A DNA stretch of 64,000 nt from assembly GCA_900095095.1 (NCBI GenBank), contig FMBT01000470.1, positions 23,325 through 87,324 of the forward strand, in the 5' to 3' direction. Positions 1 to 64,000 of the stretch are shown piece by piece. Origin of the DNA: Fragilariopsis cylindrus CCMP1102 (lineage: Eukaryota; Bacillariophyta; Bacillariophyceae; Bacillariales; Bacillariaceae). A program made the translations under genes and the position numbers. The stretch's first letter is position 1; each line of letters opens with the position of its first letter. Under the pieces are notes generated by a model. That model ran no database searches and was not told the DNA's origin. It saw only the letters and a list, made by a program, of their open reading frames with translations.

Positions 1-1608
1 AATAAGATAATGTCTTTAACGATTACTAAGTTCGATACAGATACGAATTTCTCATTTCGTTCCAAGAATGTGCTGACAAGTATGACAAGATCGCAAGAAA
101 GCCTCTCGACGAAGAGTTTAAGATTATGCTTCTTCAAAAAGCTACTAATCCTGATGTCGCTCTTTCCAATAGTTGGGTACAAAAGACAGAAGCAAAGGAG
201 CCAATGCGTTACCTGGTGCACCTACTACTGTTTCATATACGGAATACCTAAAGTTCCTAATGCAACATCAAAGGTACACGATTTGAACACTCCATTCAAA
301 CGGCCAACTCGCCATGCGCATCAAGCTGAATCATTTTACAATGATAATGACAACGGCGTTATCGACGGAGAAGACGATGGTACTAGTGATTTCATTGCAA
401 ATATGTCCATTTCTGGTGAAACTATGAGCAATGAACAAACGGTACTCGCCTTCGCCGCCTATCAACGCAACCGTCCGCCACCTCGTCCTCGAGATCCAGA
501 AGCTGATATCGACCAAGCAATCTACAGCAAGTGTTCTAGGGAATTTCGCATTGCATGGAGCAAGGAGCCAACGGATATCAAGAAGCAGATTCTTAAACAG
601 AATAACAACAAATCTCCTAAGCAAGGTGCTAAGAAGAATAGTGAATTAGCTGTTTACATGGGTCAGTCTGAAGGCTACGAAACAGATACATCTGCATATT
701 CAGAAGCCACGTACGGATACGACGCTGATGACAATGACGATCAATCTGTTATTGAAGCTACCGAGCTAGTTGCAAATGCAGCAAGAAGACGCCCCAATGG
801 AATCCTCAAGAAGAAAGATCTTCCAAAGAAGACCGATCTACCAATTGCTGATCCACGAAGAATGCTGTCCAATAGATCTACACCATTAATCGGAAAAGAT
901 GGAAATATCACTGGACATCTCACGTATACAGCCTCCATGGCAGTAATCCGTCACCGATTCGATCAAGTCGATTCTTCGCAAGCAGTTTCCATCGAAGATA
1001 ACTATGTCATATCCGTCAATGCAACCAAATTCTTTGATGAACCGCTTGCATTAATGGACGGAGGCGCTAATGGTGGAATCGCAGGCAGCGATATGAGAGT
1101 TATGTCATACAACTCGGACGGACGACGTGTTAATATTGGCATTGCAGGTGATCATCAAATGACGGGCAAGAAACTCGGTACCTTTTGCGCTGTGATCGAA
1201 ACTCGATTCGGACGTGTTCTAGCAATATTCCATCAATATGCTCATGTACCCGAACAAAGACGATCCATCCATTCAAAATGCCAATTTCAAGCGCATCACA
1301 ACCTAGTTGGTGATACAGCGACAGCCTATGGCGGTCTTCAACGCATCGATACAGCAGATGGGTATCAACTACCTTTAACTATTCGAGCAGGATTACCATA
1401 CATCCGTCAAACGTATCCCACAGATGCTGATATGAACCTTCCACAAGTACAATTTACTTCACCTTCTCAATGGGATCCCAATCTTAATGATGATAACCGT
1501 ACATCAGAAGAAATGATACGAACATTTCCTCCTATTCCTAAAGAAGCCATCGATAACTTCTATGATGAATATGGAAGAACTAACTACGAATATTTACAAA
1601 GCGTGTAA
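1..1608 (+). pseudogene. copia gag-protease portion
   Basis: The frame enters from the left edge and ends at TAA 1606-1608. Around 1054-1080 it reads LMDGGANGG, the diatom-copia form of the retropepsin active-site loop in which the usual D-S/T-G is replaced by D-G-G. Upstream is a hydrophilic acidic region (about 330-780) of the sort that links gag to protease. A CCHC zinc knuckle is not obvious. The next segment (1654-4113) is in the same frame, so this was one polyprotein interrupted by stops at 1606, 1618 and 1624. Role in the family: self-cleavage of Gag-Pol inside the virus-like particle. Confidence 0.75.
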
Positions 1609-1653
1609 ATAAAACGTTGAGATTGAACTGACGATGATGACAGTGTTGGTACT

Positions 1654-4113
1654 ATGCCCGGTTTACAAGATCGAGCTCGAGAAGATTCCTCAAGTGATGA
1701 TGATAGTGTTGTGGAACATATCAGACCATCTACCTCAATTGAATGGAATGTTCCAATCGATGACTCCAATGGGGAGAAGTTCGTATGTCCTCGAATTCAA
1801 CAACAAAAGATTAAACGTACCACCAAGCGAAAAGCAAGACGAATTAAGGTTGCTGCAGCAAGAAAGAAATTAATTGACAATACTCCATTTGCTACAGACG
1901 CTAATGAACCAATTGTCCCCTTTATTGATAACATGGGCAATAATGAGGAATCATCTACAATGGTAGACGGTATAAAATTCTTTCCGGCAGAACGTAATTC
2001 GACTTGCACCGACATTATTGAGGACAATAATATCGAAGATTTGAACGATCAAATATTTTATGACTCCACTGAAGTACTTCATGATCCTAACATCTTTGTT
2101 GACACTGTATCCGACACAGCGTATCTAGATGACATGTCGACACCTCGACCTACGGAGCACGAGTACTGGGAAGACTTTCTATCAAATGAAGTCACTCAAC
2201 GTCTTATTTATCAAGGCATCATTGATTCCTGTGAACAATATGACATCAACGCTAACGATATAGCTTCTGTAATGACGCCTCTCAAGCCAAGATATTCGGT
2301 ACCTACACCGATTGACTACGAATCCAAACGGAAATATTTTGCACATCTACCGGCAGATATTATTAGAAATACCTTCAAGAATACAACGCAAAATATGAAG
2401 CTGCCTCCATCTACGAACCTGCACAAAATGTTCAAGTCACCTAATCCTTCTGCAAACCTCAAACGTCGAGACGAAGCTGATGCAACTGACATGATCTATT
2501 CAAATACACCTGCTATAAATGGTGGTGAGAAATGTGCTCATATCTTCGTTGGTAAAAAGTCAAAATTGACTGATGCATACAAGGTTAAAAATGGTTCTTC
2601 TGAAGAATTTCTAGAAAGCCTACAAGATCGAGTCCGTTATCGAGGATGTCCTACAGGATTAGAAGCAGATAATGCTCCTATGTACCGCGGTTGGAAAAAC
2701 TCACGATATCTCCGAGATATATGTATTTCCCAGTGGCAGTGTGAATCGAAATATCAGCATCAAAATTACGCTGAAAATCGATGGCAAACTGTCAAGCGTT
2801 ACACTAACCGAGTCATGGATCGCAGCGGCTGCCCTCCTTACATTTGGTTTCTAGCATTATCGTATGTCATCTTCTGCCTCAATCATTGTGTTGATCCTAT
2901 GCTCGGAGATGGAACCAAAAGTCCTTTGCAAATCGCGACATTCCAAATGACCGATATTAGTCCTCTGCTGTACTTTTATTTTTGGGAACCTGTTTATTTT
3001 CTTCTCGATGAAAAAGAACGAAAGTTTCCAGGAAAATCAAAAGAATGCAGAGGCCATTGGGTAGGAGTATCAGAACACATTGGAAACAAGATGACCTACA
3101 AAATCATTACAGATGATACTGGAGAAGAAATTTGCCGATCTGCCATACGTACTGCACGGGACACTACGATGAAGAATCTACGCGAAGATCCAATCACGAT
3201 TGATGATAACCTACTCAACGTAGAAGATATCATTTCTCCAGCAGAAGAAATTGCAAATATCAAGTTAAAAGAAGTAACCTCGGGAAATACTTTTAACAAT
3301 TTTGATACTACAGCAATATTAAAGAACATCGACGACCAACTACAAGAGGAACTGAAAGTAAAAGCAAAAGCTAAAGCTCATCAACTACAAGAAGAAGCGG
3401 ATGACTACTTTCTTGATTCAAATGAACAGCAGACTGGTCATTTTAACACAGCACCTCCTGTTGTCCCCGTTAAATCGTCGCTGCCCAAACGTTCATCTAC
3501 TACCAAGTCGAAACATGTAAAACCTAAGAAGTTACGCGACTTACATCCAAAAGATCCAAGTAGAGGAAGAGGAACACGTAGTAGTAAACGTTTGCGAGAT
3601 ATGAACATTCATGCAATGAATGCACTCATGACAAACGAAGTACAACCTGAACAAGACCTTCCGTTATCAACTAGTCGCCACCAAGAACATGTTACGGATA
3701 TCAACCATCCCACCAACCCACGGCCATCGCCTCTAACCCGTCAACAGGTTCTGAAAAATCGTGATACGCATATCACCGAACAAGAAGATCAATTTGTCTA
3801 TCTACGAGAAAATGGGGAGAATGAAAATCCTATATGGCAAGAATTTGAGTTTCCTCTCGAAGACGAAAATGGTAACGCGGTAATCGGAGAAGATGGCAAA
3901 CCGATGGTAATAATAGCACCTCCACCAAGTGACCTAGTAGGAAGAGTATTTCTAACCAAACCAGACGAGAGAGGTGAAGTTAATCGAGCACGAGTTGTAG
4001 AACTTATCAAGAACTTCGACGGCGAAGTAGAGAAGAATCAAGATCTAATCAGGTTCAAGCTTAACTATGATCACAGTTCCAAGAAGATATCATGTCTTAC
4101 AACGAGATCCTAG
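1654..4113 (+). pseudogene. copia integrase portion
   Basis: The segment continues the frame of the protease part. The integrase core is recognisable from about 2520 to 2900: an Asp in the ADNAPMYRG stretch (about 2665) and a Glu in NYAENRWQTVKR (about 2770) fit the second and third acidic residues of the DDE catalytic triad. The segment then runs WFLALSYVIFCLNHC, the usual copia signature after the catalytic Glu. The C-terminal part (3340-4010) is charged and low in complexity and leads into the pre-RT linker. The frame is lost near 4085, where the homologous linker passes into the frame that opens at 4092. The family inserts the cDNA copy into the genome. Confidence 0.8.
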
Positions 4114-5667
4114 ATTACATCGAAAGAGAAGAAAACAATGAAGACGGACATCATTGGAAGTTTCGTACTATATTAGGACACGTGCATACCCCTGTGGGAC
4201 ACAAGGAAAGAATGGGGAGTGACTATAATGTCAAGACGGCTTGGGAAACTGGAGCAGTTTCGGTTGAACCATTGGACTTCCTTGCTAAGGATATCCCAGT
4301 TGATCTTGCTATATATGCCAAGAAACACGACCTACTTGAGTTAGAGGGATGGAAACGCTTTAAAAGAATTGCTAACCGAGATCAGCATATTCGACGACTT
4401 GTGAAACAAGCCAAGCTACGTTCCTTCCGTGTTACTCCGAAGTACAAGTATGGATTCTCTATACCACGCAATTACAAGGAAGCCCTTGAATTTGACGAAA
4501 GGAACGGAAACCATAAATGGCAAGAAGCAAATGTACTGGAACATGCGCAACTAACCGACTATGCAGTATTCAAGAATAAGGGTAAATTCAACGAAGCAAA
4601 GATACCAGAAGGATATCGAAAGATTCAGGTTCATACTATCTTTGATGTGAAACACGATGGCAGACACAAGGCTCGAGTTGTAGCTAATGGTAATCTAACG
4701 GATGTACCTCTTGAATCTGTTTACTCAGGTGTTGTTTCATTACGTGGCTTACGTACATGCATATTCTTAGGAGAGCTGAACAACATGACTCCATGGGCTA
4801 CTGATATTGGAAATGCTTATCTTGAAGCAAAGACCACAGAAAAGGTATGTATCAAAGCAGGGCCAGAATTTGGGGAGCTACAAGGAAACCTTCTTATCAT
4901 CGATAAGGCTCTTTACGGATTACGACTTAGCGGAAAAGCTTTCAACATTTTCTATCTGACTGTCTACGAGACCTAGGATTCTTTCCATCTAAAGCCGAGT
5001 CAAGTATTTTCATGAGAAAATGTCCCACAAGAGACGTGTACGAATATGTGGCCACATATGTCGATGACCTATGCATTATTATGGAGAACCCGTTAGAGTT
5101 CCTCGAGCAGCTGTCGTCAGCACCGTACAACTTCAAACTGAAAGGTTCAGGAGAAGTTAACTTCCACTTAGGATGTGGATTTGAAAGAGACTCTGATGGA
5201 GTTCTATGTATGAACCCAGGTCGGTACGTCGATAAGATGGAAGATGCCTACAAGCAAGTCTTCAGGAATTGCCTAAACAGAAGTACAGATCGCCGTTAGT
5301 AAAAGGAGACCATCCAGAGCTTGATACAACCGCATTCCTTGACCAAGACGGAATTGAGATATATCAATCATTAATAGGAGCTATGCAATGGGCAATCTCT
5401 ATAGGACGATGGGATATTCAATCGGCAGTAATGACCTTATCAAGTTTCAGAGCTCAACCAAGAAAAGGACATCTTGAAAGAATCAAACGTATCTACGGAT
5501 TCTTATGCAAGTTCAGGCATTTCAAACTACGCTTTCGAGTTGATGACCAGATTATTCCGGTATTCCACCAATGCCACCTTACGATTGGAGCCATTCCGTA
5601 TATGGAAACCCAACTGAAGACATCCCTAAAGATGCACCGCCTCCACTGGGAAAACGAATCGTTTTGA
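4092..5667 (+). pseudogene. copia reverse transcriptase, in three frames
   Basis: The RT is split over three frames: 4092-4976, about 4950-5299 and about 5262-5667. The first carries the fingers/palm part (HKARVVANGN near 4670; DIGNAYLEA near 4805, with the first catalytic Asp; KALYGLRLSGKAF near 4905). The second carries YVDDL near 5055, the RT active-site motif. The third carries the thumb/connection region (SLIGAMQWAISIGRWDIQ near 5370). Each junction needs only a one-base change to keep the homology collinear, so these are simple frameshifts and not deletions of domains. Confidence 0.85.
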
Positions 5668-6227
5668 CCCATTACTTCGATGCAAATCTAATGCATGACG
5701 TACTCTCCGGAAAGGCAGTTACAGGCGTAGTTCATTTCTACAACAAGACTCCAGTCGATTGGTATTCCAAGAAACAATCTACTACAGAGACTGCAACATA
5801 CGGATCGGAATTCCTAGCATGCCGAACTTGTTTCGAACAGATCATTGATCACCGACAGTATCTAAGATACCTTGGAGTACCAGTGGGTGATGAAGACTAC
5901 GCATGGGGAGATAATGATGCTATGATTAATAGTGCAACCATACCTGACGCAAAGTTACATAAACGACATAACATCCTGTCATTTCACTTTGTTAGAAGCT
6001 TAATTGCAAGTGGTTTCATTAATCTGCAACATATCAAATCGGAAAGTAATATCGCGGATATACTTACGAAACATTGGGGTTACCAAAGTACTTACGAGTT
6101 GATCCGTCCAATCTTTCATTTTGGAGGTAACACGGCCGCGCTGTATTTTGATGATACATTAGAAGTCGATCGCTACATTACTCAATCAGAGTTAGATGAA
6201 ATCGTTACGATCAATGGGGAGTGTTAA
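5571..6227 (+). pseudogene. copia RNase H portion
   Basis: This is the C-terminal RNase H domain of pol. Visible are the first acidic residue in HYFDANL (about 5675), the TETATYGSEFLA stretch with the catalytic Glu (about 5790), the Asp in WGDNDAMI (about 5910) and the KRHNILSFHFVR and ADILTKHW blocks typical of copia RNase H. It ends at TAA 6225-6227, overlapping the first bases of the LTR as in many copia elements. It joins the RT thumb by a frame change near 5560. The family enzyme removes the RNA strand from the RNA-cDNA hybrid. Confidence 0.85.
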
Positions 6228-7007
6228 ATTATACATAGTACTCAAGCGTAGGAGTCATATGTCGTACATAAGCCCCGCGGAGTAGAAATACAAGCGCGAT
6301 CAGATTAGTGAGTGAGAATGCACGTGTATGCATTATTGAGATAAAAGAGAACCGAAAGTTAGCTAAAAGCCAACATCGTACTGTTGGAGTTGAAGTGACT
6401 GTCGAAGCAGTTGTCGAAGCAATTGGAACCGAGCGCAAATAAGAGAAGTGCTTAGGTATATTTATACAAATCGGAACACGATTAGGAAGAGTGTCCGAAT
6501 ACATAGAACACGATTATGAAGAGTGTTATACATATGGAAGTCGAACAGATGTCGATGTCCACCTTTGAACCGCTAATGCGATATATATGCATTGAGGCGA
6601 AGTGAGTTAGGAACAGAAAGTTGTATGCAGGGTTACTGGAAACCGCAATACTAAAATACGAAGAAAAGAGCAGAATTACCTCGATTACGAGAAATGAACA
6701 ATTACTGTCTTTTATTGTTGAGAAATTGTAATAACCATAGACTAATTAAACAAGTGTGTTAATAACAACTTTTGCGTTTGAACATATCGTTGTCTGGAAA
6801 GATAATAGAAATATCTACATTTACAGAGTGAACATTGTTCGGAAGAACTTTCAGCATTCTAAAAGGGAGAGTATCCTGGTAGAACATCGCAACCAGTCTA
6901 TAAGAATCGAGAGTATCTTTTCTTACCGTCATAGCAGAATCTTACAAGACCGAAGAGTAAGATTGTCTGAATATCAAATCCTATTTGATACTGAACCCGT
7001 TTCAACA
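6222..7007 (+). repeat. 3' long terminal repeat of the copia element
   Basis: The LTR starts at TGTTA (6222), directly after a purine tract (GGGGAG) that fits the second-strand primer. The right end is uncertain: AACA at 7007 (…TTTCAACA) and TAACA at 6767 both pair with the TGTTA start, giving 786 or 546 bp. The longer choice is preferred because the U5-like text runs on without a break. The second LTR is outside the window, so neither end could be confirmed by comparison. A G-box CACGTG sits at 6321-6326. Confidence 0.5.
6474..6526 (+). repeat. 21-bp direct repeat inside the LTR
   Basis: Two copies of a 21-bp word beginning GAACACGATTA occupy 6474-6494 and 6506-6526, with one mismatch (G/T at the twelfth base). 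Short direct repeats in the U3 part of LTRs are often transcription-factor sites; that role here is inference. Confidence 0.6.
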
Positions 7008-7193
7008 ATCATCGATTGTTTGTGAAACTTATCACGTTACCACTAATGATCTGACTATGTGATATGGAGTTTAATGTTGTACCTTTTCAGGTTTTTTGTT
7101 GCGACTAGCCTGTTTGTGGGTTTAGCGTACTCTTCATTCATTCATTCTATTCATTTATTTATTTCTATATCATATCAAATCAAAATATCAACG

Positions 7194-8588
7194 ATGGCGA
7201 ATAATCCTCAACCACCTGCTGCTGCTGAGTTAGTAGTATTACATCATCCATATATGGAACTAAATTACCCAAGAAAGATACCAACCATAGAACAAATACA
7301 ACGAATGGAAGATAGTGTATTATTAAAATTAATTGATCGTTCGAAATGGAGATCCTATTCAACAGGACCACAACAATGTTATGAAAAATCACAAACTAAC
7401 ACTATTATCAATCCTACTGGTTGTCAACGGATTACACATCTTAAAATTAAAGATAATACATATTGGGAACGTCTTCAAAATATATTAGCACCACAAAGAA
7501 CTTTAGGTTACCGACCAATGTGGAGAATGGCAAGAGATATTGCTATTATGGATCAATTGCAAATAATTGAATTATATCATTGTACTGGTCCGTTACCAGA
7601 ATCAATGAATTATTTGAATTGCTTAGTACGTCTTCAATTAGATGGTTGTCGTGATATTGATTTATCATTATTAGGATTAGGATTACACAATTTGAAGGAA
7701 TTAAAGATTACTGATTGTGAAGAGTTAACACCAATGAAATTTCGAAATTTATCAAATTTGAAACATATATCATTAATGAGATGGGATAAAAGAAATAATG
7801 ATACAGTTAATTTAGGTCATCGTTGGATCAATGAATTATCTTCAGCAACAGTTGTTCCAACACTTCAATTCCGTTTGTCATTACAGCGTATAACATTTAG
7901 TGGTTCGGGTTTAACAAATCAAGATTTATATAATATATTATTCGAAATGGGATCAGATAGTAAATTTCCTAATTTACATACACTTATCATTAATGATAAT
8001 CCTGAAATTGATTCCTTTATGGACGTATTGCAGTTACCACCACCACCGACACCAGCACCAGATGACTATGTTCCATCCCTTCTTATCGACTACTACAATG
8101 TTGTGCCAACAACAATGGCAACGAATTTGAAAACAATCAAACTATCAGGTACAAGAATTCCAGTTAATAATGAAGAATTAGATAGTGTAATATACTTTTT
8201 GGAAAAACTATATCCGTCGGTGGGTATAATGAAAGTTTTTAGTTATGATTCATTACTTCCAATTGATCAAAGAAAAAAGATCAACAAGATTGAATATTTA
8301 CTTTCAATGAATTCTATTGATGCATTTTCAATGACAGGTCGACCAGAAACAATCCCTCTTTCAGTTTGTCCACTGGCAATTTCTAAAGCATTCCGTAAAT
8401 CGTATCGGACATGTAATCAAGATAGTGATATACGTGATGAAGATAATTTTAAATATGAAATACGACATGATATTGTTTATCATTTATTACGAAATGGACC
8501 AATCTTTGCATCTGGACAAACAGTACGGTATAAACGTAAACGTGAATATTATCCTCGTGGTGTTAAGAAACAGGTTCATTACAAATAA
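7194..8588 (+). CDS. leucine-rich-repeat protein, 464 aa
   Basis: The protein has degenerate leucine-rich repeats from about residue 110 to 310: strand-like blocks such as LQIIELYHCTG, LVRLQLDGCRDIDL, LKELKITDCEEL, LKHISLMRW and LHTLIINDNPEID recur every 22-26 residues. LRR domains bind proteins; no kinase, transmembrane or NB-ARC part is visible, so the partner is unknown. The ATG at 7194 (MANNPQPPAA) is chosen because the upstream in-frame text has no ATG and looks like a leader rich in TTCATTCATT. The C-terminus is basic. Third codon positions are strongly A/T, and the gene looks more AT-rich than the conserved genes to its right. It sits between two transposon remnants, a setting typical of expanded, lineage-specific LRR families. 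The LRR call is firm; the function is unknown. Confidence 0.8.
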   Translation: MANNPQPPAAAELVVLHHPYMELNYPRKIPTIEQIQRMEDSVLLKLIDRSKWRSYSTGPQQCYEKSQTNTIINPTGCQRITHLKIKDNTYWERLQNILAPQRTLGYRPMWRMARDIAIMDQLQIIELYHCTGPLPESMNYLNCLVRLQLDGCRDIDLSLLGLGLHNLKELKITDCEELTPMKFRNLSNLKHISLMRWDKRNNDTVNLGHRWINELSSATVVPTLQFRLSLQRITFSGSGLTNQDLYNILFEMGSDSKFPNLHTLIINDNPEIDSFMDVLQLPPPPTPAPDDYVPSLLIDYYNVVPTTMATNLKTIKLSGTRIPVNNEELDSVIYFLEKLYPSVGIMKVFSYDSLLPIDQRKKINKIEYLLSMNSIDAFSMTGRPETIPLSVCPLAISKAFRKSYRTCNQDSDIRDEDNFKYEIRHDIVYHLLRNGPIFASGQTVRYKRKREYYPRGVKKQVHYK

Positions 8589-9002
8589 TTGGGAATGATA
8601 ATATTGTAACTTTCTTATAAGAAATCCCGGGAAGAGTTACTGTAATATGAATCATAGAAAAAAATGAAAAAAAAATCATTTTATAAGCTCTAAAAATAGA
8701 TCGATTTTATATTTCACATTTTTTACACCTTTAGAACAGCTTAAGTAGTAGTTTTAGTACAAAATAGTAGTATAAATAGACGTTTTCTTTATGTACCTTA
8801 GTATGTTTTCTTTGCCATAGTCACACATTGCTGTTTTGATGAGGCTACAGGTATGTTTGAAAATAGAAATAAAATAAAAAAAATGCTAAATATACTGATA
8901 GATCTACTCAATTGTAGCTAAATCTAAATGTATAGGATTGATTGTAACAGTCTGCACATTCTACTATACCTCCCCTTCCCTTCCTATCTCCCAACCCTTC
9001 TC
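8589..9002. other. AT-rich intergenic stretch
   Basis: The stretch holds poly-A and poly-T runs and is the shared 3' flank of the convergent LRR gene and the DDE transposase remnant. No other gene is seen. Confidence 0.6.
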
Positions 9003-9934
9003 CTACGTCATAACATATTCAACTTCATCTATTTCTCCTACATCCATTAATTTATCAACTTTCATCATAAGTTTTAATTGTGTTATTACTAGAACAGAAT
9101 CAAAACATATCTGGTGTTTCTTCATATAATCTTCTTCCTCGGTGCAAGTATGATGGAAGTGAGTGTCTAGCACATTGAATTGTTTCATTCTGTTAAATAT
9201 AGACTCTTGTCTAGCTCTATAAACACTTTTTTGCTTTCTAGCAATTGATGTCGCTCCCATTAGTGGTCTCATCAATCTTGGATCACCTTTTACACCGGCA
9301 TCAACTTCGACTGGTTCATCTTCAGGGAGTTCCATTCCTAGTCCAGTTGCGAAGATTGTACCTTCACTTGCAGAAGCATAATGAGGACCATTCGACCAAC
9401 AAATGTTAGGAGAATATATTGCAAGGCAAACTTCATATTTCATTCCAGGTCCTTTGAACTTTGGGGAACACCATTTTTTATTCCATGGGAATGGTTCATT
9501 GCACTTGAAGTCAGAACAGTCGCCTGTCAAGTATGGTCTTCCAACCATATCATTTGGAGCATTGATAAATCTATTTTCTAATCGAATTAACCCATCTTTT
9601 AAATCTGCAATTATATTTACAATATGCCATGCTTTCGAACGAAAAGCTTTCCTAGTAGGAAAGCCGACAATGGCGCAGTGAATTTCTTCATTTTTTGCAT
9701 AAACTTTTAGAAAGACAAGGCCCCAAAGCAAATGCTTTTCTTCGACATCATCATTAACATTCAATCGAATTGATTCCCACAAAGCAGCAATTACTATGCT
9801 AGGTGCACCAAATAGGATCTGAAACGCTCATCTTTATCTGCAGAGTCCCACTTACGCTCTTCGGGAAAGCGAAGCATCTCTCTTGCAGTGTTTTCTATTG
9901 ATTTGATTCCTTTTTTTGTTACAGTTATTTTCAT
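9003..9934 (-). pseudogene. DDE-superfamily transposase remnant (Harbinger/IS5-like)
   Basis: The protein resembles the plant/stramenopile DDE_Tnp_4-type nucleases. The expected acidic residues are present: Asp in LTGDCSDFKC, Asp in PVEVDAGVKGDPRLM, and Glu in ARQESIFNRMKQFNVL followed by the family's RFKQF-like text and ITQL near the end. HLLWGLVFLKVYAKN upstream is another family block. Translation from the ATG at 9934 gives a typical N-terminus that runs out at a stop near 9797, while the conserved text continues in another frame from about 9820 (FGAPSIV). One base gained or lost there breaks the gene. The helix-turn-helix part normal for a full transposase is not evident, so this may be an accessory or domesticated nuclease copy rather than a complete transposase. 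Confidence 0.7.
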
Positions 9935-10974
9935 TTTAATTTTTTTAATTGAAATTACCCTGTTAGCGATAACAATAGAGGTAAGTTGATACCGTGTTAG
10001 GAAAAATATCTGGCGTCGTTTTTATGAAAGTGCAATTCCCTGTAAAATACACGTGTTATCTTTACATCTTCGATTTTCCGACTCCAAAATAATTTCTCTT
10101 CACTATTTTCTGGTAAGATGACTTGCTACTAGAAAAAAGTGATTTACGTAGAAATCTACGTAGATTTTTGTACTGAATGAATCCATATTAGCGAATGAAA
10201 AGACGTTAAAAGACGTTATATTGACTTAGTAACGGGTTCTTTTTGGGGGGTCTAGTAAGTTCATCAAACTCAATTTATTTTTAATTAATTCTAATTAATT
10301 AGAACAAAGTTCTAATTAATTAGAACTTAGTGCTAATTAATTAGAATTAATTAGAACTTTGTTCTAATTAATTAGAATTAATTAGAAAAAATTAGAATTT
10401 CACGTTCTAATAAAAATATATTTTCGTTATATATAATATCCCCTTTTCGGCGAAATAAATTAATCCATGATCGCGCGTGTTTCAACATTTTTCCACGATT
10501 AAAATTTTTGGGCCGGGTGCTCCAGTATCCCTCTTCGTTGTTTTATTACCACGTTAATATTTGTTTACAGTAGATAATACTAATAAGACTTGTATGTACA
10601 TTCTATACCTACTATTTATGAGTAGTAATCATACGTATAGTGCAAGACTAGATAATACTGGTAGTAGTAATCTCTGGCTGTATCGACCCGCATTTGTACA
10701 CGTAACTTTTTAGCCCAAGTACGTGTTTAACGTGTAAATTATGAAAATTATTGAAGGCGAAAATCTAAGACGAACTAAAATTAAATGAGACTTCTTGCTG
10801 CGTTTCGATGCGCCGAAGAATGCATGTTTCATTATCAAAATACTGAATCTCCTGTCCTACAGCCGCAGGTCAGCGGAAGTTACAATCGGTATCATCGAAG
10901 GTTATGCACCCACCACCACATCGCAAGAGCTGAAGATAGGAACAATTGCAATCGTACAAAAAAGAAATTGTACG
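9935..10974. other. gene-free AT-rich stretch with hairpin
   Basis: No conserved coding text is visible. It holds the large inverted repeat at 10282-10384 and a small TACGTAGA repeat around 10146-10163. The right end is the upstream flank of the cystathionine gamma-synthase-like gene. Confidence 0.6.
10282..10384. repeat. perfect 40-bp inverted repeat (AT-rich hairpin)
   Basis: Bases 10282-10321 pair perfectly with 10345-10384 around a 23-nt spacer. The arms are themselves built from the palindrome TTCTAATTAATTAGAA, present complete at 10289-10304, 10310-10325 and 10362-10377 and nearly complete at 10332-10346. It lies about 350 bp beyond the DDE remnant, so it could be a MITE-like or foldback element; its origin is unknown. 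Confidence 0.9.
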
Positions 10975-12968
10975 ATGTCTAAACACCGACTGACAAGAGC
11001 GCTTCGGTGCTGTCTTTCGCCATCGCCATCGCCTTCCCCGTCACATGTACATCGCGTTCGTCATGTATGTGCTGTCCGCAATACAAGTGTTCCTGTTACC
11101 CACACGACGAATACAACTAGCGACCGCAGGTTTTCTTCTGCCAGTCGAAATGATACAGACGCTTCAAAAACTTGTTCTTGGGAAGATTCTCTTCATTGCG
11201 AGCTTCCGTTAACAGCAAAGAATTGGGAAGTCCCTTACCTTTTGACGAACATGCATGTTCCGTCTCTCTTCCCACTTGGTGTTCCGTAGTTGGTTATGAA
11301 GAGGGCGACCAGGAGATTGTTTCGGCCTTGACTTGTGGATATCCTCGCTTTGTGTACCATCCGTACGTTTTACAACTGATGGAAGTCTTTTTAGAGAAGT
11401 TTCCAAATGATAACGATTACGAAGAAGATTGCTTAGTACTTCCAACCAAGGAAGCTGCCCAGAGGTGTCAAGCTTTTTTACAGGAATCTTTGGAACATAA
11501 TCACATCGGCGGTGGAAGATTATTACAATCCTCTAGTACAGACAATGCTTTGGTGGAACGATCCGACGTTGTTTCCGCGTCGTCGTCGTCACCTTCATTG
11601 AACAGTAGAATTCGAGTGGCTTCCATAGAAGAGGTGGATGTACATGCCGTCTTGTTCCCAGCCGAAACGACAGCTGGGATCGAGGCCAAGGCGTACTGGC
11701 AACATACTGGTGAGCTTGTTAGTAGTCGACGAGCTGAAAATGCCCTGAATACAATGGGAAGACCTTTTGCAAAACGAATAACTTGTTGTCCAATCGAAGG
11801 ATCTCCTACTATTTTTCATCCCTCTGATACGTCGAGTACAGCTACGTCCGAAGATATCAGTAATAGCAAATCGGCTCACGAAAATCTAAAGGAAAGGATA
11901 TCTGGTTGGACAGACGTAGAAACTGACCATATATTTTTAGTTCCCAGCGGTATGGCAACCATTTACAAGTCATTACGGTCAGCTCGTCGATATCAACTGA
12001 CCAAGAATCCATCCTCGCTTGGTGGCACATCGATTGTGTATGGATTTCCCTATTTAGATACTCTCAAAATGTGTTCTCGGAAGGAATTTTCTCCTGCGGG
12101 TGTTGAGTTCTTTGGTAAGGGTGACGAACACGACTTGGATCTATTAGAGCGAGTACTGCAACAGAGAGAGGAGAGTAACAATCAGCGCTGGTCTGCTTTG
12201 TTTACAGAGGTTCCTTCCAATCCTTTATTGCAATGTCCAGATCTGGATGCCTTGCGAAACTTAGCGGATAAATATGATTTTGCAATTGTAGTTGATGATA
12301 CAATTGGAAACTTCCTCAATGTGGATCTTATTGAATCAGGACTGGCTGATGCTGTATGTACGTCCTTAACTAAGCTTGTATCGGGACGTGGAGATGCTAT
12401 TGCTGGAAGTGTTATTACCAATCCAAATACGGAGAAGGGTAGATGGATGAAAGAGGATATGACCAAGGATACGGATGCCTATGGAGGTCTTTTTGAAGCA
12501 GATGCGTTGGCTATGGTCCATAATAGTAGAGACTTTCCAGAACGAAATGCTCGGATAAATGAGACCTGCGAACTGTTGGCAGACTATTTGCATGAACATC
12601 CAGATGTCGATATCGTTTGGTACCCGAAATTCGTTGCTCCGTTGTATACTAAATACCAAAAGCCGGATGGAGGGTTTGGAGGATTATTTTCCATCCATTT
12701 GGATTCCCACATATGTCAGAGAACATTTTATGATTTATTGGATGTAGCGAAAGGCCCATCATTGGGTACAAATTTTACGTTGGTATGTCCATACACATTA
12801 TTGGCGCATTATCATGAATTAGATTTCGCCATGAGTCACAACGTGCCACCAAATCTGATACGCGTTGCAGTTGGCCTCGAAGATTTCGACGTTCTAAAGG
12901 AAAAATTCAGTTATGCACTCGAAAAGAGTCGACTACACCCTAAGCTCCCTAAAGTTACTAGCAGCTAA
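10975..12968 (+). CDS. cystathionine gamma-synthase-like PLP enzyme, 2 exons
   Basis: The protein belongs to the Cys/Met-metabolism PLP family (fold type I). The cofactor lysine lies in TSLTKLVSGRGD, and GMATIY, FTEVPSNPL and VVDDTIGNF are family blocks. Family role: gamma-replacement joining cysteine to an activated homoserine, giving cystathionine for methionine synthesis. The N-terminal block SVSLPTWCSVVGYEEGD followed by GYPRF, and the total size, resemble fungal-type (STR2-like) enzymes. That block lies upstream of the first in-frame ATG, so a 5' exon is needed: splicing 10975-11129 to 11216 (GT 11130, AG 11215; 86 nt) keeps frame and gives 635 aa. The new N-terminus is basic and Ser/Thr-rich, with RALRCCL, and could be an organelle presequence. 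The intron and start are predictions. Confidence 0.8.
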
Positions 12969-13387
12969 TGGAAAAGAAACGAAGTACAGTACGCCGAAGC
13001 AATAATTAAAATCTATTTGAAAGTGAAGTATTATTTTTTCGAAATCACGCTGCTATATTATTTGGGAAAGATAGGAAATAAATACAATTATTATGTACGG
13101 AAGTTATCTTAATAACGATTCGTCTAAAATCAATTTTAATCTAGCTGATATTTAAACAAATAGTATGACAAAACGTAAATCAAGACATTCCCTGTATTAT
13201 ATTTATTTTGTTGATCATGTACAGTAGGAAATATTCCTATTATCATATGAAAATCTATATTCTCGTTAAGGAATATTCAATAAAAATAGCTCACTGCTGG
13301 TAAGTATTCAGTATAGAAAAGTAATAGGTTCGAATTTCATTTATCAGCTATTTAAACCTTGTGAAAAACAATTTTGTAGTAATATTG
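12969..13387. other. convergent 3' intergenic region
   Basis: AT-rich 3' flanks of two converging genes, with AATAAA-like text. No gene is seen. Confidence 0.6.
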
Positions 13388-13849
13388 CTACAATTTTGCT
13401 TTGTTACCGATAAACTCTCCATCAGCCTTGTGACTAACGCTACTGACGGTTCCTCCGCTTTCCTTGAAGTCAGCCCAGCTTTGATAGTGTGATGTTGTCT
13501 TATGATGATCGACAGCATCAGTATTTTCGTACACCTCATAAAACCAGAATTTAGTTGCTTTGCTTTGATCTCGTAGGACATCAAACCGAATACAACCAGA
13601 TTCTTCACGACTTTTTCTAGCATTATTTCCAATCATTTCTAAAAAATCATCCATCCGTTCTTCCTTAATTTCTGCCTCGACGATGATAGAAAATGGTTTT
13701 GATGACATATTAAGGGCGGTATTAGAGTATAACGATTTTTGAGCGAGAGAAGAACGAGTAGAATGGAAGGTACTTGTAGTGGAGGCTTTGTTGCTGAACG
13801 CAAATGAAGAACGAACCAGGAGTAGACAAGTCGACGAAATCAATTTCAT
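13388..13849 (-). CDS. ABM-domain (YgiN-like) monooxygenase, probable plastid
   Basis: Residues about 50-150 form one antibiotic-biosynthesis-monooxygenase (ABM) domain, a small dimeric alpha/beta-barrel fold: FSIIVEAEIKEERMDDFLEMI, then EESGCIRFDVLRDQ and FWFYEVYENTDAVDHHKTT, the usual order with the HxxT block. Known members oxidise quinols or heme, or act on aldehydes; the substrate here cannot be told. The N-terminus MKLISSTCLLLVRSSFAF is hydrophobic and ends at Phe in an SFAF context, followed by a Ser/Thr-rich stretch, which matches the diatom bipartite plastid signal. An internal Met at about residue 48 directly before the domain could give a cytosolic form. The length of 153 aa equals one domain plus leader. 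It is divergently transcribed from the RRM gene. Confidence 0.85.
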   Translation of the reverse strand: MKLISSTCLLLVRSSFAFSNKASTTSTFHSTRSSLAQKSLYSNTALNMSSKPFSIIVEAEIKEERMDDFLEMIGNNARKSREESGCIRFDVLRDQSKATKFWFYEVYENTDAVDHHKTTSHYQSWADFKESGGTVSSVSHKADGEFIGNKAKL

Positions 13850-14342
13850 GGCTGGTAGCGATAGAGATGTGATGTTTGATTGTGCACTTGTATCACGACG
13901 ATAGGAAAACGGTGAATGTAAGTGTGCTGAAAAGTTGATTCTTGTAGTACCGGTAGGTTTGCAAGAAGAATAGATTGAATGCCATCACGCCATCATCAAT
14001 CTTGTGATGCATATCTTTTTAATTTTCAACAAACATACTAGTAGGAATAAGGTATGAGTCTACCGATAGAACCTACAATCCATCCTATGCATACAGTATA
14101 ACTAGTATGTATGAATAGTTTTTTTCGAGTGCTGCGCGTTATTCGAGTCCATTCATTATTTTGCCTTGTAATTCTTTTTTTCAAGAGCAAACAACGGAAC
14201 GAGACCCATCAAGAATGAAGATCAATCAATCGAGACACATCATAAATCCAATCTCCGAAACATCGGCGTTTCTTCCATTCATACAGTTGTATAATCAAAA
14301 GGTTCCAGATCACCAGGATCAGAATCCGAATCAATATCAAAC
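13850..14342. promoter_or_regulatory. bidirectional upstream region of two plastid-type genes
   Basis: The 493-bp gap separates two divergent start codons, so it must contain both promoters. No TATA box can be assigned with confidence. CATCACGCCATCATCAATC near 13983 is a short imperfect repeat. Confidence 0.45.
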
Positions 14343-15383
14343 ATGGCAAGAACGAGTCTCTTGTTAGGTAGATGGGGAATACCTGTTACTTCATTATTGC
14401 TGTTATTGGTCTCTCTACAAAAAATAGTTCAGCTTGATGCATTTATACATTCTTCCCCTCCAAATAGTAGTAGAGGAACATGCAAAAACGAAATAACGAC
14501 TTTATTTGCTAAAGAACAAAGCAAACAACAACAGGAACAATATAAACAGAAACAACTGCAACAACAACAGCTGGAACAGCAACAGCAACAAGCTCCACAA
14601 AAACAACAACCAAAAAGACGATTTGCCCAGACTAAGACTGAATTTGCGTCCGATTCTAAACTTGGTTCACTCTACAATCAACGGATCAAAACTGCCGGTA
14701 GGAAGGGAACAAAGAGATTTGTAGACCCATGTAAGGTATTTATTGGTAACCTCGCCTTTGAAACAGATGATACACAACTTGGTAATTTTATCCTAGACAC
14801 GATGGGCCAATCTAGAATGGTTCTACATTCGTTTAAGGTAATTCGTGAGTGGAAGACCGGAAAGAGTAAGGGTTATGGATTCGTTGAATTTACAGATCCG
14901 ATATACGCCACTGTTTGTATGGATGTTTGTAATGGAAAAAAATTAAATGGTAGACAAGTTAGGCTCGATCAAGGGAAAAAGAAAGACTCAGAAGAGCATC
15001 AACTATTCCTCGATAAGAAGAGAAAGAAAGCAGAATCCGAAGAAGAGAAAGCGATATCAAGTGCATTAGATGAAGCTGAAAATGATGACGAGGATGATGA
15101 TGATGGTGAAAATTACGAAGCAGAAGACTTGGAAATAGATGAAGATGGAGCTGCTCTTTTTGGTGATAACAATGATGACGATATCGAACTTGATGCTTTA
15201 CTCTTTGGTATTGCCGCAGATAGCGAAGATTACTATGAAGGCGATGAAGAGGATGACGGGATATTCTTAGAACGAAAGCAAAACTTTGAAGGAGAAATTG
15301 ATGAAGATCTTAATAGAGAACAAAGAAGAGAAGCTGCTCGTAAACTAAAGAGGAAGAAACCACCTAGTAAGGGGTTTGGGTAG
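14343..15383 (+). CDS. RRM RNA-binding protein, probable plastid, 346 aa
   Basis: One RNA-recognition motif lies at about residues 130-210, with RNP2 VFIGNL and RNP1 KGYGFVEF both intact; it binds single-stranded RNA. The N-terminus is a hydrophobic signal (LLLLLVSL, residues about 18-27) followed by LDAFIHS, an ASAF-like site, consistent with plastid import across four membranes. A Gln-rich tract (residues about 60-90) links signal and RRM, and the C-terminal third is very acidic (Asp/Glu runs) with a basic end (KLKRKKPPSKGFG). The domain plan resembles nucleolin-like or ribosome-biogenesis RRM proteins, so a nucleolar role is the main alternative if the signal is not used. The ATG at 14343 is the first to include the signal. 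Confidence 0.85.
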   Translation: MARTSLLLGRWGIPVTSLLLLLVSLQKIVQLDAFIHSSPPNSSRGTCKNEITTLFAKEQSKQQQEQYKQKQLQQQQLEQQQQQAPQKQQPKRRFAQTKTEFASDSKLGSLYNQRIKTAGRKGTKRFVDPCKVFIGNLAFETDDTQLGNFILDTMGQSRMVLHSFKVIREWKTGKSKGYGFVEFTDPIYATVCMDVCNGKKLNGRQVRLDQGKKKDSEEHQLFLDKKRKKAESEEEKAISSALDEAENDDEDDDDGENYEAEDLEIDEDGAALFGDNNDDDIELDALLFGIAADSEDYYEGDEEDDGIFLERKQNFEGEIDEDLNREQRREAARKLKRKKPPSKGFG

Positions 15384-16146
15384 GTGACAAATAAACACAC
15401 ACGCTCATACCACACCACATAATAATATGTCGTTACCTGTACCGATTTTTAAATTGTATCAAGGTAAACAAAAATTGCATATTTATATGGTAGCATATAG
15501 TATGTTGTTAGATATTTTAAACGATGTCATCACACAATTTAATACAGGTTAGATTAGAAAAGAAAACGTTACACAGCACAGTGTACTCTCTCTTCCACAC
15601 AAATACACTCATCCACTCGTTCATTTTCTTGATAGATCCATGCAACAAAGGTAAAAGTATTACCAATAAACGGAAATAGCATACCGACGTATCTACTTGT
15701 AGGGTGCATTTTTTTGCTTTTGTTTAACCGTTGCTTAGAATTTGGTACTATGTGGATATCATAAAGTAGTTTTTCTTCACACCAAAAATTAAGTTCTTTA
15801 GGTGCTCTTTTCAAGATCATTCTCATTCTTCTTTGGCTTGTTGAATGAATAATTAGTGAGTGTTGTGTATCACTCCCAACTGTAAAGAGGATTTCAGGTT
15901 AACATTACTACTAGTACTATTGGTAAGCAATTACCTCACATCATACTATATAAATTTGTCATTAATTTGGGGGAGGCTTTTCAAGGGGTGAAATAATGCG
16001 CGATACAGAGTGAATTCCTTTCTTTTCTTCATTTTTGACGTTTCGTTCTATAAAATCTTTTGACGAGTTGACGATTGATGACACACCTAAAGTTACTTGA
16101 ATCTGTATCGGTATTAGATGTACCGGTATTGAAAATATAATCAGGA
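15384..16146. other. intergenic region
   Basis: No conserved gene is recognised. An 85-codon minus-strand frame (15569-15826) has no recognisable domain. The right end is the leader of the ABCG gene. Confidence 0.5.
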
Positions 16147-18398
16147 ATGACACTCGAGAAATATATTCTGGGCTGTATTGCCTACATACCGCTAATATTC
16201 ATAGTGGGAGGAAGTGTTATCGAGGGGGAAACAAGATCGTCGTCGTCATCATCAGGAACGAATAATGGTACAAGTACCGTTGTACCGGTACTACCAAGTG
16301 GTCTCTATTGGAATGATTTAAGTGTTCGAGATGTTAAAGAGAAGTTCCTCCTTCGCACATTTAATGGTCATGTTGAAAATGGACAAGTTTGTGGTATATT
16401 AGGCTCATCAGGTGCTGGCAAATCTACATTACTTTCCTCACTCGGTGGGACTATATCGTCGTCGAGTGGATTGCAAGTCAATGGGGAATCTTTTTATTAT
16501 GACAAAGAAAAGAATACTAAGGAATCTTTGAAAGTACAGGGAGGACATGTAGCGTGGATGCAACAGAACGATAATTTCTTTGATATGCTAACGGTCCTTG
16601 AGACATTGCAATTAGCATCCTTCCTCGAATTGCCGCGGTTTTTCAGAAAAACAAAGACGACGGCGGGTAAAGTCGATAATGGAATCACTAGGTTTAATGA
16701 AGCTGAAGGATAGGAGGATTGGTGATTCAACCGTAAATAACGGGTTGTCAGGAGGTGAAAAACGACGATTGTCACTTGCTTTGGAACTTGTTTCGGTGCC
16801 AAAACTATTTCTTGCTGATGAACCCAGTTCTGGTCTTGATTCGACTATGAGTGAAAAAGTCGTCAGTCTCATCCAAAAATTAGTCCAGCAAAGAAATATT
16901 CCGTGTATCCTTTCGCTTCATCAACCACGATCGTCGATTTTTAAAATGTTAGATTCACTCATCCTACTTGGACCTAGTGGGTACGTATGCTACCATGGAA
17001 TTGCCAGCGACGCGGTATCATACTTTGCGACATTAGGTTATATTTGCCCTCCACAAACAAATCCAGCGGAATTTTTACTAGATTTAGTTTCTATCGACTC
17101 AGAGGATGATAGTCAGGCATGTGAGGATGAATTACGGATATCTCGACTAGCCGTATCATTTGCTGAAAGTCAGAAAAATTCACATAGCTGGTCGGCATCT
17201 ATGCCACTAATAAATCTAAATCCACCCTCAATCAAAGATATGGATATAGAAATGGAGAAGGAAGACCACGTGATAGAAAAGATCAATTCAAAAGACTTGG
17301 CAGTTAACCCTTCTAAGAGAAATGCAATATGCCGTTTTCGTCCCATAAAGAGATTTGGTCGGTTGTTGCTACGATCCTGGAGACAAAATATTCGCAATAA
17401 TCGAGTTAATACTTTTCGATTATTGGCATCGGGAGGCAATGCTTACCTCTTCACAAAGATCTTTAATTCGATCAAGAAAGGACGCTTTACTGCTAGGTCT
17501 GTTGCAGATCGAGTGGCTCTACTCTCTTTTTCTGTCATTAATATGAGGTACGTACGAGTAGTAGAATACAACAACTTGTGTGTACTATTATTATATAGAA
17601 AATATGTTCACTGTATAATGTTGATCTTAGACGTCTCATCTTCTGTGTTTTTTGTTCGGCATTTAAAATTATAGTATGATGGCACTGATGAAAACGGTTA
17701 GTCTGTTCGCAAAAGAAAAGCCGATTGTACAACGTGAGCAACAGCGACATCAATATTCAAACTTCGAATATCTTTTAGCTAAAGTCATCGCTGAAGTACC
17801 ACTCGATATAGGCTTTGCTGCCATTTTCACGTCTACTCTTAAATTACTGTGTGGACTTCGGATAGAATTTAAAGCTCTGACAGGCGTCTTTACTCTTATG
17901 ACCGTCGCGGGGGCTACGTTAGGGTTTGCCATCGGTGCATGTAGTCCCACAGGTGAAATTGCTATGACTGCCGCTATACCAATCATGGTTGTTTTCATGA
18001 CGGTGGGTGTTATCAACCCAGCTGGGGTTGATAAATCAGACCCTCCACCTATGGTAGTGGAGGCACTAAAGCAATTGAGCCCAATAGCCTTTGCCATCAA
18101 AGCTCTGTGTTTGGCAGAATATAGGGGAATGGAATTTGACATGGGAATGGAATTTGACGATCCAATGTCTGGTACGAAGCACAAGCGGGCGAATATCTTC
18201 ATGAGAGGAAAGCATATGCTGAAAGATCTACCTAAAATGGGTGCTTTGGCACTGGTAAAAAATGGAGAGCACGTCCTTGTCGAGCTTGGACTAGGAGAAG
18301 ACAATTATAAGCGAAACATGAAACAACTAGCAATCCTTTCGTTTGGGAATTTGTTTATTAGTTGGATTGGCTTAAAAATACAGTCAACTTCCAAATGA
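16147..18398 (+). CDS. ABCG-type half transporter, 2 exons, one frameshift
   Basis: The plan is NBD then TMD, the reverse order of most ABC exporters and diagnostic of ABCG/White half-transporters, which dimerise to move lipids, pigments or xenobiotics. Visible are Walker A GSSGAGKST, Q-loop WMQQND, signature LSGGEKRR, Walker B LFLADEP followed by SSGLDS, and the switch His in LSLHQPRSS. The TMD (about 17340-18398) has the expected hydrophobic segments. An intron is clear: GT 17548 to AG 17674 (127 nt) joins VINM to MMALMKT in frame. The NBD is broken by one base near 16675: the conserved text passes from the frame of 16147 to that of 16679 just before MESLGLMKL. A consensus error or a recent lesion are both possible; everything else is intact (about 707 aa). 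Confidence 0.85.
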
Positions 18399-18956
18399 AT
18401 CCAATTCTAATCCATATGAAAGATAACATCCCATATATACAATGTGCAAGCTGGATTATTAATCATATGATATAACTTACTTGTTACTGATCTGCCGTTT
18501 AAATTCAGTATTAGGCAATGTATTCTCAGTGACCTCATGTTTTCACCATCAACATAGAAATAAAATGCCCGTATTACTCATTTTAGTCTTTCTCGATGTA
18601 CCAAATAGGTAACATCAACCTATATTAGTAAGAATTCTCTTGATAATCCAGAATTATATCATGATTTGGACTAATGTTGGTACTCCAACGACAGTCATAA
18701 ATTTTCTTCATCGTCAGGAGGCTCAGAAGAAGGACTTATTACGTGTCTCGATGCCAGCGAAATCTTTCATTCATGGTCAATTTTAGAGAGATTTGATAAC
18801 AAAAATTGAGATACCTTCATCAATATTTGCTACAACGCACAATTGTCCCTGTTTGATGACCGATTCCAAGTTCTGATCAAAGATTGACCACAGGCCAAAT
18901 TCCAGAAGTTCTGCTTGATACATCATCTGATCCTTTGCTTTTCCATATTAATTGAG

Positions 18957-19028
18957 ACATCTCTTGGCGGAGTCCAGACATGTCTCAAACATCTCTTTGC
19001 GGAGGCCAGGCATCTCTTTTCGGAGGGG
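18957..19028 (+). repeat. three imperfect CATCTCTT-CGGAG repeats
   Basis: Three copies of a word of the form CATCTCTTnnCGGAGnCCAG follow one another with spacings of about 27-40 nt. Function unknown. Confidence 0.55.
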
Positions 19029-19427
19029 ATCAATTACTTTATAGGATCTACGCGAAGGAAGTTACTGCATAAAAGCATCGATATGGAGGGGAAAATAAAA
19101 TATACACTATAAAAAATTGAAACGATCGACCTCTTTTCTCTACAAAATATCGTCCTTTTATCGTGTAATTTTTATATCACGCAAAATCCTTCACTAGGAG
19201 GTAATATGTGTTATCATTATACTTATTCCGATACAAATGTGATTTTCCCACTATAATTGTTCGACGCCGTTGTAATGTATGATGTGATTGCTTGTTCTGA
19301 TACCTGTCCTACTTCATACAGTACTAGTACTACTTGCTGATATAATAGAAGTTTTTGTTTGTACTGTACTGTACTCAAAGTTTCAGCCTATTGTGAGTCG
19401 TGAGTTTTGAGCCGGGAATCAAAAATA

Positions 19428-19505
19428 TCGCGCACACCAACATGTGCTAAATTTTTCTACTACAGCCTATTCAAAAACTGTCGCGCACACCTTCATGTGC
19501 TAAAT
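19428..19505 (+). repeat. 25-bp direct repeat upstream of K+ channel
   Basis: 19428-19452 and 19481-19505 are identical over 25 bases except two central positions (AA against TT). Each copy contains GCACA and TGTGC as a 5-bp inverted repeat, so each could form a dyad site. Placement upstream of the channel gene suggests a paired regulatory site, by inference. Confidence 0.65.
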
Positions 19506-19658
19506 AATTATTACCTTAAGTACTATGGTATGCATAAATGTTGTTTCACAAAAAATGAGACGAGATGGCGTGAATGAAAAGTTTTTTTTTTTTTGAATGG
19601 TTCTTTTTTTTCTCAATTCATAACATAAAACATACCGGTAACGTTATTGGTAATATTA

Positions 19659-21331
19659 ATGCATCGCAAACGGAACATCAGATTGAACAAACCGCGTAGA
19701 CAACTGACCAAGATGTCGGGAAAACAGGCCATCGCTGCTCTGCAGAGCATAGAAGTAAACACAGAAAATGGTACCACCGATGGGACTGTTCTTTCTCCAA
19801 ACGCGCTACGTAGGAAAAATCGAGGGAAGTCAGAAATTGAAACATTGGCACGAACTATTGACGATCGACGGAAAAATCGTATGACGGTGACATTTTGGGA
19901 AAGAAAAAAATTTCTGGACATCTGCCTTCAAATATCGAAGAAGGAGGGGAATAGCTTTTCAAGATTCTCGAAGCAGGGTTTGGTGCGTCTTGTAGAAGAG
20001 CTTAGAGAAAGAGTTGCAAACCAACCAAAAGCGTCTCGATTTTATGACAAACTCTTACACTTGATCGGATATTGGGAAGCTGATAAAAGGTACGTTAAAC
20101 ATAGTGTTATGTGTCATTTTTCTTGTTGCGAAAGCGGATAATTGATCCATTTCTTTTTCGCTCATTTTCATCTTTTCTGCAGTATGTTGAGGCTTTTTGA
20201 AGCAGGTTTGGAATACACAGAAAATTCAGACGAAGATGAATTTTATTTCAGGGATTTTAATTTCTACTGTACCGTGATTGCATCGACGTTCAGTTTTATG
20301 CGTGTCCCAGGATTTTTTGTCTTGTTTTGGCTCATATTGTTTTACTTTGGAAGTGCCGTCTTGTTTTGTGCAATTATGGAAAATGACAATGTCTGCCCAA
20401 AAATGGACGGGTATGGCGTAGATGGCGGATGGATGACTTCAATCTACTTTGCATCCGCCACACTGAGTACCGTTGGTTACGGAGATGTTTCTTTATACGA
20501 AGAGGGCAACAACTGGACTTCATTCGTAGCTATTATCTACATGCTATTTGCTATGGCAATAGCTTTTACTGTATTTACTTCTGCGGCAAAGATGGCTCTT
20601 GACGGAATATTTAAGTTCAACGTGTTCTCCTCATTGAAGACCAAAATCATGGGATCTAAAGACATAACTCTCTACAAGCAAGTCCGTCGTCTTATCGCCC
20701 TGCGAGTGGTTGAGTTGACAATTTATTTTTTGGCACTTAACGCTACTGGTATCTTCGTAGCTAGAATATTTGTCCACTATTCCGATGTTGAAAGTGAGCA
20801 GTGGAGTTGGATGACAACTATCTACTGGGCAATTCAGACAACAACAACTATCGGTACGAGTATGATATTCAATACATGTATTTATCGAGTGTAACTGACT
20901 GCATAGAAATATACATATTCTCCTACTCTATTGGTTTGACCTGCCTTTAACATATTTCTAACAATGCTCCAATCTTTTTGTTTCTGTGACCAGGTTATGG
21001 TGACCTTGACATGCCATTTCATCTGAGATGGTTCAATATTTTCTTCACAACATTTGGAACTGCATTTGTCGGAATTATATTCGGTTCGCTTGCAGGTCTA
21101 CAGGAGGAGTGTGCCGACCATCGAAGATACCATGCCTGGAAGAGACGAGAGTTGTCCAAAATGATGGTTGATGAGCTTCAACTTAACGATGATAAGTTGG
21201 ATCAGTATGAATTTGTAGTGGGTTCACTCCTTCTTCTCCGTAAGGTTAAAACAGATGACATAAATCAAATCATGGAAAAATTTCGTGAACTGGCTGTGAC
21301 AAAACCTACATCAGTGTCTCTAACGAGATAG
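19659..21331 (+). CDS. two-pore-domain K+ channel (TPK/KCNK-like), 3 exons, 479 aa
   Basis: Two pore loops are present, each with the K+ selectivity filter: STVGYGD in exon 2 (about 20470) and TTIGYGD, whose second half is supplied by exon 3. Hydrophobic segments flank both pores (FFVLFWLILFYFGSAVLF; FVAIIYMLFAMAIAF; TIYFLALNATGIFVA; FFTTFGTAFVGIIFG), the four-helix, two-pore plan. Two such subunits make a leak-type K+ channel. Exons are 19659-20089, 20183-20853 and 20994-21331; introns are GTACGT..CTGCAG (93 nt) and GTACGA..ACCAG (140 nt), and the sum is a multiple of three. The N-terminal 150 residues are soluble and basic; no EF-hand is evident in the C-terminus, unlike plant TPKs. A second in-frame Met at 19713 is possible. 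Plasma or organelle membrane cannot be told. Confidence 0.9.
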
Positions 21332-21986
21332 ATGGAAAAAGCATGGCCTTGATGGAATCAAAAAATGGTGGAGTTCCGATGGAGAAATGCGACTCTATTG
21401 ACTTTGATAAGATTCTTCGTTAAAGTTGGTGTGACCAATATTAGAAACAAATTTAATTTCCCACATCCAGGCGACCGTTAGTGTTATCTTTGGCAACTTT
21501 TTCCAGACATCCTTTCCTCTTGAGTCTGCTCTTGAGGAGATCATTCGTGTTCGACTTCCAGTAACTTACTTAGTTGATCATTCTACCTGCTCCTGGTATT
21601 CAATATTACAATTAAAATATTCGTCTTATACAACGTATTACTTATTGACGCCTATTGTATTGCGTATGTATGATGTAGGAGAAAAGCACAAAAGATGTCC
21701 ACCTCAAAATCCCACAAGGGCTAATACTGAAATCGAGTCAAAAAATATTCTTTGTGGACATTCAATTGAAGTGACGTGTCATCTTTATAATATGTGCGTC
21801 TAAACTAATCAAAAATCTTCGTATAATTCTTCGCAATCATAAAAACGAATGAATCATAAGATAGTACTGATCAAAGTGCGCATTTTTTTCTTCGTTGACA
21901 ATTTTATAAATAAATAAAATGCAAAAAGTAAAAAGTATCTAATAATCAGAATTCATTAAATTTTTAATTTATTTTAGGGCGACACT
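21332..21986. other. intergenic region between channel and hydroxylase genes
   Basis: AT-rich; no conserved frame is seen. It would hold the channel 3' end and the hydroxylase promoter. Confidence 0.5.
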
Positions 21987-24413
21987 ATGAACAATACGAC
22001 GATGGACAAGGCTTGCTTTGATTGTGAAGAAACACAGCAGGCACACTTCCTCAATATGAAATCATCAAAGAAGCGACCGGATCCTGGCACTCCTACCAGT
22101 GCTCCACTTCGTAGATCGAGTCGAGATACAAATGTGCGTTAACGACGAAGTGCTAAAACTTTAATAAAGAAAAAACTTAAGAAAATCTGACTCTCACAAC
22201 GTTTCACAAGTTTCATTATACTAACTTTCCATCTGTTTTTTTCCCTTGTTGCTGTTGCTGCCGATGCTGTGGGAAACAGTCGATTCGATTAGCTTCCTCT
22301 GGGACTTTTTACCGTCGCATGCGTACTCTTTTTTTCTCAAATCCAAGCGAGAAAGAGTACGAAGAATTCTTAAAGAAAGGAAGTAGACGACGAGGCACTA
22401 CTGACTATAGTAAAAACGCCATTTCTAGTGCCAGTCCATCTGCCAGCGTTATTGACAGTGGTAGTAGTACATGTAGTGCTCAAGAACAAAGTAAGAATGA
22501 AATAAAGGTACGACGAGCGACCGTAAAGCCTTATCCTGAAGAAGCGTCCATATATGTCATTGATAACTTTTTAACAGAGGCAGAATTAGTATATTTCGAC
22601 AGGAAGATTGCTACGATCCCCTTCGAAAGATCCTTCGTTGATAATGCGGAATGCTATGGTGACGACGAAGATGATTATGACAATACGAGTGATGACGATA
22701 CTTGTGCTGGTGATGATGCACCAGATGATAATGATAAAGAAAAACGAGTTAATTGTGATGGAGATGGAGATGGAGATGGAGATGGAGATGGAAACGAAGG
22801 CAAAGAAGAAAAAAATGGCATTGTTAATAATGTGAAAAAACAGAAAGTTTCGGGAGTATACAATATCAGCAATGCATCAGTAGCTAGTGCCATCGACTGT
22901 AGCAATGGGAAAGAAGATGATATAAACAACAAGGTTGCCACGACGACAAACAAAAACGACAACGATGACGGAAACGGTGATGGAAACGTAGGCAAAGAAA
23001 AAAATGACGCTTTCAATATTGTGAAAGAGCAGAAAGTTTCTGGAGATGTCAACAACACAAGTTTATCAACAATTAGTACCAGTCCCTGTAATAATGGGAA
23101 AGCCGAAGATGTAAACAACGAGGTTGGCACAACGACACACAAAAACGGTAATGGAAATGAAGGCAAAGAAAAAATGATACTGTTAATATTGTGAAGGAGC
23201 AGAAATTTTCCGAAGTTTACAATGATAAAACCAGTTCATCAGCATTTAGCACCAGTTCCTGTAATAATGGGAAAACCGAAGATGGAAACAACAAGGTTGG
23301 CACAACGACACACAAAAATGACAGCAATGACGATGACAGAAATGGTGATGGGAATGAAAGCAAGGGAAAAAATGACAGTGTTAATATTGTGAAAGAGCAG
23401 AAAGTTTCTGAAGTATACAATAACACCAATGCATCGGCAATTAGTACCAGCACTTGTAATAATAGAGAAGAATATGATATAAACAACGAGGTTGGCATGA
23501 GGACGACAAACAAAAACAATAACAATGATAAAAGTAAAAATATCAAGGGGAAGAAAAGAGAGAAGAAAGATAACGACAACCTGCTACTTTAGTTGATGAT
23601 TCTCACAGAACATCTACATTCTATTCATTTAAAAAGTTGCATGACAGCAAAATCAGTGCTCTCGAGCGACGTATCGCAACTATGTTGGTGAGTTGTTTCG
23701 TAACTTGTTTGTTTTGTTTTGTTTTGTTTTCTACATCATCCTTCTTAGGTTTATTCATATTTATATCTAATTCATTTTTGAAAAATCAATATCTTTCTGT
23801 ACATGTGTTTATTTGTTTGTGAATGTGTGACATTCCTCGTCTTTGTCATTACAATTACCATTATCTAAAGGGGTGTTGGGTCCATCAAATTGAAGCTTTG
23901 CAATTGGTACGATATCAACCGGGAGAATTTTTTGGTATCCATCATGACTTGGGAAATTTATTAGATGACGATACGGTTCAATTGCCTCCTAAGGATCACG
24001 GATGCAAGCGACGTTTAGTTACATTGTTTTGCTATTTAAATACACTACAAGACGACGAAGGAGGGTGCACCTACTTCCCCAATGTGGGGTCAGATAGTCA
24101 CTTGAGAGTGAAACCCAAACGTGGTCGTGCTGTTCTTTGGAGTAATATCGGTATAGGTGGAAAGCCCGATCCAAAAACTATTCATGCAGGGGAAACTGTC
24201 ATTAGTACTACACGTAGTAGTTGCAGTAATGGTGGTAATAGTAATAGCAATAGCAATAGCAATAGCAATAGCAATAGCAACATTAATAATTCCAGTGATA
24301 GTCACCAAAGTAACAATGAAAAGGATGATATTCAAATAAAGTACATCGGTGAGGGTAAAGGTGAGGCTGGGACCAAGAAGTATGGGCTCAACATTTGGGT
24401 TTGTGAGGAGTAA
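21987..24413 (+). CDS. prolyl 4-hydroxylase-like 2OG-Fe(II) oxygenase, 4 exons
   Basis: The catalytic domain has the Fe(II) ligands: HxD in FGIHHDLGN (about 23930) and the distal His in TIHAGE (about 24180), with Arg/Lys-type 2-oxoglutarate contacts around KYGLNIW near the end. LVRYQPGEFF and GGCTYFPN are P4H family blocks. Family role: hydroxylation of proline in peptides using 2OG and O2. Exons 21987-22133, 22280-22658, 23593-23687 and 23871-24413 join with GT-AG ends, keep frame throughout and give 387 aa without any stop; FERSFVDN in exon 2 and HRTSTFYSF in exon 3 are adjacent blocks in the family. Exon 1 is supported only by its open, in-phase joining. Intron 2 (934 nt) is a tandem repeat and is itself nearly open. 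Exon 4 has an (AGTAAT/AGCAAT)n tract coding Asn-Ser. Confidence 0.85.
22794..23560 (+). repeat. protein-like tandem repeat, about 190-bp unit, inside an intron
   Basis: Four degenerate copies are marked by GTGAAArAGCAGAAA at 22832, 23021, 23191 and 23389, with spacings 189, 170 and 198 bp. 189 and 198 are multiples of three and 170 is one short of 171, at an A-run that is one base shorter in that copy. The units would encode similar Asn/Lys/Ser/Thr-rich peptides. The repeat lies in the predicted second intron of the hydroxylase gene. Confidence 0.85.
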
Positions 24414-24813
24414 TAATTTTCTCTGGAGGCTTTGAATACTTCCTTTAGTGTGCTCGTGAAGAAAGAATTTGGATCAAGGTGAAAAATTACGGGCATGATT
24501 TTGTGGCGGAGAAACAAGACATCGATGTATGAAAAATGTTACAATTTGCCTAATATAACAACAACAATACAGAATGTATACTTACGTTGTTCTACAAATA
24601 AATACTAGATACATGCATTATGACGTATAGATATATGTACCATTTCTATCGGTATATTTGTATATTTACATTTTTCTATGAATACATACTAGATATAAAC
24701 ATTATGACGTTTACAGAGATAAATGTATAATTCTAACATATAACAAAATCTTCCTCCGCGTAGTTTTCGCCTATTAATATTGGATAATGAGTGCGCTTTT
24801 ACTGATATCTCCC
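24414..24813. other. convergent 3' intergenic region
   Basis: AT-rich with TACATACTAGATA-type direct repeats near 24605 and 24687. No gene is seen. Confidence 0.5.
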
Positions 24814-27401
24814 TCAAAACATATGTGACTTAGCTTCTTCGTAGTATGTACAGAAAAAACCAATTAACTCTCGCTTCGTTACCTCACGCCACTCGTGGAG
24901 CTTCTCGTCGTCGTCACAGACAAAGAATCGACGGCCAGGAAGCTGGCATTTTATATTTTTGTAGACTGTTGGAGAGTAGGGAGAGGGGCCATGGTCCTTC
25001 AGTGTTTGTTGGACAGCTTCTAGAAAAGCTTCTGTTCCTAGATGTTCTTCTGCCTCGAAACAAATGTCTTCGTCTTTCGGTATTATGTCATATTCGTAAT
25101 CACTTTCTATTTTTTCAGAATCCTCGTTATGAGTCTCATCTCGGCTGTGTTTTCCGATTTTCTTTTGATTTTTTTTCTTTTTCTTTCCAACTGCCTTTTC
25201 TGTATTCTCATCTTCGTCATTAAAATTATTTCTCTTCTTTTTGCCTCTCCTTTTTTGTTTCTTTTCATAATGACCGGTACTATTTCTACGTTGTGGGCGA
25301 CGATGGGAAGAAGTCAAACCGATAGGATCATCATTCTCATCGTAATCGGTGCTTGCTGAAATATCGGTGCTTGCTGAAATATCCGTTTCCTCGGTCTTCT
25401 GTTTGGATTTAGTTGCTCCTCTCTTTTTTTTGCTTCCCCTTTTTTGTTTCCTTTCATCATGGCCGGTACTATTTCTAATTTGTGGGCGACGATGGGAAGA
25501 AGTCAAAGCGACAGGATCGTCATTCTCATCATAGTCGTTGTTACTGTTACTGTTACTGTAACTGTTATTGCTGTTGCTATTGCTTGACGTTGCCGCCGAT
25601 TGAAATGATGGTCTCTTCTTTTTGCTTCCGCCATCGTCGCTATTGTTTGTGTCGTAATCATCTGATATGGAATCGTTTGATGAATACGAGTCGTCTCGCC
25701 CTTGAACATTGATGTTCAACATTAACGGTATGTTCTTTTGAATTTCTTCTTTTCCTTTTGTTCTTCTCTTTTCTTTCTTCTCCTTCTTTTCTTTCCTACA
25801 AAAATAGAAAGAACCAGCCGTACAACAACAACAGAGTAAAACAGCTCCTACTACAGCAGCAACAACAATATATATTATATTGAGCGGCTCTGATGGATCC
25901 TGTATTTCAGCAGGAACACTGCTAATATCGAAGTAGACATCCACTTGTGACCTTCCTGCAAATCCTAAGTCCGATTGGTCCCTGTACACAATTTCCGTCC
26001 TTCGTCGCTCCTGGTGAGGCCCAAATTGCATAATCACATATCCAGTTATTACCCCCTACAGTCTCATCAAAAACCAATCTTCTAACATAGTCTCGATAGA
26101 GCACACGTCTGCACCATTATTACATATCATTAATGTACTGTCATCGTCTGCTACACGTCCATACGAGTCGAGTGCTACCTGGGACCTATCATCGTTTTCC
26201 CGTCCGTATGAGAATGATTCAATCCCATGAATGAATACTCCTGCACTTCGCGCTCGCTCATCGGGTCGAATACAGATTTTCATGGTTTCACCTGATTGCA
26301 AAGATTTCGTCTCGGTCATCGCGTCAACGTTAATGTTAATGTTATCACTGTCGCAGCGAAAGGCTTCCGCCGAATATTTTTCTTTATTTGGTTCGATGTT
26401 TATGTAATGTACCATAGGCCTTTCACCTAAAAATTTCTCCTACAGTGTAGCCATAGAGAGAGCGCACATTCATAGATGACTGGAGATCAACCTGTACTGA
26501 TTTCTCAGTGATCGCTGCCGACCCGCTTTTGGTTGATAGCCAAATTGTAGATATATGCTTCCTCTACCCTTGATCTCACCTGAGCTATAAAAGAATTCAT
26601 TTTGAGGACAGTGTCGATTACACACAAGTCAGCTCCTCTGTGACACTGTATTTCTGTTACTTCATCAGTTTCAAAAGTTGAGACAGCATTTTGGATGATA
26701 TCATCTCTTTCGAATCAAAAGATTTGATAAGCGCTAGATATACACCCTCGTCGCGTGCACTTTCATTGGGCGTTATGCAGAGTCGAAATCGTAATCCATT
26801 GACACGGCAGGTGGGTCTCTGAGCTTTTTAAATCGGGAATCACAACGATACATATCGATCCCCAGTCTCCGCTTTTGTCTTCGAGAATCGACACGATACC
26901 TTTCATCCCATTGAGATCGGCTTGCATCGTAGTATAATCTTCACGCGTATAGGGAATCGGGTCTTCGCCCTTGACCCACATACGTGAACAAATACCGATG
27001 TAAGCGTAGTCGCCTTCGTACGATACGTACCGAGCGCTGTTGATAGTTTTCGGATTCAGAAGCAGTGATAAACGAACAATCCGAGATCCTGAATCATCCG
27101 ATAACGGAGTTAGTGATGTTTGAATGCTGCCATCCGAAAATCCGAAATCCGAAATTATAGCACCACATTCCCTTCCAGCATACAATCCCCATCCGATCAT
27201 TTCATCACTGATCGATGAAGAAATTGTATAGTCCATATCAAGCCTAAAGCCACTGTAACTCAGACTTGGTTCACCGATGACATATTGATCGTTTTGAAGA
27301 TAACGATCGTGATCATATGATGATGGGGGTGAGGCACAAGCTCCGAATTCCAACTTTGCATTCAGCAGTACAATAAGGAAACAAAAAAATCCTTTCATCA
27401 T
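24814..27401 (-). pseudogene. decayed type I membrane receptor-like gene with DUF6824-like tail
   Basis: Read from 27401: a signal peptide (FFCFLIVLLNAKLEFGACA), then an extracellular part in which one module recurs. ITPNESARDEGVYLALI and IRPDERARSAGVFIHGI match each other, as do CHRGADLCVIDTVL and CNNGADVCSIETML, and both are followed by QFG blocks. Next come a transmembrane helix (IIYIVVAAVVGAVLL, about 25870), a stop-transfer run of Lys/Arg, a long low-complexity cytoplasmic region, and a C-terminal domain (about 24825-25080) with PGRRFFVCDDD and WREVTKRE, resembling the DUF6824 domain common in diatoms. Frames change near 26825, 26712, 26600, 26510 and 26430, and TAG at 26056-26058 lies in frame. 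The extracellular family was not recognised. Ligand and role are unknown. Six lesions in 0.8 kb make a true pseudogene likely. Confidence 0.7.
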
Positions 27402-29090
27402 TTTGATTTATCAACCGTATGATCGCTTTTTTCTCTTCCTATCTATGTTTCTTTCTTTCTTATCTATGCTCCTTTCTTTCTTTCTTATCTATGTTTCTTT
27501 CTTCCTTTCTTCCTTTCTTTCTTTTAATTGTGTGCAATACAATATAATCCTGTTCTTTCTGTTATGTGGTTGTGCGTACAATTGGGTTCATTCGGTCGGT
27601 ACCCCTGATTCATTCATTCGATCTCTTTTGTGCGTAGGCTACAATTGAATTCGTATCGGTCGTGCATACAGTATGTGAACAAAAGGAGCAGAAAGAAGCA
27701 AATAAGGCGTCGACGCAAGTTTCTCAGATACGGTAATTGATAAGACGAGTAAACAAATATGCCTTTTTCCAAACATGTATGAATATGTGTTAGCGTGAAA
27801 ATATCAATTACGAAAAGGTATGACTGTTAGTTACACATTACCAAATTTTAATGTATAATATTATTTATTTGTAAATCATTTATGAGAAATCAATTAACGC
27901 GCCAAAGTCTGAATCTGAAAAAAAAGAGGCATTTAGATATTACTTATTACTGTATCGCGTTCATTAACGTCAAGTACTTATACTACTTTTACTGTAAGGA
28001 AGGTAATGTCAGGTACAGTATCTTGAAAGGGAAGAAGAATGTTGACCGCAACATGTATTTATTTAATAAAAATTATTGTTATTATGGTACGTGTAGCTGC
28101 CTCTTCGATCCTCAAAGTCTTAGAAAGACAGAAAGTCACCGGTAGACCCGCCACTGTACATGTATTTATTTAATAGAAAGAGCTCCATGAAATTTCACGA
28201 GACTGCAGACAAAATTTGCTAGATGGAATAATCAAATTTTAAGGAATGGTCCTAACTATCATACCTATCAGCATCCTTCTACATCATCACCAATGCTTTG
28301 GATGGTGTATAATGTTACAACCTTCTTGCTTGCAGCCTCCCCAACCTTCCTTCAATAGTGCCCCACATATGATGCATGCATGCTACTGTGAAGGAAAAAG
28401 TAGTAGAGATTGATTCCTATTTTAAAATGAGAATTCTCCCAGAAGCATTACATCGCACCATCTTGTTTTGATCTTTCCACACAAGAACCTTAGAATAAGA
28501 GAAATCATGAGGGCATTCTCTGATGAGTGATATCTTTGGCATGTTCATGAAAACCATCAGCATCCAAACAATCCCTGACCAATCAAATTTTCACTGCTTC
28601 TCTTCACAGTAGCATTATAAACCCCCTTCATCACACTATCAGGAGCACCCTTCTCATCTTCTACACTACTGTAAGCCATAGTATTGAGCAGTTTGCCTTG
28701 CAGCTCTTCAAGGAAGACCCCCTTTAAGATCAACCAATCCCTATTGTACCCCTCCCCCAAATCCCACAAACACAAAACGCACAATTATTTTTTTATCGGT
28801 AGCAAGTTCTATTGTAACTGCTATCTTTCTGCCTTCCAACTCTATTATATTCGATTATGCATGTCCGGATTACCGACTCTGGATTGCAACTGTAGCCATA
28901 TCGGTTTCGTAGAGCGAGCTTAACAATATTTGATTATGTTCACAAGGGCCAAAGTGATGGGAGGAGTTAGATCATTATGTGGAAAATATTAAAAGTATTT
29001 AGCGCATTGTAAAAAGTAAAGCTACAATTGAAGAATTGTTTTTGTTCGTACAAATTGTTGTACAAAATTCGCGTTTGTTCCACTACTGTA
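27402..29090. other. 1.7-kb intergenic region
   Basis: It begins with pyrimidine repeats (27430-27530; CTTTCTTATCTATG three times). A 75-codon minus-strand frame (28557-28784) with an LILKGVFLEELQGKLLN stretch may be a relic of an unrecognised gene or transposon. Otherwise nothing is seen. Confidence 0.45.
27430..27530 (+). repeat. pyrimidine-rich CTTTCTTATCTATG repeats
   Basis: Three copies of CTTTCTTATCTATG followed by (CTTTC)n and (CTTC)n, lying just upstream of the decayed receptor gene start. Confidence 0.7.
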
Positions 29091-32000
29091 ATGCCGTCAC
29101 CATTACACGGTAGGATCTTCCACCGTTTGAAAATCCCCCAATCATCAAGTGATGTACCTGTATCGAAGAAACATCGTCCAAAAACAAAATCTATTGAACG
29201 TGGCAGCGCAGCTGCTGCTGCTCCAACGGGGAAACCGGTGAACGACGATACGAACACATCATCAGAAAACAGGAAACTCCACTACAGCTGTGGCTTTATT
29301 TTCACTACATGTACCGATAGCTATGATGAATCATCTCCGCGTCGTAATAAGGAATATTTGTTATCATTACCCAGAGATTTGCTTAAACTTGCTTGCGATG
29401 CCGTTCGGTCAGAAAGGGAGGTAATCATTAGGAGATATGCAGAAATTTCATTACTAGAATCTCTGGAAACAATAACAACCGATAATAAGAAATCTACTGT
29501 CTTCGATAATAATAACGACTATGATGTCTCAATATCATCGTCCTCGTCGTCGACTACAACATATTCTATGATTGAGGTCCATGAGAAGGGATTGGAAGTT
29601 CTTCCATCAAGTCATCAAGAAGAACCACTACAAGCCACACAGCAACAAAACCAGTATTTGAAAGACGCAAATAATTCGAGTGGCAATAGTAGTAGCAATA
29701 AAACAAATAGACAACCATATGACTCTGACTCAGAGAGGGATAACATCTGGACATTGACACAATTTTGGAGAAAAGAACAGATTGACTTCCAAACTATGAG
29801 AACTTCTCGTCCCAAGTTTTGCATCCTTGCCACGGTTGATGCGATATCTCCAATCGTGGCCATGGATCCCTCCAATCCATTTGCTCTGATCGAAGTTTAC
29901 GACAAAGACAATACTGATATATCCTGTGTCATCGTGCTACATGGGAGGGCAATGTTAAATCATGCTGCAATATTTCCATTGGATACTCTTGTTTTTCGTA
30001 ATGTCGTGTACAAACCCTGGTCGGTCCCTCAGATTCTGAATGATAACAACAAACAGAAAAACTCTTCATCATCGTCGATCAACTATCCTCACTTGATAGG
30101 GCGTATTCCTTCGCACGTCTTTGTTGCAACAACAATTGATAGCGTATCTTGGAATCATCACCATCACCATCAATTTAACGGCAATTTCATTTCACGACAG
30201 CAGCAAAAACGAAATCAGCAAAAACGAAATCAGCAACAACAACAACAACAGAAGCAGCAGCATGATCGACTGCAAATTGGGAGCTCATCAATGATAACTC
30301 CTGTTAATCTCGTGCCAATGGTTCAAGGAAGGATATACCATGTAGAGACTCTTTCCATAATCTCGGGTACTGGTACGGCAACTGTTATTCATTATGTTGA
30401 CATGGTTGTTTTGCCGAAGAACGAGTTAAAATATAATTATGATGGCAATAACACAGGTAAAGCTGTTGATGACAATCTACCGGTGCCAAAACTTGGGTTG
30501 ATCAAGAATACTGTATCCAGTACTAGATTTCGATGTAGGCTTTATCTATCCCATTTCCCAATGTCTATGGATGTCCAATTTAGCCTCCGGATAGGCGCAA
30601 TTATACAAGCTAATAATATACACATTGTACGTTCTCATAATAGTCAAGTCGAATCCTTTTCTGATGTCGATGTAAACATCGGAACTTCATACGGCGTTTG
30701 CCTGCGATCGACTCTAATTCTGTTGAAAAATGCCTCGGACGCTGCATGTGAAGAGGAATTAAAAGAACAACTGGTAGAAGTACACGAAAGCACAGAACCT
30801 GGTCCAAAAGGCAACCAAATTACTGGTAGTTCTCCATCGACACGGTCTTCCGACAAGTCCAATATGCGGCTTCAAACCCAATTCACCGTGTTGTGTGCAA
30901 AAATACACAAATGTCGAGGTAAAGGAATGAATGAATACGAAGATGATACGAAGAATCAAAGATATGGTACAAGTAGTGATATGGACCACACGCACCATAC
31001 GATTGATCGGCTGTTACCATTTCTAAACTACGGCTTTCGGAGGAAGATAGACCAGACATATCTGAAAGATATTTACTATAAGCAAGTCGAAGACTGGGTA
31101 CATCGCAGCTTTCGAGCATCACTACGCGTACCTTTTAATAGTGGCGTGCTCAAAGATTTTATAGTGAATGTTCTATTGAAACGCAATAGAAACAATGAAG
31201 GGCCGACCAAGACTCGTTGCAGTCATGAGATATTCAACCCCAGTGCTAACAGTCCTAAAATCAAGCGACGATCTCCTCCCCGCAGCCCTTACGCAGAATT
31301 CTTTGATCATCCCTTCAATTTGATTACGCCTCAGGACGATGGTGGTGACGATATGCATGATATTCCATGTGGCTGTCATCTTTCTGTAGAGGATCGCAAC
31401 TACTCTTCTTCGAGAACTTCTTTGCTGCTCGATTTGAACGATATTCGTACCGCAAGTCAGCGTTATCTTGACAGGCAAATAATGAAGAAATTGTCATCAT
31501 CTCCGTTATCATCAGAAACAAAGAAATTGGGCGCATCAAGTCAGATAAAAACGGGGTTTACTGGTTCTATTTGTGTCTCTCTACGTGAACTCTACGGTGA
31601 CAAATTCCGGGAAAGCAAGGAACCGAAAGATGATCATAGTGATAACGAAGAGAAGCAAAATTATGACTGTTTTGTGGGGGGCTTTGTCAGTGAATTACAC
31701 ACAGCCTCCTCACATGGTGTGTCATCGATTGCAGATGAGGGCTGTCAAATCCCTATCAGTTTCGACCAAAAGAGGGGTCAGAATGCTAACAAAAACGATT
31801 TCATTATCGGTCAAATTGATAGTGCTATGATTTCCTGCCTGTGTATTGGATCTTCGTCGAACGAAATTTTCCCAGAGAATAATAACAACGATCCAGTATC
31901 GTGTCTGCACTCTTCTGTCTCGAAAGTCTCGCGTCTTCCAGTTCTTGACCAAGGAAAGAAGCATCTTATGGGTAACTGCTCATTAGTAACACTTGGGGGT

Positions 32001-33806
32001 TTGTTGTTCGTTACTGCTATTCAAATTCATCTTCGGGATTACAAGGTATTTAAAACAACCGACTCTTCGTCGAATGATCAGGGAGGGACGAGACTAGATA
32101 GGGATATTCTTACCGTCGAGGACTGCCTCATAAAACAGGATTTTCTCTCTAAATCAATCAAACCAGCCACGTTAATGGGGATGTTGACCCGAAATCGCTT
32201 TCATTATAACATGAATACAGATGGCTCATATAAGTGCTGTAACATCATAGTTTCGAGCTCTAGAATGGACGATTTGAAGGATCAAGAGTCTGATAACTCG
32301 TGTCTGCAAGCTTTGGAATTGTCGTTGTCAATTGTACAAAATACAGCGAGAATGATCAAGTTTAACCAAGCATTGGACAACCTGTTGCCTGGTGCAAATA
32401 TTGCTCGGTCTCAAAAGGTCCTGGGATTATCATTTTGGGTTCTTGGAGATTCCGGTCAAACCTGTGCGTTGACGTTTGGTGGTAGCGAGGATATAATGCC
32501 TGGTTCCCCATGCTCAAAATCGATTGTAAATGTTTTTTTTCCTAGCACTTCATTGGAATTGACTAAGCAGGGACGCGTTCGTTCTTTGTGCACTAATAAC
32601 CACTTGGATGCCATTTTTATAAGTCACCGTCGCGTTGACAAGGTACATCAACAGTCATGGAACGCTTTGACAACAAAAAGTTCTTATATATTTGACTTTG
32701 TGGGTGGTACGAAAGTGATGAGGGGAGCGCTCCATCGAAGACCTTCTCGTAGAAATATATTTGGGCATGCCGATTCTTCCACCTCATTTCGTACTATTGG
32801 AGAATTATCAACGGAACCCTCGGCTGCGATTCCAATATGCACACTGTCTAATTTATTTGAACTAGTCTATCGGTGTCTTCGTGAGCCAAGTGCAACACAA
32901 AGGATAATAAATCCATCTTTGGTTAGAAGAATTGTACACGGCCGTCTTTTGAATCTGTCGTTCTGTCAGGTGCAGTGCTACTGTATGCGGTGCATGTGTC
33001 CATTGATCGATTCTACTACAAACACAAGAGATGAAGCCACGAGTACCGGGAAACGGAAACGAAAAGAAACAACATTTGAGGAGCCTAGTTTTTGGCATCT
33101 CCCTCATCCAGAAGAGCATTTAGAGGGTATACATCGCACCCAAAACTGCGATTCCTCGATGGTTCGTGATAACCACTTACCGCAACATATACAGTTATCC
33201 AGCCTTCGGTGTCCTAAGAATGATTGTTCCAAAAATTCATTTGGTGTCAAGTGGGAATGTAGTGGTATTCTAGATGATGGTACCGGACAAGCAACCATGT
33301 ACGCCGATGGAGACGCTGCCTTGACGCTTCTGGGAATGTCTTCGGAAAATATTCAAATTATTGAACACGGTGTGTGGTCTATACGGGGTGGAAGTTTACT
33401 CTTCATGAAGTCTATACCACCATCGAAGCATCTCCGAGACAAGGTAATTCAAGTTCTTTCCACTACGCGAAGGAGAAATACTAAAAATGATAATCAAAGA
33501 TCTCCAATGATAATTTTTGATCCTATTAGACTGTTATCAATGGAAGATCGTGCCGCATATCTTCTAGAGAAACATTGCCGATCATCTAGCCGCCCACATC
33601 GTCCTTTAGACTATTATGTTCGATGCAAGCCGTTGGTAAGTGGGAACAAGATTCCGCATATGCATCACACTAAAATTGATTCTTTCTTTGCGGATCATGG
33701 TAGTTATAGTAATGGGAGTTGCACAATCTTTCGCGGACAAGTCGCAAGCTATACCTTACCGCCGCTAAAGTTGGAATTAGTTGACTGTGGTGCCAACTCA
33801 TCCTGA
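29091..33806 (+). CDS. large OB-fold/zinc-ribbon protein, CTC1-like (tentative), 1571 aa
   Basis: One uninterrupted frame of about 1571 codons. The clearest part is C-terminal: CYCMRCMC (about 32985) and LRCPKNDC (about 33212) could bind one zinc, and they are followed by VKWECSGILDDGTGQATMY, the beta-strand pattern of an OB-fold with inserted zinc ribbon as in RPA1 and CTC1. Midway, GVCLRSTLILLKN and several beta-rich blocks with 'R-IGAIIQANNIHIV' text (about 30590) look like further OB-folds. Size, the OB array and the terminal zinc OB fit CTC1, the large subunit of the CST telomere/replication complex; RPA1-like or another single-strand DNA-binding protein is the alternative. Poly-Ser, His and Gln inserts interrupt the N-terminal half. 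The ATG at 29091 is used because the frame upstream has none. The CTC1 identity is inference. Confidence 0.5.
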   Translation: MPSPLHGRIFHRLKIPQSSSDVPVSKKHRPKTKSIERGSAAAAAPTGKPVNDDTNTSSENRKLHYSCGFIFTTCTDSYDESSPRRNKEYLLSLPRDLLKLACDAVRSEREVIIRRYAEISLLESLETITTDNKKSTVFDNNNDYDVSISSSSSSTTTYSMIEVHEKGLEVLPSSHQEEPLQATQQQNQYLKDANNSSGNSSSNKTNRQPYDSDSERDNIWTLTQFWRKEQIDFQTMRTSRPKFCILATVDAISPIVAMDPSNPFALIEVYDKDNTDISCVIVLHGRAMLNHAAIFPLDTLVFRNVVYKPWSVPQILNDNNKQKNSSSSSINYPHLIGRIPSHVFVATTIDSVSWNHHHHHQFNGNFISRQQQKRNQQKRNQQQQQQQKQQHDRLQIGSSSMITPVNLVPMVQGRIYHVETLSIISGTGTATVIHYVDMVVLPKNELKYNYDGNNTGKAVDDNLPVPKLGLIKNTVSSTRFRCRLYLSHFPMSMDVQFSLRIGAIIQANNIHIVRSHNSQVESFSDVDVNIGTSYGVCLRSTLILLKNASDAACEEELKEQLVEVHESTEPGPKGNQITGSSPSTRSSDKSNMRLQTQFTVLCAKIHKCRGKGMNEYEDDTKNQRYGTSSDMDHTHHTIDRLLPFLNYGFRRKIDQTYLKDIYYKQVEDWVHRSFRASLRVPFNSGVLKDFIVNVLLKRNRNNEGPTKTRCSHEIFNPSANSPKIKRRSPPRSPYAEFFDHPFNLITPQDDGGDDMHDIPCGCHLSVEDRNYSSSRTSLLLDLNDIRTASQRYLDRQIMKKLSSSPLSSETKKLGASSQIKTGFTGSICVSLRELYGDKFRESKEPKDDHSDNEEKQNYDCFVGGFVSELHTASSHGVSSIADEGCQIPISFDQKRGQNANKNDFIIGQIDSAMISCLCIGSSSNEIFPENNNNDPVSCLHSSVSKVSRLPVLDQGKKHLMGNCSLVTLGGLLFVTAIQIHLRDYKVFKTTDSSSNDQGGTRLDRDILTVEDCLIKQDFLSKSIKPATLMGMLTRNRFHYNMNTDGSYKCCNIIVSSSRMDDLKDQESDNSCLQALELSLSIVQNTARMIKFNQALDNLLPGANIARSQKVLGLSFWVLGDSGQTCALTFGGSEDIMPGSPCSKSIVNVFFPSTSLELTKQGRVRSLCTNNHLDAIFISHRRVDKVHQQSWNALTTKSSYIFDFVGGTKVMRGALHRRPSRRNIFGHADSSTSFRTIGELSTEPSAAIPICTLSNLFELVYRCLREPSATQRIINPSLVRRIVHGRLLNLSFCQVQCYCMRCMCPLIDSTTNTRDEATSTGKRKRKETTFEEPSFWHLPHPEEHLEGIHRTQNCDSSMVRDNHLPQHIQLSSLRCPKNDCSKNSFGVKWECSGILDDGTGQATMYADGDAALTLLGMSSENIQIIEHGVWSIRGGSLLFMKSIPPSKHLRDKVIQVLSTTRRRNTKNDNQRSPMIIFDPIRLLSMEDRAAYLLEKHCRSSSRPHRPLDYYVRCKPLVSGNKIPHMHHTKIDSFFADHGSYSNGSCTIFRGQVASYTLPPLKLELVDCGANSS

Positions 33807-34057
33807 AAGCCTTCGCACAAGATAAAATAGTTTATTAGTTAATTTATAAAGCAAAAATCTTCAGCTCAAGAATAAAATGAATTTCTATAAGTTATTTATA
33901 TGACTACTTTATGATATTCAGGTCGTTCAGTAATAGGCTGTACCTTGTATAAGATACATATAATAATAGTCCTCGAACGCATATCATTGTGCTGCAGTAA
34001 GAATATTTTCCTGCAAACCAAAAGAAGCGGCGTTCGCTTTTCCCGTTCGTGTTGCAT

Positions 34058-34507
34058 TTACGAAGACGACTTATTAAAGCCAGGATATGCCTTGAACCGA
34101 AATCGTTGCTTCGAAGGAACATCAATCGCTTCGCCTGTGCGGGGGTTTACGCCTTTCGTTGGTTTGGACATGAAGCTGTCAAACTTTCCAAAGTTAGACA
34201 AACGCACTTCTTTACCGTCCGTTACTGCTTCAGCGATCGAATCGAGAATTGTGGCAAGAATTTTCTCAGATTTGTTTTTGGGGAGGTCATACGTCGTAGC
34301 TATCTCCTCAATAATTTGAGGTTTGTTCACAGTTACAACATTTTTGTCCTTGACCTCGGTCTTTACCACACCAGTGGTTGAGTAGGACTGCTGATTATAG
34401 AAGGAACTGAACATGGTTGACATAGGTTTACTACCGGTAACAACAAACGAGCTGCTTCGGCATTGCCTTGTTACCTGCGCTTGGACTGACCGGTAAATGA
34501 GCGACAT
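34058..34507 (-). CDS. HU/IHF-family DNA-binding protein with organelle presequence
   Basis: Residues about 58-145 are a bacterial-type HU domain: NKPQIIEEIATTYDL at the start, VRLSNFGKFDSF in the middle, then GVNPRTGEAIDVPSKQRFRFKA, the beta-arm motif (NPRTG) that intercalates DNA, and a short basic end. HU compacts and bends DNA as a dimer. The first 55 residues are basic, Ser/Gln-rich and free of acidic residues (MSLIYRSVQAQVTRQCRSSS), fitting a mitochondrial presequence; plastid HU is encoded in the plastid of some algae, so a mitochondrial nucleoid role is the better guess. The start ATG at 34507 is needed to include the presequence. The gene appears intact and intron-free. Confidence 0.88.
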   Translation of the reverse strand: MSLIYRSVQAQVTRQCRSSSFVVTGSKPMSTMFSSFYNQQSYSTTGVVKTEVKDKNVVTVNKPQIIEEIATTYDLPKNKSEKILATILDSIAEAVTDGKEVRLSNFGKFDSFMSKPTKGVNPRTGEAIDVPSKQRFRFKAYPGFNKSSS

Positions 34508-35369
34508 AGTGTTTCGAGTGTTGGAATTGAAGAATTAATATTTTCGAGACTGTGTTCAGGGGTTGTGTTTAATACTGTAGGACTGTAGGACTGTAAGTTA
34601 GTAGTTGTAATGGAAACCGAGGCCTTGACTCTTGACTTTCACTGTCAACTGATATTATTATTCTTTTTAAATCTTAAGAGACAAATGACACACGCGATGC
34701 ATTCGAATTAAATCCGAGCGAGCCGGTATGGTTCGGGAATGATTCTCAGTCACGGACAGACTTTTTCATTTTTCATTTTTCAATTCTAAATTTTTGGAAT
34801 TGAGATAATTACGTGGGATTAAAATTAAGCAGCGTGTTAATTTTTGAGAGCGTGTCCGCAAGGGAATAATAACGTTGAAAAACAAGTTTAATTAATTAAA
34901 CTTGTTGACATTACGTGGTTACTAAATACTTACGTTACTGAGTACTTTACTGTACTGAATACGGTACTGAATACTGTATGTATACAAGACACAAAACCTA
35001 AACCACACGGTCAACGGTCAATATGAAAATTCAACTGAAGCTAATCGATCGAACACAACCACAACACAACACAACACATCAACGACAACGACACAACACA
35101 ACACAACACAACACAACAACAACAACACCATATTTCCTCTATCTCTACATCTCTTTTGTTGGAACCTGACACAACATCATCGGCCGATGGTGTTGTCCGT
35201 TAGTTTGAAAACAGTTGGTTGTTTGTGTAAGGACAGTATGATGCATAATGTTGAAGCTCTTTTTCTTCTTTTCCGAATCATTCATCGAATCGACCATAAC
35301 CACAACACAACCACACAACAACAACACAACAACTAATAATAACAACAACAACAACAACACAACAACAAC
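34508..35369. other. intergenic region with palindrome and ACAAC repeats
   Basis: It contains the 26-bp palindrome at 34881-34906 and (ACAAC)n/(AAC)n runs at 35045-35130 and 35290-35369. No gene is seen. Confidence 0.5.
34881..34906. repeat. 26-bp perfect palindrome
   Basis: The half-site AACAAGTTTAATT at 34881-34893 is followed at once by its exact reverse complement. It shares the TTAATTAATTAA core type with the hairpin at 10282-10384 but not its flanks. Confidence 0.9.
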
Positions 35370-35513
35370 ATGTCATATGACAGAGCTGAGTTTGCTAGCA
35401 GCAAATTCGTGAATGCTATTGGGGATAAGAAGGATGTACAGTTTGCTGGAAAGGATCTTCGATCGTTCCGCACATCTCCCAACAATCTCCATGGCGCGTC
35501 ATATGATGAGTGA
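35370..35513 (+). CDS. possible 47-aa peptide or first exon
   Basis: The frame MSYDRAEFASSKFVNAIG..YDE starts right after an (AAC)n leader like that of the next gene and ends in TGA 35511-35513. GTGAGG overlaps the end, so it may instead be a first exon, but no partner exon was found. No domain is recognised. Confidence 0.25.
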   Translation: MSYDRAEFASSKFVNAIGDKKDVQFAGKDLRSFRTSPNNLHGASYDE

Positions 35514-35886
35514 GGAATCCCATGGTCGGTATTCCCTCTTCTTCTTAATCTCAATACATCACATAATTAATTACCTTCATGTACGAATACGATTGAGTCC
35601 ATTAAGTCAAACATGAGGGCGTGTGACTGAAATCAGTCACTAATCGTGATCGTCGATGAAAATAATAAGAAATCAAAGAGCTTTGCGCGAGTACTAGCAT
35701 AGCGTACTGTAGAGGTGTCCACGCGAGAAAAATGAGTTATTTTTTGCCAATCACGCTGTTCTGCCATCACCCAAAACGCAATCCATTGTCGTTTCTGGAC
35801 TCTTCTTCTTTATTCATTCATTCATTCGAAAGACGACGACTGTTTCTCCTTAACAGAAACAATAACAAAACAACAACAACAACAAG
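35514..35886. other. intergenic leader region
   Basis: Upstream flank of the three-exon orphan gene, ending in an A/C-rich leader (35860-35886). No further gene is seen. Confidence 0.5.
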
Positions 35887-38207
35887 ATGCTTCCGCTTCC
35901 ACGATCAGAAGAAGAGAAAATAATTTATGACAAAGAAGATTATTTTAAAAGGAAGAGAACAGAAGAAAAGAAAGGATGGGACGACGACAAGAGTAACAAC
36001 AACAACAGCGAGTCGTTGTCGTCCAATAACAACAAGGACGACGACAACGTCGGTGGTGGTGGTGGTGGTGGTGGCAACACCATCCAGCAGGGTAATGATA
36101 GCGGTGTAGGTGGTGGTATCTCTTCATCGTCATCATCGTCGTCATGTAAAAAGCAGAACGCGGTGGGTGCGGCGCCACAACGATCGACGACGCCAATTAA
36201 GAAGAAGCAATCGTCGAAGACTCCTACTCCTAATGCAGCTACTCATGATTACGTATCACCCAACAAAACCATTGACTGTTATGGTGGTATCGTCGATGTT
36301 CATCCGTACCCACATCATCCACCGTACCCACATCATCCACATCATCCACCGTACCCACATCATCCACCGTACCCACATCATCCACCGTACCCACATCCAC
36401 CGTACCCACATCATCCACCGTACCCACATCATCCACCGTACCCACATCATCCACCGTACCCACATCATCCACCGTACCCACATCCACCGTACCCACATCA
36501 TCCACCGTACCCACATCCACCGTACCCACATCATCCACCGTACCCACATCCATCGTACCCACATCATCCACCGTACCCACATCAGCAAGGTCCATCACGG
36601 CCACAACCAATGACGCCACAATCACAACAACAGCAACAACACCCACCGTATGAAGACTATGACGACGACGATGATAGTGCTACGTCAGATGCAATGGTGA
36701 GTCAATGCATCTACTGTATTGTTCATATTATTATTACCACTGTATGTAAATATGATATACATCATTTATTGTCATGGTTATGTCGACTCACACATCATAA
36801 CATTCTTACTACATTTCTTATTACATTTATAGTCCAACGACATGGGCGACGACTTCACTGAATCTTTATATATGAAAAAAGTACAAGCACTAACCGCCAC
36901 TGCTCTTGCTAAGAAAATAATACGGGACAACAAGATAGCCGAAGAAGACAACAAGACTGCGAAGATGATACGAGACTTGGACGAAAGGATAGCAAAAGAA
37001 ACTGCAGAGCGGAAGGCACTACAAGTAGAGAAGAAAAGAAAAAGAGCAAAAGAAACTGCAGATTGGAAGGCGCTACTAGAAGAGAAGAAAAGGAAAAGAA
37101 CAGAAGATAAGTCGGAGCAGAAGGTGCAACGACAAGAAGAAAAGAAAAGAAAGAAACAAGAAAAGAAGTCGGAAAAGTTGAAAGAATCGGTACGTGTTAA
37201 TTCTATTTGTGTTAGTTGTCAATGTTTATCCTTATATTTCTGTTATAATCTAACTTTTATTTGTTGAATCTCCTACCTTTTTGGTATAGAAAAAATCGTA
37301 CGAGATCAGCACAATTGAAAAGACACCCACACAACGGTTGGAGATGTGCTACAGGCAACTCACACCCAAACAAACAACCGAGTTGCTTGTGGTCCTTCCG
37401 AAAATAAGCAACGTAAAAAACGCTTTCCTTGGACATTCGTTCGTAACAAAAGACACAACGAGTCGTGCTCTCAAGTATCTTTTATCAGCAATTCGTCACG
37501 GATTAATGCATTATCCAGATACATGCCATCCAAAGGTAGTACAATGGAATGGTGTTTCTAAATTTTGTATTAACTCTCATATTCCGTTGCTTATTGCTTT
37601 ATTTATGGCCTTGAGAAATGATGATGATAATCACAAATTCAATAGTGAAGAGTGGAACAAAATTCACACGGAAGTGATGTACGGTTGCCAATACGCCATT
37701 GATCGAAAGAGAAAAGAGAAAGGGAAGGTTGGAAGCAATTCGAATCCACTAACGGGATCAACCATTGAAAAGACTGGCGAAGTTGATAAGGATGGCAAGC
37801 TTGTGTGGAAACGAATTGATGCCCGTCCTAAGTTTCACAATAATGCTAACATCAGAAATACAAGTCACCAGTTTACTGGTGGTGGAACTGGTTCTGCTTA
37901 TATTACAAGAACTGTTGACGGCGTGTCTATTGTTTGGCCTGAATTTAACGATATCATCACCGTACAAGCCATCACGGATCTAGGGAAAAGTCTGATGAAT
38001 CATCTTTCAATTACTGATCACTCTGTTGTGGGTAAGCTCCTTGAAATGCGTCATTGGCATTCCATGAACTATTTTGGCCATCGACCTGTTGGAATCTACT
38101 GGTTCCATAAAGATGGAGGAACATTATCTTCAATGACGAACGACGAAATGGAATCAGTAGCAAGTAAAGGTGCACAATGGATAAAGAGCACAGCTCAATA
38201 CAAATAG
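35887..38207 (+). CDS. orphan protein with PPYPHH repeats and coiled coil, 3 exons
   Basis: Exons 35887-36696, 36833-37189 and 37290-38207 join in phase 0 with GTGAGT..TATAG and GTACGT..TATAG introns (136 and 100 nt) and give 694 aa without a stop. Residues about 1-135 are charged and low in complexity (Asn, Gly, Ser runs). Residues about 140-235 are tandem PPYPHH/PPYPH units; about 260-390 form a Lys/Glu-rich coiled coil; the last 300 residues look globular (LTPKQTTELLVVLPK; VGIYWFHKDGGTLSSM near the end), but no family was recognised. Tyr/His/Pro repeats occur in structural and phase-separating proteins, which is only analogy here. The clean splice solution supports a real gene. Confidence 0.75.
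36301..36590 (+). repeat. coding minisatellite, 18- and 15-bp units
   Basis: Units CCGTACCCACATCATCCA (18 bp) and CCGTACCCACATCCA (15 bp) alternate about 16 times. Both lengths are multiples of three, so copy-number change would keep the reading frame of the orphan gene. Confidence 0.9.
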
Positions 38208-38353
38208 AATTTATATTGTTCAATATTTGTCTCATTATTATTATAAAAGTAGCCAGTGTGATCAACTCTATCGTAGTCATCTATCTATCTCTAGAATAAA
38301 CAATGTAGACTCACCCCCGGGGTACGACAGCACGAGCTATCTGTACTAAAATA

Positions 38354-38413
<60 letters not shown>

Positions 38414-38749
38414 CTAAAGAGAGAGACAAGAGATATAGAAACTTGGAATTCCCTTTTTGAAATGCTGTAAGATACTTATGATGCTCAAATTGCCTCTCTA
38501 TATTTCTTAATTATTGCCTATTTTAATGAATGTGGGAACGTAGCATTGTCAAGCAGCAAATACGATTGATGAAAATGTTTTATCTCTTTTCTACACTCTA
38601 TTCTAACAGGAACAAGTTTCTTTTAGAAAGTATTCTTTGGTAAAATTACATATTGCATATTATTGCAACAGTTTACAATCTTATTTCGGCATCTGAATGG
38701 TTTCGGAACCAATTACCTTATAACGTCTCGAGCAATACAACGATTGGTA
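38208..38749. other. convergent 3' intergenic region
   Basis: It holds the (CA)n microsatellite at 38355-38412. No gene is seen. Confidence 0.55.
38355..38412 (+). repeat. (CA)n microsatellite
   Basis: About 29 CA units with one TA interruption near the middle. Confidence 0.95.
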
Positions 38750-39958
38750 CTACGATGATACTGTATTTGATATTAATTTCGTTTTTGAGTTCTTTTTGGT
38801 TATCGGCACTTCAACTTTTTTCCAATAAGATTGTACCAATTCTTCGTATTCAGATTCTACAATTTCTTTCGCGCTCTTTAGGGACTCTCCTTCGTTGTAT
38901 GCATTCCCAGTAGCAATAACTTGCTTCTCCTGTTCCTCGTCTTCTTTTACTTGTGCTGAAGAAGGGAAATCTAAAAACGAATCACCCACCACCATACGCA
39001 TTTCACAAACAGAGTGATTATCATTCATAGATTCTTCAAGGAATAACTCAGCCATAAATATTGGAATACTTCCAGGCTGCCATCCCGACATTGCCATGCG
39101 ATTAACGATGTCGGCCTTGTCTTTCGTCGTAAAAGCAACACTAGCTGCGATAGTTTGGAAAAATTCTATCAATTTCATAGGTGCCGTCTCGCGATTATTG
39201 TCGTTTCTCTCGGGTAGTGTTATCATCAAGACAAAGTCATACCAATTATAGTCATCTAAGCTTTGTTCCTTTCGAACGGACAGTATTATCCTGGCCAGTG
39301 TTCGGGCGTGACCTAAACTATAGAAACTATCGTTCTCGAAAATGATTTCTGATGCTGCCGCTGCTGCTGATTGTGAATCATTGATTGTCGCTGTAAACTG
39401 TTGTTTTTTGGAGGGCCACTTGTATTCCTTAAGAAGGAACTCTTCAGCAAATCTCGAAACTTCTTGCGCCGATAGTGATTCTTTCGAGAGCGCCTCTTTG
39501 AGTAAGTCCTTCAAGGCGAAAATTCCCTCGCGAGTATCAAGACCCTTCCATTGAGGGGAGCGAACATTTTTAGGTTCATAAATTAACTTATTTTTGTCTT
39601 CATGGTCAATATCGTTGCTGTTTGATGATACTTCATGTCCAAGGTATAGACGAGTTAAGAATTCGGCCAAATTTTCCCCTGACCAGTGTTTGATCGCTGT
39701 TTTAAGTTGCATACCAGCATGCTGTGGCGAGCCGTCGTGAAAGATAGTAAACTCAGCGGCTTGTTGGGGTGTCCATGTTAAAGGAGAGCCTGGATCGTAC
39801 CCGCCATTGAATCGATGAAGGTTAAGCTGAGTGGATGCTGTTTTGTAAGAACGACGAACAACCGCTACAAATGCTTGAATATTATTATTGTTATTCCAAA
39901 CGAATGAATGGCACAAAAAAATCGTCGCAGTAAGAACTAGTGATCGTAACATCTTCAT
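38750..39958 (-). CDS. unknown probable plastid protein, 402 aa
   Basis: The N-terminus has a hydrophobic signal (LVLTATIFLCHSF) followed by NIQAFVAVVRRSYK, an ASAF-like Phe site with a basic, hydroxylated continuation, so plastid import is likely. The mature part is soluble. Recognisable local features are LTWTPQQAAEFTIFHDGSPQ near the start (a proline/aromatic block) and predicted helices (LDTREGIFALKDLLKEAL). No catalytic motif or family was recognised. The gene is intact and intron-free. The signal call is moderate; the function is unknown. Confidence 0.75.
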   Translation of the reverse strand: MKMLRSLVLTATIFLCHSFVWNNNNNIQAFVAVVRRSYKTASTQLNLHRFNGGYDPGSPLTWTPQQAAEFTIFHDGSPQHAGMQLKTAIKHWSGENLAEFLTRLYLGHEVSSNSNDIDHEDKNKLIYEPKNVRSPQWKGLDTREGIFALKDLLKEALSKESLSAQEVSRFAEEFLLKEYKWPSKKQQFTATINDSQSAAAAASEIIFENDSFYSLGHARTLARIILSVRKEQSLDDYNWYDFVLMITLPERNDNNRETAPMKLIEFFQTIAASVAFTTKDKADIVNRMAMSGWQPGSIPIFMAELFLEESMNDNHSVCEMRMVVGDSFLDFPSSAQVKEDEEQEKQVIATGNAYNEGESLKSAKEIVESEYEELVQSYWKKVEVPITKKNSKTKLISNTVSS

Positions 39959-41145
39959 TATTTTTTTGGTTGAACAGATCCGCCTGCTTTATATGCTTGC
40001 TGCGCTCTGCTGGTAAACAAAGTAGGGACTAAGTTGCTACTCGAGTGGTAGATAGTGCTGTAGAAAAGGATATTTGTGGTAATACGTTGAAAGGCGTTTT
40101 GAATTTTGAATTTTACACTTTTATGTTGGTACGCCTTATTGTAAAGAATAATTCTCATCTTTGTGTTGTTGAGTGAAGATGAGCGAGCGATGATGTCAGT
40201 GTCATCAAAAATTGAGCGAAAAATAAATCGAAACAATCGTCTCCCCCGAAGTACACAATTCAATTCAGCCAGGCAACATTATTGCTAATGTTTATGCCAG
40301 ACAAGAGTGAAATCACAAGATAAATACATAAATACAGTACCACAAATTCTGTTGGATCATTTCCACTTATATTGGAACAGTCGATGAATAACAATGGACT
40401 TAATCAAATCAATCATTGAGCTAAACTAAATCAAAAGAAGGTAGTAGGAATGGATGCGAAAACAAAAATCCTAACACACTTTTTGACATCTTCTATTTCT
40501 GGTAGCTATAGACAATGGTATAAATATAGCAGGAAAACTGAAAGCGCTACAGTAGAAAATTGATAGAAACCAACTCTATCTACAGACAATGGTCATTTTA
40601 AACCCCCTGCTATGTTGTCTTACAAAGTGCTAGAGTTGTGACTAAATTCAACGATCGGGGGATATCACAGGCTGTGTGCCCATGAAATCCTCTAATTGAA
40701 AGGACAGTTGGAATAAAATTTGATGCATTTTGAAGAATATTAACAATGTCTATTGACACAGGCTGTGGGAATAAAAAGTAGAGCTATTAGTGGTAAAGTG
40801 TAAATAATCTTGTTGTCTACAATGTTGTACTTTACAGTTGAAATTAAATCGGTAGACTTTAATTTGGACTCGGTAGTAACTTTATCATCGTCTTAGAAAA
40901 TAGGTAATCTGTAGAATGACGGATTATATACCAATTCCTAATTTCCTTTCCATCTAAAGGTGAGAGAAAATCTAGTATGGCGTACACCTGGTCGCAATTC
41001 AGGTACTTGTATAGTATACAAAAGTTTGAACGAAAGAATCCGTCTCATGTATAAACAAACTTCAAAAAAGGATAAAACTTGGAAATGACGAACGATCCCC
41101 CGTCGAAATCATCCCATGAATAAATTTGGCAAAGCGAGCAATCAT
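39959..41145. other. 1.2-kb intergenic region
   Basis: AT-rich; no conserved frame is seen. It is flanked by the start of the plastid protein gene and the 3' end of bHLH-PAS gene 1. Confidence 0.55.
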
Positions 41146-43219
41146 TCAGGAAGCAGAGTTCGTCAAGGCGCAACTGAAGAATTTCGGTGTCCCGTTGTCT
41201 CCCGAGGTCAATGTAATATTCATCGATAACTAATGAAGCAAGTAAAGTAGTGAAGAAAACGTCAAACTGAATGTAAGAATTTGCTACATATATCATATAT
41301 CATATATTTTCATTCCATAACTCTAGGAGCGATCGATGATCGTACATACATAGAAACACACACGCACATACTAATATTAAATTCTCACCTGAATATTTTG
41401 TTTCGATGTGACTGGTCCTGTCCAAAATCGATCCTTCGTAGATGGTGAGTCATCATTGTTCGTTGTAGATGATGCATTGTTGGTTGTAACCTGTTGTATA
41501 TCAATAGCAGTATTACTGTTACTTTTGCTATCTTCCGCTGTCTTTAACATTTGTGCCATGGCTCTAAAAATATCTTGATGATTATGTACTAGATTAAAAA
41601 GAGATTGTTTCAACAGGTCTTCATGTGTCGTATATCCTAATAGGGACTGGAATTCAGTATTGCATTCTAATATACGCCCATCAAGAGCTGCGATGCCCAT
41701 TGCCGTCGGACATTGATCAAATAAACCACGATAATCGATGCCCTTAACGAAATATAGTTCCGAATCTCGTGACGGTGATCCAACGATTTCACTTGTTCCT
41801 CTTCCATGTCGCCAATCATTTTCGATGCCCATTGTAGTGTCCGAGGTCTCACCACCATTTTCATTGTTGTTATTATTTTTTCCTGTATTTGTGATCATTT
41901 CATTCGTTTGTTGGACAGTTGTTATTAATTTTTGATGTTCAGCATCCAACATGATCGCCCTCGATTGTAACTGCTTAATGTATTCTACAACCTTAAGCAA
42001 TATAGAGTACTTGTTTGGTTTGAACGGTACATTGCATTCCGATAATACTTCTCTTAATTCCTTAATTTGAGTACTAATCTTGGAGGATCGTTGCTGCTCT
42101 CGTAAATTCCGTTCGTACCGTCTTCTTTCGGCAGGATCGGTAACTTTCGCTAACGCTTCTTCATTATACTTTCGTTTCGGGGCTGGTTCCGGACGATGAC
42201 CGCCGTTCGCAGATGAAACAACCGAAGGTGCTATTTCGTTGTTCATCATCATCATCATTTGTGGTGGTGGTGGGTGGTGCAAGCAGGTCCAAATTCATAT
42301 TCGGGTTCTTATTATTGGGTTGAGAGTGAGACATCGAGTGCGATATCATCGGTTGTTGCTGTTGCTGTTGTTGCTGCTGCTGCGAGATCGCCGCCGGAAG
42401 GATGAGAGTTGGCAGTGCGTTCGATTGCGGTTGCAGTTGTTGCTGCTGTTGTTGAACCTGTAATGGTATTTGTTGCTGCTGCTGCTGTTGTTGAACTGTA
42501 ATGGTATTTGTTGCTGTTGTTGCCCTGGTTGTTGTACTTGCCTGGTTGTTGTACCGCTTGCTGCGTAGTAGCTGCAAATAAAGAGGCAGGATTGAACAGT
42601 AGCGTTCCGTTGTTCACAATCCCGCCGATGCTCCAGCAGGGGGTAGTGCAATTGGAGCGCCGCCAGTAGCTTGTGTGGGATTAATATGTTGTGGTTTTAT
42701 AAAATGTAGGGATTTTGTGTTGTGAGAGCCGTTGCTGTTCCTGGTACTCCTACTGCTGCTGTTGCTACTTGTGTTGTCGGTACCGACTGCTGTATGGGTT
42801 GGTAAACTGGCTGTTGCTGTTGTTGCTGCTGTTGTTGCTGCTGCTGTGGATGATGAGATTGAGGATACGTTTGCTGATGCTGATGTTGCTGCTGAGATTG
42901 GATAATACCTACCGCTTGCAACGGATCATAGGAAGCCATTGGAGCAGGAGCAGCAGTATCATAGCAGGAGCTAGTTGTTGTTGCTGTTGCTGTGGTTCAT
43001 TAGTTAAAGGTACTCCCTTGCTGGTTGACCGTATGCTGTATTCATACCAGCGGACGCTGATAGTTGAAATCCAGCTGCGTTGATTGCCGGAAGACTTTTC
43101 TGTATTGCATCCCAGGTGTCATTAGTGTTCGTATTTGTATTAGTGTTGTTATTGAAATTATTATTATTATCCGTCGGGACACCAGCGTGAGGATTGATAT
43201 TGTAAGCGTACCCGCTCAT
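41146..43219 (-). CDS. bHLH-PAS transcription factor 1 (RITMO1-like), 2 exons, Gln-rich N-terminus disrupted
   Basis: The basic region and HLH (RRRYERNLREQQRSSKIS; FKPNKYSILLKVVEYIKQL) bind E-boxes as a dimer, and a PAS domain follows (YRGLFDQCPTAMGIAALDGR). Exon 1 ends at 41389; GT 41388 to AG 41230 (159 nt, phase 0) leads to a last exon 41229-41146 reading LSMNITLTSGDNGTPKFF, homologous to the last exon of gene 2. From the ATG run at 42258 the frame is intact (317 aa). Upstream, from MSGYAYNINPHAGV at 43219, Asn/Gln-rich text is spread over all frames with about seven shifts inside CAA/CAG repeats. Either these are consensus errors in repeats, or translation starts at 42258. Similarity to the diatom circadian regulator RITMO1/bHLH1a family is from recognition of the bHLH text; nuclear role. 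Confidence 0.82.
42340..42900 (-). repeat. CAA/CAG (Gln) repeat cluster
   Basis: Several GTT/GCT-rich tracts on the plus strand (poly-Gln on the minus strand), including a partial duplication of an AACAAATACCATTACAG unit (near 42470 and 42500) and of GTACAACAACCAGG. These explain the unstable frame. Confidence 0.75.
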
Positions 43220-45215
43220 AATAATTGTACGTGTAAATATATTAAATTAAATTAAATTAAGAGTAGTTATGTAAATTAAGATTCGGTGGGACGAACGAGA
43301 ACTGATTTCGTAATCTTAAAGAGGATGGGGACAAGACAGATTGCTTATTAAGAGATGATCTTGATCTTCTTGTTAAAGGAAACAGTATTACGTGTATTGT
43401 TGTTATGCTGGACGACAATGCTTGTTTGTTCGAGGTAGAGAACTGCAGATGTCCATGCAATATGTTACTCTGCTGTGAGTAGTATTCGTGTAGGTAGATT
43501 GTTTCTTGCTTGATAGCGATGCTACAACTTCCCAATACACAGGGCGATTTATAACACGAACATCTGCTAGGGCGTGCGATGACGCCATCTGGGGCTTGAA
43601 AAAATGTTCTTCCTTTTGAGAGGCCTTAATAAAATATATTTGTATTATGTAAATTTTTCAAAATAAGGCGTAGCCTTTGATAAATTGAAAATATTTTATA
43701 ATGCATACTTTCCCCCAGCATACTTTTTTAAACACGTCGACGCACGAAGGGTTTCGTAAATTAAGGGTTACGTCAGCAGAACCAAAATGATTTTCCCATT
43801 CAATCACAATCAACGAAGAAGTGTTACAGTAAAAATTAAAGGCATTTCATTGGAAATAAACGATTCTTCCACGCGTAACACTGCTGTTATGCTACAGTAG
43901 GCTACAGTATATTACCAACACTTGGTAATTTCTATTTTTCGTTACTTTCCATACTCTAGCTAGGAGTGATGAACTGGGGTTAAAAGTCCAGTATTGTATA
44001 CCTTAATAGTCGATGTAAGTGATCTAAAGTACTGCTGTATTATATCACATGCAATTGAAAATATATTGAGGAAATGGACCTAGTACATTTTTCCTCATAA
44101 TATAGTAGATGGAGCTCAAAATTAATCCATCATGTGTTCTTTTGTTGTTGTGTTGAGCACAGAAGACAGACCAGTCACTTTTATTCTTAACAGGCCTGTG
44201 AAACACTGGTGATATTGCAGATCCACAAGTTAGCATCATCATCTACTATAGTGCAACAAGAAGAAGTGAAGGATGATCCAACAATCTAATCAATGCAACA
44301 ATTGCTAGTTAGTCCCTGTATTATTCCAACAAAGTGTCAGCAAGCAGTTTCTTGCCTATACTTTGCTGCAATTGGATCCTATATGTAATATATTAGCTTT
44401 AGATCTAACAGATTTACCTGTACCTTCCTCAATAAAAATTTGCTATCTGAACACTGAGTCACTCATTCTATTTTTTTCACGTGCAAGTAGTAGAGTAGAG
44501 TACAACTCTACATTACATTGTAGTTACCGGTAGTAGTAGAGAAAGTAGTGATGACACAAGCGTTTTTTTTGGTTCGCCAAAAGCAAATTCTCCAATCGAA
44601 TTATGTGAATAAAACAACAAGATGATATTTAAAAAAATAGCCAACCGAAAGACTTCAATAATTTCTGACAGCTGCAGAAACGCACGTCAACAGCTTTTTC
44701 TTCCTAAGTAATTATTTTTGACGCGTCGTTGTTCATCTGCTTTTGGTGAAGTTGAAACACGTCATAAATAAATAAAATGATGAACTGCGTCGCCAACCAC
44801 TAAACAATGCACGTTCATCTCGTATTTGTACTGTTATTCTTCGTTAAAACTTCGGTATCCAATTTCAAATTGAGTGTCGTATGACCCATCGTTGTTTTAC
44901 CGTCATTGAAGAAGTGACAACAGAAGGAAACTACGTAAAATTAACAGGGGAATTATATAAAGCAACAGTGGAAGAGAGATCGAATAAGTATTACGTGTAT
45001 TTAAAAACAAAGGCAATTACACTTGACTTACAAGTATACATACAGGTGTACAAACAAGTGTACATACAAGTAAACCCCAACAAAGAAAAGCCAAGCAAAA
45101 GAAAAGCAAAGCAAAAGAAAACGTCACAACTTACACAAAAAGCTCCTATTCCGGTAGTAGATTTCTATCTAACTTTTTGTTTGTTTGTGTAATTTGAATT
45201 GAAAACGACAACATC
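43220..45215. promoter_or_regulatory. shared 2-kb region between divergent bHLH-PAS genes
   Basis: It lies between two divergent start codons and so holds both promoters. A perfect G-box CACGTG is at 44478-44483, the palindromic target of bHLH dimers. ACGTCA (the TGACGT core of CRE/bZIP sites) occurs at 43770, 44684 and 44759. Use of these sites is inference. A 103-codon frame at 44881-45192 lies in the presumed leader of gene 2. Confidence 0.5.
44478..44483. promoter_or_regulatory. G-box CACGTG
   Basis: A palindromic E-box 738 bp upstream of the ATG of gene 2. It is a candidate site for self- or cross-regulation by the bHLH-PAS pair. Confidence 0.45.
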
Positions 45216-47029
45216 ATGGATGAGTTTCAATTTATTGAATCTTTGGATGCGTTATTAGCCAATGATGGTATCGATGAGACAGAAGCAGTCGATGCGACGG
45301 GAGATCAAGGAATGGAAACTGGCGGTGGCGAGTGGTTACCAATCCCTATAACCAATAATAGTAGTAGTGGCTGCAATACGAGGACGGTACAGGACCCTTT
45401 TGCACAGTTTTTTCCGACTCCTACTACTACGGCATCGCCACAAGTAGCTGAAGATTTCTATCCGCAGCAGTATACATCTTTGGTGAACAATAGCACGACG
45501 ACGTACTCAAATAATCATGTTGAACAACAACTAGCAGGAACGGGAATGCTTTCACCCGCAGCAGTATTGTCAAGACAGATACCTACATCGTCCTCGTTAG
45601 GAATGGAAGTTGCAACAGTTCAAGCTCCTTTGATGACGACTGTTGCTCCACCATCGGGACCTATTACTATGTCTTCGAAAAGAACTAAAGGCATGTCCAC
45701 CAGTGGCGGTAGAAGCGTTGCCAGCGCTACAAGCGCAGGAACAGGAGGAACATCATCTTCTCGGAAACGCTCTCGACAGAAAGAATCGTCCTCCATGGCG
45801 GTATCGGATAGTGAAGATGAAGGTTCCAAGCGACGATCCGATCGTAATCTTCGTGAACAAAAACGATCACAAAAAATTACAGAACAAATCGATCAACTTC
45901 GAGAGGTTCTAGCGGCTGCAAGTGTACGATTTAAACCAGATAAGTTCTCGACATTGATAAGCGTTGTAGAATACGTCAAGCAATTACAGACACGATCAAC
46001 TATGCTCGATACGGAGCACAAAAATTTGTTAGATACGATATCCAGAACTAATGAAATGGTAAACGAGTCGTATCTTCCGGCCTCTGCGACGGGTGGTGGT
46101 GGCTCCAGCCACAGCAGTGGCAACAAGACTGACTGCGATACCTCTTTGAATGCGCAACCAGATTCGGCCGTATCTAGTGGTAGTGATATCTACAACGACG
46201 ATGAGATGGCTTTCGTACGGAACGTAGATTATAGGTGTATATTCGATAAATGTGGTGTGCCGCTAGCAGTGGCGAGTATTGATGGACGACTATTGGATTG
46301 CAATGACGAGTTCTTGCAACTTACCCAATACAGTCGTAAAGAATTATTACCCGTCGAATATCACCAACAAGCTTCAGCTGTTATTGCAGACGAAGTTGCT
46401 TCATCATTTTCGGAGGACCCTTCTGCATTCCCTGATTTACCTGCCAGTAACAATGATCTTTCGATTATTGGTTCGAAAACAGACGACGAAAGCAATTCCA
46501 TCGTTACCACCGAAACAGCAACAACAACCTCCATGATGCATTTAAAACAAGACCAGGGTGTACAACATGACGGAGGAGACGAAGACAAAGAAAGCACGGA
46601 AGATGATGATAGTCAAATCCCAACAAGGAACTTTTCCCTTTTTGACTTACTTAGTCGTAACCACATGGAGGATGTTTTTGTATCGTTGAGTCAAATGTTA
46701 AAGCGCCCTCCCAAAGACAAAGTTGGAACAGGAGCAGTGACCATGGACGACCACTGGTGGGGGAATGTCCACCTAAATCGAAACACGGATTTAGAGGTAC
46801 GTCGCATTATTTTTTAATTTTTCATGTTCCATCAATTATTGTCAATCACGCTATCATCTATTCTTATTAACCAAAATTTTGGGCCTGAAACTCACAACTA
46901 ACCTCCTCACATTCTGAATACATGTACTTTTTTTTTTTTTCAAAGATGCGACTGAATATTTCACTAGTTAGAAGTCCTCAAGGTAGAGCCAAATTTTTCG
47001 ACTGTTCTCTTACACCTCTCGCGGTGTGA
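45216..47029 (+). CDS. bHLH-PAS transcription factor 2 (RITMO1/bHLH1b-like), 2 exons, 554 aa
   Basis: The basic-HLH lies at residues about 204-264 (SKRRSDRNLREQKRSQKI; RFKPDKFSTLISVVEYVKQL) and a PAS domain starts near residue 337 (YRCIFDKCGVPLAVASIDGR; LLDCNDEFLQLTQYSRKEL). The N-terminal 200 residues are Ser/Thr/Gln-rich, like an activation region. Exon 1 ends at 46796; GT 46797 to AG 46945 (149 nt) leads in phase 0 to a 28-codon last exon, 46946-47029, reading MRLNISLVRSPQGRAKFF. Gene 1 has the same intron position and last exon, so the two are paralogues. All frames are intact. Family knowledge: diatom bHLH1a/1b control diel rhythms. That this copy does so is inference. Confidence 0.88.
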
Positions 47030-47453
47030 GGTGGGTTGCAAAGTACCACAAATTTTTGTGTCTACATATGTACCAGTCTCTCTTTTGAGCCTGTTCTATC
47101 AATCAGTATCTTTTCGAAAGAAGAACGGTTGATATTCGATCCATATCATTGACTACGGGGATCATATGGGTCGTTCCTTACTTCAGTATTCTGTAAGGTC
47201 CTATTACATAAATATACTGGGTGTATTTAATTAATTATTTATTATATATATACATATGTTTCATTAGAGCTTTAGCGGATATTTCCAATAAATATCACAA
47301 GGAAGTCGTTCCACTTTTAAATAGACGAATGGAACCAACGCAACGAAGTGTGCAGGTTCTAAGCTATAATGACTTAAGTAAATGTAAATTATTTGGATTC
47401 TGTAGAAAATGCATTCATAATTAGCAACATAATTGTTATTTGTTTTTGTTGCG
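47030..47453. other. convergent 3' intergenic region
   Basis: AT-rich; no conserved gene is seen. It separates bHLH-PAS gene 2 and the cis-prenyltransferase gene. Confidence 0.5.
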
Positions 47454-49119
47454 CTATTTTCCGTATCGCCTTTTTCTTCCCTTAGCGTAGGTCTGAATCA
47501 CCTGCAAAAGATCTGCCTTTTCTACTGCAGGCCAAGGTTTGTCCCAAAAGAAGAGCTCTGTGTACGCTAGTTGCCACAACAAGAAGTTACTTATCCGCAC
47601 CTCGCCGCTGGTTCTAATCAATACATCTGGATCGCCCCCGCAATTATTTGTTAGGAGCCGTTGACTAATAGTCTTCTCATTGATACTTTTCGGGTCTAAT
47701 TTATTGTGTAACGCATCCTCGACGATAGACTTTGTAGCCCTTACAATTTCATCGCGACTCCCATAACTTAAACAAATATTCATAATCATACCGTTGCAAT
47801 GTTGTGTCTCTTCTACCATTCGTTTGATACCTACCTGAACATGTGCTGGTATCTGTGTTTATTACAAACACGATGTGTCGTGATACGAAACCATAGAAAA
47901 TTAACGAGATAATAACATAAAGTGAGCAAGTATAGTTGAGATGATATGTTGAGGGATTTCGATCTGGTATACTGTACCACAACAATCATTGGATAACGAA
48001 TGAAGACAACACAATATGATACATGGAGCTTAATTCATACATACTCACTCTTTCATATTCTGTGGACAAAGCCATAATCTTAATATTTCGTTGAATCGCT
48101 TCCACCCGAAGTTCATCGCAGTATTTTGCGAATATTTTCATCAAGGCAGCAACCTCGGCTGGTTCTCTTTTCCAATTTTCACTGGAAAAAGCAAAGACTG
48201 TTAAGACTGCAATTCGTTCAGCTATACACCACTTAGCAAATTCTACCAATTTCGAACTACCGTCCCAGTGTCCTCTTGTTGCGTTACCATATTTCAATTT
48301 TCCGTATCGTCGATTTCCGTCCATAATGACCGCCACGTGTCGTGGGAGCGAGTCGACTGGTACATCGCTTTCTCTTACGGTTCCCTCATCGCTATTCAAA
48401 TAGGTACGTTTCTTTGCTTCGCGAATCGTTAAACCCGATGAACTATCGTTATCACCTTTGCATTTTGACATTGCAGCGATGTTACTGGCTGACCCCGCCG
48501 CCGTCTTCGTTGTTTTTGTTGTTGTGGAATAAGATGATGCTAATGATGATTCGTATACGAATGTCGACTGGGAAGTACCTTCAAGAAACCAGAAAGATGC
48601 AGCAACGCCTAAACGAAACCTAATAAAAGAAAGCCATTCAGATAATTTCGTCTTTTTTTCTTTCTTTTGTTCTAAATAATGATGACCTCTTCTTCCAAGC
48701 CAAAATCCGATGATAATACCAAATAATAACGGAGCTATGACTAAAAGTAGTGGTTTGGCGTTATATGAGCTAGCGATCTTAAATAGCATCATTTTCATCC
48801 AACGAAGAACTAACCACCACAGTGGTTGATCGTCGGGACAATTAAATTGCTGCATCGGAGAAGAGCATGAGCATTGATGACTGGTATTTTCGATAGGAAG
48901 ACCAAAAAGTTCAATAGCATCAGCGTCACCACGGTCAGCGTAGTAGAAATTTGATTTAATACCACCACTACCGCCACCACCGATCTTCTTGTTGACAATT
49001 TCGTCGTCGTATTCGTCAATATTGCCCATCATTATCGAGACCCTGTCTACCAATTGTTGTTGCCATGGAGCAGTTGTTTCTTCTGTCGAAGAAGATACAT
49101 CAAGAATTTGTACATCCAT
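47454..49119 (-). CDS. cis-prenyltransferase (dehydrodolichyl/undecaprenyl diphosphate synthase type), 2 exons, 483 aa
   Basis: Conserved blocks in order: HVAVIMDGNRRYGK with the catalytic Asp, GHWDGS, FAFSSENWKR, then in exon 2 MIMNICLSYGSRDEIV, DPDVLIRTSGEVRISNFLLWQ and AYTELFF. It condenses isopentenyl diphosphates onto an allylic primer to make long Z-polyprenyl diphosphate, the precursor of dolichol for glycosylation. Exons 49119-48049 and 47834-47454 join in phase 0 across GTGAGT..TTCAG (214 nt). The catalytic part is preceded by about 250 residues absent from bacterial UppS, with one hydrophobic helix (LLLVIAPLLFGIIIGFWLG), so the enzyme is probably anchored in the ER; a separate NgBR-like subunit is not visible here. 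Intact. Confidence 0.92.
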
Positions 49120-49645
49120 TTTTTACGACGTTTTTCCTTCGTTTATAAAGTAATTCTTCCACCTTCACACCTGCAACATTTCTCTTACTTTGAACTTGTT
49201 GTTTTGATAATGTTTAGTAGAGGATACTAATTACAATAACTGAGAACAATACCTCAACTGATGATGATAATGATATATGTTCTGTATGTGTTTTGTAGTC
49301 TGTACTAGTACAAAACATGAAATGTTTTTGATCGAAATTTGAAATTGAGGGTACAAGCGCTTTTCGATTATGGTACTACATTAGTGTTTACTAGGATGGC
49401 CCTGTCCACAAGTTTCAAGTATATGCGTAAAAAAGTAAAAACAAAGACTCACATAAATATAACTCTACAAATTCTACCACCAAACATAACAGGAAAAAGA
49501 AGAAGAAGAAGAAGAAGTAAAGTAATAACAGCATAATTACTTTCAAACGACGGAACAATATTACCGGTGCTATTGTCCTCTTCTACCCTAAGTGCAAGTT
49601 CATCAACGAAATAATAAAAATAAAAAACAAGATAAAACAAAAGTT
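49120..49645. other. divergent promoter region
   Basis: It separates the starts of the cis-prenyltransferase (-) and KH protein (+) genes. It contains a GAAGAA run near 49497-49517. No gene is seen. Confidence 0.5.
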
Positions 49646-52197
49646 ATGTCTACAACTTCACCCGAAGAGGCCCTTTTAAAGGCCAAGGAGATTGCGGCAC
49701 GGTTGATTAATGGTGGTGGAGATGGTATTGGCGCATCTACGATTACTGCTAATGAATACGTTTTAAATAATACTGATATCTCGGCGGTCGGTCTTCCTGC
49801 TACAAGTACAACAACTGCTACTGCTACTGCTACTGCTACTGCGGTGAAACCCGAACGCAAACGCAAAAGATGGGGATCTGTGGCGTCGTCGGTCAGTAAT
49901 GCCAACGTCACCGAAGCCCTTCCAGGCCTGACCGAGGCAAAAACTAAGCAACAGCAAGCTGTCGCCGCTGCTGAAACCGCCGGACCAACCAGTAAAAGAA
50001 TTTGGGTCCCAACATCAAGGCAAAAGGCGGAAACTCACTTTTCGAGTTTTTTGAAGGAACGTTTACCTGAGTTATCATCCCGAATCAATAACAATGAATG
50101 TAATGGTGAAGAACAAAATAAGTTGGTACTCAGTGGAAGAGGTGCAGCGTCTATTGAAGTATTTGGTATGCCGTTAGAGCCCATGCACGTCATGATTCAC
50201 GGTTCGGGAGATTTTATCGCTAAAGCGGCTACTAAGTTAGAAGAGCTACTAGCAGAAGCAGAACGAGCCGATCGTGAAGGTCCACCTCCTGAAGATTTAC
50301 CTGATGGCCAGGCAATTGAAGATGACAAGGACAAGTATTCGTCGGCCTTGACCCTAACGAGACCGTACTATCAAGGAAGTAGGGCAGGAGGAGCTGGTCA
50401 GTCTTCATATCGACCCGCTACTGTTGCTCAATTGATCTCAAATAACCCAGACGTCCTTGGAGATATAGGTTTGGGTGCAGATGGAGCCGAGCTCATTGAG
50501 GAAATTATTAAAATACCGAATGGTGTGGTGGGATTTGTGGTAAGTGAATTTCAAATAAGCGTTATGTTAATATTTGATTTTTGTCGTGTTCTCGTTCGTG
50601 TTGTCTTTCCAAACAAACTATGGTATCCGTCTTTGTACTCCCTTTGCCCGATTTATTCTCTCCTTGTTCGCATAAATATATCAGCCTCATACTAATATTA
50701 ATTTGACATATTTCGTCGTTTCAATTTATTTTTATACAGATCGGACGGGGTGGGGAAACTATTAGCTCTATGCAAGCGCGATCTGGTTGCAAGGTTCAGA
50801 TCCAGAAAGAACATGAACTCGAACCAGGACAGACAGACCGAATTATCACGCTTCAAGCTGTGAAGCAAGAATCGATCGACGAGTGTCGTGGAATAATAGA
50901 AGGTATGGTCCAAGATCGTGTACAGGCTGCTGGAGGAAGCAGTAACAACCGTTCTTCTTTCAAGAGTGGAGGAGGAGACAACGGAGGCAATTATTACGGA
51001 AGCGGTGGGGCCGGTATTGGCGCTGGTGGTGGTGGTGGCGGCGGCGGAAACAGTGGTGGTCGGACTGACAATACTGAAACCAAAGTCCAGGAGGCACTGG
51101 CAGAGGGACACAAACTTGTCAAGGTAGAGGTTCCTGACGCCGATGTAGGATTGATTATTGGCAAAGGTGGAGCAACTATAAACAAATTCAAAGCTCGACT
51201 GGAAGCTGCGTTCAGATCCCCAAAGCTGCTAATGCTGATAATGCTTCCGTTCGAACGATCAGTATTACTTGTCCAACCCAAGAGGGAGCCGAGGCCGCAA
51301 AAACACAGGTCGTTAACATCATCCAGAACAAAATTCCAACAACAACAATCATAGCGGCCAGGGCAACAACAGCAATTATAACAACATGCAAAGTACTGGG
51401 CCGCCTGCGGCAAGCGTCCAGGTTGCGGTACCAAACAAAGACGTTGGATTATGTATCGGCAGACAGGGATGCGTTATTCGGCAGTTGCAAGGAAAGACAA
51501 ACACAAAGATCGATATACCTCCGCAACCGGTAGGAAACGTTCGGGTGATTACGGTAACGGGCCCATCGCAAGAAGCATGCGAACTCGCCAAGACATATAT
51601 CGAACGTATCATAAACGAGCAATCTACCTCTAGCATCATGCCGGGGTCCTACCAAAACAACAACAACCAAAGTTATCAGCAACGTCCTGTTGGTGGTCCT
51701 GGTGTTGGTGGGGGTCATCACTATCAGAATCAACACCGCAACAACAACAACAACAGTGGTATGTACGGGAACCAAAATTCTGCTCAAAGCAATGATCCAG
51801 CCTGGCAGGCCTACCACGCTGCACAAGCCTTAGCCAACAAACAGCAGCAAGAGCAACAGCAAGCGGCCTACGTAGCTGCATCGGCAGCATCGGCGGCTCC
51901 CGCCTCAGATGCTTATTATGAACAGTTTCATCGATACGCTTACTACTATGGTGAAGAGGCAGCAAGACAATACTACGGAACTTGGTCCCCTCCAATTGGC
52001 ACCCTAATCCTTACGGAATAAATCCTGCTGGGATCACAGCCGCACCGGCAGCTAGCGAGAGCGGTGCACCACCCAATGGCACAGCAACAATGGCTCAAGC
52101 TCAAGCACAGCCCGCTGTATCGGCAAATAATATTGAGGTACGCGATTCGAGCGTCAGAAAAGTTTCGAATTTACCTGCCTGGATGACGAAATCATAA
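49646..52197 (+). CDS. multi-KH-domain RNA-binding protein, 2 exons, three frameshifts
   Basis: Three KH domains of the poly(C)-binding/FUBP type show their GxxG loops: VIGRGGETI (spanning the splice), LIIGKGGATI (about 51150) and LCIGRQGCVI (about 51450). They bind single-stranded RNA or DNA. An earlier block (about 50030-50280) resembles the KHDC4/BBP-type region. The protein is Gly-rich between KH1 and KH2 and Gln/Asn/Tyr-rich at the end. Intron GTAAGT 50540 to TACAG 50739 (200 nt) is phase 0. Homology passes between frames near 51185, 51330 and 51995, each by one base; the text after 51995 then runs to TAA at 52197 (NLPAWMTKS). Given the conserved content, consensus errors are likelier than decay. 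The ATG at 49646 is the first in frame. Confidence 0.82.
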
Positions 52198-53477
52198 TTT
52201 ACAAAAATGGACGAGTCCTTAATCAATGCAAAATGACTTGTCCGAATTGAAAGGTTGCTATAACTAACGTATGTGTATACATAACATACAAAAAAGAGTG
52301 TTTGCGTGTTACATTATTTTATTTCCATTATTTGTATTATTATTCCTCTTTTCTTTCCGGTAAACCTCTTTCGTATCCCTCCTATCCGCAACTGACAGTC
52401 CACAGCAGTATCGTGTCGATTCCAGAATTTGGGAAAGGGTAACTTATTTACTTACATATATTATGATGTGTGTGACTATATTTTGATTCCCTCATCTTTT
52501 ATGTGCAAATTTCTCCATGTAATGAGTCAAGAAATTCCAAGTATAAAGTATAGATTGATACATAGCTTTGATCAGGGAAGATGTCATTCTTATTTTGATT
52601 GAAAGAAATATGTTCTTTATGTTCTTCAGACTGTGGCAAATCGAAATCATTTGTTTTTCCTGTATCTCACTACTGTAAATTGGCTTTGTGATCTTACTAA
52701 GATTATAGATTATGCTATTAAATTTCCATATCAGCCTATTGTCTTTTAATTTGATTGGTATTTATAGAATAGTGATGAGAACCAATATGGATTTGGCATG
52801 ATATAATGTTTTCAATGTTTTCTTCTTGACTTCTATCTTCTTTCCAGGCATATTTTAGACTATATAGACTGTGGCTGACTCCATCCAGTCACAAGGGACT
52901 TTGGCTTACATTTGCAATGATAAATATCTCAAAGATTTACTATGATTATTATCTTGCTTTAAAAAAAGTAGATAAAGCACACAATTTCCTAGATTGAAAG
53001 ACTCGTCTCCAGAGGGAAGGGGGGGGGGGGGGGGCATGTCAAAAACAGGTACTGGATAGAATGAATCAGGATGATGTCATACTGTATATTGTATAAACAA
53101 GCACACAGAGAGATGATCAGTACTAGCATAAAAAAATATTTTAGGTTTGTTGCGGGCCATCTTCCGTTCGCGCGAACAAAACTAGGGTTTGGAAATTTCG
53201 AAATTTCACTAGTTGCTTAAGTAAGTTACTGTGGGTGAAACTTTCAACGTGAAATTTCGTGAAGTTTCCATTAGGATTAGGAATGTAACTCGTGACACAA
53301 TTTTTTCCATTCACTAATTGAAAGCCATGACACATCAAACATCTCACTTTTTTGCCTGTGCAAGAAGGAAACACAAAATCAAAACATACTGTACTGCAGT
53401 GTACTGTACCGCATCACTTTCAGCTTTTAGCCTACATTCTACATTCACTACAAGCACTATCTGTAGTGCCTAGTACG
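52198..53477. other. 1.3-kb intergenic region with poly-G
   Basis: AT-rich apart from the G-run at 53019-53034. No conserved frame is seen. Confidence 0.55.
53019..53034 (+). repeat. G16 homopolymer
   Basis: Sixteen consecutive G in an otherwise AT-rich gap, a potential quadruplex and a likely site of read-length error. Confidence 0.9.
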
Positions 53478-55995
53478 ATGTCTCGCCTTCCAGTGAAACC
53501 TTTTTCGACTCATTCTAGTTTACTATACGTTACCGCCTTATTTGCTTTGGCAACCTCATCACAACCAGCTGCTTCCCTCGTCGCAAGCAATCCATCCTTT
53601 AGCCGGCTTTCCTCCTCAACATTTGGAATCCTCGGACGTTCATTATCGTCATCGTCTCAAACTTCTCTCAGTTCAACCACGGATCAGGAAGATTCAGTTG
53701 CGATATCTTCGGTCATGTCCGCCAACTCAATGACGCCAGCTTCAAAATTGAAAGCGTTACGTTCAAAAATGAAAGAACTATCAATTGATTGCTACATTAT
53801 TCCGACTGACGATCCTCATCTGAGTGGTAAGTCGAGAGTCAAGTCAACCTTGTGATAAATCAACCAGGTATTAATGAAATGTTCAATTTTTTCTTTTGTT
53901 ATTGTTGCTTACTATTATTCGACTGCATTCTGCAATTTTCTAGAATACGCTCCAACTGCATACATGCGACGTAAATTCCTGTCGGGTTTTGGTGGATCTT
54001 TTGGTACATGCGTCGTTACAAATGACGATGCATTGCTATGGACCGATTCTCGATACTGGAACGAGGCAGGTATGCAATTAGATTCGTCCTTGTGGAGTTT
54101 AATGAGACAGGGACAACCAAAAGTTCCAACTATAACGAAATATTTGAGCGAAAAAGCTATTAAAAAACTAGACAAAACAGCAGCAACTAATGGCGAAGAA
54201 ATCGAGGGAAAAACACTGAGAGTGGGTATAGATCCATTTGTTTTTCCTTCGTCATTTGCCGACGAATTCAACGAAGCTATGAAAAAGGAGGCGAAGGAAA
54301 AATTAAACGACGAAAACCTAGTCATCGGAGAATTAGTTGCATCTCATCCGAATTTGATTGATCCTATTTGGGGTGACGAAAGACCACCGATCCCCTACAA
54401 CCCGTTTCGAGTTCATCCTTTCGAGTTCTCTGGAATGACGGTGGAAAGTAAGGTTGCGAAGATTCGAGAAGAAATGGTGAACAAAAAAGCGACAATGGCA
54501 GTCTTTTGCACACTGGATGATGTTGCGTATTTGCTGAATATGAGATGCAAAGGTGACGTAAGCACTTGCCCAGTTGGACTGGCATATGCGGTTGTCACTT
54601 TAGATGATGTTACTTTGTATTGTGATAGCCGTAAGGTTGAATCATCCGATGTTCAAGAACATTTGTCTGAAGTTCGAATCAAGCCATACGAAGATATTGT
54701 TGACGATATTAAGCAACACGCCAATGACAAAGATTCAAACAATAAGGTCTGGATCGACAAATCTCGATCGAATTTGGCTTTGGTCAGGGTGATTCCAGAA
54801 ATGTTTTGTGTAATTGTCAAAATTTGATAACTTCTATGAAAGCCTGTAAAAATGAGCATGAGTTAAAGGGAATGCGCAAGGCGCACGTAGTCGATGGAGT
54901 TGCCATGGCCAATGGTATTGCTTGGCTAGAAGATAAGATTGTTGTTCAAGGGAAATCCGTCAGCGAAGTTGAAATCGACGAAGTTTTGACCGGATTTAGA
55001 GCTAAACAGCCTGGATTTTTGGAATGCTCCTTCCCAACTATTGCTGGCGTTGGTCGCAATGCTGCTATTATTCACTACAGTGCCAAACCAGGCAATCTAA
55101 TGAAGTACTTGGATACAAAGGAACCCGTACTAATCGATTCTGGAGGACAATATACATATGGAACAACTGATGTGACGAGGACTTGGCACTTTGGAAAAGC
55201 AACTATGGAATTTAAGGACGTCTATACTCGTGTTTTAAAAGGAAATATTGGTTTGGATAGCTTGATATTTCCCGAGAACACTCCCGGGTTTGTCTTGGAC
55301 GTACTTGCACGACAAAGTCTTTGGGAAGTACAAAAAGGTAAGTGATATCTGATTGCATATTAATCCTTTCTTTCGTTTGCTACATCACATTTTTACTAAA
55401 TTGAATGTTTTCAAAATGTGTTTTACACTGTTCGCAAAGATTATGGGCATGGTACAGGACATGGGGGTCGGAGCGGCGCTGAATGTTCATGAGGGTCCCT
55501 TTGGTATTAGCTCAAAGTATGGAAATCACGAAGGTTTAAAAAATGGTATGGTTGTCAGCAATGAACCTGGGTAAGTCTTCTTCTACTTCCGTCGATGGTG
55601 GGAAATATTGTCCATAGAAATCACGTTTTACGAGGCACTAACAATATTTTTTGTATTATGGTTTATTGTTTGAACAAGGTACTACGAGGATGGTGCTTTG
55701 GGATAAGAATCGAAAATTTACTAGAAATAAAAACGTCAACCCTGAACACAACAAAGAACAGGGAGAATCTGAATCAACAGGAAAGAAGTTCTTGTATCTT
55801 GAAAAATTAACAATGATCCCGATCCAGAAAAATCTCATCAACGTGTCGTTGCTAACGACGAAGGAGCTTGACTGGTTGGATGCGTATCATATGGAAGTTT
55901 TTGAAAATGTGAGCCCTCTGCTAGATGACGACAGTCTTGCAATGAAATGGCTGAAAAAATCTTGTGACAAAATTGATCGATCACCCATCGAATAG
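53478..55995 (+). CDS. Xaa-Pro aminopeptidase (M24B, APP-like), 4 exons, frame lesions
   Basis: The pita-bread M24 domain has its metal ligands: two Asp in LIDSGGQYTYGTTDVTRTW, His in HGTGHG and Glu in SNEPGYYEDG; a final ligand is expected in GIRIENLLEI. It removes the N-terminal residue before proline, using two metal ions. The N-terminal half (PTAYMRRKFLSGFGGSFG; LLWTDSRYWNEA) is the usual creatinase-like domain. Exons 53478-53826, 53944-55337, 55440-55570 and 55679-55995 have GT-AG ends with phases 1, 1 and 2. Homology changes frame near 54800, 55465 (a G5 run), 55700 (G-run) and 55735 (A5 run). The homopolymer placement suggests consensus errors. The N-terminus has a hydrophobic segment (YVTALFALATSS) and a Ser-rich tract, a possible targeting signal. 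Confidence 0.88.
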
Positions 55996-56059
55996 ATGCA
56001 ATAGTAAGCCGTAGTAGCATTATATACATTACACCTGAATCATGCACGTACGATATTAT

Positions 56060-58658
56060 CTAATGTTCATAGTCTAAATTATTCGACAGAATGTTCCCAA
56101 AGAATCGCAATTTTAGCAGGCCGCTGTCTTTCTTCCAAGGAAATGTTCTCCAGTATGTCTCGTGTGCTCTTTCCTTCGTGAAAAAGAAGCATCCATCGCA
56201 GCGAGATACCCCTAACGGACCTCTGCTAGGGTCTCCAATGGCTTTGCGTAAAACAGGTGTAGATATAGCGTAAACTCCAGATAAGATATTAATATGATAA
56301 CCAAGAGTTGCCATTTGCGCGAGACGAATGCTGTTGTAACACAACTTTCCACCGAATTCGTCGATTTCCCTAACCATATCCGACGAAATCATTCCAGTGT
56401 TCGGACCAAGATTATCAAAAAGGAGGATCGGGGATGTATCTGTAGCATATAAATTGTACTGGTATTTTTCAGTAAGAAGACTTGTCAATTTTGACTGAAT
56501 ATTGTCAAGGGCCGACGCTTGTTTCTCTACAGTCATCTCATACATAGGCACTGCCTTCTGATTTGGAAGTCGTTGTGAGAATTCCCACCACAGTTTTTTC
56601 GATTTCGATCATTCCAAAAGAACTGTTCTCTTCATTCTCAAGGCTAGCATTATCCCCTTCGCATTCACCTTCTTCGACCTTTGATACAGGTTTGAGTCTC
56701 CCGTCTAAATGTGCCTGATTCAATGCATCCATGGTAAAATCGTGATCTCCATCTACGAGACCGAATTGTGGAATTATATAGACCGCTCCAGGTGAATCTT
56801 CATGAATTTGAGCCGTTCGATGCGCTAAATAAGATGTGTCTTGAGACGGAATAATACCTCGTTCTAGTTCGTACCCAGCTATCACAAATCGCGTTGGAGA
56901 AGCATCTATAGCCATGTTCATCAGCGCTTTCCGACTGACAGTGTCAGGTTTTTCACTGAATATGGCGGCCACCAATACAGTATCCATTCCGAAGTTGGAT
57001 AGATTAGATTCGGGTCCAAGTTTCGACCTCATCGTGGTAATGAATTCAGGGGTTGCACCGGCTACATGAACCACGATCACTACCGGTTGTCCTTGCCACC
57101 GATTTAGGTAAAGAGCTAATATCTTAAAAAAGCCTTGAATGGCTTCCGAGTCAGATAATTGGTCTGCATGCAGTTGTAACGTAATCGCCATCGTGACTTC
57201 CAAATCTAAATCTACCTTAGACCAAGCAGGCGCCCCCGACAAAATTTCAACGTTGAGCGAATCCCTCCAGGATGTAACGAACTTGCATTCTGTGGTTGGC
57301 GGACTCTCTTTCATGGCAGATTGCAAACAATAAAAACGATGCGGAAGCTGTTCTCGATCATTGCTTTCGATACCATGCCATTGGAAAAGTGTATGACCAA
57401 GAGGGGAAGGTACCACAACCTTTTCTGAATCATTGTCTCGACTTTTCCCTCCACTAGTTCTACGTTTGTCAGCACTGGTGGAGTAGAATGGTAGTATCCC
57501 TTCCTTGGATAGAACAAAGCCTGCAAATGGTCCATTTCGTTGAAAGCCTCCAAGCTGTGCCCTTCGGTAATAGCGTTTCCATTCTTGAAAATGAAAGAAG
57601 GGAGCTGTTACGATATCTCCTGGTAACTTTACTAACTCGTACTTTTCTTTATAAAGCTGTCCGTGAATCCAGTATATGGTATCAGTCGAGTCAACACCAT
57701 CTATGCACAGTCTTGATTGATACTTCTTTTGAGCCCAATACATACACTTGACGCTTTCTTTTTCGATCATTGGCAATATTTCTCGTTTCCCCACAGACTT
57801 ATATAAGAGAGTATTGGGATCGTTGTAAATTGACCCTTTCCTTTCAAACCAATCAGAAGGTATCGTCGACAATCCTCTCCGATTGTCCATTCCAGCTTTA
57901 TAAATGATCGTTCGATCCTTTTTCTTTCCTGTGCCCACATACACGCCATGTGTATAAGCGGTATCTTTATCTTCTTTCTTCTTCTTTTCCTGTTCTGCAT
58001 CTGTAAAGGCCTTCACAGCATATTTGATCTTGATATCATCTCGTTCTAGAACTGCCGCCGAATAACATCCCTCTGCCGATTCGAAATGTAACGTCTCTTC
58101 TTTCGAAAGGACTTGTTCGAAACGCGTATCCATGTGGGATAGATAGTCACATGGACGCCAAAGTTGATTAATTTTTTCTGGATCGTTTCGGTGGATTGTA
58201 AATTGGCCTCTTAGGTCTGGAATAAGAAAAATATAATCTTGTTTGGTTAGTTCTACTATACTGTATGACACGACACGACACGACACGACACGACACGACA
58301 TGACAAAGCACAGCACGATACGATACGACAAAGCACAACATAAACTTACAAACTCTGTGTTGATCACCGAACCCGTACGTAACGATATCGAATTCGGTTA
58401 ATTCATCAGGCGTAATCCATCGTTCTAAGTCTCCAAACATTATATCCAAATCAGAATATCCCCTATAAGCAAAAACAAAAAAAAACAATAATAGGATACG
58501 ATAAAAAGATAATCGTAAGTAACATTTAAAAAAATCCGACTAACATAACAGACTAATACCCTCCGTTTTTTTCATTCCTTATGTTTGGCTTTGTTGCTGT
58601 GTCTATTGCTGTGTGTGCGTCGCTGCTATATTCAAATACAAACTAAAATCGATTTTGA

Positions 58659-58700
<42 letters not shown>

Positions 58701-59430
58701 ATAATCTCACTCACCAATGAGTATACCCGTCAAGATAATGTTGAAATATATGTCCCAACGCTGGCTTAAATTCAACCATTACATACGGATAGTTTCGAAT
58801 ATACTTGGTTAGGATACCAGCAAGTTTTTCTTTTGATCCACCCAATTTTAATTCCTGTTCAGGTTTGCCGTCAACGACCTTTACCAACGCACGAGAAATC
58901 CCTTCTAAGCTTCCCAGGGAATGAAAAATTACATTTTCTGGACAGGAAAATAACGCACGTGTAGTATCATCGGTTGTACTACTGCTGAGTTTTTCTGTGG
59001 TGGTATCACTACTTTTTTGTGGATGGTAGGGATCAAGCACTCCATCATGTATGAGTAAAAAGTCAACCAGACTAGCAGATCCTCCTGCCGTCGCACAAAA
59101 AAGTTCGAGATATGATGGAATTGCGTCGGGACTTTCGCCAATAAATGGGATAATGATCGCAATACGATGTTTTTGTTGGATTTTTCCTTCATTACTAATG
59201 TTCCCTGTCATTTTATGACGGAGACTGGCAGAGAATGATAACGATGACGGATCTTGTTGAATGTGATTGATTTCATTGTTATTTGGTGATGTCATGTAGA
59301 TAAAGAAGGAAAAAGAAATACATGCAATAAATACAATTAAGCATCCTATTCTGAATGGGTGTGGCAGAGATATCGAGATGATAGTTTTCTGTCGATCAGA
59401 ACGTAGATGTTGAGAATTGTTTCGTCTCAT
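56060..59430 (-). CDS. two-domain glycosyltransferase (DUF6625-like plus GT49-like), 3 exons
   Basis: The protein is type II: a short basic N-tail, one helix (IGCLIVFIACISFSFFIYM) and a luminal part. Domain 1 (exons 1, 2 and the start of 3) shows IIIPFIGESPD, KPALGHIF, then GYSDLDIMFGD with a DxD metal-nucleotide motif, and GQFTIHRN, the plan of DUF6625/GT-A transferases. Domain 2 (about 57200-56060) shows ALMNMAIDASPTRFVIAGYE and LSGVYAIS, resembling the glyco_transf_49 domain of LARGE/B4GAT1. Exons 59430-58715, 58462-58350 and 58216-56060 join with GTGAGT..TATAG and GTAAGT..TCCAG and restore WGYSDLD and HRVYLRG. One frame change near 56600 links the last 160 residues. Sugar and acceptor are unknown; Golgi location is inferred from topology. 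Confidence 0.72.
58662..58699 (+). repeat. (CT)n microsatellite inside an intron
   Basis: About 18 CT units lie in the first intron of the glycosyltransferase gene, and a (CGACA)n run at 58268-58302 lies in the second. Confidence 0.9.
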
Positions 59431-60182
59431 GTTGATTCGATTCTGCTGATGCGGATGCTGTTGCTGATGCTGTTGCTGATGCTAAAATATTTTTACCGAT
59501 GAACCGATGAAAGTTAACGCAAATGCAGTACCGGAACCATAATCTTTTTCAGAAGAATAATAGGGGGTTACCGCTTATGTGCCTGGGATGTTTTTAAATT
59601 GATCAGCACGGCGGTATGTTTTTGTTTTCTTGTGTCGCTACTAATTGTTGAGAGCAATGTAAAACAGGATGTAAAATAAAACATATATAATACATGAGAA
59701 TAGGAAACTTAGTTCATTCGTTTAAAATTTTTATCGCAGTATCAAAATTTAAAATTTCCGACTCAATCGACCCGCATTTATTTTTAATATTAGCCAATAA
59801 GAAGCATTATTTTTTCCTTTCACCTTCATACAGCACGACTCACTCACAACAAAATCAACACAAAAGACACATAGACACATCTCTTGCGAATAACGATCTT
59901 TTCACACAAAAAACTACTACGTTAAACGTTAACAGAACTTACTGTGTTTATGAAGATGCTGATGATGCGTAACAGCTCCTTCTGTTATTCTATTCATCTT
60001 ATTGGTTTGTAAAGATCTGCTAACCGATACTGTACTGAACAAAGAAAAAGGGGGGAAATCGCGAGTTGCTTTGAGAAAGAAAAAAGAAAAAACGAAATAA
60101 AGCTCAAAACAAAAGGTGGAATAGTTTCCTGTTTAATATAATATTTTAATACTTTACGACGTACTGTATTTCTTAGGAAATA
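59431..60182. other. divergent promoter region
   Basis: It lies between the glycosyltransferase (-) and TMEM184-like (+) starts. It begins with GCTGATGCT repeats (59442-59480). No gene is seen. Confidence 0.5.
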
Positions 60183-61745
60183 ATGTCGATGTCGGGAGGT
60201 ACGAGTCATCCATCCAACACGTTTTCTATTGGTCCCCCATCCTCATCGTCACCAGATGATCCTAACGATTCTGGTCTCATGGACGATAATGAGTTGACAA
60301 CTGGTCTTTTGGTTGATGACAACGAAAACAGCGGTGACAGTAACGGTATAGCAAACAATAACAATAACGACGATAATAACGATAATGACAATGAAGATAC
60401 TACCCCGTCATCACGCCAATTGGCTGCCGCTGCGAACCGACGCCATTCGAGCGTTCGATTGGTTATGAGAAAGATCGGTGCATACCTCTTGTCTGGAACT
60501 TTGTTGGCTATGGTACTGCTAGTTCCAATCATTATTTATAGAGCCCTTTCTGTTCGGAAACTCGATATAGCTGCTTGGCACTCAGCATACATAATGGTTG
60601 CTGGTACTCTCATACTATCTGCACGGCTCATATACCTTCATTTTACACATTGTACATGCCTGGTGTACAAAAATATGTCGTTCGGATCATCTTTATGGTA
60701 CCCTTGTATTCTGTTCAGTCTTGGCTTAGTCTTCGATTCCACCACGCACGCATATATATCGATACTATACGCGACTTATACGAAGCATTCGTTATCGCAA
60801 GCTTCGTATATTATATCATCGAGCTTTTGGGTGGAGAAGAAGCTATGGTAAATATGCTCCGCCAAAAGGTTCGAAGAGATCCAAGTTTGGCTCAACATTT
60901 AGGGCATCACCATTTCCCGTTCAACTTCATCCTAGAACCTTGGGATCTGGGAGTTGAATTTATGTTGCAATGCAAACACGGCGTCCTGCAATATGTTGTG
61001 GCCAAAACGGCATTTACAATTTTAACGTATATCTTCCTATCTCTTGGTATGTATGGTGAAGGGGAGTTTGTGTGGACATCTCCTTATCCCTACCTAGCCT
61101 TCTTAATGAATATCAGCGTGATGTATGCGCTCTATTCTTTGGTCAAACTCTTTCATGCTGTTCACGATGAACTACGCCAGCCAATCGATTGGCATCCCCT
61201 TGGTAAATTTCTGTGTGTAAAGGGTGTCGTCTTCTTCACATGGTGGCAAGGCGTTCTTATATTCTATCTAAAGGCCCATGGTATAATTGACGATATTGGT
61301 TCATGGACGGGAGAAGACGTGGCTAATGGGCTGATTGACTATTGTATCTGTGTAGAAATGGTCGGCTTCGCAATCGCACACTCTTTCACCTTCACGTATA
61401 AAGAATATCTACCATCGACAGTAGAGGCAGCCATTGTGGGCTATGAAGAAGTCCAGCAACAGCCTCCTAGTAACAACAGCGACGGAAGCATGGGTGGCGA
61501 AAGTCAAGGGCTTTCCTACCATCCACCAGAGATGCTAGCACGGCCGATGAATATGAAGGATGCCTTCTGGAGCTCAACGTTGCCATCAGAAACTCTACAT
61601 GATATTCGACGCTTACAAAAATGGCGTCATACACGCAGCGGCTCAAGTTAATGATTCCGGTACTATTTCTCTACAGGGTATGTCAAGTTCTGACAATGAC
61701 GACGACCGACCGGGTCCACAGCAACAGCAACAGCATTTCGTATAA
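60183..61745 (+). CDS. TMEM184/Ost-alpha-family membrane protein, frame lesions
   Basis: About seven hydrophobic segments and family blocks are present: MPGVQKYVVRIIFMVPLY, DTIRDLYEAFVIASFVYYI, then FTWWQGVLIFYL and EMVGFAIAHSFTF. This is the organic-solute-transporter alpha/TMEM184/LAZ1 family, known from transport and endomembrane trafficking; the substrate is unknown. The N-terminal 80 residues are soluble, Asn/Asp-rich and low in complexity. The homology moves one frame near 60650, inside the first loop. The C-tail stops at 61651 in the main frame, but a second one-base change near 61648 would extend it to 61745 with an acidic Gln tail; the end is therefore uncertain. The ATG at 60183 is the first. 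Confidence 0.82.
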
Positions 61746-63370
61746 TATTAGAAATGCCTCTAGTAGCATTTTTTGATTGTACTGTATCAGTGTTCATTTA
61801 GTTATAGACGAAAGCGAAGAATGACTATGCCATTTTTTATGTGTGTTATACATTATAAGCAGCTCTAATAAATAATACGGATGGGTTCGACGCCGATCAA
61901 AATTCCAATTTTAAGGTCCCAGAAACATCCATTCTCCTTCAACTGCAGTACAACTATGAAAGAAAATCCAGCGCTTCTCATCTTCCCAATTCCAAACACA
62001 TGCATACAATAATTGGAAAGCCCTTTCTTTCCAAACAAAAGGTAAATTAAGACCTAAAATTTACCACCAGGAATTTGTCAGTAATACCACAATTAATTAT
62101 AAGCTTATTATTAGCCATCAAAAATGAAACAAACAAATGAGTAACGTTGCTGACAGAACTACACGCATTATGGGGTAATGTAGAATGAGGTTTGTTTGTG
62201 GTACGAATACAGAGTCAAATTTTAACATGTCATAAAGGTACTGTACAAAAAAGCGAATAAATGAATATTGAAGAACTGATTATTATTATGAGCTAAACAG
62301 TAGTGTTACAGTGTTGTCTCTTGGCTGCATTATATTATTAGATATTTTAATACAGCAATTTGTTTTGTACTTTTACTGCATTGGATCCTTCGTAGAAAAT
62401 GTGCACATTTGCGGTGTTTTAAACATAAAAATCACATTAAAAATTCAGTGCAGTGACTGCTATTGCAAAACATCAAAATTTCAGATTTCTAACACAGTGT
62501 AATGCAATAGCAAATGGGGGCTTCAAATAGAGATAGAACCACTGGTATGTGTAGCCAGTTAATGGAAGATGGAATAGAAGTTATAATGTAATATATTATA
62601 GTAATCGGTTGAAGTAGGATCACGGTATATCAAAAAGTGTATAATATTATGTAAATGAGACGTGTAAAGAAGAATTTCAGTAAAAAACAATTTAAGCCAC
62701 TTGCCCTAGTCGTGGTGTTACCGTTAATGGGAGCGTTATTCTTTTTTAATTTTCTAAAATACTTTATTTTTTGTGAAAACAGTAACGTTAAGTAAGCAAG
62801 CGACAATCTTTTTTGCTACAGCACTGAGATCTCGCAAGAGTGATTTAAAAATAAGACTTCTTAAAAATAAAACAATTAAAAATATATCTAACGCAATTGG
62901 TTATTTCTTAGTTACATACGTACTCTGTAACTCAATCAAGCCCGGGGGAGGTTTTTGTAAGTAATTTAGGCCTCCAACTTTTATTAGCGCTTGCTTTATT
63001 CTATCTGCTGTAGCATATTGGTCTTCGCCTACCGGTACGGCGCTCATATCTTGTCGCATTATGTGAAGTACATACCATAATTAAAACTGTAACGCAGCCA
63101 CTCAGCAAGCTTCTTGTACAATACATGCATGTACAACAAACAACATCTTTTCAATTCCGTGTCAACGTTGTTAACTTGTTGCACTTATCGAGTACATTTG
63201 GAATCGATTGGATTGACTACTACTTGCGTATATCATACCAAAAAAAATTGATCTTGAAGACATAATCCCGGGACACTTGGATTTTTGTTTTCATCGGTGT
63301 ATTTAAACTATCTTATTTATATAAATTATTGTTGTCAATTTGTTTTAATATTTAATAAATAACGAAAAAA
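61746..63370. other. 1.6-kb intergenic region
   Basis: AT-rich; short frames only, none with recognisable content. It includes the upstream flank of the PLC-like gene. Confidence 0.55.
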
Positions 63371-64000
63371 ATGGATTTCACCTCTCGTTATTGCCGAAGG
63401 CGCGTCGAAGGGTCGATGACTTGTCCAAGTGCGTCGATAGCTGTTAATTGCTGCCAAGTTGCTTGTTGCATCCCAACGATTCCTGCTATAGATTTCCCAA
63501 TCAGTCTCCATCCTGACTGGATGAGTAATCTCGTTCAAAGTGTCCCCGACGTTGCATTGGGAGATGTTGTCATCCCGGGAACACACGACTCTGCCTCGTA
63601 TTCTATCCCATCCTACAAGTTTTACTCGGCTGTTGGACGGACACAAAATGTTTCTGTTTTGGAGCAATTGCACCGTGGTACACGTTTCCTTGATTTACGC
63701 ATCGCTGGGTCCGGAAAGGATGTCTATATTTTCCATGGTTGTTTGAAGGGTTGCAAATTTGAACGCATCCTGGATGATATCCATTTATTCTGTCAAGATT
63801 TTCCTGGTGAATTCTTGGTCATCAAGGTGGTGGCCGAATATGGTCGTGCATTTGATCCTAAATTGAAAAAGAAGGCACTGGATATCATTCAATCGTCCTT
63901 GGGAGACAAATTATTCCAAGGACCGTCCGTCGATAAACTTCTAGAAACACCCTTAAGAGATCTGACCCATTGAAGGGTCAGCAAGCGTGTTGTTTATTCT
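63371..64000 (+). CDS. PI-PLC X-domain-like phosphodiesterase, cut by window edge
   Basis: Family blocks are VVIPGTHDSASYSI, with the first catalytic His, LHRGTRFLDLRI, and IFHGCLKG, with the second His; GEFLVIKV follows. This matches the X-domain of bacterial-type or PLCXD PI-phospholipases, which cleave phosphoinositides without a Y-domain or calcium-binding set. The N-terminal 55 residues are Cys-rich and unrelated. TGA at 63971-63973 interrupts, yet the same frame continues beyond it as VSKRVVYS, matching the next beta-strand of the fold, up to the right edge. The stop is thus either a lesion, a consensus error or part of an intron. Confidence 0.8.

Follow-up and report, generated by a model that had tools for sequence, protein, structure and literature searches.

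The window, which is the whole 64,000-nt stretch of DNA that was analysed (positions 23325–87324 of contig C43), contains two divergent bHLH-PAS genes. Gene 1 is on the minus strand (43219 to 41146, start ATG at 43219–43217), and gene 2 extends on the plus strand from its ATG at 45216 to 47029, so that the two start codons are 1,996 bp apart. Each gene consists of one long exon, one short phase-0 GT-AG intron and a last exon of 84 nt, as listed below; the splice junctions 41389/41229 and 46796/46946 are predictions from the DNA sequence.

41146..41229, minus strand: gene 1 last exon, 84 nt including the stop codon, encoding LSMNITLTSGDNGTPKFFSCALTNSAS; probably the last PAS strands
41230..41388, minus strand: gene 1 intron, 159 nt, phase 0, GT-AG, donor AAT ATT CAG/GTGAGA, ending in TTAG
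41389..43219, minus strand: gene 1 exon 1, with a Gln-rich N-terminus, the bHLH (41965–42123) and the first PAS part
43220..45215, no strand: divergent intergenic region, 1,996 bp (2,410 bp on contig C109), ACGTG-dense
45216..46796, plus strand: gene 2 exon 1, with a Ser/Thr-rich N-terminus, the bHLH (45831–45989) and PAS
46797..46945, plus strand: gene 2 intron, 149 nt, phase 0, GT-AG, donor GAT TTA GAG/GTACGT, ending in AAAG
46946..47029, plus strand: gene 2 last exon, 84 nt, encoding MRLNISLVRSPQGRAKFFDCSLTPLAV; probably the last PAS strands and the stop codon

When read by eye, the PAS part of gene 2 is apparently split by some 90 residues of inserted low-complexity sequence; the automatic alignment puts this insertion elsewhere. 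Downstream of gene 2 lies a minus-strand gene (47454–49122), whose frame 47986–49122 matched the Pfam Prenyltransf profile (E = 1.5e-22, profile positions 1–88 of 219); the remainder of this gene is probably in the frame 47454–47858, past an intron. No Rfam family was found in the window at the gathering score.

Profile searches were carried out on genome contigs amounting to 67.9 Mb (818 contigs). The bHLH profile PF00010 matched both genes above the Pfam cut-off of 20.7 bits, with 36.7 bits (E = 3.7e-9) for gene 1 and 33.9 bits (E = 2.8e-8) for gene 2. C-terminal to the bHLH, gene 1 had a PAS match above the cut-off (PF00989, 39.5 bits against 22.6, E = 6.5e-10). The PAS match of gene 2 was below it (PF13188, 19.3 bits against 21.8, E = 0.001), and the PAS assignment of gene 2 therefore rests on its alignment with gene 1. 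A single PAS domain was found in each protein, with the C-terminus no more than a few residues beyond it. A PDB search with the spliced gene 1 product returned only weak bHLH or PAS matches (seven sequences, best E = 0.0048). The genome contained 27 matches to the silicon transporter profile Silic_transp (best E = 1.1e-226), indicating that the host is a diatom. A query extending from the bHLH to the middle of the PAS domain found no relatives in a single scan of either the genome_contigs or the viral_contigs collection; a viral or bacterial source was likewise unsupported, because tblastn of gene 2 against plasmids returned nothing, as did the searches of genome_contigs and viral_contigs. The locus is an ordinary but neat pair within a known gene family.

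The pair recurs on contigs C109 and C162, which carry the alternate haplotype. These two contigs were 99.98% identical over 11,322 alignment columns, although C162 stops short of the last exon of gene 1; we read them as one haplotype assembled twice, and three copies of the pair were rejected on this ground. Against these contigs, the longer aligned blocks of the window were 95–97% identical, and gene 2 exon 1 was 98% identical. That the pair itself is a haplotype artefact is ruled out as well, because gene 1 and gene 2 are alike in only 35 of 56 bHLH residues, whereas alleles show approximately 95–98% identity at the DNA level. C109 retains the donor, the acceptor and the last exon of each gene, with one difference per last exon that is synonymous by reading. 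The gene 2 alleles differ by 10 synonymous and 5 non-synonymous codons among 554, and the gene 2 intron on C109 is 148 nt long with its GT and AG kept. A sequence-only reading of this DNA had described two divergent bHLH-PAS genes about 2 kb apart, kept as a linked pair in a diatom. This description was borne out by the ATG-to-ATG distance, by the Pfam matches (bHLH in both genes and PAS in gene 1, with PAS in gene 2 through its alignment to gene 1), by the silicon transporter matches and by the presence of the pair on the second haplotype. In another part of the window, a segment of approximately 3.5 kb (34761–38256) was present on C43 and missing at the same place on C109. Its right part (within 37013–38248) occurred, whole or mostly, at 10 or more other places in the genome with 97–99% identity, and because of these many copies the segment is probably a polymorphic mobile element.

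Four contigs of the genome gave seven HLH matches in total (C43, C109 and C162 with two apiece, C184 with one), and these counts are lower bounds because the search goes exon by exon and bHLH genes split by an intron may be missed. The single match on C184 belongs to a third bHLH-PAS gene (G000:C184:493000-500500, at about 3512–5000 of this segment), in which PF13188 scored 25.1 bits, above the cut-off. Against the 35 of 56 bHLH residues shared within the pair, identities to the third paralog were 26 and 22; gene 1 and gene 2 were 62% identical over 63 residues, compared with 48% over 52 residues to the third paralog. In the PAS domain, identity was 47/116 between gene 1 and gene 2, 34/115 between the third paralog and gene 1, and 39/117 between the third paralog and gene 2, so that the PAS of gene 2 is almost equally near to both. 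Judged by these comparisons, the members of the pair appear to be each other's nearest relatives among the three bHLH-PAS loci found. Among other PAS genes, contigs C382 and C139 are two haplotigs that carry a PAS gene with a bZIP-like stretch (recognized by eye), and their reading frames differ in Gln/Asn-rich parts. An open frame of 1,581 residues with six tandem PAS matches was observed on G000:C184:281863-284112 and on G000:C630:13577-15826.

The last exons of gene 1 and gene 2 aligned without gaps and were identical at 11 of 27 residues. As background we took every "AG + 27 codons + stop" stretch on either strand of the window, 77 in all when the two real last exons are counted. The last exon of gene 1 scored 54 against that of gene 2, compared with −3 for the top unrelated candidate, and none of 20,000 residue shuffles reached 54 (maximum, 24), which rules out a chance origin of the likeness. 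When tails of any length from 5 codons upwards were considered within 1.5 kb downstream of the gene 1 donor, the same exon came top with a score of 56, and the runner-up scored 23. The paralogy proposed in the sequence-only reading, together with the phase-0 intron and the homologous 84-nt last exon in each gene, was confirmed by the bHLH identities, the gapless alignment and this chance test. One detail required correction: the intron had been placed after the PAS part, and it is apparently within it. In the C184 gene, the stretch GLNVKLVKGGDGVAKCFCVTLILNP downstream of the PAS aligned to both tiny exons and is intronless there. Because this gene has the equivalent stretch without an intron, the intron of the pair probably lies inside the PAS fold, before the last strands, and the 84-nt exon probably finishes the protein and the domain together.

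Addition of the last exon changed the PF00989 score of gene 1 from 41.1 to 41.4 bits and the score of gene 2 from 16.9 to 18.4 bits with the matched stretch unchanged, and the Pfam PAS profiles did not extend into the last exon of either gene. A PAS profile made from the three sequences gave BMAL1 as its first match in the PDB; this match was weak (E = 7.8e-4), covered positions 23–71 of 118 with the tail outside, and one of the four chains listed for it is an unrelated PHIST protein. As the Pfam and PDB matches miss the tail, completion of the PAS domain rests on the alignment of the paralogs, for which two frames of the C184 gene, broken just before the PAS tail, were joined by hand.

The C184 gene has an apparent intron after the bHLH (seen as a frame break) that is missing in the pair, and the PAS intron of the pair is missing in the C184 gene. 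The comparison covers three sequences and yields no rooted tree. The best explanation of the pair would be that the PAS intron was gained first and an old inverted tandem duplication followed, which is the simplest account; loss of this intron from the third gene is a possible alternative.

Animal clock members of the bHLH-PAS family have two PAS domains. The window genes resemble BMAL1 and CLOCK in that a bHLH is followed by PAS, and BMAL1 was the weak first PDB match of the PAS profile; unlike the animal proteins, those of the window have one PAS found, with the protein ending within a few residues of it.

Closer relatives are described in diatoms. In Phaeodactylum tricornutum, bHLH1b is presumably Phatr3_J44963, a number next to that of RITMO1, which would suggest linkage in that species. 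RITMO1 (bHLH1a; Phatr3_J44962, PMC7596299) is described as the first and so far only stramenopile clock component (PMC10739334). Knockout of AUREO1a abolished the diel pattern of RITMO1 and bHLH1b in P. tricornutum (PMC11174801), both genes responded alike to blue light (PMC7670200), and the rhythm of bHLH1b in constant light was strongly altered in RITMO1 lines (PMC12018780). All diatoms with omic data are reported to have multiple RITMO1-like genes (PMC12018780), and the heterotrophic diatom Nitzschia putrida to have lost bHLH-1a with retention of bHLH1b (PMC9054022). Thalassiosira pseudonana is described as having four bHLH-PAS genes, with the same domain pairing as the window genes, and three of these are reported to stay periodic over day and night whatever the iron level (PMC6738920). 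RITMO1 and bHLH1b resemble gene 1 and gene 2 as a related pair of diatom bHLH-PAS genes, a likeness drawn from published description. The P. tricornutum pair is reported to be rhythmic and AUREO1a-dependent (PMC11174801, PMC7670200). It is plausible that gene 1 and gene 2 are, as the sequence-only reading proposed, candidate counterparts of RITMO1 and bHLH1b. Our literature search found no published head-to-head linkage of diatom bHLH-PAS genes; the founding RITMO1 study lay outside this search, and a prior report is possible.

Taken together, the bHLH and PAS profiles, the presence of the pair on two haplotypes, the bHLH identities, the last-exon match and the small number of allelic changes make it likely, in our judgment, that the locus is a RITMO1-like single-PAS bHLH pair whose precursor already had an intron close to the end of the PAS domain and was duplicated long ago as an inverted tandem. 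Each protein probably uses its bHLH to bind E-box-like DNA as a dimer, with the PAS domain stabilising or selecting the partner, and the spliced 27-residue tail would supply the last PAS strands. A role in diel regulation is probable for both genes, and each probably has a separate promoter within the 2-kb gap; some sites in the gap may be common to both, bound by the two proteins or by an aureochrome.

We examined the region between the genes for signs of shared regulation. The gap measures 1,996 bp on C43. It is longer on C109 (2,410 bp), where a 401-bp insertion near the middle (window position 44028) that the window lacks explains most of the difference. When the alleles were compared in 100-base blocks, the flanks were mostly 92–99% identical, and the least alike part was the middle (approximately 43820–44520). 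For comparison, motifs were also counted in 68 tiles taken from other parts of the genome, each as long as the gap, none overlapping another, and with coding and non-coding DNA mixed. We take TGACGT to be the aureochrome site and ACGTG to be the bHLH-PAS core. ACGTG occurred 9 times in the gap (both strands, with one palindromic CACGTG counted twice; tile mean, 2.32), a number reached by 1 of the 68 tiles, but because the tiles are mixed and the motifs were chosen afterwards, this density is only a hint. Four TGACGT sites (reached by three tiles) and 15 CANNTG sites (reached by two) were present, and the perfect E-box CACGTG was not enriched, with one site, a number that 15 of the 68 tiles reach. 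Against shuffles, 5 of 12 gap motifs gave values of 0.017 or less at best (CANNTG, CACGTS, TGACGT and CACGTM are the four <0.02) and the others did not, these motifs having been picked after the region was seen and the values being uncorrected for multiple testing. Neither ACGT nor TGAC turned up in a search of PMC10967249. The sequence TGACGTGT was ruled out as a special site, since its 1,338 genome copies are fewer than the 1,839 of the reversed control. Seven TGACGTGT sites were observed at G000:C63:123864-124771 with an exact spacing of 150 bases, and because of this spacing the cluster is probably a tandem repeat.

The dense ACGTG sites between the genes, together with the response of both P. 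tricornutum genes to AUREO1a, only suggest that gene 1 and gene 2 are co-regulated. We put at about even the chance that the pair is linked by descent alone, with two independent promoters in the 2-kb gap, neutral adjacency and no shared regulation; this view is solely about regulation and does not conflict with the duplication origin. A bidirectional promoter is defined, in PMC2648788 and PMC7817982, by start sites no more than 1 kb apart, compared with 1,996 bp (C43) and 2,410 bp (C109) here, measured from ATG to ATG and not between transcription start sites. The spacing of 2.0–2.4 kb and the 401-bp allelic insertion are as compatible with two separate promoters as with one common promoter, and the divergence of the alleles in the middle of the gap and the ordinary count of CACGTG also favour independence. 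The counts of ACGTG, TGACGT and CANNTG, which few tiles reach, argue in the other direction, as does the nearly parallel expression reported for the P. tricornutum pair (PMC11174801, PMC7670200).

The state of gene 1 differs between the haplotypes. On C109, gene 1 is an open frame from MSGYGNHY to the donor without a stop, whereas in the window the part before the bHLH is out of frame, a feature absent from the sequence-only reading. The N-terminal coding part (42261–43219, 959 bases) contained 13 indels relative to C109, seven of them frame-breaking; these seven lie between 42272 and 43017, in a CAG-rich low-complexity stretch, and six of the seven are single-base. Frame-breaking indels were absent from the remainder of gene 1 exon 1, from the first exon of gene 2, from both last exons and from the prenyltransferase region. 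Such a contrast would be expected if the window held a truly broken or N-terminally short allele, leaving the cell functionally hemizygous for gene 1, and a short bHLH-PAS protein could begin at a run of Met codons early in the intact 305-codon frame. We regard this as unlikely, as the indels are confined to the CAG-rich stretch and are nearly all of one base; the haplotigs C382 and C139 likewise differ in frame in Gln/Asn-rich parts, which fits consensus error; and the intact bHLH-PAS part and tail of gene 1 show 12 synonymous and 4 non-synonymous differences among 317 codons, as under constraint. The frame breaks of gene 1 in the window are most likely consensus errors.

A more elaborate reading, which we consider very improbable, would make the locus an ancient conserved clock-type module in which the two proteins dimerise with each other and feed back on the ACGTG-rich gap, and splicing of the tiny exon decides whether the PAS domain is competent to fold. 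Regulated retention of the PAS intron, which would yield tail-less forms of both proteins as a common switch of PAS folding, is scarcely credible: the two introns share their phase (0) and their position, and retention in the window ends both proteins a few codons past exon 1, but the retained-intron stop of gene 2 is absent from C109, where the frame runs approximately 30 residues further, and this difference between alleles indicates that the gene 2 intron shows no constraint.

The tiny last exon could escape gene predictors, in which case the PAS domain would be truncated in annotations. The finding would gain weight if the head-to-head order were conserved across diatoms or if the tiny exon were a regulated switch. 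To our knowledge, little is known about the partner and the control region of RITMO1, and a linked paralog pair in another diatom would offer a natural control region for feedback tests.
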